Shown here: piece after piece, positions 1-64,000 of the stretch
How positions within the stretch are numbered: the first letter of the stretch is position 1
Layout of the letters: every line of letters begins with the position of its first letter
Origin: Halomonas sp. Bachu 37
GTDB taxonomy: Bacteria; Pseudomonadota; Gammaproteobacteria; Pseudomonadales; Halomonadaceae
DNA length: 64,000 nt
NCBI RefSeq assembly: GCF_039691755.1
Contig: NZ_CP137552.1
Location: 682,001-746,000 of the forward strand
Direction: 5' to 3'
Notes under the pieces: generated by a model
Told to the model about the DNA's origin: nothing
Databases searched by the model: none
What the model saw: only the letters and a program-made list of their open reading frames with translations
Translations under genes and position numbers: made by a program

Positions 1-297
1 GATTTGTACTTGTGGGGACGCAAGCCCTACTTCCTGGGGCCAGTTGAACCACTGATCCTGCCGGTGGTAGGTCCTAGGGCACTTGAACCTCTCGAGCCAT
101 CAGAAGCTTTTGAGAAATCAGAAGCTTTTGAGGAATCAGACACCTTCGAGCAATTGGAGCTCCTCCAGAAGCCTGAGCCTGTCAGGAGACTTGAGCTCTT
201 CGAGAATGGTGGCGAAGAAAATAGTGGCGAAGAAGATAGTGACGAGGAAAAAGGTGTCGAGCCCGACCCCGGGCTTTCCGGGATGACCAACGAATAG
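1..297 (+). CDS. Possible C-terminal end of a Glu-rich protein, cut by the left edge
   Basis: The frame is open from the first base to the TAG at 295-297, so any real gene starts before the window. The readable part is acidic, with a six-residue repeat (SEAFEK, SEAFEE, SDTFEQ) near residues 34-51 and a Glu/Asp/Ser-rich tail (GGEENSGEEDSDEE). I do not recognise a family. The opposite strand is also open here as a Ser-rich frame (27-290), so coding is not certain. The next gene is convergent and ends at 304. The tandem 18-bp DNA repeat may have created the open frame by itself. Confidence 0.35.
   Translation, partial: DLYLWGRKPYFLGPVEPLILPVVGPRALEPLEPSEAFEKSEAFEESDTFEQLELLQKPEPVRRLELFENGGEENSGEEDSDEEKGVEPDPGLSGMTNE
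100..153. repeat. 18-bp tandem repeat, about 2.8 copies
   Basis: The unit TCAGAAGCTTTTGAGRAA occurs at 100-117 and 118-135 with one difference, followed by a degenerate third copy starting TCAGACACC at 136. On the plus strand it encodes a six-residue Ser-Glu-Ala-Phe-Glu-Lys/Glu repeat. Confidence 0.75.
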
Positions 298-303
298 ATG
301 ACG

Positions 304-750
304 TCAACGACGGGCCTTGCGTTTCTGCAGGCTGTAAAGCTCCCGAATCAGCGTTCTGCAACCTTTCCAGCACTCCTCGACGACCGGTTCGATGGGATCG
401 GGCAGGGGGTGGGTATACAAGTTGGAGAGCGCTTGCATGAGAACCCGTTCCTGCTCCAGCAGCTCATTGATCAAGACCTGACTATCGTTGCCCACGAAGC
501 TCTTCAGGCGACTCCATAACCAGAGAAAGTCATCACGCTCGACATCCGCGTCACGGGGAAGCATCTTGAGATGCGTTCTCGCCAGTTCCTGAAGCTCGCG
601 CATCTGCTTCATTCTCGCTTCATAATGCGGTTTCAATGCATCACGCAGCGAGGGGCGCAGGCGTTCGATATTATCCTGAAAATAATCAATGCTGTCGGCC
701 AGCGCTTCCAATGCGCTATCCATCGCCACTTGGCGATTGTCGAGAAACAT
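304..750 (-). CDS. Conserved hypothetical protein, 148 aa, alpha-helical
   Basis: A soluble protein with no signal peptide or membrane segment and a high content of helix-forming, charged residues. It is Leu/Arg/Glu-rich and ends in a basic tail (LQKRKARR). The start is supported by a strong GGAGG seven to eight bases upstream of the ATG. It lies downstream of rimK on the same strand with an 88-bp gap, so it may be transcribed with it. I do not recognise a named family. Clean length, a good ribosome binding site and ordinary base composition argue that it is a real gene. Confidence 0.75.
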   Translation of the reverse strand: MFLDNRQVAMDSALEALADSIDYFQDNIERLRPSLRDALKPHYEARMKQMRELQELARTHLKMLPRDADVERDDFLWLWSRLKSFVGNDSQVLINELLEQERVLMQALSNLYTHPLPDPIEPVVEECWKGCRTLIRELYSLQKRKARR

Positions 751-838
751 GAGCGTCTACCTCCTTCGGTGACGCAGATTGTGGCGTTGACCGAGCCGTT
801 TTGCCACCCCTGACAGTAATTATTTTGCGCCTTTTTGC

Positions 839-1747
839 TTAGCCTTTCGGCTTGGTTGGCGTTTTACGCGGCAGCGCAGCATTCTTTTCGATATGTTCGA
901 TAATCATGCCGGCGATGTCCTTGCCCGTGGCCGCCTCGATTCCCTGCAATCCCGGAGAGGAGTTGACCTCCATGATGACCGGTCCATGGTTGGAGCGCAG
1001 CAGGTCCACCCCGGCCACCCGCAATCCCATGGCCTTGGCGGCACGAATCGCCGTGGAGCGCTCTTCGGGGGTGATGCGAATGACGCTGGCGGTTCCGCCC
1101 CGGTGCAGGTTGGAACGAAACTCTCCTTCCGCTGCCTGGCGCTTCATCGATGCCACTACCTTGTCACCAATCACAAAGCAGCGAATATCGGCACCTCTGG
1201 CTTCCTTGATGTACTCCTGGACCATGATGTTGGTCTTCATTCCCATGAAGGCCTGGATGACCGACTCGGCGGCCTGGTTGGTTTCCGCCAATACCACGCC
1301 AATGCCCTGCGTGCCTTCGAGTAGCTTGATGACCAGCGGAGCGCCCTTGACCATGGTGATCAAATCGGGAATGTCATCCGGTGAGTGGGCGAAACCGGTA
1401 ATCGGCAGGCCTAGTCCCTTGCGCGAGAGTAGCTGCAGGGAACGTAGCTTGTCCCTTGAGCGCGTGATGGAGACGGAGTCGTTGAGCACGTAGGTGCTCA
1501 TCATCTCGAATTGACGCAACACCGCGCAGCCGTAGAACGTGACCGAAGCGCCGATGCGCGGTATCACGGCATCGAATGGCTCGATTTCCGCACCCTTGTA
1601 GTGAATGGAAGGGTGATGGGACGCAATGCTCATATAGCAACGTAATGTATCGACGACACGGGCCGAATGGCCACGGCTTTCGGCGGCTTCCACCAGGCGC
1701 CGGGTCGAGTAGAGGTTGCGATTTCGAGAAAGCAGAGCAATATGCAT
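839..1747 (-). CDS. rimK: RimK, ATP-grasp ligase that adds glutamate to ribosomal protein S6
   Basis: 302 aa, the normal length for RimK, which adds glutamate residues to the C-terminus of ribosomal protein S6 in the cytoplasm. The N-terminal pre-ATP-grasp domain begins [18 protein letters not shown]. The ATP-grasp core shows a glycine-rich loop ([14 protein letters not shown], about residues 143-156), the metal- and nucleotide-binding strand [17 protein letters not shown], and the C-terminal [12 protein letters not shown]. The ATG is preceded by GGAG at six bases. A RimB-like aspartic protease sits just upstream on the same strand, a common partner of RimK in gammaproteobacteria. A related ATP-grasp ligase with another substrate is possible but less likely given sequence and context. 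Confidence 0.93.
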
Positions 1748-1848
1748 GACAGGCTCCGGACATGGCCGTAAAAAGAATGAGAAATAGCGTAGTGAATACG
1801 ATAAGTGCTTGGACTACCAAGGTACTCGAATATCAAGGAACCCGGGCA

Positions 1849-2289
1849 TCAGGGCTCGCCGTGCAGGAAAGCGGCACCGGGCGCGACCAGCAGGCGGCGC
1901 ATGGCACGTCGCCCCAGCAGCATGGCATGACGCATGTTACTGCGATCGGTCAGGGTCAGTTCCACCGGAAAATCAAGATCGCCCATCTGCATGGGGGTAC
2001 GAATGACGTAGCGCCACTGAGCATGTCCGTTCGAGCTGGTCACCTTGCGCCGGTCATGCAGGTGCAGGGTGATGCGATGGGCAGGGGTTTCCGGTCCTCC
2101 GCCGTGGGTAATGAAGCTGACCCACAGCTGACCATGCTCATCTTCATGCGTGGCGATATCCTCGGCATGCAGTGCGGAAGTACGGGCGCCGGTATCGGCC
2201 TTGCAACAGATATGTAGCCCCAGCTCCGGCAAGGTCACCATCTCGCGGCGCCCGATAACGGCCTTGGCCTGGTAGGGAAGTTCCTTCAC
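1849..2289 (-). CDS. RimK-linked retropepsin-like ATP-dependent zinc protease family protein (RimB-like)
   Basis: About 146 aa. The signature is KADTGARTSALHA near residues 28-40, the Asp-Thr-Gly motif of retropepsin-like aspartic proteases, in the family annotated as ATP-dependent zinc protease (DUF785). Family members work with RimK in S6 modification; the name zinc protease is historical. The open frame extends upstream to a TTG at 2313, but GAGGAG lies eight bases before the GTG at 2289, so I chose the GTG. It sits 20 bp after the DUF3549 gene and about 100 bp before rimK on the same strand. That the three genes form one unit is inferred from order and spacing. Confidence 0.85.
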   Translation of the reverse strand: MKELPYQAKAVIGRREMVTLPELGLHICCKADTGARTSALHAEDIATHEDEHGQLWVSFITHGGGPETPAHRITLHLHDRRKVTSSNGHAQWRYVIRTPMQMGDLDFPVELTLTDRSNMRHAMLLGRRAMRRLLVAPGAAFLHGEP

Positions 2290-2309
2290 TTGCGACACTC
2301 CTCGGCTTT

Positions 2310-3362
2310 TCAATCGCGTGTGGCCGACGTCGATAGCGCTGCCAGCCGCTGTTTGATGATGGAGCCCTCGGGCGCATCGCGCAAGTGCATGACCAGCGGC
2401 AGGCGCAGCCGGGGGATCAAGGCCAGGTCGCGAATCATGGTGGCGAAATTGGCGCGTGGCTCCTGAGCCAGGCGTTCGAGAAATGACGGTAGCCGCTGGG
2501 CGTCCTCAAGATGGTGCCAGCCGCGAGCGGCAATGGCGGCGAGAAGATCCGGCCCGCATGCTCGGGTATCGGCCAGTAGCGCATCCAGCCACAATCCGAC
2601 GTGGGCGCTTTCGCTGCCACTGCTGGCGCGTACGCAGGCGCATAGGGTTTCTACATCGTCCTGGGCAAGGGCTATGTCACCGCGCTGCTGAAGTGCCGCG
2701 ACTACCGAAAGTGGCGCAACGACATGCTCCAGGCAATAACAGGTCGAATGCAGCACCGGGTCGGGGAGCGTGTCCAGTGTCTGGGCCAGTTGCTGGGCCG
2801 CCTCGTCATCCATGCGCACGACGAAATCCGCCAGCCCCTGCAGGCCCAGGCCCTGCCAGTCCACTTGTTGCTGACGGCTCAGGTAGGCTTCGACCGGTTC
2901 CAGGTGAGAGCTGGCGGCCTGGCCCAGGTCTCGGCTGGCCCTGGCGTGTAGCATGGCCTGGAAAGGCAGGCTCGGAGTGAATGCCAGTGGATTGTCTTTC
3001 ATCAAATGATCGACGGCTTCGGTGTCACATTGATCAGACAATCCGTCAGTGGCGGTGGCATTGCGCCCCAGGGTTTCCAGGAGACGCTGGAGAAAGGCAT
3101 CACGAGGTGCCGGGTCGAGCAGCCCGGTTTCATCCAGCGGCAGTGCCAGAAACCAGATCGCCGGCTCTGGCATGTCACCCAGGCGAAAGACAATCGCCAG
3201 CTGCGCCTTTCCCTGCCACGGCTCGGGCCAGGATGACTGGCCGCTTTCCAGTTCCGTGAGGTGTCGTCTGGCGCACGGAGTGACACGCCTTCCCATATGG
3301 TAAAGGAGTACCTCGGCCCCGCTGCGGCTGAAAAAATCATCAAGAGTGTGAATCGGTTGCAT
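2310..3362 (-). CDS. DUF3549 family protein, 350 aa, unknown function
   Basis: A soluble cytoplasmic-looking protein recognised by its overall pattern as DUF3549, a gammaproteobacterial family without an assigned reaction. The N-terminus MQPIHTLDDFFSRSGAEVLLYHMGRRV and a Leu/Ala-rich helical C-terminal half are typical. I chose the internal ATG at 3362 rather than the longer open frame because AGGA lies a few bases upstream. The gene heads the minus-strand group DUF3549, RimB-like protease, rimK, which suggests, without proving, a link to the same process. Confidence 0.8.
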   Translation of the reverse strand: MQPIHTLDDFFSRSGAEVLLYHMGRRVTPCARRHLTELESGQSSWPEPWQGKAQLAIVFRLGDMPEPAIWFLALPLDETGLLDPAPRDAFLQRLLETLGRNATATDGLSDQCDTEAVDHLMKDNPLAFTPSLPFQAMLHARASRDLGQAASSHLEPVEAYLSRQQQVDWQGLGLQGLADFVVRMDDEAAQQLAQTLDTLPDPVLHSTCYCLEHVVAPLSVVAALQQRGDIALAQDDVETLCACVRASSGSESAHVGLWLDALLADTRACGPDLLAAIAARGWHHLEDAQRLPSFLERLAQEPRANFATMIRDLALIPRLRLPLVMHLRDAPEGSIIKQRLAALSTSATRD

Positions 3363-3522
3363 GTGATCCTTCCCGTTTCGAGCCTGCACTCTACCTTGCC
3401 ATCGGGGCTCTGTCAGCCGCCGGGCGGGAATATTTCTACCCCAGCCATCGCCAGGGCGATCAAAAATTGAGCATCACGCGCCAGGCCCCATGAGGTGGCG
3501 CCAAATCACACCTTTCCATAGT

Positions 3523-3585
3523 TTATCCACAGGCTCTTGCAAGTTTTCTGTGTATTCCAGACCCTAGGTGAATTGCTGTGGAAAA
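3523..3585. promoter_or_regulatory. Two DnaA-box-like 9-mers in the intergenic region
   Basis: TTATCCACA at 3523-3531 matches the DnaA-box consensus exactly. TGTGGAAAA at 3577-3585 is the reverse complement of TTTTCCACA, a one-mismatch box in the opposite orientation. They lie 46 bp apart in the non-coding gap before the yqcC-like gene. Two boxes are too few for an origin. Regulation by DnaA or chance are both possible. Confidence 0.3.
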
Positions 3586-3638
3586 CAGGGGCACCAGACG
3601 AGATAATGGTGCTTCAAATACCAAGATTCAGGTGAGCA

Positions 3639-3971
3639 ATGACGCTATATCAACAGCTCGATACGGCGCTGGAACGTCTGGAAGCGGCATTGAAGGCTTC
3701 CGATCTCTGGCGTGTTCCCCAGCCCGATGCCGCCGACTTTGCCAGTGCTCAACCCTTTTGCATTGATACCATGGCCATGCCCCAATGGTTGCGCTACGTC
3801 TTTATTGCACGCTTGCGCGCCTTGGCGGAAGCCGAGGGGCCGATGCCGGCGCGCTGCGACGTGGCTCCCGCGGTGGATGCCTATTGTCAGCAGGCAAAGG
3901 TCAGGGCTGGTGATCGATTGCTGGTGGTTAAGGCGGTGGAGGAGGTGGATCGGTTGGTGACGGAAAACTGA
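3639..3971 (+). CDS. yqcC: YqcC family protein (DUF446)
   Basis: 110 aa, matching YqcC in length and pattern. The protein is a small helical domain with the characteristic central stretch PFCIDTMAMPQWLRYVFIARL (split here as PFCIDTM then PQWLRYVFI) and a C-terminal helix KVRAGDRLLVVKAVEEVDRL. No enzymatic role is established for the family; in other gammaproteobacteria the gene sits beside the tRNA pseudouridine synthase truC, which is not seen here. The start is supported by AGGTGA shortly before the ATG. Nothing unusual is visible. Confidence 0.85.
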   Translation: MTLYQQLDTALERLEAALKASDLWRVPQPDAADFASAQPFCIDTMAMPQWLRYVFIARLRALAEAEGPMPARCDVAPAVDAYCQQAKVRAGDRLLVVKAVEEVDRLVTEN

Positions 3972-3987
3972 TTCGCCTGCTTGAGTT

Positions 3988-4022
3988 AAAAAGCCAATGC
4001 CCACCGGGTGGTGGGCATTGGC
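3988..4022 (-). terminator. Intrinsic terminator for ompW
   Basis: A perfect 13-bp stem GCCAATGCCCACC with a GGGT loop spans 3993-4022. Read on the minus strand it is followed by TTTTTAACTC, the expected U-run. It follows the end of ompW (4065) by about 40 bases. Confidence 0.88.
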
Positions 4023-4064
4023 TGACTCTGAGACGTACCGTATTACTTATACGAGCAATGCTAC

Positions 4065-4724
4065 TTAGAAACGGTAACTGATACCCGCCATGACCACCAG
4101 CGGGTCGATATCGACGGTCCCGGCATCTTCACCAGCGACTTTGGCATCGGTATCGATATCGATGTACCAGGCTGAGGCGTTGAGTGCCCAGTTATCGTCG
4201 ATCAGCAGGTCGACACCCACCTGGCCGGCCAGGCCCCAGGAGTCATCCAGTTCCAAATCCACGTCACCGATGTCAGCAAGATGAACAGTGGCTTTTTCCT
4301 CAAAGAAATTAGTGTAATTGACACCGATACCAACATAAGGCTGGACACGGGCTTCAGTACCACCCAATGGGTAGTATTGAGCAGTCAACGTAGGGGGAAG
4401 ATGCTTGGTATCACCAGTGACTGCACCTTCAGCAACGGAGATATCGTGCTTGAATGGCAATGCCGCCAGTAGTTCTACACCGAATTTGTCATGGAAGCGG
4501 TAGCCGAGAGTAAAGGCAAAATTGGTATCGGAATCCACTTCGACATCTAAGCCAGTCAACCCTAGCGCATCGAGACTTCCGTTATCGCTTTTCGGCTCTA
4601 CCTTGGCCACGCCCACGCGGGTAAAGAAGTCACCTTCGCCATAGGCAAGCGCCTGTGAGCTGGTAGTGATGGCGGCGGCGGCAATGCCGGCAGCGAGTAA
4701 TGTAGGCAAAGTCATTTGGCGCAT
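4065..4724 (-). CDS. ompW: OmpW family outer-membrane beta-barrel protein
   Basis: 219 aa with a clear signal peptide (MRQMTLPTLLAAGIAAAAITTSSQALA) followed by the mature start YGEGDFFTRVGVAKVEP. Alternating amphipathic strands and a C-terminal aromatic residue (AGISYRF) fit the small eight-stranded barrel OmpW, with features such as ALPFKHDI and PYVGIGVNYTNFF. OmpW proteins form narrow hydrophobic channels in the outer membrane and are often induced by osmotic or redox change. The mature protein is rich in Asp/Glu, as expected in a halophile. ATG at 4724 is chosen over the GTG at 4733 because AGGAG sits eight bases ahead. Confidence 0.92.
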   Translation of the reverse strand: MRQMTLPTLLAAGIAAAAITTSSQALAYGEGDFFTRVGVAKVEPKSDNGSLDALGLTGLDVEVDSDTNFAFTLGYRFHDKFGVELLAALPFKHDISVAEGAVTGDTKHLPPTLTAQYYPLGGTEARVQPYVGIGVNYTNFFEEKATVHLADIGDVDLELDDSWGLAGQVGVDLLIDDNWALNASAWYIDIDTDAKVAGEDAGTVDIDPLVVMAGISYRF

Positions 4725-4865
4725 GGATGTCACTCCTGGTTGAGCAGACTGGCTACGTAGAAGTAGCCGCTGAAAAGATGGAAGCGATTTTAACCACCCG
4801 CCTCAGAAGCGATATTGACCTGGCGCAATTCTTTAATCGACTAATGAAGCATGTGCTTTATACGG

Positions 4866-4891
4866 CAAAAGGCTGCCCGGAGGCAGCCTTT
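4866..4891 (-). terminator. Intrinsic terminator after putP
   Basis: AAAGGCTGCC, a CGGA loop and GGCAGCCTTT form a 10-bp stem at 4868-4891. On the minus strand it continues TTTTGCC, a short U-run. It lies about 45 bases past the putP stop and closes the putAP unit. Confidence 0.85.
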
Positions 4892-4934
4892 CGGTACATC
4901 GTCAAGCGCTATTCTCTAGCGCAGCCTGTATCAA

Positions 4935-6410
4935 TCAAGCTTGATCGAACGTATCGAACTCGGCAGTGATTTCGGCGCTGGGCGCCGGTGTGACCAGGCT
5001 TGCCACGACAATAGCGATGTAGGCCAGAATTACGCCGGGCACGATTTCGTAAAGATCGAAAATACCCCCGGAAAGCTCGGCCCATACGACGACCGTGACA
5101 CCACCGACGATAATGCCCGCCAGTGCGCCCCACTGGTTCATTCGCCGCCAGAACAGCGCCATGATCAATGCCGGGCCGAAAGCCGCACCGAAACCGGCCC
5201 AGGCGTAGGAGACCAGCCCCAGCACGTTGGAGTCCGGATCGAGCGCCAGCAAGTAGGCGAAGATGGCGATGCCGATTACCGCAAAGCGACCTACCCAGAC
5301 CAGTTCGCTCTGTGAAGCATCCTTGCGGAACAGCGCTTTATAGAAGTCATCGGTCAGGGCCGAAGAGGAGACCAGCAGCTGGGAATCCGCCGTCGACATG
5401 ACCGCCGCCAGAATGGCCGCCAACAGCACGCCGGCGATGACCGGATGGAAAATGGCATTGACCATCACCATGAAGATGGTTTCACCATCGGCCAGATCTC
5501 GTTCGATGAAACCTACCCCCAGCAGGCCTACCGCAACGGCACAGGCCAGAGTCAGCGCCGACCAGGTTACCGCGATGCGACGCGCCGTGGGGATATCGGC
5601 GTCGCTGCGAATGGCGGCGAAGCGTGCAAGGATATGTGGTTGACCGAAGTAGCCAAGCCCCCAGGCCAGTGAGCTGACGATACCGATGAAGCTCAAGGCC
5701 TCACCGGTGGAGGCATCGCGGAACCAGCTGAGCATGTACTCGCTTTGCCCGGCCAGCGCTTCGGCGGCGCCGGACGTGCCGACATCCATGAAGGCGACGA
5801 CCGGGACGATCAGAAGCGCCACGGCCATCATCAGCCCCTGGATCAAGTCGGTCCAGGAGACCGCCAGAAAGCCCCCGAAGAAGGTGTAGGAGATGATGGC
5901 GAGGGTGCCGATGGTCACGGCGATGGAATAATCGTAGCCGAATACGGTTTCGAACAGCTTGCCACCCGCCACCAGGCCGGAGCTGGTATAGAACAGGAAG
6001 AACAGCAGGATGAAAATGGCCGAGATCACCCGCAGCAGTTGCGTATTGTCACGAAAGCGCTTGGCGAAGAAATCCGGCAGGGTCAAGGAGTCGCTGGCCT
6101 TGAAACTGTAAAGGCGCAAGCGGCGCGCCACGATCAGCCAGTTGAGCCAGGTACCGATCAACAGGCCGATGGCGATCCAGCTCGCCGAAATGCCGCTGAT
6201 GTAGGCGGCACCGGGTAGGCCCAGCAGTAGCCAGCCGGACATGTCCGAGGCACCGGCGGAAATCGCCGAAGTCCAGGGACCCAGGGTACGCCCGCCAAGG
6301 ATGTAGTCAGACAGGTTGGTGGTGCGTTTGTAGGCGACGATACCGATGCCGAGCATCAGTATCAGATACGCCACGAAGGTAAAGGCAATGGCCAGATTGT
6401 TTTGAACCAT
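4935..6410 (-). CDS. putP: Sodium/proline symporter PutP
   Basis: 491 aa, an inner-membrane sodium:solute symporter of the SSS family with about 13 hydrophobic segments. Landmarks are GGRTLGPWTSAISAGASDMSGWLL near residues 39-62 (Na+ and proline site of PutP, written here only in part: SAGASDMSGWLL), FFAKRFRD, and STADSQLLVSSSALTDDFY near residue 340, the conserved helix-8 Ser/Thr sodium site. It follows putA on the same strand after 49 bp and is closed by a terminator, so putA-putP look like one transcript. Use as a carbon source or as an osmolyte are both possible; pairing with putA favours catabolism. Confidence 0.95.
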   Translation of the reverse strand: MVQNNLAIAFTFVAYLILMLGIGIVAYKRTTNLSDYILGGRTLGPWTSAISAGASDMSGWLLLGLPGAAYISGISASWIAIGLLIGTWLNWLIVARRLRLYSFKASDSLTLPDFFAKRFRDNTQLLRVISAIFILLFFLFYTSSGLVAGGKLFETVFGYDYSIAVTIGTLAIISYTFFGGFLAVSWTDLIQGLMMAVALLIVPVVAFMDVGTSGAAEALAGQSEYMLSWFRDASTGEALSFIGIVSSLAWGLGYFGQPHILARFAAIRSDADIPTARRIAVTWSALTLACAVAVGLLGVGFIERDLADGETIFMVMVNAIFHPVIAGVLLAAILAAVMSTADSQLLVSSSALTDDFYKALFRKDASQSELVWVGRFAVIGIAIFAYLLALDPDSNVLGLVSYAWAGFGAAFGPALIMALFWRRMNQWGALAGIIVGGVTVVVWAELSGGIFDLYEIVPGVILAYIAIVVASLVTPAPSAEITAEFDTFDQA

Positions 6411-6459
6411 GAGACGTTTCCCTTTTCAGGAGTTCAGGTTAGTTGTTGGACGAGCTTGT

Positions 6460-9400
6460 TTACTCATCGCCTAGCGCCAGTAGCGACGCGTTGCCACCCA
6501 GTGCAGCGGTGTTATTGGTAATGGTTTTTTCCGTGGCAAAGCGCAGCAGATAATTCGGCCCGCCTGCTTTGGGGCCGGTGCCGGAAAGCCCGAGCCCGCC
6601 GAAGGGCTGGACACCGACCACGGCGCCAATGATATTACGGTTGATGTAGATGTTTCCCGCCCGCATTTTCTGCGCTATTTCAGCGGCAAAGGATTCGTTG
6701 CGGCTATGCACACCGAAGGTGAGCCCGTAACCCCGGCCATTGATATCGTTGATGACTTTCTCAAGCTCGTGGGACTTGTAGCGCACGATATGCAGTATCG
6801 GGCCGAACTGTTCGCGCTCCAGGGCATCGATACTATCGATGACGAACGCCGCCGGGGCAATGAAGGTGCCGTGCTCGGTATGTTCGGCGGAGAGCGAAGT
6901 TTCCGCCACCAGGCGATTTTCACTCTTGAGCTTGTCGATATGGGCCTTCAAGCCTTGACGCGCATCCTCGTCGATTACCGGACCGACATCGGTGCCCAGG
7001 TCGCGGGGGTCGCCGATATGCAGTTCGGCCATGGCGCCCTTGAGTATCTCGATGACCCGGTCCGCGACATCATCCTGCAGATAGAGCACGCGCAACGCAC
7101 TGCAGCGTTGGCCGGCACTCTGGAAGGCGGATTGGATGACATCCACTACGACCTGCTCGGGCAGGGCGGTGGAGTCGACGATCATGGCATTCATGCCTCC
7201 GGTTTCCGCCACTAACGTGGGTAACGGAGCGCTTTCCCGCGCCGCTAGCGCCCGGTTTATGATCTGTGCGGTATCGGTGCCGCCGGTGAATACCACGCCG
7301 GTGATACGCGTGTCGGAGGTCAATACACTGCCTACGGTTGGACCGTCACCGGGCAGCAGCTGCACGACATCCCGGGGCATGCCGGCTTCATACAACAGCT
7401 CTATGACGCGATGGGCGACGATCGAGGTCTGTTCCGCCGGCTTGGCCAGTACCGTGTTACCCGCAACCGCGGTGGCCACCACCTGGCCGCAGAAGATGGC
7501 AACCGGGAAGTTCCATGGACTGATCGCGGCAAAGACCCCCTTGCCGCCCATCATCAAACGGTTGGATTCACCGGTCGGCCCGGGCAGCTCGGTAATCTCG
7601 CCGAACATCTGCTCGGCACGCATGGCGTAGTAACGGCAGAAATCCACCGCTTCCTTGATCTCGTCCACGCCGTCGGTCAGCAATTTGCCGCCCTCACGGG
7701 AGCAGAGCGTCATCAGCTCCGCCATGTGTTCTTCCATCAGGTCGCCGAGACGGCGCAGGATGGCGGCACGCTCGGCAACCGGCGTCGCTTCCCAGCGCGG
7801 GAAGGCTGCCCAGGCGGCGTCCAGCGCCTTACCGGCCTGCTCCTTGGTGGTCCACTGAATGCTGCCTACCTCCTGGCGACGATCAAAAGGGCTGGTCACG
7901 CGCTTGGTCTGGGCGGCATCGTCGGCGACCTCGAACGCCAGCAATGGTTTGGCGCGGTAGGTGGTGTCCATGAAACCGGCCATTTGCGTCATCAGCGGCT
8001 CGTAATGGCTGCGCACATTGAGATTCACGCCACGTGAGTTGCGCCGCTCGGGGCCGTAAATATCCCGCGGCAGGGGAATGTTCGGGTTGGAGAGCGTCTT
8101 GTACTGGCGCAGGCTGTCCACCGGGTGCTGGCACAGCCATTCGACCGGCACTTCCGGGTCCACCAGTTGGTGGACGAAAGAGGAGTTGGCGCCGTTTTCC
8201 AGCAAGCGGCGAACCAGGTACGGCAGCAGATCCTTGTGGGCGCCTACCGGGGCGTAGATACGGCAATAGGTGCCTTTCGGCGCGCGCGTCAGGGCTGCTT
8301 CGTACAAGGCTTCGCCCATGCCGTGCAGACGCTGGAATTCAAATGGCCGGCTACCGTGGTTGGCCAGCTCCAGAATGGTGGTGACGGTGTGGGCGTTGTG
8401 GGTAGCGAACTGGGGGAAGATGCGCCCCTGGGTGTCATCGGAAAGCAGGAACTGGGCGCAGGCCAGATAGGCCACGTCGGTACATGCCTTGCGGGTGAAT
8501 ACCGGATAGCCGTCCACGCCAAGCTGTTGCGACTCCTTGATTTCGCTGTCCCAGTAGGCGCCCTTGACCAGGCGCAGCGGGATCTCGTCGCCTTGCTTGT
8601 CGGCCAGGCGATTGAGATAGTGCAGAGTCGGCAGGGCGCGCTTGGAATACGCCTGGACGACCAGGCCGAAGTGCCCCCAGCCCTTGGCCGCTTCACCTTC
8701 GTAGATGGCACGAAAGACTTCCAGGGAAATTTCCAGGCGGTCGACTTCCTCGGCATCGATGGTGAGGGCGACGCCCAGCGACCGCGCCTTGGTCACCAGT
8801 TGGTTCACGGTATCGACGAGCTCGACCAGGACCTGCTCGCGACGGCCGAATTCATAACGCGGGTGCAGTGCCGACAGCTTGATCGAGACCGAAGGGGCGG
8901 GAGTTTTGTCGCTCAATGACTTGCAGGTCTTGCCCACCTGCTCGATGGCCCTGGAGTAGTCGTCGAAATAGCGCTTGGCATCGTCGCGGGTGCGTGCGGC
9001 CTCGCCCAGCATGTCGTAGGAGTAGGTGTAGCCTTTATCGAACAGTGGCTTGGATCGTTTCAGGGCTTCGTTGATGTCTCGCCCCAGCACGAACTGCTTG
9101 CCCATGATCTTCATCGCTTCATACATGGCGCGGCGAATGACGGGCTCGCCCATGCGGTTGACCATGCGGTTGATGAACGAGGCAGGCTGGCCTTCCCGGG
9201 GGTGGTCCAGCTTGAGCACGTGCCCGGTCATCAGCAGGCCCCAGGTGGAGGCGTTCACCAGCCAGGACTCGCTCTTGCCGACGTGGGCCTTCCAGTCCGC
9301 CGGGCCGAGCTTGTCCTCGATCAGCGCATCGGCGGTAGCACTGTCGGGGATTCGCAGCATGGCTTCGGCCAGGCACATCAGCATCAAGCCTTCGTGAGTG

Positions 9401-9651
9401 TCGAGGCTGTACTGCTGGAGCAGCTCGTCGATGGTGTCGACGGCGGTATCCATCTGGCGTACATCGCGAATCAACTCGGCGGTGTGCTTCTCGATGCGGG
9501 CGAAATCTTCGCGATCCGTATCCAGCAACTTGATTAGCTCATTGACATAAGTGTCTTCATCGACCACGTAATGGTCGCTGACTTGTGCCATCAGTGTGTC
9601 GAGGTCGGTTTGCCAGGTGGCAGAGTCACGTAGTTTCTTGGCGTTGAGCAT
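6460..9651 (-). CDS. putA: Bifunctional proline dehydrogenase / glutamate-semialdehyde dehydrogenase PutA
   Basis: 1063 aa. It oxidises proline to glutamate in two steps. The FAD-dependent proline dehydrogenase barrel occupies roughly residues 80-480 (TIDAEEVDRLEISLEVF, RLVKGAYWDSEIK, FATHNAHTV). The NAD-dependent aldehyde dehydrogenase covers roughly 560-1040, with catalytic Cys in SAGQRCSALRVL and Glu in VAETGGMNAM. There is no N-terminal ribbon-helix-helix DNA-binding domain, so this is a short, non-autoregulatory PutA. Start ATG at 9651 (MLNAKKLRDS) fits the family better than the longer open frame. The neighbouring AraC-type gene probably supplies regulation. Confidence 0.95.
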   Translation of the reverse strand: MLNAKKLRDSATWQTDLDTLMAQVSDHYVVDEDTYVNELIKLLDTDREDFARIEKHTAELIRDVRQMDTAVDTIDELLQQYSLDTHEGLMLMCLAEAMLRIPDSATADALIEDKLGPADWKAHVGKSESWLVNASTWGLLMTGHVLKLDHPREGQPASFINRMVNRMGEPVIRRAMYEAMKIMGKQFVLGRDINEALKRSKPLFDKGYTYSYDMLGEAARTRDDAKRYFDDYSRAIEQVGKTCKSLSDKTPAPSVSIKLSALHPRYEFGRREQVLVELVDTVNQLVTKARSLGVALTIDAEEVDRLEISLEVFRAIYEGEAAKGWGHFGLVVQAYSKRALPTLHYLNRLADKQGDEIPLRLVKGAYWDSEIKESQQLGVDGYPVFTRKACTDVAYLACAQFLLSDDTQGRIFPQFATHNAHTVTTILELANHGSRPFEFQRLHGMGEALYEAALTRAPKGTYCRIYAPVGAHKDLLPYLVRRLLENGANSSFVHQLVDPEVPVEWLCQHPVDSLRQYKTLSNPNIPLPRDIYGPERRNSRGVNLNVRSHYEPLMTQMAGFMDTTYRAKPLLAFEVADDAAQTKRVTSPFDRRQEVGSIQWTTKEQAGKALDAAWAAFPRWEATPVAERAAILRRLGDLMEEHMAELMTLCSREGGKLLTDGVDEIKEAVDFCRYYAMRAEQMFGEITELPGPTGESNRLMMGGKGVFAAISPWNFPVAIFCGQVVATAVAGNTVLAKPAEQTSIVAHRVIELLYEAGMPRDVVQLLPGDGPTVGSVLTSDTRITGVVFTGGTDTAQIINRALAARESAPLPTLVAETGGMNAMIVDSTALPEQVVVDVIQSAFQSAGQRCSALRVLYLQDDVADRVIEILKGAMAELHIGDPRDLGTDVGPVIDEDARQGLKAHIDKLKSENRLVAETSLSAEHTEHGTFIAPAAFVIDSIDALEREQFGPILHIVRYKSHELEKVINDINGRGYGLTFGVHSRNESFAAEIAQKMRAGNIYINRNIIGAVVGVQPFGGLGLSGTGPKAGGPNYLLRFATEKTITNNTAALGGNASLLALGDE

Positions 9652-9814
9652 CGAAGCCCCCGAGAGTCTAAGCAATAACGGAAAGGTGTTACCGGGCGCT
9701 ATGCCCAAGTTAACGGTTGAATGTAGAGGGCGGAGCCGTTGACTGCATGTCGGTTCCGCGTCAAAACATGTCGAATTCGTGGCAAGCGTCGTAAGTTTAC
9801 GACTTTAGTAGAGC

Positions 9815-10645
9815 CTACAGGCGTGCCAGACGGTTCGTGAATTGTGGCGAAATTACCGCTTCGCCTAGCGGATGAGCCTGTGCTTCCCGGCGTAATTGAC
9901 GAGGTGACAGGCCATAGCTGCGCCGAAAGGCATGGGAAAGCGAGCTTTGATTGGCAAATCCCGTCTGCAAGGCGATGTCGGCCAATGGCGTGCGGCTATT
10001 CAGCAGTAGTTGTCGAGCGGCATCCAGGCGCTTGCGCTTGACGTATTGCCAGGGCGACAGCCCGGTCTGGGCGCGGAAGCAACTGGTGAAATGCGCTTCA
10101 CTCAAGCAGGCCAGACGGGCCAGGTCGGCGACACGAAGCTCCTCGGCCAGGTGCTGGTGAATGTAGCGATTCAAGAGCGGCATATCCAGGCGGTTGCGGC
10201 TGCCTGGCGTGTCCCCCAGGCGCGCCTTGAGTGAGCCGAGAAGCGTGGCGGCCAGACGATCCTGCTGCAGCATGCCGGCTCCCTGGAAACCGCCTTGTTG
10301 CTGATCGAGCTCCATCTCGACGAACGCCAGGTAGTGGCGTAGCGCGTTATCCAGCGTGAAGAAACGCGGGGCGTCGAACAGGGCCACCAGCTCGCGGTGC
10401 TCCCCAGTAAGGGCGGGGGCGTCTTCGGGAAGGTCGAGAATCAGTTGGCGATTGTGACCGCTGCCCGAATAGTAGTGCTCGTGGTTGGCGGGAACGATAC
10501 AGCCCGAAAAGGCATCCACGTGTCCGCCCAGGCCCTCGATTTCAAACTCCGCGGTTCCACTCAGGGTAATGACTACCTGATGGAAATCATGCGCATGATG
10601 CTGGGTGGCACGCGCAAGGGGAATCTGACGAATGATGCTGGGCAT
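9815..10645 (-). CDS. AraC family transcriptional regulator, probable regulator of putAP (PruR-like)
   Basis: 276 aa. The N-terminal cupin-like sensing domain starts with HAHDFHQVVITLSGTAEFEIEG. Two C-terminal helix-turn-helix units occupy about residues 170-265 (ELRVADLARLACLSEAHFTSCFRA and the second motif ending FANQSSLSHAFRRSYGLSPRQLRR, both typical of AraC). ATG at 10645 has AGGAG at seven bases. It lies immediately upstream of putA on the same strand. In Pseudomonas an AraC-type protein (PruR) activates putA and putP. The short PutA here cannot repress itself, which makes the same assignment likely, though it is inferred from position. Confidence 0.88.
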   Translation of the reverse strand: MPSIIRQIPLARATQHHAHDFHQVVITLSGTAEFEIEGLGGHVDAFSGCIVPANHEHYYSGSGHNRQLILDLPEDAPALTGEHRELVALFDAPRFFTLDNALRHYLAFVEMELDQQQGGFQGAGMLQQDRLAATLLGSLKARLGDTPGSRNRLDMPLLNRYIHQHLAEELRVADLARLACLSEAHFTSCFRAQTGLSPWQYVKRKRLDAARQLLLNSRTPLADIALQTGFANQSSLSHAFRRSYGLSPRQLRREAQAHPLGEAVISPQFTNRLARL

Positions 10646-10679
10646 GGGGCAGCTCCTGAAAAACCGCGCGCAAGTGGAT

Positions 10680-11039
10680 CTAGCGTGAGCGCAAGGCGGT
10701 ATGTGCCGCCAGGTGATCGCGTAGTGCTTGCAGTTCGGCCTGTCCGTCCGCATTGAGCAGGGGCTTGCCCTGGGCGATCTGCCAATGGCGGCCATGGGTT
10801 TCCATCAAGTGGGCGGCCCGACGGCGGATGCCATTGAGGTATTCATCGTGGCGGATGGGATAATCGATGATGGTATTCCACTCCGTTTCGCTCACCTCGC
10901 TGGAAAGCGCCTTGTCGAACAGCACCAGCAGATCCTTGGGCTCGGTGCGGTAGCGCGGTGTGCTGGTGCTCATCAAGATGATCACCATGCCGCCTACTAC
11001 CAGTAAACACACCCCGAAGACCAGAAAAAACAGCGCCAT
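10680..11039 (-). CDS. Small hypothetical protein with an N-terminal membrane anchor
   Basis: 119 aa. Residues 1-24 (MALFFLVFGVCLLVVGGMVIILM) form one strong transmembrane helix; the remainder is a soluble, charged domain (DLLVLFDKALSSEVSETEWN, GIRRRAAHLMETHGRHW). No family recognised. It ends 35 bp before the AraC-family gene on the same strand and may be cotranscribed with it. The fit of composition and a clean membrane anchor support a real gene; its role cannot be told from the sequence. Confidence 0.65.
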   Translation of the reverse strand: MALFFLVFGVCLLVVGGMVIILMSTSTPRYRTEPKDLLVLFDKALSSEVSETEWNTIIDYPIRHDEYLNGIRRRAAHLMETHGRHWQIAQGKPLLNADGQAELQALRDHLAAHTALRSR

Positions 11040-11279
11040 TCATTCGCTCCGTGTTACTTGGATTGCAGCTTGGATGCATCTCATTCCACTGACGACAAGT
11101 ATACGCCTGGTTGGGTTCGAGACGAAGTTTTCGCATTTTTCGCGAACTTTTTCTGCTTCAAGTGTCTGAAGTGATACAGGCAACACAGCGATAGCAGTCG
11201 CTAGGGTTGTTGCTCTGGCTTTTGTTTTCGATCCCTTGTTTCCGCTGCTCTTGTGAGTGGCGGTTTTTTTTGTCTTCAT
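11040..11279 (-). CDS. Doubtful small basic ORF in the 11.04-11.37 kb gap
   Basis: 79 aa, starting with a strikingly basic segment (MKTKKTATHKSSGNKGSKTKA) and followed by a mildly hydrophobic stretch and a Cys/Arg-containing tail. There is only a weak GGGG before the ATG and no recognised family. It abuts the next gene exactly (stop at 11040, next ATG at 11039). It could be a small real protein or a chance frame. Apart from this I see nothing else coding between 11040 and 11367. Confidence 0.25.
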   Translation of the reverse strand: MKTKKTATHKSSGNKGSKTKARATTLATAIAVLPVSLQTLEAEKVREKCENFVSNPTRRILVVSGMRCIQAAIQVTRSE

Positions 11280-11367
11280 CCCCGGCTTGTAAGGCGCCAG
11301 CTCATTTGCGCGCTCTTACAGTTCTATATCATCGGACTTGCGGTCGTGAGAGCGTATCGAAGGAAAG

Positions 11368-11775
11368 CTAGTGGCGTCGGATCAGCAGCAGCGCGTTCAG
11401 TACATCACGCCTTGTGACGATACCCAGCAGCCGGCCCTGGGTCACTACCGGATAGACCTTGGGTCTGAGCCCGTTCATCTCCTGGGCGAGGTCGGTAATG
11501 CTCTTGTTGGGGCCTACCGAGACCACTTCGTGACGCATCAGCTCTTTCACCAACGGGGCTTCGTCATCGTGATATACACTTCCTAATACCTTGCTCAGGA
11601 CGTCCTGTTCGGAGATGAAACCGATCAAGCGGTCATGAGTATCGACCACGGGTACGCCTGGCAGCCGGTGCAATGCCAGGCCCTGGGCCAGCGTGGTGAT
11701 GGAAGTCTCGGGCAAGACCCGATAGCAGTCACGGGACATGATGTCTTGCACGGTTTCGGGGGTCTTCGGGATCAT
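11368..11775 (-). CDS. Tandem CBS-domain protein
   Basis: 135 aa made almost wholly of two CBS motifs. The first covers about residues 8-65 (VQDIMSRDCYRVLPETSI to LIGFISEQDVLSKVLG), the second about 75-132 (VKELMRHEVVSVGPNKSI to LLGIVTRRDVLNALLLI). Stand-alone CBS pairs bind adenine nucleotides and act as energy sensors or regulators of partner proteins; the partner is unknown here. Flanked by non-coding DNA on both sides, so probably a single-gene transcript. Confidence 0.88.
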   Translation of the reverse strand: MIPKTPETVQDIMSRDCYRVLPETSITTLAQGLALHRLPGVPVVDTHDRLIGFISEQDVLSKVLGSVYHDDEAPLVKELMRHEVVSVGPNKSITDLAQEMNGLRPKVYPVVTQGRLLGIVTRRDVLNALLLIRRH

Positions 11776-11928
11776 GATCGCGCTCCTTGAAAAAGCCCAG
11801 CGATACTCTTCACTGTAGGTTATTCATGGGCTAAGCACGCATCGAGGCAGAGAGGGTTTTCAACGCTCTGGCGACGGCGCAGTTCAACTCGGCGACGGCA
11901 CTATTCAGTTAGTAGGAGGTAGGTTCAG

Positions 11929-12183
11929 ATGGATGCACGCGAATATCTCAACCGCAAGGGAGTCACGCAGGAGAGCGATCCCGATCGTCCCAATACCCTG
12001 GAGGAAAAGGCGTGGGAGCGGGCGCGGGGAGCAGGCAACCACCGGCCGAAATCGGGTACGCCCCACGACTGGGAAGATTGGGAACGTCACCATGACGACC
12101 TGGCCGAAGGCGCTGAATCGCTCGATCAGAAGATCGACAAGGAAGCTCACCGTGAGGCGCTTGAGCATAAGAAGCAAGAATGA
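11929..12183 (+). CDS. Small, highly charged hypothetical protein (84 aa)
   Basis: A hydrophilic polypeptide starting MDAREYLNRKGVTQESDPDRPNTL, with Trp residues spaced in charged surroundings (EEKAWERARG, HDWEDWERHHDD) and ending in a Glu/Lys/His-rich helix. No signal peptide or membrane span. It starts after an AGGAGGTAGG-type ribosome binding site. I do not recognise the family. The composition (acidic, low hydrophobicity) suggests a partly disordered cytoplasmic protein. Low GC deviation and a strong ribosome binding site support expression. Confidence 0.65.
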   Translation: MDAREYLNRKGVTQESDPDRPNTLEEKAWERARGAGNHRPKSGTPHDWEDWERHHDDLAEGAESLDQKIDKEAHREALEHKKQE

Positions 12184-12254
12184 GGAAAGGCTTGGCAAGA
12201 GTGGCTTAGGCGGTATACTCATCAGTAAACCAATTAACTGATAGAGGTTTACTG

Positions 12255-13121
12255 ATGGGTCGGCTTGTTGGCGTTACGTTGCTCTGGGCATTCTCCTTTT
12301 CATTGATCGGGGTATATCTCGCCGGTCAGGTGGACAGCTACTTTGCGGTATTGCTACGCGTGGCCTTGGCTGCCCTGGTGTTCTTGCCGCTGCTGCGTCC
12401 TGGCTTGCTTGCCAGTCGACAGCGACTGGCGCTGATGGCGCTAGGGGCCGTGCAGCTTGGGTTGATGTACATCTTCTTCTATCAATCCTTCCTTTTGCTG
12501 AGCGTGCCGGAAGTGTTGCTGTTCACCATCTTCACGCCGGTATATATCGCGCTGCTCGATGATCTGCTGTTCAAGCGTTTTACGCCGATCTACCTGCTGA
12601 CCGCCTTGCTGGCGGTGATAGGAGCCGGAGTGATTCGGTACGACAGCGTGAATAACGAATTCTGGCTGGGCTTTGTGGTGGTGCAAGGCGCGAACCTGTG
12701 TTTCGCCCTGGGCCAGGTGGGGTATCGGCGCCTGGCGGCCGAGTTGCCGGAAAACCTACCTTGGCACAATGTCTTCGGCTGGTTCTTCATCGGCGCTCTG
12801 CTGGTGGCTCTGCCGGCGTTTTTGCTGCTGGGCAATACTGCTGCGTTGCCATCGACACCGGTGCAGTGGGGGGTGCTGGCGTGGCTGGGGCTGGCGGCGT
12901 CAGGAGGCGGCTACTTCATCTGGAATCAAGGAGCCACCCAGGTGGATGCGGGCACATTGGCGATCATGAATAACGCCCTGATTCCCGCAGGGCTATTGGT
13001 CAATCTGGTGATATGGAATCGCGAGGCGGATCTGAGCCGCCTGCTGCTGGGCGCATTGATCATGGCGGGTTCGCTATGGCTCAACCACTGGTGGGTGAAG
13101 CGGCGGATGGTACCGGCATAG
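12255..13121 (+). CDS. DMT superfamily transporter (EamA domain)
   Basis: 288 aa with ten hydrophobic segments arranged as two EamA repeats (about residues 4-130 and 140-280). Features include an N-terminal MGRLVGVTLLWAFSFSLIG and the second-half motif GAALVSLPAF-like loop, here GALLVALPAFLLLG, then WNQGATQVDAGTLAIMNNALIP. These inner-membrane proteins export or import small metabolites such as amino acids; the substrate cannot be told. An AGAGG precedes the ATG. No partner gene indicates a pathway. Confidence 0.85.
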   Translation: MGRLVGVTLLWAFSFSLIGVYLAGQVDSYFAVLLRVALAALVFLPLLRPGLLASRQRLALMALGAVQLGLMYIFFYQSFLLLSVPEVLLFTIFTPVYIALLDDLLFKRFTPIYLLTALLAVIGAGVIRYDSVNNEFWLGFVVVQGANLCFALGQVGYRRLAAELPENLPWHNVFGWFFIGALLVALPAFLLLGNTAALPSTPVQWGVLAWLGLAASGGGYFIWNQGATQVDAGTLAIMNNALIPAGLLVNLVIWNREADLSRLLLGALIMAGSLWLNHWWVKRRMVPA

Positions 13122-13184
13122 CCCGGTTTGCTCGCTGGGCCGGGTGTCCGCATAATGGCCGTTGATTCGCCAGAGATTCGAGGT

Positions 13185-14120
13185 ATGTCAAGAAGCGTTG
13201 CGCATTCTCCGCCGGCCGCCAGCTCGTCCCGGCCGGCACAACGGCCTTTCGCGACTATCGGCCTGATCGGGCGGCTGGGTAGTGACAAGGTCGTCGATTC
13301 CCTCGAGCGGCTTGTTCGTTACCTGGTGCGAGACGGCTACGAGGTGATCATAGAGGACCGCACGGCAACGGTACTGCCGGGCCACGGGCAGGTTGAAGCC
13401 AGCCGCCGTATGCTCGGCCAGCGCTGCGACCTGGTGATCGTGGTGGGAGGAGACGGCAGTCTTCTCGGCGCCGCCCGGGCGCTGTGTCACAGCGGAACCT
13501 TGATTCTCGGTGTCAATCGCGGGCGGCTGGGGTTTCTTACCGATATTTCCCCGGACGAGCTGGAAACCCGTGTCGGTGAAGTGTTGGCGGGGGAGTACGA
13601 GCTGGAGGAGCGTTTTCTGCTGGACGCCGAACTCTATCGCAATGGCGTCTCGGTAGGAAACGGCGATGCCTTGAACGAGGTTGTGGTACATCCTGGCAAG
13701 GCGGTACGCATGATCGAGTTCGAACTCTTCATCGATGGCCAGTTCGTCTACAGCCAGCGCAGCGATGGCTTGATCATTGCCACTCCCACTGGTTCCACGG
13801 CCTACGCGCTCTCTGGCGGTGGTCCGATCATGGACCCCAAGCTTGACGTGATTACCCTGGTGCCGATGTTCCCGCATACGCTTTCCAGTCGGCCCATCGT
13901 GATCGATGCGGCAAGCGAGATTCGGGTCCACATCGGCGAAACCAACCAGACCTATCCCCATGTCAGCTGCGACGGCCAGACCCGCGTGGTGGCCAAGCCG
14001 GACGACGTGCTGGTGATACGGCGCAAGCCGCAGCGTGTCCAGTTGGTGCACCCAGTGGGCCATAACTTCTACGAGGTCCTGCGTAGCAAGCTGGGCTGGA
14101 GCAGCCGCCTGGGGGATTGA
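13185..14120 (+). CDS. nadK: NAD(+) kinase
   Basis: About 311 aa. It phosphorylates NAD to NADP in the cytoplasm. The family signature GGDGSLLGAAR is present near residue 86, as is NRGRLGFLTDI, and the C-terminal ATP/NAD region GLIIATPTGSTAYALSGGGPI is intact (the Asp-Gly and Ser-Gly-Gly elements). The open frame runs upstream to 13128; ATGs at 13155 and 13185 are both possible. I prefer 13185 because it gives a length closer to other NadK proteins, though the ribosome binding site is weak. A metallophosphoesterase gene begins two bases after the stop, so the two are probably cotranscribed. Confidence 0.93.
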   Translation: MSRSVAHSPPAASSSRPAQRPFATIGLIGRLGSDKVVDSLERLVRYLVRDGYEVIIEDRTATVLPGHGQVEASRRMLGQRCDLVIVVGGDGSLLGAARALCHSGTLILGVNRGRLGFLTDISPDELETRVGEVLAGEYELEERFLLDAELYRNGVSVGNGDALNEVVVHPGKAVRMIEFELFIDGQFVYSQRSDGLIIATPTGSTAYALSGGGPIMDPKLDVITLVPMFPHTLSSRPIVIDAASEIRVHIGETNQTYPHVSCDGQTRVVAKPDDVLVIRRKPQRVQLVHPVGHNFYEVLRSKLGWSSRLGD

Positions 14121-14122
14121 AA

Positions 14123-15136
14123 ATGCACGGTCGAACAAGCGGGAAGACGCTGCAAGGCTACGACCTGATAGGCGATGTTCACGGCTGTGGTGCCACCTTG
14201 GCAGCTCTGCTGGAAAAGCTGGGTTATCACCAGCGTGGAGGTGTCTATCGGCATCCCCGGCGCAAGGTGATCTTTCTGGGGGATCTGGTCGATCGTGGGC
14301 CGCGGATTCGCCTGGCAGTGACCATCGCCCGACGCATGGTGGAAGAGGGCGAAGCGTATATCGTCATGGGCAACCACGAATACAATGCGCTGGCCTATTC
14401 CCATCCGGCTCCCGGCAGTGCCGGCCAGCGCTGGTTACGCGAGCATAGTCCCCGGCATAATCGTGTCATTAACGAGACCCTCGAGCAGTATCGTGACCAC
14501 CCGGCGGAGTGGGAGGATGTCCTTGCGTGGTTCATGCGCATTCCGCTATGTCTGGAGCTGGATGGATTGCGTGTCGTTCACGCCTGCTGGGACGAGGCGC
14601 TGATTCGTCGATTTCTCGCCCGCCGTCCCGATGCATGCATGGATAGCGAATTTCTGATCGAATCGGAAACGGCGGGAAGTGAAGCGTTTGAAATCATGGA
14701 TCGTTTGACCCGTGGTACGAACATTCCCTTGCCGCCGGGGATCGAAATCCACTCCGGCGATGGGTTCACCCGGCGTAGCTTTCGTACGCATTTCTGGGCT
14801 GAAGCGCCTAAAACGTGGGGTGATGTGGTCTTTCAGCCCGATAACTTGCCTGGAGAGCTTGAAAGCCACCCCTTGAGTGCCGAGGAGAAGTCGCGCTTGA
14901 GCTACTATGGGCCTGACGAGCCGCCGCTGTTCATTGGCCATTACTGGTGTGAGGGTATTCCCGCATTGCCCACCGGTAACATCGCCTGTCTGGACTACAG
15001 CGCCGTCAAGTATGGTCGCCTGGTTGCCTATCGTTGGAGCGGTGAGACACGCTTGAATGCCGACAATTTCGTATGGCTGCGAGTGCCGCAGGAGGAGCGC
15101 GCCATGCCGCGGCCATGGGAAATCGATTTTGAATAG
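14123..15136 (+). CDS. Metallophosphoesterase (calcineurin-like / PP2A-type phosphatase fold)
   Basis: 337 aa. The metal-binding motifs of the PPP/calcineurin-like family appear in order: GDVHGC near residue 17, GDLVDRGP near residue 55 and GNHEYNAL near residue 85, followed by C-terminal GHYW. The reaction is a phosphoester hydrolysis; the substrate (protein, dinucleoside polyphosphate or other) is unknown. The frame could start at a TTG at 14117 that overlaps nadK, but ATG 14123 is preceded by GGGGGATTG. Close coupling to nadK suggests cotranscription. A strong terminator lies 138 bp downstream. Confidence 0.87.
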   Translation: MHGRTSGKTLQGYDLIGDVHGCGATLAALLEKLGYHQRGGVYRHPRRKVIFLGDLVDRGPRIRLAVTIARRMVEEGEAYIVMGNHEYNALAYSHPAPGSAGQRWLREHSPRHNRVINETLEQYRDHPAEWEDVLAWFMRIPLCLELDGLRVVHACWDEALIRRFLARRPDACMDSEFLIESETAGSEAFEIMDRLTRGTNIPLPPGIEIHSGDGFTRRSFRTHFWAEAPKTWGDVVFQPDNLPGELESHPLSAEEKSRLSYYGPDEPPLFIGHYWCEGIPALPTGNIACLDYSAVKYGRLVAYRWSGETRLNADNFVWLRVPQEERAMPRPWEIDFE

Positions 15137-15273
15137 CGAACCCGGTGCACGATCGATATCGACTTCATGGCAGTGTACAAAATATTACATTATTTTTTTT
15201 AAGCGGGGCTGAACTTCCCGACATACCGGCTATCAGAGTAAGTGTTCCCTTGAATGATCCCTTGCTTTAATTT

Positions 15274-15304
15274 ATCCGGCGGCCCCCTCCGCCGGATTTT
15301 TTTT
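15274..15304 (+). terminator. Intrinsic terminator after the metallophosphoesterase gene
   Basis: Stem ATCCGGCGG / CCGCCGGAT (15274-15297) followed by eight T residues. It closes the nadK-phosphatase unit; the rhomboid gene begins 55 bases later. Confidence 0.9.
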
Positions 15305-15351
15305 GTGCGAAACTTGCGCTTGAATTCTTGTATACCCCGACTGGAGATCCT

Positions 15352-16197
15352 ATGCATCCAGTGATGCTATTGCCCCACGGTGCAGATACGAGCGAGTTGC
15401 GCCAGGCCCTGTGGAAATACCGAATCGGGCATCGAATCACCCAGGAAACCGATGGGCAGCTTCTCTGGATTGCCGATCCAGCAAGGCAGCAGTCCATGCA
15501 GGCGCTGGTGCAGCGCTGGGAGCGCGGCGAACCCCTTGTGCTTGCGGGCCAATCCGCGCCTCGCACTGCTTCCGTGGCCCTGCCTGCGCTGCGCCGTGTT
15601 CCGGTAACGGCGGCGATGATTCTGATTAGCCTCGTCATCTTTGCCTTGGCAGGCGTGTTTGGCGACCAATTGATCGTCGCCTTGACGATTGTGCCGGTGG
15701 GCGTGGAAGGCGGTCGGTTGGCATTCGGTACGCTGATGGAAAGCATGACCTCGGGACAGGTATGGCGGCTTTTGTCACCCGCGTTTCTCCATTTCGGCTG
15801 GATGCACCTGATCTTCAACTTGATGTGGGTGTGGTATTTCGGCCGTCAGGTGGAAGTCATGCAGGGAAGCCGAATCATGTTGCTGCTACTACTGGTAGCT
15901 GGCATCGGCGCGAACCTGGCCCAGTACGCCACGGGAACGGTCCTTTTTGGGGGGATGTCCGGTGTGGTGTATGCGCTCTTGGGCCATGTGTGGTTGATGG
16001 CGTGGCGAGTGCCCCGCAGCGGCTTTTTCGTGCCCCAGATGCTGGTGGTATTCATGCTCGGGTGGATGGTTTTCACCATGACCGACTTTGCCGCCGTGGT
16101 GGGGTTCGGCAACGTGGCAAACGAAGCCCATCTCGGTGGCCTGGTCGTGGGCCTGGCCACGGGCTGGTATCATTCCATGCGATATTCTTCTTCTTGA
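15352..16197 (+). CDS. Rhomboid family intramembrane serine protease
   Basis: 281 aa. An N-terminal soluble domain of about 80 residues is followed by six or so membrane segments. The rhomboid landmarks are HLIFNLMWVWYFGRQ, the catalytic Ser motif GMSGVVYALLGHV, and the catalytic His in EAHLGGLVVGLATGW. It cleaves membrane-anchored substrates within the bilayer; natural substrates are unknown. ATG at 15352 is preceded by GGAG at the right distance; the longer frame begins at a TTG. It is followed by yeaC and a DUF2797 gene on the same strand. Confidence 0.92.
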   Translation: MHPVMLLPHGADTSELRQALWKYRIGHRITQETDGQLLWIADPARQQSMQALVQRWERGEPLVLAGQSAPRTASVALPALRRVPVTAAMILISLVIFALAGVFGDQLIVALTIVPVGVEGGRLAFGTLMESMTSGQVWRLLSPAFLHFGWMHLIFNLMWVWYFGRQVEVMQGSRIMLLLLLVAGIGANLAQYATGTVLFGGMSGVVYALLGHVWLMAWRVPRSGFFVPQMLVVFMLGWMVFTMTDFAAVVGFGNVANEAHLGGLVVGLATGWYHSMRYSSS

Positions 16198-16248
16198 GTA
16201 CCCATTACGAGTACCGTTCTGAGTACCGGTCGCGTACAGGAGTCTGCG

Positions 16249-16530
16249 ATGAGTGACATGACGTTCGACAAAATGATCAGCCAGATGACACCGGAAATCT
16301 ACGCCAGCCTCAAACAAGCGGTGGCTCTGCGCAAATGGCCCGATGGTCGGCGCTTGACGCCGGAACAGACCGAGCTTTGCCTGGAGGCCGTTATGCGTTT
16401 CGAAGTGGAAAACAATGTGCCGCTGGACCAGCGGGTAGGTTACCTGGAGCGGCGTACCTGCGGTGCTGATGCGGCTGGCACGAATGTCACACCGGAAATG
16501 GCTGGCCTGGCCAGGAACGCCGCGGAGTGA
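16249..16530 (+). CDS. yeaC: YeaC family protein (DUF1315)
   Basis: 93 aa with the compact DUF1315 pattern FDKMISQMTPEIYASLKQAV, LRKWPDGRRLTPEQ and a conserved YLER close to the C-terminus. The function of the family is unknown. A ribosome binding site (AGGAG-like) lies before the ATG. The stop overlaps the next gene by 4 bp, which indicates translational coupling with the DUF2797 protein. Confidence 0.85.
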   Translation: MSDMTFDKMISQMTPEIYASLKQAVALRKWPDGRRLTPEQTELCLEAVMRFEVENNVPLDQRVGYLERRTCGADAAGTNVTPEMAGLARNAAE

Positions 16531-17354
16531 GTGAAGCGATAGAAGGGTGCCTGGTGAAAATGGCGGCTGAGGTGAAGCCCGGCGGCGAGGTGGCCTATAC
16601 CCTGCGCGCGGGGGACCATCGTCTGCCGCTCAACGAACGCGTCGGTACGCCCTTGTCGCTGGAGTGGAGCGGGGCGATTGCCTGCACGAACTGTGGTCGC
16701 GCCACGCGCAAGAGTTTCGGCCAGGGGCACTGTTATCCGTGTTTCAAGCGACTGGCGCAGTGCGATACCTGCATCGTCAAGCCGGAAACCTGCCACTACC
16801 ACCAGGGAACTTGCCGGGAGCCGCAGTGGGGGGAGCGGTTCTGCTTTCAGCCTCATGTGGTCTATCTTGCCAACTCATCGGGGCTCAAGGTCGGAATCAC
16901 CCGCAAGACGCAGATGCCGACGCGCTGGCTGGATCAGGGTGCCATCCAGGCGCTGCCGATCCTCGAAGTCGATACGCGGTTGCAGTCGGGCCTGGTCGAG
17001 ATGCTGTTCAAGGAGCAGGTTGCCGATCGCACCAATTGGCGAGCCATGCTCAAGGGGGCGGTCGCGGAGATCGACCTGGAGGCCGAGCGCAGGCATTTGC
17101 TCGCCCTGCTGGCACCAGGGCTTGCCCAGTTGCGTGAACGCTTCGGCAGCGAGGCGGTGAAGGAAATCGTGAATCCGGTACTCCGTTTTCACTATCCCGT
17201 CCAGACGTTTCCCACCAAGGTGGTGTCGCACAACTTCGACAAGCAGCCTAAGGTCAGCGGCACCCTGATGGGAATAAAAGGTCAGTACCTGATGCTGGAT
17301 AGCGGCGTGATAAACCTGCGTAAGTTTACCGGCTATGAAGTGCGTGTAAGATAA
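16527..17354 (+). CDS. DUF2797 family protein with Cys motifs
   Basis: 275 aa. The N-terminal half carries pairs of Cys residues: ACTNCGRATRKSFGQGHCYPC (split CTNC and CYPC), then CDTCIVKPETCHYHQGTC, suggesting a metal-binding fold. The mid part VVYLANSSGLKVGITRKTQMPTRW resembles a GIY-YIG-like strand pattern, but I cannot confirm that from sequence. No biochemical role is assigned for the family. Its 4-bp overlap with yeaC makes cotranslation likely. Confidence 0.82.
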   Translation: MSEAIEGCLVKMAAEVKPGGEVAYTLRAGDHRLPLNERVGTPLSLEWSGAIACTNCGRATRKSFGQGHCYPCFKRLAQCDTCIVKPETCHYHQGTCREPQWGERFCFQPHVVYLANSSGLKVGITRKTQMPTRWLDQGAIQALPILEVDTRLQSGLVEMLFKEQVADRTNWRAMLKGAVAEIDLEAERRHLLALLAPGLAQLRERFGSEAVKEIVNPVLRFHYPVQTFPTKVVSHNFDKQPKVSGTLMGIKGQYLMLDSGVINLRKFTGYEVRVR

Positions 17355-17461
17355 TTTCGCGGGCCTGGAGGATAGTGGCCTTGCGATAACGAAGTGCTAA
17401 GGTAAGGTTACTCAACGTTGCGAGTAACCGATCATGCTGATGTCAACGCAAGGATGCTGCG

Positions 17462-17887
17462 ATGCCCTGGCTTAAACTACTGCATATCATTGCGCTGGTG
17501 ATATGGTGCGGTTCATTGATTTACCTGCCCGCCCTGGTCACCCAGTCGATGCGCGCACGAGTCGATGCGGGCTTTGCCCAGGGCTCGCCGCAGATGCCGC
17601 GTTTTTTCTACAACTCCATTGCCACGCCCGCTGCGCTGCTGGCCATCTTTTCCGGCACCTTGCTGTTTTTATGGTACGGCGTGCTGGGTGGCTGGCTGGT
17701 ATTGAAGCTGATGGCCGTCATGGGGATGGTGGCAGCGCATGGCGGGCTTGGCTGGTGGATCCTGCGCCTTGAGGCGGGTCTGTTCAAAGGGGTCAAGCGG
17801 GGCTGCATAGCCAGTGGATTGCTGGCCTCGGGCTGTATCGTGTCGGTGCTTTTTCTGGTCCTGGCAAAACCCATGGAGTGGAGTTGA
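17462..17887 (+). CDS. CopD/HemJ-like small integral membrane protein
   Basis: 141 aa with four hydrophobic helices (residues about 5-25, 55-77, 79-100 and 115-138). The N-terminal WLKLLHIIALVIWCGSLIYLPALV has the His- and Trp-containing pattern of CopD and HemJ proteins, which bind heme or copper in the inner membrane. Its position 530 bp before a cytochrome oxidase cluster fits a role with metal or heme cofactors, but that is inference. An alternative is a stand-alone membrane protein of unknown role. Confidence 0.7.
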   Translation: MPWLKLLHIIALVIWCGSLIYLPALVTQSMRARVDAGFAQGSPQMPRFFYNSIATPAALLAIFSGTLLFLWYGVLGGWLVLKLMAVMGMVAAHGGLGWWILRLEAGLFKGVKRGCIASGLLASGCIVSVLFLVLAKPMEWS

Positions 17888-17980
17888 GCCGCTATGCCCA
17901 AGCTTTTTCTGACGACTTTTTTTCAAACGTACCTGCTCCGCATGCCTGCTTGCATAAGCGGCGGCATCAGTGGGTGTCGT

Positions 17981-18442
17981 TCATTTCTCCAGTTCCACGC
18001 CAACCGCATGTTCGTACACCAGGCGCCCTCCGAGCCAGCCTGCCAGGGCAATCATGACGCTGGTCACCAGCGAGACCGCGAACCCCCACGGCAGGATGAG
18101 ATCCGTATCACTGAAACGCATCAGCCAGTTGAGCGAGGCCAGCGACAGCATCATCACCGCGATGATGGCATGACTCCAGCCATTCACCAGCCGCCGAATT
18201 CCCTTGACCGTCACCAGATCGATGATGCCTGCAATGCTGGCGATCCAGCCACCGAAGGCGCCTACTCCGGCGAGCCAGAGACTGACACGAGCCCAAAAAG
18301 GATCGCCGCTGAGAATGTAGCCCAAGTCGCTTGCCACCAGGGCCATCAGCGCGGCGACGGGAAAGTGGATCATCAGCGGGTGCAAGGGGTGGCCGATGAT
18401 AGCGGCCCGGCTCTTGATCGTATGTTCTTTGATTTCCGCCAT
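17981..18442 (-). CDS. DUF2231 family inner-membrane protein
   Basis: 153 aa with four membrane segments. The hallmark is the N-terminal IIGHPLHPLMIHFPVAALMA (residues about 14-33), containing the His-Pro and His-Phe-Pro residues that define DUF2231. The function is unknown; in many bacteria the family accompanies cytochrome c oxidase genes, as here. ATG at 18442 is chosen over an in-frame codon at 18460 because AGGATG precedes it at seven bases. It is divergent from coxB, and the possible start of coxB overlaps its 5' end. Confidence 0.87.
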   Translation of the reverse strand: MAEIKEHTIKSRAAIIGHPLHPLMIHFPVAALMALVASDLGYILSGDPFWARVSLWLAGVGAFGGWIASIAGIIDLVTVKGIRRLVNGWSHAIIAVMMLSLASLNWLMRFSDTDLILPWGFAVSLVTSVMIALAGWLGGRLVYEHAVGVELEK

Positions 18443-19477
18443 GTTCACATCCTTGAGCATTGGTTCCGGCGTGGGATTGTTCCCTTGGGTCTTGGTTCAA
18501 TCATAGTGTTGCTGAGTGGATGCGCCGGTGACAAGTCCATTTTAGCGCCCGCTGGGCAGGCCGCCGCCGATGTGGCCCTGGTGTGGTGGGCGATGCTGGG
18601 GTTCTTTACCCTGGTATTCGTCGTCGTCGTGGTGTTGTGGCTTTATGCCTTTCGCCGAGGAGAAAGGCCTGAGCGCACCCAGGAGCAGGAGCGGCGAATC
18701 GCCCGGCGCTGGATCGTCGGCGGTGGGCTGCTGTTGCCCGGCGTTTCCATCGTGGCGCTGCTGGCTTTCGGTATTCCCGCCGGGCAACGCATGCTGCCGA
18801 TTCCCTTGAATGACCCGCCCGATGTCATCGAGGTTATCGGCCATCAATGGTGGTGGGAGGTGCGTTACCCGGGCGCGGAAGGCGGCGAGGTGGTGACCGC
18901 CAACCAATTGGTGATGCCGGTGGGCGAGCCGGTGGACTTTCATGTCACCGGGGCGGACGTCATCCATTCGTTCTGGGTGCCACGGCTTGGTGGCAAGATC
19001 GACATGGTGCCAGGCCACACCAACCGGATACGTCTGGAAGCCGATGCCGCCGGTGTCTTTGGCGGCCAGTGCGGGGAATTCTGCGGTACGCAACACGCCC
19101 ATATGCAGTTGTATGTGGAGGCGATGGAGCGCGACGACTACGAAGCCTGGCTGGCGCAACGTCAGCGTGAATCATTACAGTCTCTGGCCGTGCGGTCCGA
19201 GGCTCAGGCGCCGGCACGCGAGGCTTTCATGGACAACTGTGCACGGTGTCACCGGGTGGCGGGCCTCTCCGATGGCGAAGACGGCCCCGATCTGTCCGAT
19301 GTTGGCACCCGCCCCGCCCTGGGCGCTGGCACATTGGCAATGGAGGAGGGCGCCATCGCACGCTGGCTGAAAAACCACCAGCAACTCAAGCCGGGCAACC
19401 GCATGCCGAGCCACGATGACATGGAAGCGGAGACCCTGGATGCAATAGGCGCCTGGCTGGAGACATTGAACCCATGA
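18422..19477 (+). CDS. coxB: Cytochrome c oxidase subunit II with a fused c-type heme domain (caa3 type)
   Basis: About 350 aa. A lipoprotein-type signal ends at the lipobox LLSGC, followed by two transmembrane helices, the CuA domain (QWWWEVRYPG, then the copper ligand set GGQCGEFCGTQHAHMQ) and a C-terminal cytochrome c domain with CARCH (DNCARCHRVAG). Such a fused subunit II marks caa3 oxidases, which reduce oxygen using cytochrome c electrons at the outer face of the inner membrane. The start is uncertain: ATG 18422 overlaps the divergent DUF2231 gene, while TTG 18485 gives an unusually short signal. The stop overlaps the next start. Confidence 0.88.
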   Translation: MFFDFRHVHILEHWFRRGIVPLGLGSIIVLLSGCAGDKSILAPAGQAAADVALVWWAMLGFFTLVFVVVVVLWLYAFRRGERPERTQEQERRIARRWIVGGGLLLPGVSIVALLAFGIPAGQRMLPIPLNDPPDVIEVIGHQWWWEVRYPGAEGGEVVTANQLVMPVGEPVDFHVTGADVIHSFWVPRLGGKIDMVPGHTNRIRLEADAAGVFGGQCGEFCGTQHAHMQLYVEAMERDDYEAWLAQRQRESLQSLAVRSEAQAPAREAFMDNCARCHRVAGLSDGEDGPDLSDVGTRPALGAGTLAMEEGAIARWLKNHQQLKPGNRMPSHDDMEAETLDAIGAWLETLNP

Positions 19478-22005
19478 CTCAATCCAAACCGAAATCCTAC
19501 ACGGCAGAAACGCAGCGCCTGCACGATGAGCTTTATGACGTCTGGGGCAATCCCAGCGGGATAAAGGCTCTCACCATCGTCAACCACACCACTCTGGGGC
19601 TGCGTTTCATGCTCACCGGCATGGCATTCTTCCTGGTGGGCGGGCTGCTGGCCATGCTGATTCGTGCCCAGCTGGCGTTCCCGGGGCAGAATTTCATGTC
19701 GCCGGATATCTATAACCAGGTCACCACCATGCACGGCACGGTGATGATGTTTCTCTTCGCCATTCCGATGCTGGAGGGGTTGGCGATCTACATGATTCCC
19801 AAGATGATCGGCGCGCGGGATCTGGTATGTCCGCGGCTGACCTCGCTGGGCTACTGGTGTTATCTCTTCGGCGGCCTGATCCTGCTCTCGAGTCTGGTAT
19901 TGGAAACGGCACCGGATAGCGGTTGGTTCATGTATACCCCGCTGAGCAGCAAGGAGTACTCCCCCGGGCTCGGGTCGGATTTCTGGCTGCTGGGTATCAC
20001 CTTCGTGGAAATATCGGCATTGTCCGCCGGGGTGGAACTTACGGTCTCAATCTTGCGGACCCGTACCCAGGGCATGGCTCTGCACAAGATGCCGCTTTTC
20101 GCCTGGTACATTCTGGCGATGGCGCTGATGATCGTGGTGGGTTTTCCGCCGTTGATCCTCGGCAGCATACTGCTGGAGCTGGAGCGCGCGGCGGGCATGC
20201 CGTTCTTCGATGTGGCCGGCGGTGGCGACCCGATACTTTGGCAGCACCTTTTCTGGCTCTTCGGCCATCCCGAGGTCTACATCATCTTTCTGCCTGCGGC
20301 GGGGATCGTGTCGACCTTGATCCCGGTTTTCGCCGGGCGCCCCATCGTGGGCTACGGCTGGGCGGTCTTCGCCGTCATCACCACCGGTTTCATCAGCTTC
20401 GGGTTATGGGTCCATCACATGTTCACGGTGGGCATCCCGCAGCTGGCCCTGACCTTCTTTTCCGCCGCCAGCATGCTGGTTGCGGTACCCACGGGTATCC
20501 AGATATTTCTGTGGCTGGCTACCTTGTGGCTGGGAAAACCGCGCATGCAGTTGCCCATGCTGTGGATTGTGGGGTTTTTGGTCATCTTCGTCTGCGGAGG
20601 GCTTACCGGGGTGATGCTGGCGCTGGTTCCCTTCGACTGGCAAGTTCACGATACCCATTTCGTCGTGGCCCACATGCATTACGTTCTCGTGGGAGGAATG
20701 TTCTTTCCCCTGATCGGGGGGCTGTATTACTGGCTGCCGCTGTTCTCCGGTCGAATGCCGTCGGAGACATTGGGCAAATGGGGCTTCTGGCTGACCTTCC
20801 TGGGTTTCAACGGCACGTTCTTGATCATGCACTGGACAGGTTTACTGGGCATGCCGAGGCGGGTCTACACCTATGGCGCTGAGGAGGGATGGGAAATATT
20901 CAACCTGCTCTCCTCGGTAAGCGGCTTCATCCTCTCGGCGGGGATCGCCATGATGTTGCTGGATATTGCGCTGCACTTTCGTTTCGGCAAGCCCGCCAAG
21001 CAGAACCCCTGGAATGCCGGTACGCTCGAGTGGGCGCTTACCATGCCGCCGAGTCCCTACAATTTCGTCAGCCTGCCCGAGGTGGAAGGTCGCGATCCCT
21101 TGTGGGACCGGCCCGATCTACCCAGAACGATCGCCCAAGGCCGCCATGGCCTGGCGGTAGCGAATCATGGCCGCCGGGAGCTGTGGGGAACCGATCCGTT
21201 GACCGGAAAGGTGCGTGAAGTGATTCACCTGCCGGGCAACTCCTGGTGGCCGCTGTTCGCCGCACTGGCCCTGGCAGTGGTGTGCATCAGCTTGTTGCTG
21301 CGCTTGTATCCGCTGGCGGGTATCGCCACGCTGGTGGCGGCGGGCTTTTTGTTGCGCTGGTCATGGGAAAACGGGGCTCACCCCAAGGCCGCACCGGACG
21401 CGCACCGTGAACTGGGCGATCCTCCTTTGCATTCGCGAACCATGGATGGGCCCGGCTTATGGACGATGTCGGTGACGCTTTTGGCCAACGCGTCGTTCTA
21501 TCTGTCCTTTTTATTCGGCTGGTTCTACCTATGGACTGTCTCACCGCTATGGCGCATGCCCGATGAATCACCGCTTTCGCTGACCCTGCTGGTCATCGGT
21601 GGGCTGCTGGTGACGGCCGGAATGGGGTGGCTGGAGGTCATGCTGCGCCGCTTGCGCCGCCGTGCCGACAACGGCCTGGGGCCGGGCATGTTCGCCATCG
21701 GTGCGCTGGGTCTCGGCCAGGTGGCGGTGGTAGGGCTGGCGCTGTGGGCGGCCGAACTGGACGTCACCCGAACCGCCCATGACGCGGTATTGGCGGTAGG
21801 TCTGGGCTACCTGCTTGTGCATGGGGGGCTGGGCGCCATTCTGGCTCTGATGCAGGGCATGCGAGTGAGGTACGGCTTCGTGGGCGCCCACGCGCCTTTC
21901 GAACCGGCGGTGGTGGCGCAGCTGTGGCGCTACAATGTCGGCACTTACTGGCTGCTGGTGGGCTCCATCGCGCTGCTTCCCCGGCTGTTGGGGGGCTCGC
22001 CATGA
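19474..22005 (+). CDS. Cytochrome c oxidase subunit I/III fusion (caa3 type)
   Basis: 843 aa. The first 580 residues are a heme-copper oxidase subunit I: heme ligand His in TTMHGTVMMF, the crosslinked His-Tyr motif FGHPEVYIIF, the CuB His pair WVHHMF, and heme ligands in HDTHFVVAHMHYV. From about 620 a subunit III-like region follows (LLANASFYLSFLFGWFYLWT and four to five helices). Fusion of subunits I and III is known for caa3 oxidases. It overlaps coxB by 4 bp and the downstream small membrane protein by 4 bp, so the genes are tightly coupled. Acts in aerobic respiration in the inner membrane. Confidence 0.93.
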   Translation: MTQSKPKSYTAETQRLHDELYDVWGNPSGIKALTIVNHTTLGLRFMLTGMAFFLVGGLLAMLIRAQLAFPGQNFMSPDIYNQVTTMHGTVMMFLFAIPMLEGLAIYMIPKMIGARDLVCPRLTSLGYWCYLFGGLILLSSLVLETAPDSGWFMYTPLSSKEYSPGLGSDFWLLGITFVEISALSAGVELTVSILRTRTQGMALHKMPLFAWYILAMALMIVVGFPPLILGSILLELERAAGMPFFDVAGGGDPILWQHLFWLFGHPEVYIIFLPAAGIVSTLIPVFAGRPIVGYGWAVFAVITTGFISFGLWVHHMFTVGIPQLALTFFSAASMLVAVPTGIQIFLWLATLWLGKPRMQLPMLWIVGFLVIFVCGGLTGVMLALVPFDWQVHDTHFVVAHMHYVLVGGMFFPLIGGLYYWLPLFSGRMPSETLGKWGFWLTFLGFNGTFLIMHWTGLLGMPRRVYTYGAEEGWEIFNLLSSVSGFILSAGIAMMLLDIALHFRFGKPAKQNPWNAGTLEWALTMPPSPYNFVSLPEVEGRDPLWDRPDLPRTIAQGRHGLAVANHGRRELWGTDPLTGKVREVIHLPGNSWWPLFAALALAVVCISLLLRLYPLAGIATLVAAGFLLRWSWENGAHPKAAPDAHRELGDPPLHSRTMDGPGLWTMSVTLLANASFYLSFLFGWFYLWTVSPLWRMPDESPLSLTLLVIGGLLVTAGMGWLEVMLRRLRRRADNGLGPGMFAIGALGLGQVAVVGLALWAAELDVTRTAHDAVLAVGLGYLLVHGGLGAILALMQGMRVRYGFVGAHAPFEPAVVAQLWRYNVGTYWLLVGSIALLPRLLGGSP

Positions 22006-22349
22006 AACTGAGCATCTGGACGCATCCGCTCCATCTGGTCATGGGCCTCACCTTGTGGAGTGCATGGTTCGTGACCATGTACGGCGGACATGCGGTCGTG
22101 TGTAGTGTGGCTCCCCCGGCTACAGACCAAGGCCCCTTCACCTGGCTCAACGTCGTGCTGGGGCTGTTGACCGTGGCCAGTGCGGCAGGGCTTGGCTTGC
22201 TGGCCTGGCGCTGCCTTGGCGCGTCACGGCATACCAGCGTAAGAGCGGCACATTTCTGCGCCCTGGTCTCTGCCGGCCTTTATCTTACTTCTGCCGTAGC
22301 GGTGCTGTTCGTGGGCGTGCCGGTAATCGGCGTTCCTCCGTGTCTTTGA
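22002..22349 (+). CDS. Small membrane protein coupled to the caa3 oxidase
   Basis: 115 aa beginning MKLSIWTHPLHLVMGLTLWS with three hydrophobic segments (about residues 11-33, 48-70 and 80-105). I do not recognise a family; it has Cys residues at positions about 36 and 85 and two His near the N-terminus. Its ATG overlaps the stop of the oxidase gene (ATGA), and it precedes the P-type ATPase by 24 bp, so it is probably a subunit or assembly factor of the oxidase. The role is inferred only from that coupling. Confidence 0.7.
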   Translation: MKLSIWTHPLHLVMGLTLWSAWFVTMYGGHAVVCSVAPPATDQGPFTWLNVVLGLLTVASAAGLGLLAWRCLGASRHTSVRAAHFCALVSAGLYLTSAVAVLFVGVPVIGVPPCL

Positions 22350-22373
22350 AGCTATGGCTTTGAAACCCCGCCC

Positions 22374-24647
22374 ATGACGTCCTTTGGTTCTGACCAGGCG
22401 CCCCATGCTGAGAAGAGTGCTTCCGCCGGCGAGGCCGGCCACGCAGAAGCGCTCTTCAGCCTGGAGGGGATGTGGTGCTCCAGTTGTGCCCTGGCCGTCG
22501 AGGCGTGTCTCCAGCGGCTGCCCGGCATAAGAGAGGCGAGCGTACATTACCCCAGCGCCAGCCTGTTGGTCAGCGGCGCCGCCTCGACGCTTTCTCTTGA
22601 AACGTTGGCACCTGTGGTGTCACGGCTGGGCTACCGACTGACGCCACCGGAGTCCACCCTGGACGCCCACGGCCGCTTGGAAAGAGAGAGCCGCTACCTG
22701 GCGTTGCGTCTCTTGGTGGCGACGGTTTTCGGCATGTGGACGATGCTGGCGTCATTGTTGATCTACGTTGGCGCCTTGCCTACCTCATCGCTTGAGCTGG
22801 TCTTGGCCTGGGTTTCCGCTGCCTTTTCCGTTCCCGTGGTCGGCTATGCCGGCTTGCCGTTCTATCGGGCGGGCTGGCGAACGCTGCGAGCGGGCAGGCC
22901 GGGCATGGATGTATTGATCAGTCTGGGCGTACTCGGCGCCGTTGCGGTTTCTCTATGGTTGCTGAGCCAAGGCATCGCCGACGTCTATTTCGATACCGCA
23001 GTGATGTTGATCGTGCTTCTACTGGTCGGGCGGCTGGTCGATACTCTGTGTCGCCACCGGGGATTACGAGCCCTGGACGCCCTGAATATTCCCAATGGGC
23101 CGCTCGAGCGGCTTGAGGCGGGGCACTGGCAGGCCTGTGCATTGCCGCAAGTCGAGCCGGGCGATGTGGTGAAAATCGAGGCCGAGGGCCATTTATCGGT
23201 GGATGGCATTATTCGCCACGTCCCCGTATGGATCGATACCGCGCCCATGACCGGAGAAAGCACTCCCCGGCGGATGCTGCCGGGAGACAAGGTTCACGCC
23301 GGGTGTCGTAATGTGGGGCCTGCGTTCGAGCTCGAGGTTTCGGCGGGCGTGGGCGGGCGCCGCCTGGATGCCATGCGCGAGCAAATGTGGCGCTATCAAG
23401 CGCGCAAGGGGGAGCTGCAGCGGCTTGCCGACCGCTTCGCTGCATGGCTGAGTCCTCTGGCGCTAGGGCTGGCAGGCGTGACCCTGGTGCTGGCTTTGTT
23501 GACGGGAGTGGCGCTGGATGAGGCGCTGGTGCGTGCGCTCTCCGTGCTGGTTGTGGCGTGCCCTTGCGCGGTGGGGCTGGCCGTGCCGCTGGCAAGCCTT
23601 GCGGGTAGCAGCCGGGCGCTTGCCCGGGGCGTGGTGTTTCGCGACCCTGCGGTGTTTGAAACCCTGGCGATGACACGTGCTGTAGCTTTCGACAAGACCG
23701 GTACCCTGACCCCCGGCGAACCCCAGCTAAGGGAGTATCGTCACGCCGACAGTATTCCCATCGATGAGGTGGCTTGCCTGACGAATCGGGCCACTCGGGA
23801 TAGCGAACACCCTTTGAGCCGGGCGATACGGCGCTGGGCTCATGACCAGGCTTTTTCTTCGTCATCTCAGGATGCCCCGCCACTCGAGAGCAAAGAGCAG
23901 CCCGGGGAAGGGCGGTGGGTAGCGTTTGAAGACGGCACTGTGCTGCATCTGGGGCGCCGCGAGTGGCTGGAGTCCCTGGGAGCCGAGCTTCCCGTTTCTG
24001 TTCATGGCGTTTCCAACCAGGCCGCTGCCAGCGAAGTACTGCTATGCCGGGATCTACGCTGGGTGGCTACATTTACGCTAGGCGAGTCGGCCTGTGTCGA
24101 TGCGGTCCCCGCGCTGCAGACCCTGCGTGACCAGGGGATGGTATTGGCCTTGATCAGCGGCGACCGGGCCGGGCCGGTGCACGAGCTGGGGCGCAGTGTC
24201 GGCCTTTCATCCCGGGAGTGCTTCCCCGGCCGCTCTCCCGAAGCCAAGGCGCGCCTGCTCCAGGCGCTTCCCGGCCCGGTGCTGTATGTCGGCGACGGCA
24301 TCAACGATGCCTTGGCCCTGGCTTCTGCTGGAGTCGGCATGGCCCCGGAAGGCGCCAGCAGCGCTGCGCGGGAAAGCGCGGCGATCCAGCTGCTCAACCC
24401 GGGAATAACGGGCGTGGTCGAGGCGCTGGATATCGCTCGCCGGACCCGTCGGGTCATGCGCCAGAACCTGGTGCTGTCGGCCATATACAATACCCTGGCA
24501 CTAGGGCTGGCGGTGACGATGGCGATCCCCCCGCTCGTCGCGGTTGCCGCCATGGCGGCCAGCTCGTTGAGCGTGATGGGCAATGCCGCTCGTCTGGCCT
24601 GGAGTGGTAACGAACCCACCGGCGTTGACGGTTCGAGGCGGGATTGA
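22374..24647 (+). CDS. Heavy-metal P-type ATPase, copper exporter of the CcoI/CopA2 kind
   Basis: 757 aa. An N-terminal metal-binding domain has GMWCSSC at residues 32-38; about eight membrane helices follow, with the ion-binding CPC motif in VVACPCAVGLAVPLA near 397. The phosphorylation motif DKTGTLTPGE is near 440 and the hinge VGDGINDALALASAGVGMA is near 640. It hydrolyses ATP to move a transition metal out of the cytoplasm. Location directly after a caa3 oxidase suggests delivery of copper for CuA/CuB assembly, as for CcoI/FixI. The metal is inferred, not shown; detoxification is the alternative. Confidence 0.9.
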   Translation: MTSFGSDQAPHAEKSASAGEAGHAEALFSLEGMWCSSCALAVEACLQRLPGIREASVHYPSASLLVSGAASTLSLETLAPVVSRLGYRLTPPESTLDAHGRLERESRYLALRLLVATVFGMWTMLASLLIYVGALPTSSLELVLAWVSAAFSVPVVGYAGLPFYRAGWRTLRAGRPGMDVLISLGVLGAVAVSLWLLSQGIADVYFDTAVMLIVLLLVGRLVDTLCRHRGLRALDALNIPNGPLERLEAGHWQACALPQVEPGDVVKIEAEGHLSVDGIIRHVPVWIDTAPMTGESTPRRMLPGDKVHAGCRNVGPAFELEVSAGVGGRRLDAMREQMWRYQARKGELQRLADRFAAWLSPLALGLAGVTLVLALLTGVALDEALVRALSVLVVACPCAVGLAVPLASLAGSSRALARGVVFRDPAVFETLAMTRAVAFDKTGTLTPGEPQLREYRHADSIPIDEVACLTNRATRDSEHPLSRAIRRWAHDQAFSSSSQDAPPLESKEQPGEGRWVAFEDGTVLHLGRREWLESLGAELPVSVHGVSNQAAASEVLLCRDLRWVATFTLGESACVDAVPALQTLRDQGMVLALISGDRAGPVHELGRSVGLSSRECFPGRSPEAKARLLQALPGPVLYVGDGINDALALASAGVGMAPEGASSAARESAAIQLLNPGITGVVEALDIARRTRRVMRQNLVLSAIYNTLALGLAVTMAIPPLVAVAAMAASSLSVMGNAARLAWSGNEPTGVDGSRRD

Positions 24648-24659
24648 TAGTTTACCGGC

Positions 24660-24850
24660 ACTTTCAGGTGCTGGCGCTATGCCTATGCCAGTGAAACGGG
24701 AAGTCGGTGCGCTCCAGAAGCCATTCCGACGCTGCCCCCGCAACGGTGATCGAATCGAGACTAGCCTTCATGCCACTGTGTCATTGCATGGGAAGGCGGC
24801 TAGTCGGAGCGCAATGCTCATTCGTCAGCCCGGAGACCGGCCTGGAGGAT
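24660..24850 (+). promoter_or_regulatory. Cobalamin (B12) riboswitch
   Basis: The element begins TTTCAGGTGC at 24663 and contains the conserved pieces in order: GTGAAACGGGAAGTCGGTGC, CGACGCTGCCCCCGCAACGG, GCCACTG and GGGAAGGC, and the B12 box AGCCCGGAGACCGGCCTGG (24827-24845). It precedes btuB by about 155 nt. When cobalamin is plentiful such elements repress expression of the downstream uptake genes, so the btu genes are probably controlled here. Confidence 0.95.
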
Positions 24851-25003
24851 AATACCGAGTTGCGGTGGGCGGCTGCGGGGTGGTGCGCGTCCGCAGTGAT
24901 TGATCTTGACTGCAAGACTGCCTTCCTCGTTTACGTCTGTCCCGACTTGGTCACCAATGAAAAAAGGGTGCGGGTGCGCACACCAAGCAAGGGACTCCTC
25001 CTC

Positions 25004-26842
25004 ATGAAAAACCTCTCTCTCGCCTCTTGCGGCCTGGCGGCATTCAGCCTGACGGCGCTGGCAACGGCTGTTCACGCACAGACGCCGAACGACGAGACGC
25101 TGAATCCGCTGGTGGTCACCGCCGCGTTGGCTCCGGTCACCGCCGAACAGAGCCTGTCTTCGGTAACGGTAATCGACGAAGACGCCTTGCGTCGCCAGAA
25201 TCCGGACGCCATCACGGATGTGCTGCGCGCTCAGCCGGGGGTGGATGTCACTACCCAGGGCAGCTACGGCAAGCAGAGCAGTGTCTTCCTGCGCGGCACG
25301 GGCAGTGCCGCCAATGTCATGATGATCGACGGTATCCGCCTGCGCTCGGCCACCAGCGGTGCGGCTTCCTGGGAATTTCTTGATCCCGAACTGTTCGAGC
25401 GGGTGGAAATCGTGCGTGGTCCGCGGGGCAGCTTATACGGCGCCGATGCGGTCGGCGGCGTGGTGCAGCTATTTACCCAGACCGCCGATGAGGGTGGTCC
25501 CCATCCGTCTGTTTCCGTCGGTGGCGGTTCCTTCGACACCCAGCGCTACAGTGCCACTTTCTCGGGCAGCGAAGGCGGCACCCGCTACAGCTTTGCCGGC
25601 AGCCATTTCACTACCGGTGGCATCGAAGTTCGCGAAGGCGAGGGCGACAAGGGCTTCGATAACACCACCGGGCTGGTCAAGCTATCGCATACTTTTGATA
25701 ACGACCTGACGCTGGGGCTGCTCGGCTTGCGCGCCCGGGGCAATACCGAATATCACCAATCGGGACCGGCGGATGAAGATTTCACCCAGCAGGTACTGGG
25801 CGTCTACGCGGAAGCACCGCTTGGCTCCAACTGGTCGACGCGGCTCAGCCTGTCGGAAGCCCGCGATGAACGCGATAGCCAGGCCTTGTCCGGGCGAGCC
25901 ATTTTCGATACTCGCACGCACACCGCACGCTGGGAAAACACCCTGAGCATGGGAGCTCACCGTTTCATCGCCGGAGCGGAGTACAGCGAAGACAGGGTGA
26001 CAGGCACCACCCGTTTCGATGAGAGTCACCGCGACAATGCGGCGGTCTTCACCCAGGCGCTGCTGGACTTTTCGCCGCTGATTTCCCAGGCGAGCCTGCG
26101 CTACGACGATAACGAGGCGTTTGGCGAGGAGGTCACCGGGAGCCTGGCCCTGGGTTACGAACTGGATAGCCACCACACCCTGCGCGCCAGTTACGGCACC
26201 GCCTTTCGCGCGCCCACCTTCAATGATCTCTACTACCCCGGCTACAGCAATCCCGACTTGAAGGCGGAAACATCGGGTACGTTCGAGCTCGGTGTGCGGG
26301 GCAACTACGGCAACTATTTCTGGGATCTGGCCGCCTACCAGACCGACCTCGATGATCTGATCGGACTGGATCAGAACTATCTTCCCGAGAACGTCGATCG
26401 GGCGCGGATTCGCGGCGCCGAGCTCTCGGCAGGGGCCGAACTGGATGACTGGACCCTGCAGGCGGCATTGACCTATACCGACCCGGAAGATCGCGATAGC
26501 GGTAACCGCCTGGTGCGTCGGGCCAAGCAGAGCCTGCGCCTGGATGTGGATCGCGAGATCGCCGACTGGACGGTGGGCGCGTCGCTCATCGCCCTGGGGG
26601 ATCGCTACAACGATGCTGTCAACGAAGAACACCTTGGCGGCTTTGGCCTGCTCAACCTGCGGGCGGGCTGGGCCTTCGCCCCGTACTGGTCGGCGCGGGT
26701 GACGGTGGATAACGTGCTGGATAAGGATTACGTCACCGCTCGAGGCTCCGATTTCGATCCAGTCACTTTCGAATCGTCTCCCTTCGACTACCAGAATGCC
26801 GGGCGTAGCGTGTTCCTGACGCTGCGTTACGGGGCTCAATAA
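25004..26842 (+). CDS. btuB: TonB-dependent outer-membrane vitamin B12 receptor BtuB
   Basis: 612 aa with signal peptide MKNLSLASCGLAAFSLTALATAVHA. A TonB box follows (NPLVVTA near residue 32), then the plug domain (SLSSVTVIDEDALRR, VEIVRGPRGSLYGADAVGGVV) and a 22-strand barrel ending DYQNAGRSVFLTLRYGAQ. It imports cobalamin across the outer membrane with energy from TonB. The B12 riboswitch upstream and btuFCD downstream confirm the substrate. Start ATG at 25004 lies downstream of AGGGA; longer frames include the riboswitch and are not real. Confidence 0.95.
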   Translation: MKNLSLASCGLAAFSLTALATAVHAQTPNDETLNPLVVTAALAPVTAEQSLSSVTVIDEDALRRQNPDAITDVLRAQPGVDVTTQGSYGKQSSVFLRGTGSAANVMMIDGIRLRSATSGAASWEFLDPELFERVEIVRGPRGSLYGADAVGGVVQLFTQTADEGGPHPSVSVGGGSFDTQRYSATFSGSEGGTRYSFAGSHFTTGGIEVREGEGDKGFDNTTGLVKLSHTFDNDLTLGLLGLRARGNTEYHQSGPADEDFTQQVLGVYAEAPLGSNWSTRLSLSEARDERDSQALSGRAIFDTRTHTARWENTLSMGAHRFIAGAEYSEDRVTGTTRFDESHRDNAAVFTQALLDFSPLISQASLRYDDNEAFGEEVTGSLALGYELDSHHTLRASYGTAFRAPTFNDLYYPGYSNPDLKAETSGTFELGVRGNYGNYFWDLAAYQTDLDDLIGLDQNYLPENVDRARIRGAELSAGAELDDWTLQAALTYTDPEDRDSGNRLVRRAKQSLRLDVDREIADWTVGASLIALGDRYNDAVNEEHLGGFGLLNLRAGWAFAPYWSARVTVDNVLDKDYVTARGSDFDPVTFESSPFDYQNAGRSVFLTLRYGAQ

Positions 26843-26880
26843 AGGTGCTCGATAAAAGCGCTCGGGGGGTGTGGAGTCAC

Positions 26881-27798
26881 ATGAATCGAGCTTTGTTACT
26901 GGTGCTTGCCTTTCTGCTGGGAGGGCAAGCCGCCACGGCCCAGTCCGACGGTATCTCTCAGCCGCTAGCCGACGATTCCGAGCGCTGCGCCGTTGACGAT
27001 AAGCAGCGACGCGTATGCTTGGAGACGCCGGCACGGCGAATCGTGGCGTTATCGCCGGGGGCGACCGAGCTCGCCTACGCAGCGGGAGCGGGGAAGGCCC
27101 TGGTGGGTGTGGTAAGCCATAGCGATTATCCGCCCCAGGCGGCCGAGCTTCCCCGGGTCGGCTCACATTCGCGTCTGGATCTTGAAGCCCTGGCCGCCCT
27201 GCGGCCAGATCTGGTGCTGGGCTGGGCGAGCGGCAATCCGACATCGCAGATGGAAACCCTGCAGGCCCTGGGCATACCGATGTTCTACCTCGAGCCCAAC
27301 GACGTCGAGGGAATCGCCGGCGCCATCGAGCGATTGGGAGTGCTGGCCGCTACCGGGGATCAGGCCAAGCAAGAGGCCCAGCGGTTTCGCCAAGCCATGG
27401 CGCAGCTGCAGCAGCGTTATGGTGAAAAAGACCCGATCACGATCTTCTATCAGGTGTGGCACTCGCCTTTGATGACCGTCAATGGCGAACACTGGATCAG
27501 CGATGCCATCGAACGTTGCGGCGGAATCAATATATTCGCGGGCCTGGAGCGGTTGGCGCCTCCGGTTGACCTGGAGGCGGTGCTGGCCGCTGATCCCGAC
27601 GCCATCGTCAGCGGCGGCAGGGGTGAGGATGACACCCAGTGGCTGCAACAGTGGCGGGTCTATCCCGAGTTGACCGCGGTGCAGCGTGATAATCTGTTTC
27701 TGGTGCCGCCTTCGTTGCTTCAGCGTCCCACTCCACGACTGGCGGAAGGCACCGCCTTGCTATGCGAGCAACTGCAAGACGCTCGCATGCGGCGTTGA
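26881..27798 (+). CDS. btuF: Periplasmic cobalamin-binding protein BtuF
   Basis: 305 aa with a signal peptide (MNRALLLVLAFLLGGQAATA). The class III binding-protein core shows RIVALSPGATELAYAAGAGKALVGVVSHSDYP (in parts: ALSPGATEL, LVGVVSHSDYP), then GWASGN and DAIVSGGRGEDD. It delivers cobalamin to BtuCD in the inner membrane. It lies 38 bp after btuB. GGAG precedes the ATG. The order btuBFCD under one riboswitch makes the assignment firm; a siderophore-binding protein is the alternative in the same superfamily but less likely. Confidence 0.92.
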   Translation: MNRALLLVLAFLLGGQAATAQSDGISQPLADDSERCAVDDKQRRVCLETPARRIVALSPGATELAYAAGAGKALVGVVSHSDYPPQAAELPRVGSHSRLDLEALAALRPDLVLGWASGNPTSQMETLQALGIPMFYLEPNDVEGIAGAIERLGVLAATGDQAKQEAQRFRQAMAQLQQRYGEKDPITIFYQVWHSPLMTVNGEHWISDAIERCGGINIFAGLERLAPPVDLEAVLAADPDAIVSGGRGEDDTQWLQQWRVYPELTAVQRDNLFLVPPSLLQRPTPRLAEGTALLCEQLQDARMRR

Positions 27799-27819
27799 TC
27801 CCCTCATACCGAGCTCTGC

Positions 27820-28791
27820 ATGACACGACCGCTGTTTCCCACTCTGCTGATATTGTCGATCGCCGCGATGATAGCTCTGATGGTGTCCCTGGCTATCGGC
27901 AGCATGACGATCTCCAGCAGCGAATGGATGGCGCTGTTGCAAGGCCGTGCCGAGCCACTTACCCAGCTGTTGGTTCTGGAACTGCGCCTGCCGCGTTCGC
28001 TCTCCGCTTTCGCCACCGGCGGGCTACTGGCGGTCGCCGGGGCATTGATGCAGGTACTGCTGCGCAACCCATTGGCCGACCCCTACGTGCTGGGGCTTTC
28101 GGGGGGAGCGGCGGTGGGAGCAATGGCCGCTATGCTGGCAGGGCTTGGCAGCATGCTTGTCTCGGGCTCCGCCTTTGTCGGTGCCATGCTGTCGACCCTG
28201 TTGGTTTTCGGCCTGGCCCACGGCACCGGTAGCTGGTCGCCCTCGCGACTGCTGTTGACGGGTGTGGTGGTGGCTTCGGGCTGGGGCGCGGTGATCACGC
28301 TGTTGCTGGCGGTAAGCCCGATGGAGCGGTTGCCCGGCATGCTTTACTGGATGATGGGCGATCTTTCCCATGCCGGCTCTCCCTGGTCCGCCCTCGTCCT
28401 GCTGGGGCTGGTTTGCCTGGCGGGCATACCCCTGGGGCGCAGCTTGAACGTCCTGGCGCGTGGCCCGCTGCAGGCGGCAGCGCTGGGGGTCGCGGTAAAA
28501 CCCCTGGAATGGTTGATCTACGTCGTGGCGGCATTGCTTACCGCAATGGCAGTGAGCACAGCGGGCAGCATCGGTTTCGTGGGCCTGGTGGTGCCGCATA
28601 TGCTGCGCCTGGTGTGGGGTAACGATCAGCGCATGCTGCTTCCTGCCTGTGCGCTGGCCGGCGGGACCTTCCTGGTGCTGGCGGACACAATGGCCCGTAC
28701 CGTCATCGCTCCCGAGCAGTTGCCGGTCGGCGTGATTACGGCGCTTCTGGGGGTGCCGACTTTTCTCTATCTGCTCTATCGGAGTCGCTGA
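27820..28791 (+). CDS. btuC: Cobalamin ABC transporter permease BtuC
   Basis: 323 aa, FecCD family inner-membrane permease with about ten helices. Landmarks are LELRLPRSLSAFATGGLLAVAG, LRNPLADPYVLGLSGGAAVGA and the C-terminal GSIGFVGLVVPHMLRLVWG. It pairs with BtuD and BtuF to move cobalamin into the cytoplasm. It begins 21 bp after btuF and shares its TGA/ATG overlap with btuD. Confidence 0.93.
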   Translation: MTRPLFPTLLILSIAAMIALMVSLAIGSMTISSSEWMALLQGRAEPLTQLLVLELRLPRSLSAFATGGLLAVAGALMQVLLRNPLADPYVLGLSGGAAVGAMAAMLAGLGSMLVSGSAFVGAMLSTLLVFGLAHGTGSWSPSRLLLTGVVVASGWGAVITLLLAVSPMERLPGMLYWMMGDLSHAGSPWSALVLLGLVCLAGIPLGRSLNVLARGPLQAAALGVAVKPLEWLIYVVAALLTAMAVSTAGSIGFVGLVVPHMLRLVWGNDQRMLLPACALAGGTFLVLADTMARTVIAPEQLPVGVITALLGVPTFLYLLYRSR

Positions 28792-29570
28792 TGGGTCTGC
28801 TGGAGGCGTGTGGTCTGGTAATCGATATTCCTGAGCGTAGTGAGGGCAGGGCGCTGGATATCGCCTTCGAGCCTGGACAAATCTGGGGGGTACTCGGCCC
28901 CAACGGGGCGGGCAAGACCACCTTGTTGCACACGCTGGCGGGGTTGCGTGAACCTTGCTCGGGAAGCGTGTGGCTGGATGGCAAGGCCATGACCGATTGG
29001 CGCCGGCGACAGGTGGCCCAGCGCCTGGGCGTGGTATTTCAGGAGCGCCACGATGGCTTTCCCGCTACGGTTCGCGAGACGGCCTTGATGGGGCGCCATC
29101 CCTTTCTTTCCCTGTGGCAACGGGAAGGGGACAACGACCTCCAGGCTGTACACGACGCCTTGCGCCAATTGGGTATCCAGCACCTGGCCCACCGCCTGGT
29201 CACCACGCTTTCTGGTGGAGAACGCCAGCGCCTGGCATTCGCCACGGTACTGGCGCAGAACCCCGAGGTATGGCTGGCCGACGAGCCGAGCAATCATCTC
29301 GACCTGCAGCACCAGACCGCCGCCATGCAACTTCTCCACCGCCAGGCCAAAGCGGGGTGCGCGGTGGTGATGTGTCTACATGACGTCAATCTCGCGGCTC
29401 GCTGGTGCGACAATCTACTATTGCTTTACCCCGATGGCGAGGCGTGCTGGGGGCCGCAAGACGCCATGCTGACCCTCGACGCCCTGGAGCGGCTTTACGG
29501 TCAGCGGCTTCACCAGGGCGAAATCTTCGGAAAGCCGGTATTCATGCCGGCAGCTGGCGGTTGGTCATGA
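28791..29570 (+). CDS. btuD: Cobalamin ABC transporter ATPase BtuD
   Basis: 259 aa. It carries the Walker A loop GPNGAGKTTLL near residue 36, the ABC signature LSGGERQRLAFA near 140, Walker B VWLADEPSNHLDLQ near 160 and the switch His in VMCLHDVNLAAR. It hydrolyses ATP on the cytoplasmic face to drive BtuC. The start codon overlaps the stop of btuC (TGATG), which indicates translational coupling. It is the last gene of the btu unit; the next gene is convergent, 13 bp away. Confidence 0.93.
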   Translation: MGLLEACGLVIDIPERSEGRALDIAFEPGQIWGVLGPNGAGKTTLLHTLAGLREPCSGSVWLDGKAMTDWRRRQVAQRLGVVFQERHDGFPATVRETALMGRHPFLSLWQREGDNDLQAVHDALRQLGIQHLAHRLVTTLSGGERQRLAFATVLAQNPEVWLADEPSNHLDLQHQTAAMQLLHRQAKAGCAVVMCLHDVNLAARWCDNLLLLYPDGEACWGPQDAMLTLDALERLYGQRLHQGEIFGKPVFMPAAGGWS

Positions 29571-29583
29571 CCTGGTGCGGGAC

Positions 29584-30150
29584 TCAAGCGACGATCTCGA
29601 TATCGGCATTCTGCAGGTTCTGGTAGCAGGCCTCTCGGGCTTCGCTGTAGACCGGCTCGCTCAGGGCAGAAAGCAATAGTGTGGCGAATCCTTCCCGGCG
29701 GGCCTCCAGCGCGGTTTCCTGCACACAGACATCCAGCGCCAGCCCGCACAGTATGACCCGTTTTATCCCTTTCTCCCTGAGATAGCCACCGAGGCCGGTG
29801 CCATCGAAAGCGGAGTAAGCGTCACGATCGAATGCCGTGGCCTTGCTGACCCGTATCGCATCGTTGGGCAGGGCGAGCCCCAGGTGAAAGGCGGCGCCGG
29901 GGGTATCCTGAACACAGTGAACCGGCCAGTTTCCTCCTCGGTGCGTGAAACTGACATGGTCCACCGGATGCCAATCACGCGATGCCACTATCAACGCGCC
30001 GGCTTCTTTGGCCGCCTGGATCTGGTCGTTGATGCCCGGCACCAAGGCGGCTCCGCCGGTCACGGCGAGCGCGCCGCCTTCACAAAAATCGTTTTGCATG
30101 TCAATGACTAGCAGGGCATCGTCAGGCCCATAGTTCACTCGTGGTGCCAT
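29584..30150 (-). CDS. pncA: Nicotinamidase / isochorismatase-family cysteine hydrolase (PncA-type)
   Basis: 188 aa. The catalytic triad is visible as Asp in LLVIDMQNDFC, Lys in IRVSKATAFD and Cys in LCGLALDVCVQETAL. Metal-binding residues appear in SRDWHPVDHVSF. These are the features of nicotinamidase, which converts nicotinamide to nicotinate for NAD recycling. A close isochorismatase-like amidase could have another substrate, but the DWHP..H metal site and the VSK motif favour nicotinamidase. Convergent with btuD and divergent from zwf. Confidence 0.88.
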   Translation of the reverse strand: MAPRVNYGPDDALLVIDMQNDFCEGGALAVTGGAALVPGINDQIQAAKEAGALIVASRDWHPVDHVSFTHRGGNWPVHCVQDTPGAAFHLGLALPNDAIRVSKATAFDRDAYSAFDGTGLGGYLREKGIKRVILCGLALDVCVQETALEARREGFATLLLSALSEPVYSEAREACYQNLQNADIEIVA

Positions 30151-30321
30151 GCCGTTTCTCCTGATTGATGGCTGGTGTGTTACGGGTCGCGCGATCCCAG
30201 CTTAGGCAGTACATAGTTGCAACAGCCCGACCACAGTTGAAAGACTGGCCGGGTTCAAAAAAAACGTCAATTGGCGCATTCTGATTCGCTAGAGTGAAAT
30301 TTGATGGGGCAAGGTAAGGCT

Positions 30322-31827
<1,506 letters not shown>

Positions 31828-31861
31828 GCGGTATCACACCAAAGCCGCTAGGGAGGTAATC

Positions 31862-32527
31862 ATGAGCGAAGCGCGTCGGCAACTTGCCGAGCAACTGGCC
31901 GAAGCCGTTGCGGAAGCCCTGAGAAGCGACCTGGTCACTCGGCAGCGCGTATTGCTGGTGGTTTCGGGAGGCTCGACTCCCGTGGCGTTCTTCCAGGCGC
32001 TGGCAGTGCAGCAGCTACCGTGGGAGCGCGTCGATATCACCCTGGCTGACGAGCGCTGGGTGAGTGAAGTCGACTCCGACAGCAATGCGCGTCTGGTGCG
32101 TGAACACCTGCTGCAGGCACAGGCCGAAAGTGCCACCTTCTTCGCCTTGACCACCGCGGACGGCACGCCCGAGGAGGGCGTGGACACGCTTTGCCAGCAA
32201 GTCGAAACACTTGCCTGGCCTGCTTCGGTCGTAGTCCTGGGCATGGGTGCCGATGGCCATACGGCGTCTCTTTTTCCCGATAGCCGTGAGCTGGAACTGG
32301 CGTTGGCGTCCGACGATGCGTTGGTGGCGGTACGCACTCCCAGCCAGCCACAGCCGCGCATTACCTTGAGCGCGGCACGCTTGCATCAGGCGCGCCGGCA
32401 TTTTCTGCACATCACCGGAGAGGACAAGCGCCAAGTGCTGGCCAGAGCCCTGACCGGTGATGATGTGCGCAAGCTACCTATCCGGGCCTTTTTATCTTGT
32501 CCGTTGGCAATTTACTGGGCCCCCTGA
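31862..32527 (+). CDS. pgl: 6-phosphogluconolactonase
   Basis: 221 aa. It hydrolyses the lactone made by Zwf. Conserved patches are LLVVSGGSTPVAFFQAL near the N-terminus, ADERWVSEVDSDSN near 60 and LGMGADGHTASLFPDS near 130, all typical of the bacterial Pgl/DevB fold. GGGAGG precedes ATG 31862 by about seven bases, better than the TTG at the top of the longer frame. Flanked by zwf and eda, which supports the pathway assignment. Confidence 0.94.
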   Translation: MSEARRQLAEQLAEAVAEALRSDLVTRQRVLLVVSGGSTPVAFFQALAVQQLPWERVDITLADERWVSEVDSDSNARLVREHLLQAQAESATFFALTTADGTPEEGVDTLCQQVETLAWPASVVVLGMGADGHTASLFPDSRELELALASDDALVAVRTPSQPQPRITLSAARLHQARRHFLHITGEDKRQVLARALTGDDVRKLPIRAFLSCPLAIYWAP

Positions 32528-32548
32528 CGATTTCGGAGAACCTTGAGC

Positions 32549-33211
32549 ATGACATTGGATAAACAACTCCCTTCCACGCGTACCGCGGAACTCGACAGCA
32601 TCTGTTTGAAGGCGCAGATCATTCCGGTGATTACCATCCAGCGCCTGGAAGATGCCGTGCCGATGTGTCGGGCATTGGTGGAGGGCGGTTTGAGTGTGCT
32701 GGAGATCACCTTGCGAACCGAGTGTGCGCTCGAAGCCGTCAAGCGGCTGCGCGATGCGCTTCCTGCCGCCAGCATCGGCGTAGGCACAGTGCTGACTCCC
32801 GCCCAGTACCGCCAGGCCGAGCAGGTCGGCGCGGATTTCGTGGTGACGCCGGGGGCTACCGAAGCCCTTTATCGCCATGGGGTCGGTAGTCCGGTGCCCA
32901 TGCTGCCGGGAGTTGCCACCGTATCCGAGCTGATGACCGGCTGGCAGTATGGCTATCGCCGGTTCAAGTTCTTCCCGGCGGAATCCAGCGGCGGCGCCAA
33001 GGCGCTCAAGGCTTTCGGGGCGCCGATTCCCGAAGCGCGCTTTTGTCCCACCGGCGGTATTTCCATGGACAACGCCGGGGAATATCTTTCGCTGCCCAAC
33101 GTGATGTGCGTCGGTGGCTCCTGGCTGACCCCCAAGGACATGGTGGAAGCGGAAGACTGGGATGGAATCCGCGAATTGGCACGTCAGGCGGCGCAGCGAT
33201 TCCATCTTTGA
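32549..33211 (+). CDS. eda: KDPG aldolase (2-dehydro-3-deoxy-phosphogluconate aldolase)
   Basis: 220 aa class I aldolase that splits KDPG into pyruvate and glyceraldehyde 3-phosphate. The Schiff-base Lys sits in RFKFFPAESSGGAKALKAF, the catalytic Glu lies in VLEITLRTECALEA, and the phosphate-binding CPTGG appears as FCPTGGISMDN. GGAG lies ten bases before the ATG; a TTG at 32543 is an alternative start. It completes the zwf-pgl-eda unit, 21 bp after pgl. Confidence 0.95.
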   Translation: MTLDKQLPSTRTAELDSICLKAQIIPVITIQRLEDAVPMCRALVEGGLSVLEITLRTECALEAVKRLRDALPAASIGVGTVLTPAQYRQAEQVGADFVVTPGATEALYRHGVGSPVPMLPGVATVSELMTGWQYGYRRFKFFPAESSGGAKALKAFGAPIPEARFCPTGGISMDNAGEYLSLPNVMCVGGSWLTPKDMVEAEDWDGIRELARQAAQRFHL

Positions 33212-33226
33212 GGTTGCTGCGCGACG

Positions 33227-34933
33227 TTAACACGCCTCGCTTTGCTCCGTCGGCGCGACGACGCTGTGTCTGCGTGGCGAGGGGGGAAGGTCTCGCCGTG
33301 CCGCGTGGGGAGTCGGCCCGGCGGGCGTGCGCGGCGCCGTCAGTGAGCCGGCCGTGGCGGCGGGCCGGGAGAGGAACGCCAGGGCGCTGTGGGACAGTGC
33401 CTCCACCTCCGCGTTCAACGAGGCGGTAGCCGCCCGATAGTCGTGCATGCTGCCGGCGCTGGCCTGGGTGGCCCGGTCGATCTCGCCGATGGCCTGGCTG
33501 ATCTGACCGATGCCCTCGCTTTGCTCGGTCGTGGCGGTGCTGATGTCGCGCATCAGGTCGTTGACCCGGTGGCTGGCGTCGCGGATGCGCTGCATGGCGG
33601 CCTCCGCCTCGCCGGTGTGCTCTTGTCCCTGCTCGATCTCGTCGCGGGCGCGGCCGATCAGCCCCTGCACCTGGTGGGCGGCGTCCGCCGACTGGCTGGC
33701 CAGCTTGCGCACCTCCTGGGCTACCACGGCGAAGCCGCGGCCGTGCTCGCCGGCCCTGGCCGCCTCGACGGAGGCGTTGAGTGCCAGAATGTTGGTCTGG
33801 AAGGCGATGGAGTCGATGGTGCCGACGATGCCGGCCATGTTCTCCGCCTGGCGAGTGATGGCCTGCATCGACGCGGCCAGCGCCTGCATGGTCCGTGCCG
33901 CCTGGTCCACCTCCGCGACGTTGCCCACCGTGGCCTGGCTGGCCTGCCGCGCGTGCGCGGCGCTCTGGCTCACCGTGGCGCTGATCTGCTCGGCGCTGGC
34001 GGCGGTCTGCTGCACTGAGGCGGCCTGCTGCTCGAGGCGGCCGGCCATGGCCTCGTTGTTGCGCATAAGCCCGCTCACCGCGGGGCTCACCACTCCGACG
34101 CGACCACTGACATCGCCGATCAGCCCCTCCAGTGAGCGGCGCATGAAGTTCAGCGAACCCAGCATCTGGCTCAGCTCGCCCCGGCCCAGCGCCGGCAGCT
34201 CCGCCTTGAGGTTGCCGGCCGCCACCTGCAGGGCGAAGTCATTGGCCCGCTGCAGCGAGCGCCGGGTCGCCTCGCCGGCCCGCCAGTTGAGCGTCGCCAT
34301 GAGCGCGCCGCCGACCACACCCGCCCCGCCCAGCCACAGCGCGGCATCGGGTGCGACGTCGTGGAGCCGCCACGCCGCCGCCATGCCGATGCTGGCCGTG
34401 GCCAGCAGCATGGCGCTGCTGACGAGAGCGGTGCGCGTCTGCAGGCCATGGCGGTCGAGACGGGCCAGGCCGTGGAGTAGTCCGCGGCGGTAGGGCTTGC
34501 CGTGCCTGACCCCGTAGCGGCCGCCGCCCTCGCGGATGTCGCGATAGACCTCCTCGACGTGGGCGATCTCCTCGGCCCCCGCCTTGACCCGGATCGAGGC
34601 AAAGCCCTGAAGCTCTCCACTCTCGCGAATCGGCACCACGTTGGCGCGCACCCAGTAGTGGTCGCCGTTCTTGCGCCGGTTCTTGACCAGCCCCGACCAG
34701 TAGCGGCCCGCCTGCAGGTCGCGCCACATGTCGGCGAAGACGCTGGGCGGCATGTCGGGATGGCGGACCAGGTTGTGGGGTGAGTCCAGCAGCTCGTCGT
34801 AGTCGAAGCCGCTGATCTCCATGAAACGACGGTTGGCGTAGGTGATGTAGCTACGAGGGTCGGTCTTGGAGATCAGGACGTCGTCGTCCCGCAGCGAAAA
34901 TTCTTTCTGGGTCGTGGGGCCGTTGTTACGCAT
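33227..34933 (-). CDS. Aer-like chemoreceptor: PAS domain, membrane anchor, MCP signalling domain
   Basis: 568 aa. An N-terminal PAS domain of about residues 15-125 ([40 protein letters not shown]) resembles the FAD-binding sensor of Aer. A hydrophobic region at about 165-210 anchors the protein to the inner membrane. The C-terminal half is an MCP domain with its conserved hairpin [40 protein letters not shown] (pieces: [19 protein letters not shown] and [11 protein letters not shown]) near 370-415. It would signal redox or oxygen status to CheA/CheW. The stretch looks more GC-rich than its neighbours. It lies between eda and glk. Confidence 0.9.
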
Positions 34934-35107
34934 GAAAGCTGACCTGTCTTGGCTTCATAAGAAGCCAGACTATCAGTCTTTTGTAGTGGTTTTGTAAAGC
35001 TTTTTTGGCGATTTCGTATAGCTATTGTACTGTTATAAGTTCCCACTCAGCTCTGTCCGCCTCAGGGTAATGCCCAGCAGGTACAGGGGCGCCGGGCCGC
35101 CGCTCAG

Positions 35108-36069
35108 TCAATGGATCTGGGGATTGCGCAAGGCCGCGGCGGCACCCAGCAACCCCGTCCAGGGGGAGACGGCCAGGCGCACCGGGATGGCGGCGGTATA
35201 GGCACTCATGCGCCCCTTGGCGGCAAAGGCCACGGCGAAGCGGCTTTTTGGTAGCCAGTCGCGCAGCCGCGGCAGGATTCCTCCGCACAGGGTGACACCA
35301 CCACGGGCGCCGAGGGTCAGGGCGGCGTCGCCGCAGATATCGCCGAGGATCTTGAGAAAGCGCAGCAGGGTTTCACGGGCTAAGGCGTCGCCTTCATCGG
35401 CGGCCACGGTGACCTCGGCGGGGAACGCACAGCGAGGCGGGGTGCCCGCCAGCGAGCAGTGGGCCAGGTAGAGTTCGAGCAGCCCCGGGCCGCTGAGGAT
35501 GCGCTCCACCGAGACCCGATCGTAGCGCCTCTGGAAGTGGCGCAGCAGGCCGTGCTCGTGCGCGTCGGTGGCGGCGAAGGCTACGTGGCCACCTTCGCTT
35601 GGCAGCAGGTGCCAGTGGCGGCCGGGAAAAAGCCCGGCCACGCCGAGCCCGGTGCCGGGGCCAAACGCCAGTTGGACGGCGTCGGGCTTCGCCTTGCCGG
35701 GTTTCACCGCGATGATGTCACCGGGCGCAAGGCATGTCACGCCCAGGGCCTGGGCGGTGAAGTCGTTGATCGCCTTGAAGCGCGACAGGCCCAGCGTCTG
35801 CTGGACCGCCCGGCGGGAGAAGGCCCAGGGGCCGTTGGTCATGCTCATCCGGTCGCCATCGACGGGGCAGGCAAAGGCGAGGCACGCCTCCCGCGGCGCG
35901 TCGTCGGCGTTCAGTCCGACGAGGGCCAGATAGTCGCGTGCCGCCTCCACCGGGCCGGGGTAGTCGGCGCTCGGCAGAGTGTGAACGTGCCGCGGCTCGG
36001 CCTCGCCCGGTGTGACCAGGGCGAAGCGGGCGTTGGTCCCACCGATATCGCCGATCAGAGCCAGGCGGG

Positions 36070-36073
<4 letters not shown>
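35108..36073 (-). CDS. glk: Glucokinase (ROK-unrelated Glk family)
   Basis: 321 aa. It phosphorylates glucose with ATP. The phosphate-binding N-terminus [17 protein letters not shown] is present, with the catalytic segment [12 protein letters not shown] near residue 108, [11 protein letters not shown] near 138 and [11 protein letters not shown] near 155. AGGAGG precedes the ATG. Its start overlaps the end of edd by 4 bp (ATGA), so both are on one transcript. With edd, zwf, pgl and eda it makes a full Entner-Doudoroff route from glucose. Confidence 0.93.
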
Positions 36074-37956
<1,883 letters not shown>

Positions 37957-38004
37957 AAGGCACCTCGATGGCTTGGGCTGAACCAGGACATTGACTGATT
38001 GACG

Positions 38005-38769
38005 TCACTGTGTGGTCTCGTCACCGAGAAAGCGCTGGAAACTCGCCGGGACATCGGTGATAGCGCTCTTGATTCCCCATGCCCAGTGGGGTTCGAAAGC
38101 GCTCGGGTCGTTCACGGTGTAGCATAGCACCTGGTAACCGGCTTCTCGCATTGCCTGGGCCTGGGCACGTTTCAATCGCGGCCAATGCACGTGAATGCTA
38201 TAGGCCGTCACCGCCTGGCATCGTTTCGCCCAATCCGGCGGCAGACTCGTAAACAGGCTACCCAGTGCCAGGCGGTCCGGGCCGGCCAATTCGCGGGTCC
38301 TCTTGAGCGCGTTCAAGTCGAACGACGACACGACCAGGCGTTCGGCGGGGAGCGCATCGAGAATCATGGGAATCACGCGGTCCACGAGAGCGATGGCGTC
38401 GCGGCCCTTGTTGACCTTGAGTTCGAGGTTGGCGCCCATGTCCAGCTCGTCGAGCAATGACAGCATGGTTTTCAACTGGACCATACGCTCGCCGTTGAAG
38501 GAGTCGCCGAACCAGCTCCCGACATCCAATTTGGAAGCACTCGCCCAGTTGAAGTCTTGCAAGGCGCCGCGCCCATCGGAGCAGCGCGCCACATCGGCGT
38601 CATGCCAGATGACCGGTGTGCCGTCGCCCAGCAGCTGAACATCCAGCTCGACCCAGGAGCAATTTGCCTCTTTGGCGGCCCGCACCGCCGACAAGGTGTT
38701 CTCCGGCGCTTGGGCGGAAAAACCGCGATGGGCAATCAAGCGGGGTAGCGAAATGGCGGGATGGATCAT
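38005..38769 (-). CDS. Glycerophosphodiester phosphodiesterase
   Basis: 254 aa, soluble with no signal peptide, so cytoplasmic (UgpQ-like). The GDPD signature is LIAHRGFSAQAPENTLSA near residue 10, followed by the metal-binding WVELDVQLLGDGTPVIWHD near 40-58 and LELKVNKG near 115, with a C-terminal NDPSAFEPHWAWGIKSAITD. It hydrolyses glycerophosphodiesters to glycerol 3-phosphate and an alcohol, which could feed GlpD encoded further right. The ATG at 38769 is preceded only by a weak purine-rich site. It lies 48 bp upstream of edd. Confidence 0.92.
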   Translation of the reverse strand: MIHPAISLPRLIAHRGFSAQAPENTLSAVRAAKEANCSWVELDVQLLGDGTPVIWHDADVARCSDGRGALQDFNWASASKLDVGSWFGDSFNGERMVQLKTMLSLLDELDMGANLELKVNKGRDAIALVDRVIPMILDALPAERLVVSSFDLNALKRTRELAGPDRLALGSLFTSLPPDWAKRCQAVTAYSIHVHWPRLKRAQAQAMREAGYQVLCYTVNDPSAFEPHWAWGIKSAITDVPASFQRFLGDETTQ

Positions 38770-38944
38770 GTTTATGCGCTCTCGGCTTTGAATAACGTAA
38801 AGGATGATGGAAAGCCTAGCATGACGGGATGACACTTCGAGGATGGCGCGGGCTGGTTGATAGCCGTATGTCGGATGGTTGATTTCTTCGCCATGACGCG
38901 GTTGGATGGTTTGCGCTATCCCTTGCCACTCAACAGGTGTTCTC

Positions 38945-39922
38945 ATGTCCCAACGTATCCAGTTTTCTCGCACCGGCGGTTCCGACGTTCTGGAAGTCGT
39001 CGATGCCTCGCCGGTGGAACCCGGCCCCGGCGAAGTGCGGGTGCGTAACGAGGCGGTCGGCCTGAATTTCATCGACATCTATTTCCGTACTGGCCTCTAT
39101 CCCGCGCCACAACTACCCTCGGGCCTGGGCACGGAAGGCGCTGGAGTGGTGGATGCCGTCGGTCAAGATGTGACCCATCTAAAGGAAGGCGACAGGGTGG
39201 CTTACGCTCAAGGGCCGCTGGGTGCCTACGCCGAACATCACACCCTGCCGGCGGAGAAGGTTGTGGTACTGCCGGAGTCGATTGATTTCGAGACCGCCGC
39301 CGCCAGCATGCTCAAGGGCTTGACGGTGCAGTACCTGCTGCGCCAGACCTATCCTCTCAAGGGCGGGGAGACGATCCTGTTTCATGCCGCAGCGGGTGGT
39401 GTCGGCTCGATCGCCTGCCAGTGGGCCAAGACGCTGGGTGTGAAATTGATCGGTACCGTCAGTTCGCCAGAGAAAGCGGAGCTGGCCATGGCCAATGGCG
39501 CCTGGGCGACCATCAATTACACCGAAGAAGATGTCGTGGAGCGGGTGCGCGAGCTCACCGACGGCGAAATGTGCGACGTGGTATACGATTCGGTGGGCAA
39601 GGATACCTGGGAAACCTCACTGGACTGCTTGAAACCTCGTGCGCTGATGGTCAGCTTCGGTAACTCGTCCGGTCCGGTGGATGGCGTCAATATCGGCATC
39701 CTCAACCAGAAGGGCTCGCTGTTCGTCACTCGACCTAGCCTCAACGGCTATGCCGACACCCGTGAGCGTCTGGAAATGATGTGCCGGGAGTACTTCGACA
39801 TGCTCGAAAGCGGCAAGGTGAAAATCGATATAAGCCACCGTTACCCGCTGGCCGAGGCCGGCAAGGCGCAGGATGCGCTCCAGGCCCGAAAGACCACTGG
39901 CTCCACCATTTTTGTGCTCTGA
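38945..39922 (+). CDS. qor: Quinone oxidoreductase (zeta-crystallin / Qor type)
   Basis: 325 aa medium-chain reductase without zinc-ligand Cys. The GroES-like N-terminal half shows GLNFIDIYFRTGLYP near 40 and GLGTEGAGVVDAVG near 62. The NADPH-binding Rossmann motif AAAGGVGSIACQWAKTLG is near 145-162. It reduces quinones by single-electron transfer or other enone compounds. ATG at 38945 has AGGTG upstream. It stands alone, divergent from the GDPD gene and convergent with the RpiR regulator. Confidence 0.92.
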   Translation: MSQRIQFSRTGGSDVLEVVDASPVEPGPGEVRVRNEAVGLNFIDIYFRTGLYPAPQLPSGLGTEGAGVVDAVGQDVTHLKEGDRVAYAQGPLGAYAEHHTLPAEKVVVLPESIDFETAAASMLKGLTVQYLLRQTYPLKGGETILFHAAAGGVGSIACQWAKTLGVKLIGTVSSPEKAELAMANGAWATINYTEEDVVERVRELTDGEMCDVVYDSVGKDTWETSLDCLKPRALMVSFGNSSGPVDGVNIGILNQKGSLFVTRPSLNGYADTRERLEMMCREYFDMLESGKVKIDISHRYPLAEAGKAQDALQARKTTGSTIFVL

Positions 39923-39950
39923 TCCTGGCTGGCCCTGGCCAGGGCTGGAG

Positions 39951-40856
39951 TCACAGCGATTCCTTGAGCTCGCCGATCAATCGCTCGCGCCGTTTGAGGG
40001 CAGCCAGGCCCGCATCGCCCATCAGACTCGCCGCTTCGCTCAGCAGCCCCTCGGCGAGTAACATGAAGGCACACATGCTGTTGCTGAAGAACAGACTGTG
40101 GCTGGGTACCGTGAAGCTGTCGTGGGCGATCTTGGCCAGCGGCGAGCCGGCGGCATCAGTCAGGGCGATGACGTGAATGCCCTGTCGGGCAGCTACCTCG
40201 GCGGTGGCCAGCACGCTGGAGGTATAGGGAAAGCAGCTCACCACCACCAGCACGTCGTCCTCGCCGAGCTGGGCCAGGGCATCCGCGACCCCATGGCGAA
40301 TGGCGTCGAGCGGCGCCGCATCGGGGCGCAGCATGCCCAGCCCGTAGGCCATGAATGAGGCCAGCGAGGCGAACTGGCGCATGCCGTGAATTCTCACCCG
40401 CCGGGCTTCCACCAATTGCCGTGCGCAGCGTGTGAAGGTCTCGCCATCCATTCCCGACACCATGTCGCCGATATTGGCGCTCTCCTGACGTCCCAGCCGA
40501 GCCAGCCGGGCAAGGGCGTCACTCTCGCCCGTGCCATCCAGCAAGCGGGACACCTGGTCGCTGTAGAAACTCTTGCCCTCGGTGACCTGGCGCCGAAACA
40601 CATCCTGCAGCCCCCCGAAACCGTCGAATCCCAGCCGCTGGGCCAGGCGCGACAGCGTCGACGGACTGACCCCCAGTCGCTCCGCCAGGTCACTGATCGA
40701 CGAGACGGCGGTTTGCTGGGGGGCGGAGATCATCGCCGACAGCACCTGCCGTGAACGCTTGCCCAGGCGTAGCGAGGCGTTTCCCGCCTCGATGTCGGCG
40801 AGCAGGCGCTCGAGGTCCGCGAGGGTATCCGGTCGGAGGGGCGAGGGGGACGTCAT
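39951..40856 (-). CDS. RpiR/MurR family transcriptional regulator with SIS domain
   Basis: 301 aa. The N-terminal winged helix has VSSISDLAERLGVSPSTLSRLAQRLGFDGFGG (short: LAERLGVSPSTLSRLAQRLG) near residues 50-75, and the SIS sugar-phosphate domain spans about 120-270 (RVRIHGMRQFASLASFM, VLVVVSCFPYTSS, VIALTDAAGSPLA). The HTH reading is typical RpiR. It is divergent from the aminotransferase gene with a perfect inverted repeat between, so it likely regulates that unit. It does not look like HexR in its sensor region. The chosen ATG has a poor ribosome binding site; a TTG at 40886 is the alternative. Confidence 0.87.
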   Translation of the reverse strand: MTSPSPLRPDTLADLERLLADIEAGNASLRLGKRSRQVLSAMISAPQQTAVSSISDLAERLGVSPSTLSRLAQRLGFDGFGGLQDVFRRQVTEGKSFYSDQVSRLLDGTGESDALARLARLGRQESANIGDMVSGMDGETFTRCARQLVEARRVRIHGMRQFASLASFMAYGLGMLRPDAAPLDAIRHGVADALAQLGEDDVLVVVSCFPYTSSVLATAEVAARQGIHVIALTDAAGSPLAKIAHDSFTVPSHSLFFSNSMCAFMLLAEGLLSEAASLMGDAGLAALKRRERLIGELKESL

Positions 40857-40979
40857 GGCGGGGATCGGGCTCCTGGCGGCAAGCAAAAAGTGGCATGAAT
40901 AGTGACAAAAAGAGTGGCGAGCGAGGAGGGCATTGTAGCCCTCGAGGTGTTCGTCGTCAGTCCGGCATTGGAAGTATTT

Positions 40980-41021
40980 GCAAATATATTTCCTTTTATA
41001 CAGAATGAATTTTATATTTGC
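40980..41021 (+). promoter_or_regulatory. Perfect 9-bp inverted repeat in an AT-rich promoter region
   Basis: GCAAATATA (40980-40988) and TATATTTGC (41013-41021) form a perfect inverted repeat with a 24-bp spacer, just before the aminotransferase start at 41042 and divergent from rpiR. This AT-rich patch stands out in a GC-rich region. It is a candidate operator for the RpiR-type regulator or an overlapping promoter. Confidence 0.45.
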
Positions 41022-41041
41022 TTAAGTTCGTGGAGAACAGC

Positions 41042-42370
41042 ATGAGCCACGTGTTCCACCGTCACTTGAAACAGCACTATCCCACCGCCGTGGGCGGCGA
41101 GGGCCCGTACCTGATCGATACCGATGGTCGGCGCTACCTGGACGCCTGCGGTGGCGCCGCGGTGTCCTGTCTGGGGCACAGCGATGCCGAGGTCATCGAG
41201 GCGATCCGCGAGCAGGTAGGGCAGCTGGCCTATGCACATACCTCCTTCTTCACCACCGAGCCCATGGAGGCGCTGGCCGACTTCCTGGTCGAGCGCGCAC
41301 CGGAAGGGCTGTCATCGGTCTACTTCGTGTCGGGCGGGTCCGAGGCGGTGGAGGCGGCGCTGAAACTGGCTCGCCAGTACTTCATCGAGCGCGGTGAGCC
41401 AGAGCGACGTCACTTGATCGCGCGGCGCCAGAGCTATCACGGCAACACGCTCGGCGCCTTGGCCACCGGCGGCAATGCCTGGCGGCGACGGCAGTTCGAG
41501 CCGCTGCTGGTGGAGGTGAGCCATGTCAGCCCCTGCTACGCCTATCGCGGCCAGGCCCCGGGCGAGACGCCGGAAACCTATGGGGAGCGGTTGGCACAAG
41601 AGCTCGAGGCCGAGATCCAGCGACTGGGGCCACAGAGGGTGATGGCTTTCGTGGCCGAGCCGGTGGTCGGCGCGACGCTGGGTGCAGTGCCCGCCGTGCC
41701 GGGCTATTTCAAGCGGGTGCGCGAGATCTGCGATCGCCACGGCATCCTGTTGATCCTCGATGAGGTGATGTGCGGCATGGGACGTACCGGCAGCCTGTTC
41801 GCCGCCGAGCAGGAGGGCGTGTCGCCGGACCTGGTGACCATTGCCAAGGGCCTGGGGGCCGGCTACCAGCCGATCGGCGCGACACTGGTCAGCGAGCGGA
41901 TTCGCGCGGCCATCGCCGAGGGCTCGGGTTTCTTCCAGCACGGCCACACCTACATCGGCCATGCCACCGCCTGTGCCGCGGCGCTGGCGGTGCAGCGGGC
42001 CATCGAATCCCGCGACTTGCTGCCCCGTGTGCGCAGGCTGGGCGATGAACTGCAACGGCGGCTCGAGGATCGCTTCGGCGAGCATCCCCATGTCGGCGAT
42101 ATCCGCGGGCGAGGGCTGTTCCGCGGCCTCGAACTGGTGGCCGAGCGCGCCGACAAGACGCCGTTCGATCCGTCCCGCAAGCTGCATGCCGACATCAAGC
42201 GTACGGCCATGGATCACGGCCTGATGTGCTACCCGATGGGCGGCACCCTCGATGGTCAGCGGGGTGACCACATCCTGCTGGCGCCGCCGTTCATCCTCGA
42301 GGAATACCACCTGGACGAGATCGTCGATAAGCTCGACGCGACCCTCAAGACCGTTCTCGATCACCCGTAA
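41042..42370 (+). CDS. Class III PLP-dependent aminotransferase
   Basis: 442 aa. The PLP-binding Lys lies in LVTIAKGLGAGYQPIGATLV near residue 275 (short form: TIAKGLGAGYQPIGA), with the conserved Asp in LLILDEVMCGMGRTG near 240. The N-terminal GRRYLDACGGAAVSCLGHSD and SGGSEAVEAALKLARQ are usual for the family. Substrate unknown: class III enzymes use omega-amino acids, ornithine, taurine-like amines and similar. GGAG lies six bases upstream. It is followed 13 bp later by a CMD-family gene, probably the same transcript. Confidence 0.9.
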   Translation: MSHVFHRHLKQHYPTAVGGEGPYLIDTDGRRYLDACGGAAVSCLGHSDAEVIEAIREQVGQLAYAHTSFFTTEPMEALADFLVERAPEGLSSVYFVSGGSEAVEAALKLARQYFIERGEPERRHLIARRQSYHGNTLGALATGGNAWRRRQFEPLLVEVSHVSPCYAYRGQAPGETPETYGERLAQELEAEIQRLGPQRVMAFVAEPVVGATLGAVPAVPGYFKRVREICDRHGILLILDEVMCGMGRTGSLFAAEQEGVSPDLVTIAKGLGAGYQPIGATLVSERIRAAIAEGSGFFQHGHTYIGHATACAAALAVQRAIESRDLLPRVRRLGDELQRRLEDRFGEHPHVGDIRGRGLFRGLELVAERADKTPFDPSRKLHADIKRTAMDHGLMCYPMGGTLDGQRGDHILLAPPFILEEYHLDEIVDKLDATLKTVLDHP

Positions 42371-42383
42371 AGGAGCCCACCCG

Positions 42384-42965
42384 ATGTCCATCGAATCCCG
42401 TCTCTCGCCCCTCGACGAGGCGCACATGGCGCCCGAGCAGCGTCGCGTGCTGGACGCCATCCTGAGCGGCCCGCGCGGCAATCTGGACGGCCCCTTTCTG
42501 GCCTGGATTCACAGCCCGGCATTGGCCGATCACGCCCAGCGCCTGGGCGCCTTCTGTCGCTATGACACCCGCCTCGAACTGCGGCTCACCGAGCTTGCGA
42601 TCCTGTTCACCGCCGCCTGGTGGCAGTCACAGGCGGAGTGGCAGATCCACGCACCCATCGCCCGCGAGGCGGGCGTCTCCGAGGCCGTGATCGAGGCCCT
42701 GCGCGAAGGGCGCAAGCCTGACTTCGTACGCGACGACGAAGCGCTGGTCGTACGCCTGGGTGAGTCACTCTATACCACCCGGCGCGTCGACGAGGCGCTC
42801 TACGACGAGGCCGTGGCAACCTTCGGCGAGCCGGCGGTGGTCGAATTGGTGGGCGTGTTCGGTTACTACGCTCTGGTGGCGATGACGCTCAACGTCTTCG
42901 AGGTGCGTCGCGGCAGCGCTCCACTGCCCTTCTCCGAGCCGCCTCGGGGTGGCTCTGAAGCTTGA
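42384..42965 (+). CDS. Carboxymuconolactone decarboxylase / AhpD-like family protein
   Basis: 193 aa, helical, with the family helix LELRLTELAILFTAAWWQSQAEWQIHAPIAREAG (short form: LTELAILFTAAWWQSQAEW) near residues 62-95. I see no CxxC motif, so a peroxidase role like AhpD is unlikely; the function is unknown. AGGAG stands before the ATG, and it follows the aminotransferase gene closely, so both may act in one catabolic route. A weakly GC-rich stretch with the aminotransferase suggests a joint origin. Confidence 0.85.
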   Translation: MSIESRLSPLDEAHMAPEQRRVLDAILSGPRGNLDGPFLAWIHSPALADHAQRLGAFCRYDTRLELRLTELAILFTAAWWQSQAEWQIHAPIAREAGVSEAVIEALREGRKPDFVRDDEALVVRLGESLYTTRRVDEALYDEAVATFGEPAVVELVGVFGYYALVAMTLNVFEVRRGSAPLPFSEPPRGGSEA

Positions 42966-43099
42966 GCGAGAGGCGCCAGGCCGGCTTGCATTGCCAGCGG
43001 GAGGCCCGGGATGTGACCGGCACTGGATTTTTATGCTCAAGGCTGTTTTGCTGCTCGTCTTGATCACGCTTACCTTTTGATCGCAACGAGGAGCCGGCA

Positions 43100-44962
43100 A
43101 TGTCACTGGCGGACAGTACTTGGGTATTTATTGTTCTGGGTTTGACGCTGGTGGCATTTATCTGGGGGCGCTTTCGCTACGACCTGGTGGCTCTGGCAGC
43201 GCTATTGAGCTCGGTAGCCCTGGGATTGATACCTGCCGAAGACGCTTTTCTCGGGTTCGGTCACCCGGCGGTGATAACGGTAGCGGCGGTGCTGGTGATC
43301 AGCCGGGGCTTCGAGCGCTCAGGCGTGGTGGATGTCATCGCCAACCAGGTACTGAAAGTCGGCGAACGCCTGACGCTTCAACTGCTCGTGCTTACCGGCA
43401 CCGTCCTGGTGCTTTCCGGTCTCATGAATAATGTCGGAGCGCTGGCCCTATTGCTCCCGGTAGCGATACGCCTTGCCCGCGAGCACGATACTTCACCCTC
43501 GATCCTACTCATGCCCTTGGCCTTCGGTTCGCTGCTGGGTGGCTTGACCACGCTGATCGGAACGCCTCCCAACATCATCATTTCAACATATCGTGGCAAC
43601 GAGACCGGCGAGAACTTCGGCATGTTCAGTTTCTTTCCCGTGGGCGCCACGGTGGCTGTCGCAGGCCTGGTCTTTATCGTGCTGGTGGGGTGGCGCCTGA
43701 CGCCACGGCGCCAAGCGCAAGCGACCACGGAGGAGATGTTCGATACCGCCAATTACCTTGTCGAGCTCAAGGTCGGCGAGGATACCAAGGCCAAGGGCTG
43801 GACGCTGCGCGAGTTGCACGACGCCCTGGAGGAGACGATCCCGGTGCTGGCGGTAGTTCGCGACGACAATCGACGAGCCGGTTACGCCTTTCATGGAGCC
43901 CTGGAAGAGGGCGACATCCTGTTGCTGGAAGCGGGCCCGGAAGAACTGAAACTGCTGGAAGACAAGGCCGGCCTGAGCGCCATTCCCGAGCCGGTCGAGG
44001 CTGATGAGCTCGAAGATGAAGCCGAACGGGAAACCAAGAAGAAACGCGAGAAAGAGAAAGCCAAGTCGGAAAAGCCCGATGCCACTGAAATCGATACCGA
44101 AGGCTTGCAACTGATCGAGGCCGTGGTTCGCAACGATTCGATGATGATAAACCGCAACGTTCGCCAATTGCGCCTGCACAATCAGTTCGGCTTGCACCTG
44201 GTGGCAGTGGCTCGCGATGGCAGCCGGCTCAAGCAACGATTGCGCGATATCCAGTTTCGTACCGGCGACGTATTGCTGCTCCAGGGCAGTGAAAACGAGA
44301 TTGCCGATAGTCTGGCCACCTTGGGCTGCCTGCCCCTGGCCAAGCGGGACCTGACATTAGGGCGGCCGCGTATGCTGATTGCTTCCATCGCCATCTTTGC
44401 CCTGGCGATAGCCATCATGCTGCTGGATCTATTGCCTGCTGCCGTCGCCTTGAGTGGAGCAGCCCTGGTATCGCTATTGATCGGCGTGTTGCCCTTGCGC
44501 GATGGCTATCAGGCGATCGATGGCCCGGTAATCGTGCTGCTGGGCGCCATGCTGCCGGTGGGCCAAGCTCTCGAGACCAGCGGCGGAGCCGCTCTGGTAG
44601 CCGAAGTGATGCTGAGCCTGGGGGAGAACCTGCCGATCATCTTTACCCTGGTCGGGCTTTTCCTGCTGTCGATGGTGCTTTCCAACGTGATCAACAACGC
44701 TGCCGCTGCACTGTTGATGGCACCTATCGCCGCTAGCCTGGCCAGGGGGTTCGATGCCTCGCTGGACCCGTTTCTCATGGTGGTGGCGGTTAGCGCCTCA
44801 TGTGCTTTCTTGACGCCGATCGGCCACCAGTCGAATACCCTGGTACTGGGACCGGGTGGTTACCGATTCGGTGATTACTGGAAACTGGGGCTACCGCTCT
44901 CAATGGTGGTCCTGTTGACTGCCATACCGATGATCCTGCTGGTATGGCCGCTTTCGGGCTGA
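43100..44962 (+). CDS. SLC13-family permease with two TrkA-C domains and a charged linker
   Basis: 620 aa. Two blocks of membrane helices (about residues 8-200 and 425-615) flank a cytoplasmic region. Anion/sodium-symporter motifs are GSLLGGLTTLIGTPPNIIIS near 143-162 and ASCAFLTPIGHQSNTLVLGPGGY (short: SCAFLTPIGHQSNTLV) near 570. TrkA-C domains lie at about 212-295 and 336-415. Between them is an unusual Glu/Lys-rich linker (residues 298-335). The transported anion is unknown; related proteins move sulfate or dicarboxylates. A very good GAGGAG lies before the ATG. Confidence 0.88.
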   Translation: MSLADSTWVFIVLGLTLVAFIWGRFRYDLVALAALLSSVALGLIPAEDAFLGFGHPAVITVAAVLVISRGFERSGVVDVIANQVLKVGERLTLQLLVLTGTVLVLSGLMNNVGALALLLPVAIRLAREHDTSPSILLMPLAFGSLLGGLTTLIGTPPNIIISTYRGNETGENFGMFSFFPVGATVAVAGLVFIVLVGWRLTPRRQAQATTEEMFDTANYLVELKVGEDTKAKGWTLRELHDALEETIPVLAVVRDDNRRAGYAFHGALEEGDILLLEAGPEELKLLEDKAGLSAIPEPVEADELEDEAERETKKKREKEKAKSEKPDATEIDTEGLQLIEAVVRNDSMMINRNVRQLRLHNQFGLHLVAVARDGSRLKQRLRDIQFRTGDVLLLQGSENEIADSLATLGCLPLAKRDLTLGRPRMLIASIAIFALAIAIMLLDLLPAAVALSGAALVSLLIGVLPLRDGYQAIDGPVIVLLGAMLPVGQALETSGGAALVAEVMLSLGENLPIIFTLVGLFLLSMVLSNVINNAAAALLMAPIAASLARGFDASLDPFLMVVAVSASCAFLTPIGHQSNTLVLGPGGYRFGDYWKLGLPLSMVVLLTAIPMILLVWPLSG

Positions 44963-45071
44963 GCGGCCGCTTGGAACCGGCATCTTTCGGGGATCGCTCG
45001 GTATCAGGTTATGAAAATTTTGCTACCCTGTGATGCTCGGATGTGAACGACTAACGTAACGGGCCGTGTCC

Positions 45072-45830
45072 ATGAATCAACAATACCGCCAGGATGCCAT
45101 TGTCGAACTGGTTCGCCAGCAGGGTTACATGAGCATCGAGCAGCTCACCGGCCATTTTGCGGTAACCCCGCAAACCATTCGACGTGACTTGAATACCCTG
45201 GCCAATGAAGGACGGGTGAGGCGCGTGCATGGCGGTGTCGGGGTTGAATCGAGCACGGTCAATACCGCCTACAGCACCCGCAAGACCTTGCATTTGGAAG
45301 AGAAGGAACGCATCGCTCGCTGCCTGGCCCAGCATATACCCGACCACTCCTCGCTGTTCATCAATATCGGCACCAGCAACGAAGTCATCGCTCAGGCACT
45401 GCTGGAACACCAGGGGCTGGAAATCATCACCAACAACCTCAACGTGGCGGCGATCCTGCAGCACAAGGAGGATTTCACGGTCATCGTCGCTGGCGGCCAG
45501 GTGCGCTCTCGCGATGGTGGGATCATCGGCGAGGCGACGATCGACTTCATCGACCAGTTCAAGGTCGATTACGGCATTATCGGCATCAGCGGTATCGATG
45601 AAGACGGCTCGTTGCTGGAGTTCGACTATCAGGAAGTGAGGGTGGCACAGGCGATCATCGCCAATTCCCGGCGCGTTTATCTGGCCGCCGACTACTCCAA
45701 GTTCCATCGCAACCCGGTGGTGCGCCAGGGCAATATCTCTCAACTGGATGCGTTGTTTACCGACCGTAGACCACCGGAATCGATCGAGCGGCTTCTCGTT
45801 CAACATGATGTGGCGGTCTATCTTGCCTAG
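45072..45830 (+). CDS. glpR: DeoR-family repressor GlpR
   Basis: 252 aa. An N-terminal DeoR winged helix ([44 protein letters not shown] in part) is followed by the effector domain ([38 protein letters not shown]). The family binds glycerol 3-phosphate and represses glycerol genes. ATG 45072 has no clear ribosome binding site; the GTG at 45066 is the alternative. It is followed by glpK (77 bp) and opposed by glpD, which confirms the role. Confidence 0.93.
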
Positions 45831-45907
45831 ATAACGACACGATGAACCCGGTCACGAGACAAAAAACCAGGTACAACACAAAAACCATGCGATAAAGCGA
45901 GCCTTCC

Positions 45908-47395
45908 ATGTCCTCTTATATTCTCGCCATAGATCAAGGGACGACCAGTTCCCGCGCCATTCTCTTCGACCGTCAGGCCCGGGTCGTGGCGATAGCGCAA
46001 CAGGAATTCACCCAGCACTTTCCCCATGACGGTTGGGTCGAACACGATCCCGAGGCTATCTGGGACACGGTGATCGCGACCTGTCGCGATGCGCTTGCCA
46101 AGGCGGAAGTCACCGCCGAGGAGCTGGCGGGTATCGGGATTACCAATCAGCGCGAGACCACGCTCCTGTGGGATCGCCATACGGGCAAGCCGCTCTACAA
46201 TGCGATTGTGTGGCAGGACCGTCGGACGTCGGAATACTGCCAGTCTTTACACAATCAAGGCCATGCCGAGCTTGTCCAGGCCAAAAGCGGGCTGCTGATC
46301 GACCCCTATTTTTCGGCCACGAAGCTGGCTTGGCTGCTGGAGAACGTTCCCGAGGCCAGAACGCGTGCCGAGCGTGGCGAACTGGCGTTCGGCACCGTGG
46401 ATAGCTTTCTCATCTGGCGACTGACCGGGGGCAAGCGGCATGTCACCGATGCAACCAATGCCTCGCGTACGGCGCTGTTCAATATTCATACCCAGGCGTG
46501 GGACGAAGAGCTTCTGCAGTTGTTTGACATTCCTGCAAGCCTGATGCCCGAGGTCAAGGATTCCAGCTGCGACTTCGGCATGACCGAGGCGCAATGGCTG
46601 GGAACCGAGTTGCCCATTGCCGGGGTGGCGGGGGACCAGCAGGCGGCGTTGGTGGGGCAGGCATGTTTCCAGCCGGGCATGGGCAAGAGCACCTACGGCA
46701 CCGGCTGTTTCATGATCGTCAATACTGGTGATACGCCAGCGGTGTCGCGCAATCGTCTGCTGACCACCATCGCCTATCGCCTCGATGGCAAGCCCACTTA
46801 CGCCATGGAGGGCAGTATTTTCGTGGCGGGGGCGACGGTTCAATGGCTGCGTGACGGCTTGAACCTGTTCGCCGATGCCTCCGAGACGGAAGCGCTGGCG
46901 CAGGAAACCCGCACTGGCCATAGTGTCTACCTGGTGCCCGCCTTTACCGGTCTTGGCGCTCCCCATTGGGACCCCAAGGCTCGAGGCGCCATTTTCGGGC
47001 TGACTCGCGATACCGGTATTGCGGAAATCGTCGCCGCCGGATTGCAGGCGGTATGCTACCAAACCCGCGATCTCCAGCACTGCATGAACGACGACATGGA
47101 GGCCTCGCCTGGCCGCTTGCGGGTCGATGGCGGCATGGTGGAAAACAACTGGCTGATGCAGTTCCTGGCCGACATGCTCGGCGTACAAGTCGATCGCCCC
47201 CATATCCTCGAAACCACCGCCCTGGGGGCGGCTTATCTGGCCGGGTTGCGCCTGGGCTGGTATCGCACGCTCGAGGATATCGAGCAGTTATGGCGCTGTG
47301 AGAGAAGCTTCGTGCCGAAGATGGACGAAGCCACCCGTGAGCCGCTTTACCAGGGGTGGCTGGACGCCGTCTCGCGGGTGCGTTCCACTTCCTAG
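45908..47395 (+). CDS. glpK: Glycerol kinase
   Basis: 495 aa, FGGY family. It phosphorylates glycerol to glycerol 3-phosphate. The signatures are [17 protein letters not shown] near the N-terminus, [10 protein letters not shown] near 97, [28 protein letters not shown] (short: [13 protein letters not shown]) near 240 and [21 protein letters not shown] near 400 (part). No facilitator gene glpF is present next to it. GlpD, in the opposite orientation downstream, uses its product. Confidence 0.96.
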
Positions 47396-47426
47396 TTCAA
47401 GCGAAAAGAAGCTCGACCGGGAAAGC

Positions 47427-49091
47427 TTAACTGGAAACATGCAGCGGCTCGGGAGAGGGCTGCTGCGATGTAAATCGCACCGAGTCGGGGGGATTGGCAA
47501 AGTACTCATCGAAGCGTTGCTGCGCCTGGTCACCGAACAGCATCCGACAGGCTTCTTTCAATCCTTCCGATTTCCGCAATTCCTCATGGCCGACTACCAG
47601 AGCAATCTTGGCGCGGCGGCGCAGGAAGTCATCCAGCCGGGTAATCATTTCGCTGCGGTGGGCCTGGCGCAATTCGCAACGGATGTACTCCGTCCCTTCG
47701 ATCAACAGTTCCCCTTGGCGCGGGTCCACGCGGATCTGCTCTAGCATATCCAGGGCCTGGGCCGCATAACGACGCCATAAACGCTTGCTGAGGGGTTCCG
47801 ATGAGGTGGCAGGCGTCATGTCGTCAAGGCGCATCCTCGCCGCCTGCTGCATGAAGGCTTGCTTGACCGCGGCGGGAGGTTCGCCGTACCACTTGTCGTC
47901 GGGGAAGGGTAGGTCAACACCCAGGCATTTGATCTCCCTGCTGATTTCATCGCCGACATTGAGGCAATCGGTCAGCTTGCCACCGAAGATACTGATATGC
48001 GCGCTCACGGGATTGATGTCCACCACATGCTTGCGCGACAGCTGGAGAAAATCGCGTTCGCTGTCCTGGCTCGCTTTTACCGCCAGCGGTCGCACCCCGC
48101 AACGGGTCGAGATGATGTCGTCGGCAGTCAGCGGTTTGTCCAGCGTCAGGCGTTTATTGATGTTGTCCAGGACGAAATCGATATCGTCCTGCGTAATCTC
48201 CACCTCGGGATGCTCCATGTAGGTATCGGTCGTACCGATACAGGTACGATTGCCCATGGGAATCACGAAGAAAAGCCGCCCATCGTCGGCGAAAAAGGCC
48301 AGTACGCGCTGGGAATCGGTCAGCTGGGGCACGATCAAGTGAATGCCCTTGGAATACAGGTGTTGATACTGGGTCTTCTGCCCAGTCAGCTCATTGTGTT
48401 GATCGACCCAGGGGCCGGCAGCGTTGACGAGTACCTTGGATCGAATCGTGAATGTACTGCCATCGATCACGTTGCGTGCCTGGGTATGCCATGTTCCGTC
48501 CCGGTATTCGGCGCCCAGAGACTCGACGTAATTGACCGCGCTGGCGCCGTGGTCCAGCGCGTGACGAATGAAGTTGAAGACGAAGCGGGCATCGTTGTCG
48601 TGCAGATAGGCATCGGAGTATTCGACGCCACCGACGGCCTGGCTCGCGTCGATGATTGGTTCCGTTGCCTTGATGCGTTTGGGAGAAAGTAACTGTGGAA
48701 TACGGGTAAAACCGTTGCCCAGCAGCCAGTAGAGCCAGGTGCCGATATAGAGGTAACCGGGGCGATGACGAAACCCTCGGGTAATCGTCGTCAGAAAGCG
48801 GATCTCCTCGACCGTGGAAGGATAATGCTTGATCAGGTGGTTACGGCTCTTGCACAGCTTACGCACCAGCGCGAAATCCTGGCTCTCCATGTACTTGATA
48901 CCTCCCCACACCAGGTTTGAAGAATGCATGCTGGTGCTTCCGGCAAAGTCGCCGCGATCGATCAGGGCAACCCGGGCGCCCTTGCCCGCCAGTGCCGCGG
49001 CGGCCGAGGCACCATTGATGCCGCCACCGATGATCAGCACATCGAAATCGTCGTTGGCAAGCCTGTCGAGATTGCTGTTGCGAAGTTTCAT
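47427..49091 (-). CDS. glpD: Aerobic glycerol-3-phosphate dehydrogenase
   Basis: 554 aa FAD flavoprotein at the inner membrane that oxidises glycerol 3-phosphate to dihydroxyacetone phosphate and passes electrons to quinone. The FAD-binding motif DVLIIGGGINGASAAAALAG is at residues 18-37, with LIDRGDFAGSTSMHSSNLVWGG (short: DFAGSTSMHSSNLVWGG) near 50 and the C-terminal domain typical of GlpD. It converges on glpK with a 31-bp gap. A GlpR-like operator lies upstream of it. Confidence 0.95.
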   Translation of the reverse strand: MKLRNSNLDRLANDDFDVLIIGGGINGASAAAALAGKGARVALIDRGDFAGSTSMHSSNLVWGGIKYMESQDFALVRKLCKSRNHLIKHYPSTVEEIRFLTTITRGFRHRPGYLYIGTWLYWLLGNGFTRIPQLLSPKRIKATEPIIDASQAVGGVEYSDAYLHDNDARFVFNFIRHALDHGASAVNYVESLGAEYRDGTWHTQARNVIDGSTFTIRSKVLVNAAGPWVDQHNELTGQKTQYQHLYSKGIHLIVPQLTDSQRVLAFFADDGRLFFVIPMGNRTCIGTTDTYMEHPEVEITQDDIDFVLDNINKRLTLDKPLTADDIISTRCGVRPLAVKASQDSERDFLQLSRKHVVDINPVSAHISIFGGKLTDCLNVGDEISREIKCLGVDLPFPDDKWYGEPPAAVKQAFMQQAARMRLDDMTPATSSEPLSKRLWRRYAAQALDMLEQIRVDPRQGELLIEGTEYIRCELRQAHRSEMITRLDDFLRRRAKIALVVGHEELRKSEGLKEACRMLFGDQAQQRFDEYFANPPDSVRFTSQQPSPEPLHVSS

Positions 49092-49169
49092 AGTCGACCC
49101 AAACGCAGTTGAGGAATCATCGCTTTACCAAGCGAACCTTGAGGAGAGGTGGATAGTGAAGAATGCTCT

Positions 49170-49190
49170 TATTTTCGTTTTCGAAAGATA
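49170..49190 (-). promoter_or_regulatory. GlpR-operator-like palindrome upstream of glpD
   Basis: TATTTTCGTTTTCGAAAGATA has the TTCG-N-CGAA core and AT-rich arms known from GlpR operators. It lies 79 bp upstream of the glpD start. Since glpR itself is in the window, regulation of glpD is plausible. Confidence 0.45.
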
Positions 49191-49345
49191 GTGTATCAAT
49201 AACGAACACGCAATGGGCCGGTTGCGTCAGTATCTTCGTTTGCTTGCGCAATTGAATAAGCGGCAGGTGAAAACAAAGCAACAAAAGACAAGCCAATGAA
49301 AGACAAGCAAAGAGAAGACAAACAAGTAAGGCAGCGGTAACCGAC

Positions 49346-49376
49346 GAAAAAACGGCCCGTGCATTGCAAGGGCCGT
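49346..49376 (-). terminator. Intrinsic terminator after fadE
   Basis: A 7-bp stem ACGGCCC / GGGCCGT with an 11-nt loop at 49352-49376. On the minus strand it is followed by TTTTTT. It lies 27 bases after the fadE stop. Confidence 0.85.
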
Positions 49377-49402
49377 CGGCAAGTAGACGATATCGTTTCG
49401 AT

Positions 49403-51877
49403 TTACGCCTGTTCGGGTTCCGAAGAAGACGCCTTGGCGTTGTGGTCGATCAAGGAGCTCTTGTCACTGGCGAACTCCTCGTAGGCGAAATCATCCACGG
49501 TGAGCATTTCCAGCACTTCGGCCTCGAAGGTGCGCATGAAGGCGGCATCTTCCTCACTGACCAGGCCTTTCTCCAGGCCGGCTTCCATACGCGCTTCAGG
49601 ATGCAAGGCGGTCTGCGGCAGCTCGCCCTTGGCGTAGGCCTTGTTGACGGTACGATAGATCGTTTCCGCACGATCGTAATCCACCAGCAAGGCATTGTAG
49701 CGAGCCAGCGGGTTGCGTACCTGGCCGTCATCAGTATCCCAAGTGTTCTCGAGCAGCTTGCTGCGCAATGCACTGTGCGTGGAAACGCGGTGGGCGATAT
49801 CGCGGGCGAAATCGTCGTGGGGCTTGTCCCAGCGGCGACCGGTGGGCATCACGATGGCGTTGAGCACCTTGCCCAGCGCGCGGTTGGGCAGGTTGTCGAA
49901 GATCTCGACGAACGCCTGCTCGGCGCGATGCAGCAGGAAACGACAGCTGTAGTGCAGAAGCGCTTCTTCGCCTTCGACCTTGCTGCCCGCCTGCCACTGC
50001 TTGAGCACCATGGAGGTCAGGTAAAGGTTGGACAGCACATCGCCGAGGCGCGCGGAGAGCATTTCGCGTTTTTTCAGCGCCGAGCCCAGGCTGGCCATGG
50101 CGGCATCGGCGCACAGGCCGAAACCGGCCGAGAGCCGCGAGACGTCTTTGGCATAGACCGCCGCCGGTGCATCGAAGGGCACACTGGCCTTGCCCAGGCC
50201 GAGACCCAGGGTGAAGGCTCGCGCGGCGTTACCGAAGATCAAGCCGGTGTGGCTGAAGAAGGCCTTGTCGAACGCCTTGGCATCGTTGTTATCCTTGGCG
50301 GCAAGCTCTTCGAGCACGTAAGGATGGCAGCGAATCGCGCCCTGACCGAAGATCATCAGGTTGCGGGTCATGATGTTGGCGCCTTCCACGGTAATCGCCA
50401 CCGGGTTGGCGCTGTAGCCGATGCCCAGGTAGTTGCGCGGGCCAAGGGTTACTGCCTTGCCGCCGTGGACATCCATGGCATCGCTGAGGAGGACGCGCTG
50501 GAATTCGGTCAGCTGGCTTTTCAGAATCGCCGAGGGTACTGCAGGCTTTTCACCATGGTCGATAAGGTTGGCGGTCTGGTAGACGGTAGCCTGGGCGATG
50601 TAAGCCAGGGAGGCGATTCGAGCCAACGGTTCTTGTACGCCTTCCATCTCGGCCACAGGGACGTTGAACTGACGCCGTACGCGAGTGAAACCACCGCTCC
50701 AGCCGAGCGCATAACGGGCGGTGCCGGTGGCACCGGAGGGCAGGGTGATGCAGCGACCGATGGAGAGACATTCGACCAGCATCCGCCAGCCCTGGCCGAT
50801 CATGTCCTGGCCGCCGATGATGGTATCCAGCGGAACGAAAACGTCCTTGCCCTTGATCGGCCCGTTCATGAAGGGGCTGCCGATGGGGTGGTGGCGGCGG
50901 CCGATCTCCATGCCGGCAGTGTCGCGGGGGATCAACGCCAGGGTAATACCGCGATCTTCATCGGCGCCCAGGAGGTTCTCGGGGTCGAAAAGACGGAAGG
51001 CCAGCCCCACCACGGTGGCGATGGGAGCGAGGGTTATCCAGCGCTTATCGAAGTTCAGGCGCACGCCGAGAACTTCTTGGCCATCGACCTCTTGCTTGCA
51101 GACGATCCCGGTATCGGGCAGCGAAGTGGCGTCGGAACCAGCGCGAGGACCGGTCAGGCCGAAGCAGGGAATTTCGCGGCCATCGGCCAGGCGTGGCAGG
51201 TAATGATCCTTCTGCTCCTGGGTGCCATACTTGAGCAGCAGCTCACCCGGGCCCAACGAGTTGGGAACGCCTACGGTGACCATCAGGGTCTCGTTGGCGG
51301 ACAGCTTCTGCAGCACCATGGATTGTGCCTTGGCGGAGAAGCCCAAGCCGCCGTACTCCTTGGGAATGATCATGCCGAAGAAGCCTTCGCGCTTGAGCAA
51401 GTCCCACAATTCCTGGGGCAGGTCGGCGCGCTCACGGGCGATTTCCCAGGCATTGCACATGCCGGCGGCCTCGGCACACTGATTGTCGAGAAACGCTTGC
51501 TCTTCCTCGGTAAGACCGGCGTCACTGTACTCGAGCAGCGTGTTCCACTGCGGTTTACCCGAGAACAACTGGCCGTCCCAGGAGACGGTACCCGCTTCCA
51601 GGGCGGTACGCTCGGTAGCGGACACCTTGGGCGCCACTTTCTTGAACATGGCGAACAGGCGCGGCGTCAGCCAGGTGCGGCGCAGTGCGGGAAGGCCCGC
51701 AGCGGCTACCCCGGCGGCTCCGATCAACAGGATGACACCGATGACTTCGGCATCCAGCGCCAGGCCAACCAGCCCTAGAATACCGAGCACTGCCAGTGCC
51801 GGTAGCGCACCGGCTTCGCGGCGCATCACCACCAGCAGGCCGACCACGGCCAGCACGATGAGCAGAAGGGTGAGCAT
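49403..51877 (-). CDS. fadE: Acyl-CoA dehydrogenase FadE
   Basis: 824 aa, the size of the large FadE family in gammaproteobacteria (E. coli FadE about 814). Two hydrophobic segments at residues 1-60 are followed by the acyl-CoA dehydrogenase fold (FGLTGPRAGSDATSLPDTG in part; YGGLGFSAKAQSMVLQKL; and GANIMTRNLMIFGQGAIRCHP in part). It catalyses the first step of fatty acid beta-oxidation. GGAG precedes the ATG. It is preceded by a bet gene terminator, so transcribed separately. Confidence 0.94.
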   Translation of the reverse strand: MLTLLLIVLAVVGLLVVMRREAGALPALAVLGILGLVGLALDAEVIGVILLIGAAGVAAAGLPALRRTWLTPRLFAMFKKVAPKVSATERTALEAGTVSWDGQLFSGKPQWNTLLEYSDAGLTEEEQAFLDNQCAEAAGMCNAWEIARERADLPQELWDLLKREGFFGMIIPKEYGGLGFSAKAQSMVLQKLSANETLMVTVGVPNSLGPGELLLKYGTQEQKDHYLPRLADGREIPCFGLTGPRAGSDATSLPDTGIVCKQEVDGQEVLGVRLNFDKRWITLAPIATVVGLAFRLFDPENLLGADEDRGITLALIPRDTAGMEIGRRHHPIGSPFMNGPIKGKDVFVPLDTIIGGQDMIGQGWRMLVECLSIGRCITLPSGATGTARYALGWSGGFTRVRRQFNVPVAEMEGVQEPLARIASLAYIAQATVYQTANLIDHGEKPAVPSAILKSQLTEFQRVLLSDAMDVHGGKAVTLGPRNYLGIGYSANPVAITVEGANIMTRNLMIFGQGAIRCHPYVLEELAAKDNNDAKAFDKAFFSHTGLIFGNAARAFTLGLGLGKASVPFDAPAAVYAKDVSRLSAGFGLCADAAMASLGSALKKREMLSARLGDVLSNLYLTSMVLKQWQAGSKVEGEEALLHYSCRFLLHRAEQAFVEIFDNLPNRALGKVLNAIVMPTGRRWDKPHDDFARDIAHRVSTHSALRSKLLENTWDTDDGQVRNPLARYNALLVDYDRAETIYRTVNKAYAKGELPQTALHPEARMEAGLEKGLVSEEDAAFMRTFEAEVLEMLTVDDFAYEEFASDKSSLIDHNAKASSSEPEQA

Positions 51878-51987
51878 GAGTAATCTCCATGGTTTGTTAT
51901 GCTGAAAGCAGAAACTCGAACAGTTGTTTGAATAGTGGCAGAGGGGCTTGGTTCACTGCAAGTCCTATCGGCCTTGCTGTAGCGAAC

Positions 51988-52023
51988 AAAAAAGGCCTTA
52001 TCTGTTACCACAGAGTAAGGCCT
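51988..52023 (-). terminator. Intrinsic terminator after betA
   Basis: An 8-bp stem AGGCCTTA / TAAGGCCT with a 15-nt loop (51993-52023). On the minus strand it is followed by TTTTTT. It lies 43 bases past the betA stop. Confidence 0.85.
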
Positions 52024-52065
52024 GAGACGGGATAAAGATAAGTAAAAGCTACAGAAAAATGCTAT

Positions 52066-53748
52066 CTACGCTGCAGTCGTCGCACGCTTGGCTGGCGTCT
52101 GGCCGGCCACGTAATAATCCACCTTGGCGCGGGGCAGGGGGGCGCGGCCGCGAATACGATCAGCGATTTTTTCCGCCAGCATGATCGTCGGCGCGTTGAG
52201 ATTGCCGGTGGGGATCACCGGGAAGAGCGAAGCGTCCACGACGCGTAGCCCCTCGAGGCCATGAACGCGCCCCTGACCATCGGTGACGGCCATCTCGCCT
52301 TCGCCCATACGACAGCTGCCACAGGGGTGATAGGCCGTTTCCGCATGCTGCTTGACGAAGTTGTCCAGCTCCTCATCGCTCTGTACTTCCGGGCCCGGTG
52401 CGATCTCGCGGCCACGATACTTGTCGAAGGCAGGCTGGGCGATGATTTCACGGGTCAGGCGAATCGCATCGCGAAATTCCTGCCAGTCCTTTTCCTTCGC
52501 CATGTAGTTGAACAGGATGCTGGGTGCGGCGTGGGGATCTTTCGACACCAGGCGAATCCGGCCACGGCTTTCCGAGCGCATCGAACCGACATGAGCCTGA
52601 AAGCCGTGTGCCTGCACCGCGCTCTTGCCGTTATAGCTGATGGCTATGGGCAGAAAGTGGTACTGCAGGTTGGGCCACTGTTCCTCATCGCGGCTGCGGA
52701 TGAAGGCGCAGGATTCGAACTGATTGCTGGCGCCGACGCCGGTACCGTTGAACAGCCATTGCGCACCGATCCTGGGCTGGTTGTACCACTTGAGTGCCGG
52801 ATAGAGGGAAATTGGCTCCTCGCACTGGTACTGGATATACATTTCCAGATGGTCCTGGAGATTCTCGCCCACGCCAGGCAATTCATGTACCACGGGGATG
52901 TCGAGTTGCTTGAGCAACTCTGGATTGCCAACGCCGGAGCGCTGCAGAATCTGCGGCGAGGCGATGGCGCCGCCGCAGAGCAGGACTTCACGGCGGGCGC
53001 GGGCCTGCTGTGGTTGCCCTTTGCGCTCGTAACGCACGCCCACGGCCCGCTTGCCCTCGAATTCGATCGCGTCGGTGAGCGCGTGGGTCTCGATGGTCAG
53101 GTTGCTGCGTTGCTTGGCGCTATCCAGGTAGCCCCGGGCGGTTGAAGCACGACGACCCTTGGGCGTGACGAAACGGTCCATGGGGCCGAAGCCTTCCTGC
53201 TGGTAGCCGTTGACGTCATCGGTCTCGGGATAGCCCGCTTGCTTGCCCGCCTCGATAAAGGTGCGGTAAAGCGGATTGTTGGTCCCTTTCGGAGTGGTAA
53301 CACTTACCGGGCCATCGCCGCCGTGATAGTCGTTGGGGCCGATATCGCGGGTTTCCGATTTCTTGAAATAGGGCAGGCAACTCAGGTAGTCCCAATCTTC
53401 CAGGCCCGGCTCCTTGGCCCAGTTGTCGTAATCCAGCGCATTGCCGCGGATATAGCACATGCCGTTGATCAGCGATGAACCACCTAGGCCCTTGCCGCGG
53501 CCGCACTCCATGCGGCGGCCGTCCATATGCGGCTCGGGGTCGGTTTCGAATGCCCAGTTATAGCGCTTGCCCTGTAGCGGATAAGCCAGGGCGGCGGGCA
53601 TCTGGGTGCGAAAATCGAAGCGATAATCCGGACCGCCGGCTTCCAGCAGCAATACCTGAATTTCGGGATCTTCGGTCAGGCGTGTGGCCAGCACGTTTCC
53701 CGCCGAGCCGGCACCGATGATGATGTAGTCATATTCACGTTGGCTCAT
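52066..53748 (-). CDS. betA: Choline dehydrogenase BetA
   Basis: 560 aa GMC-family flavoprotein that oxidises choline to betaine aldehyde at the inner membrane. FAD motif [19 protein letters not shown] at residues 5-23, the substrate/FAD loop [20 protein letters not shown] (90s), and the active-site His region [19 protein letters not shown] near 465 fit BetA. AGGAG lies before the ATG at 53748. Order betI-betB-betA matches the known operon. Product glycine betaine is the main osmolyte of such halophiles. Confidence 0.96.
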
Positions 53749-53758
53749 AAACGGCTCC

Positions 53759-55270
53759 TTAAAACACCGATTCGAAGGGACCCATCTCCACCTGGATCGA
53801 CTTGGTCTGGGTGTAATGGCCCAGGGTTTCGATACCGTTCTCACGACCGATTCCCGACTGCTTGTAGCCACCCACCGGCATTTCCGAAGGCGATTCGCCC
53901 CAGGTATTGAGCCAGCAGATACCGGCCTGCAATTGATGAATCACGCGGTGCGCCCGGCTCAGGCTTTCGCTGAATACCCCTGCGGCAAGGCCGTAATGGG
54001 TGTCGTTGGCGCGGCGAATGACTTCATCCTCGTCATCGAAGGCGAGAACCGACATTACCGGACCGAAGATCTCTTCGCGCACGATGCGCATGTCATCGGT
54101 GCAGTCGGTGAAAACCGTGGGTGCGGCCCAGGCACCATTGGCGAAGTCGCCCGTATTCCAGGTATCGCCTCCGATCAGAACGCGAGCGCCTTGCTCCTTG
54201 CCAAGCTCAATGTAGGAGAGCACCTTCTGCTGATGCTCGAAGCTCACCAACGGGCCGAAGTTGACACTCGGGTCCATCGGGTCGCCGGCTTTTATACGCT
54301 TGACGCGTTCCACCAGCCTGGCTTCAAAGGCTTCCTTGATACTGCGCTCGACGAACACGCGAGTACCGTTGGTGCAGATCTGACCCGTGGAGTAGAAGTT
54401 GGCCATCATCGCGGCATCGGCGGCGCGATCGAGGTCGGCGTCGGCAAACACGATTAGCGGTGACTTGCCGCCCAGCTCCATGGTGACTTCCTTGAGCGTG
54501 GAGCCGCCAGCCGCCGCCATGACTTTCTTGCCGGTGCCCACTTCGCCGGTAAATGTCACCTTGGCGATGCCCGGGTGCTCGGTCAGCATGGCGCCGACGC
54601 GGCCATCGCCTTGCACCACGTTGAAGACCCCATCGGGCAGACCAGCCTCGGTGAATATCTCGGCAAGCGCCAAGGTAGTGAGCGGCGTGACTTCACTGGG
54701 CTTGAAGACGATGGCGTTGCCCGCCGCCAGCGCGGGAGCCGCTTTCCAGCAGGCAATCTGGATGGGGTAGTTCCAGGCACCGATCGCGCCGATCACGCCC
54801 AGCGGTTCACGGCGGGTGTAGACAAAGGAGCTTTCGCGCAGCGGTATCTGGCTACCTTCGATGGCGGGCGCCAGGCCGGCGTAATATTCCAGGGCATCGG
54901 CCCCGGTGACGATGTCGACACCGGCGGTTTCACTGATCGGTTTGCCGGTATTGCGGGTTTCCAGCTCGGCGAGCTCATCGTTGCGCTCGCGCAGGATCGC
55001 CACGGCCCGCAGCATGATGCGCGTACGCTCCATGGCAGTCATTGCGGCCCACTGGCGCTGTCCGGCCTGTGCGGATTCGACGGCGGCATCGACATCGGCC
55101 TGGCTCGCCGTCTGCACGTCCGCCAGCGGGCTGCCATCAAAAGGGTTGGTGACGCTGAAAGTTTCGCCGGAGGTGGCATCGACCCGACGGCCATTAATAT
55201 AAAGCGGAAGCATGTCGGAGTGAGTATTCGAGCGAGTATTGGTAGCGGAGAAAGAGGCGTAATCAGTCAT
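53759..55270 (-). CDS. betB: Betaine aldehyde dehydrogenase BetB
   Basis: 503 aa NAD-dependent aldehyde dehydrogenase making glycine betaine. Catalytic Cys is in [15 protein letters not shown] near 302, Glu in [13 protein letters not shown] near 268, and the NAD loop [15 protein letters not shown] near 245. A 17-residue N-terminal extension precedes [10 protein letters not shown], so a downstream start is possible, but AAGGAGC is positioned for ATG 55270. It overlaps betI by 8 bp and is followed by betA after 10 bp. Confidence 0.96.
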
Positions 55271-55910
55271 GCCGAGCTCCTTGTGCAGTCGGGTTTGCGG
55301 ACGAAGATGTAGCGGTATCAGGGAGGTGATACGCCAACAGCTGGTCGAGATATTGATGTGCCAAGCGGCGTGCCTGGTCGGCGTCGAGCCCTTCGGGCGT
55401 CAGGGCGCCGCGGAGCCATAGGCCATCGATCATGGCGGCTAGCCCACGGGCGGCATTACGTGCGTTTTCCCGAGGCATGACGCGGCGGAACTGGGAACAG
55501 AGATTGGCGTAGAGACGGCGGTCGTTGACATTCTGCAGCCGTTGCAACATGGGCTTGTGCATGCTGCTGGACCAGAAGGCCAGCCAGGTCTTCGCGGCCG
55601 GTCCGGTAACCTGGGTGCGATCGAAATTACCTTCGATGATGGCGCCAATATGGGCGCGTGGGGAATCATCGACGAGATTCCGGCGCCTGGCGGCCACGGC
55701 ATCGCTCAAGTCGGTGAGGATCTGGCGCATGGTCGCTTCCAGAAGCCCATCCTTGCCGCCGAAATAATGACTGATAATGCCTGCCGAGACGCCGGCGTGG
55801 CGGGAAATACGCATCACCGTGGCTTCCGCCAGGCCGACTTCGTCGATCGCCACCATTGTGGCCGTGATCAACTGCTTGCGGCGTATGGGTTCCATTCCAA
55901 CCTTGGGCAC
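55263..55910 (-). CDS. betI: TetR-family repressor BetI
   Basis: 215 aa. The TetR-type HTH covers residues about 8-55 ([43 protein letters not shown]), which matches BetI. The C-terminal domain is the choline-sensing half. The start is a GTG preceded by AGGAG at six bases. Upstream, toward choX, there is a perfect palindrome that is likely its operator. It represses the bet genes until choline is present. Confidence 0.94.
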
Positions 55911-56008
55911 AACGGACTCCTGTCTAGCTACTGCGTCTTTCTACTGTGTTAGCGCCGGCACTTGAAAGCCAAGCGTGAGCATGGTTACCTACATATGGTT
56001 GCATTTTT

Positions 56009-56026
56009 TTATTGAACGTTCAATTA
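56009..56026. promoter_or_regulatory. BetI operator-like palindrome between betI and choX
   Basis: ATTGAACGTTCAAT (56011-56024) is a perfect 14-bp palindrome in the AT-rich divergent promoter region. TetR-type BetI sites contain similar TTGAACG/CGTTCAA cores. It may control both betIBA and choX. Confidence 0.65.
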
Positions 56027-56061
56027 ATAAACAGAGCGTCGACTAAATATCAGGAGCCTCT

Positions 56062-57018
56062 ATGAAAACCTCAATTCTTACGCCGAAAACTCTGCTCGCC
56101 GCCATGGCGCTGGCGGGTGGCACAGTCAGCCTTCCGGTGATGGCTCAAGCGGAGCAGTGCGAGACAGTACGATTTGCCGAAGTTGGTTGGACCGATATCA
56201 CCACCACGACCGCATTTGCCACGGAAGTTCTGGAAGCGCTGGGTTATGCCACGAGCATCGATACAGTCTCGGTGCCGATCGCCTACGCAGGGATGCGCAA
56301 CAATGATTTCGACGTGTTTCTGGGTAACTGGATGCCTTCCATGGCCTCCATCAGCGACCCGTATGTCGAACGTGGCGAGGTCGATCGGCTTGCCGCCAAT
56401 CTTGAAGGCGCCAAGTACACACTGGCGGTTCCCCAGTATGTACATGATGCCGGCGTGACATCCATCGCCGACCTGAACGAACATGCCGAGCGATTCGAAC
56501 GCAGTATTCATGGCATCGAGGCGGGTAACGATGGCAATGAAATGATCGAGCAGATGATCGAGGATGACGCCCACGATCTGTCGGACTGGCAGGTGATCGA
56601 TTCCAGCGAGGCGGGAATGTTGTCTGAATTGCGCGCCAGGGTGCCCGATGAGACGTGGATGGTATTTCTGGGCTGGGAACCCCATCCGATGAACACCAAC
56701 TTCGATATCGCCTATCTCGAGGGCGGAGACGATTACTTCGGCCCCAACCTGGGAGGCGCCACGGTCTATACCAACACCCGCGGCGGCTACACCGATGAAT
56801 GTCCCAATGTGGGTGAATTCCTGAATAACCTCTCCTTCACTCTGGAAATGGAGAACCAGGTGATGAGCGCCCTCATGGATGAGGGCGAGGACCCGCGCGA
56901 GGCGGCACGTGCTTATCTGCAGGAGAACGATGAATTGCTCGACGAGTGGCTGGAAGGGGTGACCACTCGTGATGGTGAAGACGGCACCTCTGCTGTTCGC
57001 GCAGCGCTGGAAAAGTAA
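56062..57018 (+). CDS. choX: Choline/betaine ABC transporter substrate-binding protein ChoX-like
   Basis: 318 aa with signal peptide MKTSILTPKTLLAAMALAGG... ending in a VMAQA-type cleavage site. The OpuAC/ChoX fold shows VRFAEVGWTDITTTTAFATEVL, FDVFLGNWMPSM and MVFLGWEPHPMN; the Trp and Phe pattern fits an aromatic cage for choline or betaine. The gene starts with AGGAG at the right spacing and is divergent from betI. No ABC permease or ATPase gene follows: the next features are a hairpin and tRNA-Met, so it is an orphan binding protein in this window. Confidence 0.88.
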   Translation: MKTSILTPKTLLAAMALAGGTVSLPVMAQAEQCETVRFAEVGWTDITTTTAFATEVLEALGYATSIDTVSVPIAYAGMRNNDFDVFLGNWMPSMASISDPYVERGEVDRLAANLEGAKYTLAVPQYVHDAGVTSIADLNEHAERFERSIHGIEAGNDGNEMIEQMIEDDAHDLSDWQVIDSSEAGMLSELRARVPDETWMVFLGWEPHPMNTNFDIAYLEGGDDYFGPNLGGATVYTNTRGGYTDECPNVGEFLNNLSFTLEMENQVMSALMDEGEDPREAARAYLQENDELLDEWLEGVTTRDGEDGTSAVRAALEK

Positions 57019-57039
57019 GGCCTGCTCCCGCCTCTGCGC

Positions 57040-57066
57040 AAGGCAAGCCTTTATCCGGCTTGCCTT
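57040..57066 (+). terminator. Hairpin after choX, weak terminator
   Basis: AAGGCAAGCC / GGCTTGCCTT with a 7-nt loop, 22 bp past the choX stop. It is followed by CGTCC rather than a T-run, so it may be a weak terminator or a 3' stabiliser. Confidence 0.5.
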
Positions 57067-57110
57067 CGTCCGCCAAGCAAGGCATAATCTGCACCCGCTG
57101 AAGGCGGAAA

Positions 57111-57187
57111 GGCTACGTAGCTCAGCTGGTTAGAGCACATCACTCATAATGATGGGGTCCCCTGTTCAAATCAGGGCGTAGCCACCA
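57111..57187 (+). tRNA. tRNA-Met (anticodon CAT), elongator type
   Basis: 77 nt with an encoded CCA. The acceptor stem GGCTACG pairs with CGTAGCC; the D arm is GCTCAGCTGGTTAGAGC; the anticodon stem CATCA/TGATG closes the loop CTCATAA with CAT; the T arm is CCCTG TTCAAAT CAGGG. The sequence is close to elongator tRNA-Met of enteric bacteria. Confidence 0.97.
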
Positions 57188-57223
57188 GCTTCAGTCAGGC
57201 GTTTGAATAGACGCTGCGTTTAT

Positions 57224-57334
57224 GGTGGCCCCTTAGGTCCTCTCGCAACGCTAAACTGCGAACCCCGCCAGGCCCGGAAGGGAGCAACGGTAGTGGTGGA
57301 TGCGTGTGCCGGGATGTGGCTTTTGGGGCCGCCT
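57224..57334 (+). ncRNA. ffs: Signal recognition particle RNA (4.5S RNA)
   Basis: The terminal helix pairs GGTGGCCCC (57224) with GGGGCCGCC (ending 57333). Inside are CTCTCGCAACGCTA, the conserved tetraloop region CCAGGCCCGGAAGGGAGCAACGG and GATGCGTGTGCCGGGATGT, all characteristic of bacterial 4.5S RNA. It binds Ffh for membrane targeting. Its 3' side is the junction with the Tn7-like remnant. Confidence 0.95.
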
Positions 57335-57363
57335 CCATTTCTTCTGTTGTCGTTCTCAACGAA

Positions 57364-57416
57364 ACTTGGCACAGTTTTCACAAGACTTGTCATAATTTGC
57401 AAAAAAACTTGGCATA
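57364..57416 (+). repeat. Three direct repeats resembling TnsB-binding sites
   Basis: ACTTGGCACA at 57364-57373, ACTTGTCATA at 57385-57394 and ACTTGGCATA at 57407-57416, all in the same orientation, with start-to-start distances of 21 and 22 bp. Each is flanked by AT-rich spacer. Confidence 0.8.
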
Positions 57417-57456
57417 AACTATTTCTTAGTGGCACAACTACAGAAATGGTGATGCC

Positions 57457-57757
57457 ATGTATCGCCGAAAGCTCCGCCCCTCCCTCGTCAAAAATCTCTA
57501 CAAATTTGTCAGCGTCAAAAACTATGGCGTGCTAACCGTTGAGTCCTCGCTCGAATTTGATGCTTGTTCCAGTTTGAATACTCGGATGCTGTCGTGTCTT
57601 TTGAAGCGCAGCCCGAGGGCTTTCATTATTGTTACGAAGCCAAGACCCCTCTGTACACCCGGATTTTCGCTTAGTCAGTGCGTCGGGTATCGATACGTTC
57701 GTTGAAATTAAGCCTAACAGTATTTCTCCAAGCCTGATGTTAGACAACGGTTTATAG
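57457..57757 (+). pseudogene. Broken tnsA-type transposon endonuclease gene
   Basis: ATG at 57457 opens MYRRKLRPSLVKNLYKFVSV and ESSLEFDAC in frame 1. Near 57567 a lost T shifts to the next frame, which continues FQFEYSDAVVSFEAQPEGFHYCYEAKTPLYT. At about 57660 a lost C shifts again, giving DFRLVSASGIDTFVEIKP, then a short tail to TAG at 57757. Joined, this matches the N-terminal catalytic domain of Tn7 TnsA, which cuts the 5' ends of the element: the Glu in SSLEFD, the Asp in the YT-P-DF position and the Glu-X-Lys of EIKP are all present. The C-terminal TnsC-interacting part is missing. Confidence 0.8.
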
Positions 57758-57821
57758 CAAAAAGAGACTGCTGAAAGCCAAATTATAAACTTGATGTTGA
57801 TGACTGATCGCCAGGGAGACT

Positions 57822-59171
57822 ATGAAATATAAACTTAAATTTCTGGGACTCTTTTTAGTCATCGGACCTATGGCTGCCTTTTATCAAAATGAGGCCAAGG
57901 GTTTGGGGGAGCAGTTGATGTCTGAAAAAATCAACCAGGAGAGACAGTCCGACCAGAATCAAGATGACTCAGCTGCGGATAAAAAAGATAGCTCTGCTGC
58001 CCCTGACATGGATAAGTATGTCGATGACACATTCTCATGCCTTAAAACCTATAAGGGGCCTATTACGGACCTCAGTGGTGACCATAAGTATGATAATTTC
58101 AATCTCTACGCCGTTGGCAGCAAGCGGGTGCCGGTAGAAGCCCGGTTTGACGCCAGAGATGGAATTTGGCACCAACGAAAGTTTCCTGATGCACCCAACG
58201 GCCTTCCTGTAAAAATAAGTAGTGGCTCTGTCAACGGCAGTTCACTGCCTACTCCTGTCTGCTTTACGGGCGGTACGTTTATTGGAACCAACGATCCTGA
58301 AATGAATTGGAGGGAGGCAAAGCAAAGACCTCGTGGGCGAGCAATACTTTTGGTATCCGATAGGTCGATCATCGATGGTGCGCGCATAGACAACGTCGGA
58401 GAGGATGGAGTCGGCTTATTCGTTCCTCGCAAACACAAGGCAGTCACGTCTTACAATCGTCATATTGTGCGCAACACATGGTTTTCAAACATTTATGACG
58501 ATGCCATTGAGGAGACCCAAATGCAGACTATGCTTGTCGAGGACACGCTATTTGACGGTGTGATGCAAGCAGTAGCGACAGATCCGGCAGGAGGATCATC
58601 CGATGCTTATCGAAAAAATCTGGTAACACTTAATGAAGTATTGATTCGAACTAAGCCTGTGCCACATCCAGATAAAAAAAGAGCTCCTCACGGCGTGTAT
58701 CATGGTTTTGGCTTGAAAATGCGTTCGGCGACTCCCCATGGCTGGTCGTTTCAAAAGTCCGTGTTTGCCTATGATGACCGTGAAAAGCCCCATGGTAATG
58801 GTTTTGCAAGTCGGTTTCGGGCTGCACTTTCAACAACGGAGTCTTGCTCGGATAATGTGATCGCATGGATGGGAGACGGTGCCTGGCCGGCAAAAGTGCT
58901 GGTTGAGAGAGGGGCAATCAAAGAGATTGAGAATCTGAATAAGAAATTCCCCGGCTGTTTTACTATCCTTGAAGGTCGAGAAGGTCGGCAATTTTGGGAA
59001 GGGGCTCGTAGGAATTGGATCAATTGCCACCCCCAGGTTGGGCGCATTCCTAAAAATGTCAGTCCTAAACTTCCCCATGTGGACCCTTCATCCGATGCCT
59101 CAAAATGCGACACCAATGCTTATGGAGGAGGCGGCACAAATATCTCAGCAACGATCTCATTAGCCCCCTGA
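57822..59171 (+). CDS. Hypothetical protein with signal anchor and beta-helix-like region, probably acquired
   Basis: 449 aa. The N-terminus (MKYKLKFLGLFLVIGPMAAFY) is a signal peptide or membrane anchor, followed by a Gln/Asp/Ser-rich linker (residues 35-65). The middle (about 150-330) has repeated short Val/Ile/Asp strands such as RSIIDGARIDNVGEDGVGLFV, NTWFSNIYDDAIEETQMQTML and TLFDGVMQAVATDP, a pattern of right-handed beta-helix proteins. Paired Cys residues occur in the C-terminal part. I do not recognise a family and no catalytic residues are clear. The gene is visibly AT-richer than its surroundings and sits next to the Tn7-like remnant, so it may be transposon cargo. Confidence 0.7.
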   Translation: MKYKLKFLGLFLVIGPMAAFYQNEAKGLGEQLMSEKINQERQSDQNQDDSAADKKDSSAAPDMDKYVDDTFSCLKTYKGPITDLSGDHKYDNFNLYAVGSKRVPVEARFDARDGIWHQRKFPDAPNGLPVKISSGSVNGSSLPTPVCFTGGTFIGTNDPEMNWREAKQRPRGRAILLVSDRSIIDGARIDNVGEDGVGLFVPRKHKAVTSYNRHIVRNTWFSNIYDDAIEETQMQTMLVEDTLFDGVMQAVATDPAGGSSDAYRKNLVTLNEVLIRTKPVPHPDKKRAPHGVYHGFGLKMRSATPHGWSFQKSVFAYDDREKPHGNGFASRFRAALSTTESCSDNVIAWMGDGAWPAKVLVERGAIKEIENLNKKFPGCFTILEGREGRQFWEGARRNWINCHPQVGRIPKNVSPKLPHVDPSSDASKCDTNAYGGGGTNISATISLAP

Positions 59172-59498
59172 CGCATTGACTAAAATGTTCTCTCAAAAAA
59201 GTTCTAAACTGAGCATCGACAGCCGCCAGCTTTGACTAGATCAGCTACCTGCACCTATCCTTTGTATTGTCCGCAACAGACCGATAAAGCCAGTGACTAG
59301 CCTGAGCCTAAGGTCATTTCACACCAGTTCGCCCTGTTCAGCTCCAGGCTGCTCGCTTGGATAAATCATTGCCGTTAACTACGTTGTATCAGGCAACGTA
59401 TCGATTCCATTGATCACCCGTGTCGTCACGCAATAAGGCCAGAGCGAATAGTAGCGGGGTGCTCCTGGTATGACTGTCATGACTCATGGAGCGGGAGA
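59172..59498 (+). other. Intergenic stretch without a gene; one inverted repeat
   Basis: 327 bp with mixed composition. I see no convincing open frame, no Tn7-like left end (no ACTTGKCAYA-like repeat in inverse orientation) and no terminator. TACGTTG (59380-59386) and CAACGTA (59394-59400) form a perfect 7-bp inverted repeat with a 7-nt spacer, without a T-run. Confidence 0.6.
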
Positions 59499-60629
59499 AT
59501 GACGCCTATTGAACCGTCGTGTGGCAGGGTCGTGGTCTATCCCGATCATGTTCACGAAACCGAGCATGAACGAATCACTCATGGCGAACTTGCCAAGAGG
59601 CTTGCGAAGCTTCAAGGGCTGGAGTTCGCAGGCGAGTACGATCCATCCCTGCATGACGACGACAACGTGTATTTTGTCCCCATCGACACCATTACCGATG
59701 TAGACAAGGCGCGTCGGCTGGGCATACGAAGTGAGCATGATCTGTTCGGCGGTGTCGTGCCTCAGCCATTCATCGCGACGAAATCGATTACGCATCCTCT
59801 TATCAGCCTCGATGCAAAAGCGCCGCAGGGGTGGTCCAGCAATTTCGCTCGGCAAGTGAGCGACGCTGTATTTGCCGGATTCTCCGTGTTTTCACTGGAT
59901 GATGCGCGCAAAGCAGGAGCGCAACTGCTCGAGAGGGGGCCGCTGCGCACGAAGCTGGTGCGCTCTACTGCCGGGCGAGGTCAGGCGCTGATCAGCCGCC
60001 TCGAGGAGCTCGAGGAGATACTGGCGACACTGGATGAAAATGAGATAGCGACCTACGGTCTCGTGCTGGAGGAACACATTGAAGACATCGTCACCCATAG
60101 TGTTGGCCAGGTACGGGTAGGCGAGCTGCTCATTTCCTATTTCGGTACCCAGCACCTTACCGAAGACAACAGTGGAGACATGGTCTATGGCGGAACGGAC
60201 CTGGTCATCGTCAAGGGCGGTTTCGATACGTTACTTGCGCTCGATCTGCCTGAAGAGATCAGGCTGGCGGTAGCCCAGGCACAGACCTATGACGTTGCAG
60301 CAACGAAGTGCTTTCCCGGTTTCTTCGCCTCGCGGCGCAATTACGACGTGGCATATGGCCGTGATAGTCAGGGGCGTCATATCTCCGGCGTATTGGAACA
60401 ATCATGGCGTATCGGTGGCGCCAGCAGTGCGGAAGTCTTTGCCTTGGAAGCCCTGCGGTCGGCGGCGGAGGGTCAGGTCATTCGGGCCTCATCGATGGAA
60501 ATCTATGGTACCCAGCAGGCACCGCCTTCTCATGCGACCATTCTCTTCAGCGGTGATGATGCACAGGTCGGCCCCATCACGAAGTGTGTAACGGTAGATT
60601 CCTATGTCGACGTACAGCGAAGCCATTAA
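59499..60629 (+). CDS. DUF3182 family protein (ATP-grasp-like)
   Basis: 376 aa. It resembles DUF3182, a family with an ATP-grasp-like outline: early VVVYPDHVHETEHERITH, a mid part TKLVRSTAGRGQALISRLEEL near 145 and LVLEEHIEDIVTHSVGQVRVG near 190 (a His/Asp-containing strand pattern). The biochemical role is unknown. GGAG is placed seven bases before the ATG. The last 26 bp overlap the downstream hydrolase gene, so translation is coupled. Confidence 0.8.
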   Translation: MTPIEPSCGRVVVYPDHVHETEHERITHGELAKRLAKLQGLEFAGEYDPSLHDDDNVYFVPIDTITDVDKARRLGIRSEHDLFGGVVPQPFIATKSITHPLISLDAKAPQGWSSNFARQVSDAVFAGFSVFSLDDARKAGAQLLERGPLRTKLVRSTAGRGQALISRLEELEEILATLDENEIATYGLVLEEHIEDIVTHSVGQVRVGELLISYFGTQHLTEDNSGDMVYGGTDLVIVKGGFDTLLALDLPEEIRLAVAQAQTYDVAATKCFPGFFASRRNYDVAYGRDSQGRHISGVLEQSWRIGGASSAEVFALEALRSAAEGQVIRASSMEIYGTQQAPPSHATILFSGDDAQVGPITKCVTVDSYVDVQRSH

Positions 60630-61383
60630 GGTCTCGGTAGAAGATGACCAGATTGCCGGAACCTTTCTCACTCCTGAGTCGCGCACTCCCGGTGTACTGT
60701 TCGTGCACGGCTGGGGAGGCAGCCAGGAGCACGACCTGCACCGCGCCAAAGGGATCGCCGGGCTTGGCTGTGTTTGTCTGACATTCGATCTGCGCGGCCA
60801 TGGGGGGACGTTGGCTCAGCAACAATCCGTCAGCCGGGCGGATAATCTGGAGGATGTCATCGCCGCCTACGATCAGCTCGCCAGCCATCCGACCATCGAT
60901 GGCGGAGATATCGCCGTGGTGGGCAATAGCTACGGCAGCTATCTGGCGTCGATATTGACCACGCGACGCCCAGTGAAATGGCTTTCGTTAAGCGTGCCCG
61001 CACTCTATCGAGACGAAAATTGGAGCGTGCCTAAAGGACAGCTCGATCGAGAAGATATCGCCGAGTATCGAAATGCGCCCGTCTCCCCGAGCGAGAACCG
61101 GGCCTTGGCGGCGTGTGCTGCATTCGAGGGAGATGTTCTGATTGTCGAGGCGGAGCACGACCACCTTATCCCTCATGCGACTACCATGAGCTATCGCAGG
61201 GCGTTCGAGCGCGCGCATTCCCTGACGCATCGCATTCTGGATGGGGCCGACCACGCCATGAGCAGCGAAGCGTGCCAGCAAGGCTATACGTCGATTCTGG
61301 TCGGCTGGGTTACGGAGATGGTCATCGGTCGCCGCGTGGGCAGCATCGAGCCGAGTGCATTCTCCAAGCCGAGATCAGGCTAG
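60604..61383 (+). CDS. Alpha/beta hydrolase
   Basis: 259 aa. The alpha/beta hydrolase core begins PGVLFVHGWGGSQEHDLHRA near residue 28 (oxyanion region). The nucleophile elbow is VVGNSYGSYLASIL near 104, the acid is in VLIVEAEHDHLIPH near 178 and the His is in ILDGADHAMSS near 215, so the Ser-Asp-His triad looks complete. No signal peptide, so cytoplasmic. The substrate is unknown. It overlaps the DUF3182 gene by 26 bp, which suggests that the two proteins work together. Confidence 0.85.
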   Translation: MSTYSEAIKVSVEDDQIAGTFLTPESRTPGVLFVHGWGGSQEHDLHRAKGIAGLGCVCLTFDLRGHGGTLAQQQSVSRADNLEDVIAAYDQLASHPTIDGGDIAVVGNSYGSYLASILTTRRPVKWLSLSVPALYRDENWSVPKGQLDREDIAEYRNAPVSPSENRALAACAAFEGDVLIVEAEHDHLIPHATTMSYRRAFERAHSLTHRILDGADHAMSSEACQQGYTSILVGWVTEMVIGRRVGSIEPSAFSKPRSG

Positions 61384-61401
61384 TAGGCGAGGCAGGTCGG
61401 A

Positions 61402-61881
61402 TCATGCAGGGCGGTGCTGCTCAGTGAAGCGCTGCATGATCTCCAGGGTTTCCTGACTGACATGATGCTCCATGCCTTCGGCATCGATGCGGGCGGTGGT
61501 GTCGCTGACACCGAGTGCACGCAGGAAATGCAGCACGATATCGTGGCGTTCTCTTGAATTACGTGCCATGACCCGGCCGGCCTCGGTCAAGAAAAGCGAG
61601 CGATAGGGCTTGCTGTTGACCAGCCCCAACTCCTTGAGCCGCCGAATCATTTTCGATACGGTCGCTTGGCTTACCGCCATCCGCTGGGCGATATCCGCCG
61701 AGCGTGCCTCGCCCTGATGTTCCAGCAGATCCCCGATCAATTCGACATAATCCTCGACCAGCTCCGTCTCGTGGGCATTGCGCACGGTTTCGTACTGGCG
61801 TGCGTGCTGCTCGGTTGGCGGCAGGGCGTCCGAGACATGGTGTGGCGAGCTGGATGGGGGGGTCGTCGAGGAGTCGCTCAT
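61402..61881 (-). CDS. mntR: Manganese-responsive regulator MntR
   Basis: 159 aa. After a Ser/Pro-rich N-terminal tail the DtxR-type winged helix runs about residues 45-95 (VELIGDLLEHQGEARSADIAQRMAVSQATVSKMIRRL, shown as GEARSADIAQRMAVS and QATVSKMIRRL). The dimer and metal-binding part has LTEAGRVMARNSRERHDIVLHFLRAL and GMEHHVSQETLEIM, with the His/Glu set of MntR. It represses manganese uptake when Mn(II) is high. It is divergent from the ABC transporter genes, and a palindrome lies between. Confidence 0.92.
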   Translation of the reverse strand: MSDSSTTPPSSSPHHVSDALPPTEQHARQYETVRNAHETELVEDYVELIGDLLEHQGEARSADIAQRMAVSQATVSKMIRRLKELGLVNSKPYRSLFLTEAGRVMARNSRERHDIVLHFLRALGVSDTTARIDAEGMEHHVSQETLEIMQRFTEQHRPA

Positions 61882-61963
61882 GCGCGGAATATAACCAACT
61901 TGCTTGTCACCAGCAACCGAGCAGACTGGAGCAAGGCTTGAGCCGATCGGTTTTCAAGGGAAG

Positions 61964-61977
61964 TTAGCCAAGGCTAA
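61964..61977. promoter_or_regulatory. MntR-box-like palindrome
   Basis: TTAGCCAAGGCTAA is a perfect 14-bp inverted repeat between mntR and the binding-protein gene. It resembles the enteric MntR box (TAGCNNNNGCTA core). It suits control of the divergent uptake genes. Confidence 0.65.
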
Positions 61978-62066
61978 ATCATTTGCATGATGCTTTTGGC
62001 TGTCTTACATTTGCCTTTATTCACTGCGTGTTTTCCACGTTTTGGCCAAGCTCGAGGAGGGGGTCG

Positions 62067-62975
62067 GTGAAGACCAAGAGGGTTGTAACGAGTGTTTTAC
62101 TGCTTTCGCTCCATGTCGTGGGAGCCCAGGCAAGCGATGATCCGCTAAGGGTAGCGGCGACTTTTTCGGTCATCGGGGATCTGGTTGCCCAGGTGGCAGG
62201 TGAAGATGCCGACGTGAGTGTGCTGACCCCGGTGGGAGCGGAAGTGCATGAGTGGGAACTGACTCCCAGCAGTTTCATGACTCTCGAAAAAGCCGATGTA
62301 ATCTTTTATAACGGTTACAACCTCGAGCAGTGGATGTACCAGGTCGAGAGCACGGTTTCACAAAAAGCGACCGTGGTGGGGCTGGCCGAGGCCAGCGGCT
62401 ACCCGGCCCAGCCTATCGTGACCGGGGATTTTAGCGGCGAGCCCGACCCGCATGTATGGATGGATCCGCGTGCCGGTGCGGCCTATGCCCAGGCGATCGC
62501 CGAGACGCTGGCGGAAGCGGACCCCTCCGCGGCCGAGGCGTACCATGCTCGGGCGGATGAATTGGCGCAGTCACTGCACGAGCTGCATGGTGAATTGAAA
62601 GAAGTATTGGCCGAAATACCCGAAGAGAAGCGCTTGTTGATCACCAGTGAAGCCGCGTTTAGCTATTTCGCCGAGGCCTTCGAGCTGGAACATGACGGCA
62701 TCTGGGGAATGAATTCTGAAACGGAAGGGGCACCCAGCCAAGTGATGCGCGTGGTGGACAAGATCAACGAGATGCAGCCGGCCGCCATCTTCTGGGAAAG
62801 CACCATCTCTGATCGCCATGTCAAAAGCGTCGCCAGTGAAACAGGCGTGACCATCGCCGGTCCATTGTACGTCGATTCATTAAGCGACCCCGATGGTGAT
62901 GCCCCGAACTACGAAAACTTGCTGCGCCATAACGCCGAGTTGATACGGGCTAACCTGGGAGTTGCCAGTGAGTGA
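62067..62975 (+). CDS. Manganese/zinc-type ABC transporter substrate-binding protein
   Basis: 302 aa, class A-I metal-binding protein (cluster 9). GTG start at 62067 preceded by GAGGAGG at six bases; the longer open frame upstream is not needed. The signal peptide is short (VKTKRVVTSVLLLSLHVVGAQA). Metal ligands are suggested by His in TPVGAEVHEWELTPS, His in EPDPHVWMDPRAG, Glu in LITSEAAFSYFAEAF and Asp/Glu in IFWESTISDRHVK. It is paired with an ATPase (overlap 8 bp) and a permease. MntR beside it favours manganese. Confidence 0.88.
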   Translation: MKTKRVVTSVLLLSLHVVGAQASDDPLRVAATFSVIGDLVAQVAGEDADVSVLTPVGAEVHEWELTPSSFMTLEKADVIFYNGYNLEQWMYQVESTVSQKATVVGLAEASGYPAQPIVTGDFSGEPDPHVWMDPRAGAAYAQAIAETLAEADPSAAEAYHARADELAQSLHELHGELKEVLAEIPEEKRLLITSEAAFSYFAEAFELEHDGIWGMNSETEGAPSQVMRVVDKINEMQPAAIFWESTISDRHVKSVASETGVTIAGPLYVDSLSDPDGDAPNYENLLRHNAELIRANLGVASE

Positions 62976-63756
62976 ACCGTTACTCGCCTCGGCGATAGAG
63001 GCGACGGGAATTTATGCCGCCTATCACCGCCAGCCGGTGCTGAGCGACCTTCACCTGGCCTTGCCCCAAGGGCAGTGGACCGCCATTGTCGGACCCAATG
63101 GGGCCGGCAAGTCCACCTTGTTTCATCTGCTGATCGGCAATATGCGACCCTTGCGCGGGGAATTGCGGGTATTCGGTGAATCTGTCGCCGCCCATCGGCA
63201 GGCGGGAAATATCGCCTTCATGGCTCAGCATGACAACATGGAGTGGGATTTCCCTATTTCTGTGCGGGAAACTGTCATGACCGGTCGCTACGGCCACATG
63301 CGTGCCGACTCCTTCTGGCGTCGCCGGCTTCCGGCCCGCTGGGCGCATCCGCGCCACTGCAAAGCCGTGAATGAGGCGCTGGAGGCGGTCAACATGACGA
63401 GCTACGCCGAACGCCCCATCGGCGCGTTGTCCGGTGGGCAGAAAAAACGGGTATTACTGGCTCGGGCGATTGCCCAGCAGGCCAAGATACTGTTGCTTGA
63501 TGAGCCCTTGGCCGGCGTCGATGCCCCCAGTGAAAGATTGATTCTGGAAGTGTTGGCGCGCGAGCGAAGCGCGGGGCGCACTATCGTCATGGTAACCCAC
63601 GATATGCCCAGTGCGCGGCAATATGCCGATCACGTATTGCTGATCAATCGAGTGGTGGTAGGGGCCGGCAAGCCTGCCGACATGCTGAACGATGCCATGC
63701 TGGCACGCCTGGCAACGGGTCATGCTACACACGAGCCCGTAGAGGAAGCCCCATGA
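62968..63756 (+). CDS. ABC transporter ATP-binding protein of the Mn/Zn uptake system
   Basis: 262 aa. Walker A GPNGAGKSTLFHLL near residue 40, ABC signature LSGGQKKRVLLARAIA near 152, Walker B ILLLDEPLAGVDAPSE near 175 and switch His in IVMVTHDMPSARQYA. It energises metal import. The GTG at 62968 overlaps the preceding stop and has GGGAG six bases upstream; TTG at 62962 is less likely. It overlaps the permease gene by 4 bp. Confidence 0.9.
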   Translation: MSEPLLASAIEATGIYAAYHRQPVLSDLHLALPQGQWTAIVGPNGAGKSTLFHLLIGNMRPLRGELRVFGESVAAHRQAGNIAFMAQHDNMEWDFPISVRETVMTGRYGHMRADSFWRRRLPARWAHPRHCKAVNEALEAVNMTSYAERPIGALSGGQKKRVLLARAIAQQAKILLLDEPLAGVDAPSERLILEVLARERSAGRTIVMVTHDMPSARQYADHVLLINRVVVGAGKPADMLNDAMLARLATGHATHEPVEEAP

Positions 63757-64000
63757 TACTGCTTGAAAATCTGAGCAATGGCTTGGTGGAGGCACTGATT
63801 GCCGGTCTGATGATGGTAATCAACCTCTTGCCCGACGCTCTCTCGGCGCCGTTCTCCTACAACTTCATGCAGCGCGCCTTGCTGACCTCGATCTTGGTGG
63901 GCGCCATCTGCGGCATGCTCTCCTGCTACGTCGTGCTGAAGCGCTGGTCATTGCTAGGCGATGCTATTTCCCATGCGGTATTGCCGGGGGTCGCTATCGC
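63753..64000 (+). CDS. Metal ABC transporter permease, truncated by the window edge
   Basis: The ATG at 63753 overlaps the stop of the ATPase gene (ATGA). The frame stays open to the right edge. The visible 82 residues (MILLENLSNGLVEALIAGLM at the N-terminus, then RALLTSILVGAICGMLSCYVVLKRWSLLGDAISHAVLPG in part) match the start of ZnuB/MntB-type permeases, including the helix CYVVLKRWSLLGDAISHAVLPG motif. The rest is beyond the window. Confidence 0.88.
   Translation, partial: MILLENLSNGLVEALIAGLMMVINLLPDALSAPFSYNFMQRALLTSILVGAICGMLSCYVVLKRWSLLGDAISHAVLPGVAI

Follow-up and report, generated by a model that had tools for sequence, protein, structure and literature searches.

In the 64,000-nucleotide stretch of Halomonas sp. 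Bachu 37 DNA analysed here (the window), ffs, the gene of the small SRP RNA, lies on the + strand at 57232..57328 (Rfam RF00169, 70.6 bits) and is followed on the same strand by one end of a transposon and the broken first part of a tnsA gene. The terminal inverted repeat of this tnsA-side (right) end starts with TGTCG and spans 57348..57373, recognised both by an end model built from relatives and by a model of the far end of the Vreelandella sedimenti element. Three TnsB-type repeats with equivalents in relatives (57363..57374, 57384..57395 and 57406..57417), of the type ACTTGKCAYAR, stand in the same orientation 21 and 22 bases apart, bearing out an earlier note on this DNA that had described three such repeats at TnsB-like spacing. 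The tnsA pseudogene consists of pieces at 57457..57570 (residues 1-37), 57561..57671 (residues 38-68) and 57659..57754 (residues 69-89), and of further decayed tnsA DNA, recognised by alignment to relatives, that occupies 57755..57813 and ends at a deletion joint. Beyond the joint lie a gene of 449 residues (57822..59171, +), a DUF3182 gene with an overlapping gene that we take to be alpha/beta-hydrolase-like (59499..61383, +), and, on the - strand at 61402..61881, a gene that is presumably MntR-like. Elsewhere in the window a cobalamin riboswitch is found at 24649-24859 (102.1 bits).

The transposon end directly behind ffs, which the earlier note had proposed, was confirmed with a nucleotide profile of the right end built from 14 genomes of the genus, the window's own genome excluded. 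This model aligns from its position 1 at 57348-57585, scoring 162.8 bits (E 8.2e-49, seven sequences searched); among the controls, 79 stretches of 400 bp taken from 900 bp downstream gave no listed match, shuffled stretches reached at most 0.7 bits, and reverse-complement stretches reached up to 21.7 bits, with every such score of at least 5 bits coming from an end-carrying genome. Alignment with relatives likewise places the terminus at the TGTCG of 57348, and 24 of the first 26 terminal bases (57348-57373) are identical to the far end of the V. sedimenti element. The TGT first taken for the terminus is present at 57345-57347, but it begins 16 bases past the Rfam end of ffs, not 11, and the homologous terminus is the one three bases further on. 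As in type I-F3 CRISPR-associated transposons (CASTs) at ffs, the insertion lies directly behind the RNA gene with its tnsA end towards it. A TGT-type end with TnsB-type repeats is present on one side only: three left-end models and simple patterns find no left end in the window, the models matching just the right terminus and, upstream of ffs, a 3.3-bit spot at 56410. Because no left end is left to mark its place in the window, no second copy of the 5-bp target duplication could be located. Another insertion, since lost, that would have left a 5-bp scar in the gap from ffs to the terminus was also considered and dropped, since by eye the extra bases before TGTCG hold no tandem 5-mer.

Identification of the gene fragments as tnsA comes from a profile of 34 I-F3 TnsA proteins from outside Halomonadaceae, drawn from 58 named loci after exclusion of the 12 Vreelandella/Halomonas loci and of frames outside 190-260 residues. 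The three pieces, in different frames, match this profile as consecutive, ordered residues with 59.2, 33.2 and 10.2 bits; the first two rank first and second among the 1625 stop-to-stop segments (20 residues or longer) of the whole window (E 1.3e-16 and 3.1e-9), and the third is weak in the same set (E 0.025). A 256-residue segment near 45060 on the + strand scores above this third piece (12.2 bits, E 0.0086), probably by chance. The earlier note had seen an inward-facing TnsA-type gene broken by two one-base deletions; the pieces are real, but alignment to relatives reveals at least four frame-breaking gaps plus a truncation, with homology ending at 57813/57814, at about codon 120 of roughly 206. 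The proposed profile search of the joined translation gave a divided answer: the Pfam TnsA model reaches 19.9 bits, below its cut-off of 26.5, NCBIfam gives nothing close to a cut-off, and in both collections the frame pieces, single or joined, match weakly or not at all above cut-off, but full TnsA sequences do match, as does the I-F3 profile. PDB chains named PseTnsAB, which we take to belong to a Pseudoalteromonas I-F3 system, match the pieces with E 1.4e-15, and ten plasmid TnsA records match at 35-56% identity, five of them at 54-56%; in both of the plasmid records inspected, tnsABC and tniQ are accompanied by type I-F cas genes. A TnsA match is found in 28 of 275 genomes of the family, the window's own included, and among tnsA genes whose frame is full-length, V. 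sedimenti QX-2 has the nearest, at 77% identity.

The Vreelandella/Halomonas relatives that share this end and this tnsA reveal what it leads into. Judged by the presence of gene types, five genomes carry the full I-F3 set at ffs on one contig (G242, G241, V. titanicae BH1 or G267, H. alkaliantarctica FS-N4 or G228, and V. glaciei DD39 or G207), arranged as tnsA-tnsB-tnsC-xre followed by tniQ-cas8/5-cas7-cas6, the array and the left end. At the close of each array the repeat is altered and the spacer matches ffs. In the window the stretch matched by this last spacer is 57270..57301 on the + strand, with the PAM CC at 57268-57269 and 23 of 32 positions matching; the mismatches fall at positions 4, 6, 12, 13, 24, 27, 29, 30 and 32, so that four of the nine are at sixth positions, and type I-F effectors do not read every sixth base of the guide match. 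This is the best place for the spacer in the whole window, the runner-up having 20 matches. The element of H. alkaliantarctica FS-N4 is 26,495 bp long between two copies of TTTCT, and genome G229 holds the exact uninterrupted site that corresponds to it. Next to ffs in G241 (L054:1220-3745), tnsA runs into tnsB as a single open frame of 842 residues, a natural TnsA-TnsB fusion. The earlier note had asked for relatives with intact elements and a CRISPR array, and whole CASTs whose arrays carry an ffs-matching spacer indeed occupy the same position; the same sequence was found in no relative outside a mobile element.

A close named comparison is the CAST of V. sedimenti QX-2 (G232; L034, L153), which shares with the window the TnsA at 77% identity, 24 of 26 bases of the terminal repeat and the position behind ffs, and differs in having tnsABC and xre at ffs, a separate contig with tniQ, cas8/5, cas7, cas6 and an array, a last spacer that matches ffs at 21 of 32 positions, and a cargo-only unit stacked behind it. 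Contig C6 of the same genome holds weaker TniQ, TnsC and TnsB matches side by side at about 158058-160788, probably a second, distant Tn7-like element. With I-F3 CASTs at ffs in general the window has in common the position behind ffs, the tnsA end facing it, the TGT terminus, the TnsB-type repeats and the TnsA sequence, whereas it retains a single end and roughly half of tnsA, itself broken, in a genome where no tnsB, tnsC, tniQ, cas7 or array repeat was found. The orientation is also that of Tn7, whose tnsA end faces its attachment gene; Tn7, however, reads glmS with the TnsD protein and uses no guide RNA.

The earlier note's observation that no tnsB, tnsC, tniQ or cas genes remain in the window holds, and for TnsB, TnsC, TniQ, Csy3 (Cas7) and the CRISPR repeat it extends to the genome: searches of all 3,489,967 bases found no match to any of the four proteins and no copy of the CAST array repeat at up to two mismatches. 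A relative's proteins served as the TnsB, TnsC and TniQ queries, and the same search recovered TniQ, TnsB, TnsC and the repeat in other genomes and Csy3 in one control. The genome thus shows neither an intact tnsA-tnsB-tnsC set, its tnsA being broken and the relative's TnsB and TnsC unmatched, nor a tniQ-cas-array unit with a private ffs spacer, TniQ, Csy3 and the repeat being unmatched. Two weak matches to the broad TniB family (25.4 and 23.2 bits, in frames of 776 and 890 residues) are probably unrelated ATPases, since this family also gives matches in 13 of 14 control genomes. Genome searches with the Pfam TnsA and TniQ models gave no signal in the controls either and are not counted as evidence.

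Downstream, the 449-residue gene starts right after the joint at 57813/57814, which lies nearly at its ribosome-binding site. The gene occurs in 3 of the 275 family genomes, twice (in the window and in G248) as the immediate downstream neighbour of a broken tnsA at ffs and once, in G230, on a different contig from ffs. Its product has no match in Pfam, NCBIfam or PADLOC, the PDB match being only 0.28, and it is possibly surviving cargo. The G248 remnant (L033) resembles the window in having a broken tnsA at ffs followed by this same gene, at 86% identity; it differs in retaining about 140 bp more between the two and in the region further downstream. The DUF3182 gene was rejected as an ancestral neighbour of ffs: matches occur in 3 of 82 genus genomes including the window's, about 355 kb separate it from ffs in the clearest other case, and of 79 ffs-downstream stretches only the window's contains DUF3182 and none the hydrolase (the window's stretch in that set ends at 60500). 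The ffs-DUF3182 interval that the earlier note had meant to compare is therefore not a conserved one. The MntR-like gene, by comparison, is a chromosomal neighbour common to relatives, present in 11 of the 79 stretches (1.5 to about 20 kb long) and located beyond the elements in G228, G241, G242, G248 and G261. In G228 the left end is followed by a gene of 253 residues and then by the MntR-like gene; the 253-residue gene, present in 20 of the 79 stretches, is nowhere in the window. Given that it is absent while the MntR-like gene is present, the loss may have continued past the left end and reached chromosomal DNA, or a replacement may have taken place in that segment.

A survey of the genus places the window in a wider record. 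Of its 82 genomes, 79 gave an ffs-downstream stretch (all except G236, G243 and G244), and a right end scoring at least 19.8 bits is present at 29 of these loci, 28 of them above every control; the other 50 have no end above threshold. Behind the end, tnsA and tnsB stand in line at eight of the 29 loci (in G212 with a broken tnsA) and are broken or interrupted at two more (G200 and G224), and the remaining 19, the window among them, have no tnsB within the available stretches of about 1.7 to 20 kb. The TnsB-type repeats are partly lost in the remnants of H. citrativorans JB380 (G204) and G248. In G241, G207 and G242 an older right end lies within about 20 bp behind the left end of a newer element, scoring above 120 bits in the first two and 40.9 bits in G242, and in V. 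sedimenti QX-2 the first unit is directly followed by a second, 17,680 bp long, which has both ends but matches neither tns nor cas genes; in these four genomes more than one element has therefore landed at the same place. The second V. sedimenti unit (contig C58, about 199760-217440; L212, L213) has TTTC(T) borders and metabolic-looking genes, and we read it as cargo-only, either non-autonomous or decayed. In two genomes, G261 (L036, L108) and G256 (L049, L110), 53 bp from the 3' part of ffs are repeated beside an old CAST end, with the full ffs about 8.5 kb and about 5 kb upstream, respectively, as if another integrating element had used the 3' end of ffs.

This record bears on whether the end in the window might be retained by selection, as a target-immunity tag shielding ffs from new insertions or because it belongs to the 3' region of that gene. 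That ends lacking tnsB are so common at ffs (19 of 29), and that the window's three repeats are still legible, would fit such retention; repeats that have partly decayed in two remnants, four genomes in which newer elements have gone in ahead of older ends, and the 50 of 79 loci with no end above threshold argue the other way, and we consider this explanation improbable. Less probable still is a Tn7-like element lacking CRISPR-Cas from the outset, with a TnsD/TniQ protein to direct it to ffs. It would accord with the lack of cas7 and of the CAST array repeat in the window's genome, but tniQ-cas and a spacer matching ffs are present both in the relative whose full-length tnsA is nearest and in another five elements that occupy this site, and the available part of a review gives ffs as a guide-RNA site of I-F3b elements (PMC11406308). 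The 17.7 kb cargo-only unit behind the V. sedimenti CAST, with both of its ends, illustrates a further alternative, in which the surviving unit of end and cargo was a non-autonomous element moved by a helper located elsewhere; with no left end in the window and no helper TnsB found in its genome, this is very unlikely. Chance resemblance, conceivable for each single sign (a TGT, short repeats, short frames) in isolation, is refuted to a negligible probability by the profile scores of the end and of tnsA and by their common position behind ffs.

We conclude that 57348-57813 of the window is very probably what is left of a type I-F3 CAST, now dead, whose chromosomal attachment site was ffs. The remnant is real and, though degraded, belongs to a known kind of element at an attachment site that is also known; the I-F3 CASTs found at this place have the end and the tnsA closest to its own, and the earlier note's proposal that a Tn7-like element once inserted here and was lost apart from this end is supported by the relatives in which the same end and tnsA open into CASTs. 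Counted against this conclusion are the lack in the window of a left end and of a recognisable target duplication, a spacing of 46 bp in the window compared with 40-43 bp in relatives, and the Pfam TnsA score below cut-off. By analogy with those relatives, this particular copy would have carried cas genes. In the live element, which would have worked as its whole relatives seem to, TniQ-Cascade with a private guide would have bound ffs at about 57270-57301 and recruited TnsC and TnsAB, which would have pasted the element just behind ffs with its tnsA end towards the gene and a 5-bp target duplication. A later deletion starting inside tnsA would have removed tnsB, tnsC, tniQ, the cas genes, the array and the left end, probably together with part of the neighbouring chromosome, and the remaining tnsA would then have gathered frameshifts in slow decay, leaving what is presumably a functionless sequence. 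The first step of loss may be common to G248, where a broken tnsA is joined to the same 449-residue gene.

The spacing merits separate consideration. Measured to the first TGT after the guide-matched stretch, a rule that may be a few bases off the true terminus, the distance from protospacer to terminus is 40-43 bp at all 15 other genus loci that gave a value (V. sedimenti QX-2 gave none in this set and 41 among the named loci), compared with 46 bp in the window; similarly, the gap between ffs and terminus is 13-16 bases at all 22 other loci with a value, six having given none, and 19 in the window. Among the named loci, 32 of 58 are ffs-adjacent, no ffs having been found upstream of the other 26. 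The nine from Halomonadaceae all show 40-43 bp and the PAM CC, and of the 23 others 22 show 46-52 bp and one 57 bp, with the PAM TC in 20, where an equal guide register in the other genera is taken from the PAM and from the accessible portion of PMC12774636 rather than from their arrays. That same portion describes TC as the predominant PAM at ffs. For the V. cholerae system, the passages at hand give spacings of 48-50 or 49 bp (PMC11702153, PMC8188705), and those of PMC8649781 give 50-60 bp for predicted CAST sites.

Target immunity would be expected to limit stacking. As far as the consulted sections go, I-F3 systems seem to have it (review, PMC11406308), it is reported for a Shewanella element (PMC12452197), and tandem insertions in the laboratory are known, though rare because of it (PMC11702153); the last source also proposes that related CASTs blind to each other's ends escape it. 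If diverged ends escape immunity in this way, the stacking is explained without anything new. We tentatively suggest, at somewhat less than even confidence, that the ffs CASTs of Halomonadaceae combine a shorter ruler (40-43 versus 46-52 bp, about one helical turn less) with stacking despite target immunity, and that the window is one layer of this record with an intermediate 46 bp. A literature search for CASTs or Tn7-like elements and ffs in Halomonas found nothing on the subject by titles and the starts of abstracts; the stacking and the shorter spacing, each no more than possibly new, are the parts worth following.

Taken alone, the window is an ordinary fossil, and its value is as an entry to a natural record of RNA-guided insertion in which whole, decayed, stacked and empty stages stand side by side in one genus. 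Such a record could be used to learn how often CASTs home to their site, how natural elements evade target immunity, which cargo is left behind, and how fixed the distance from guide to insertion is.
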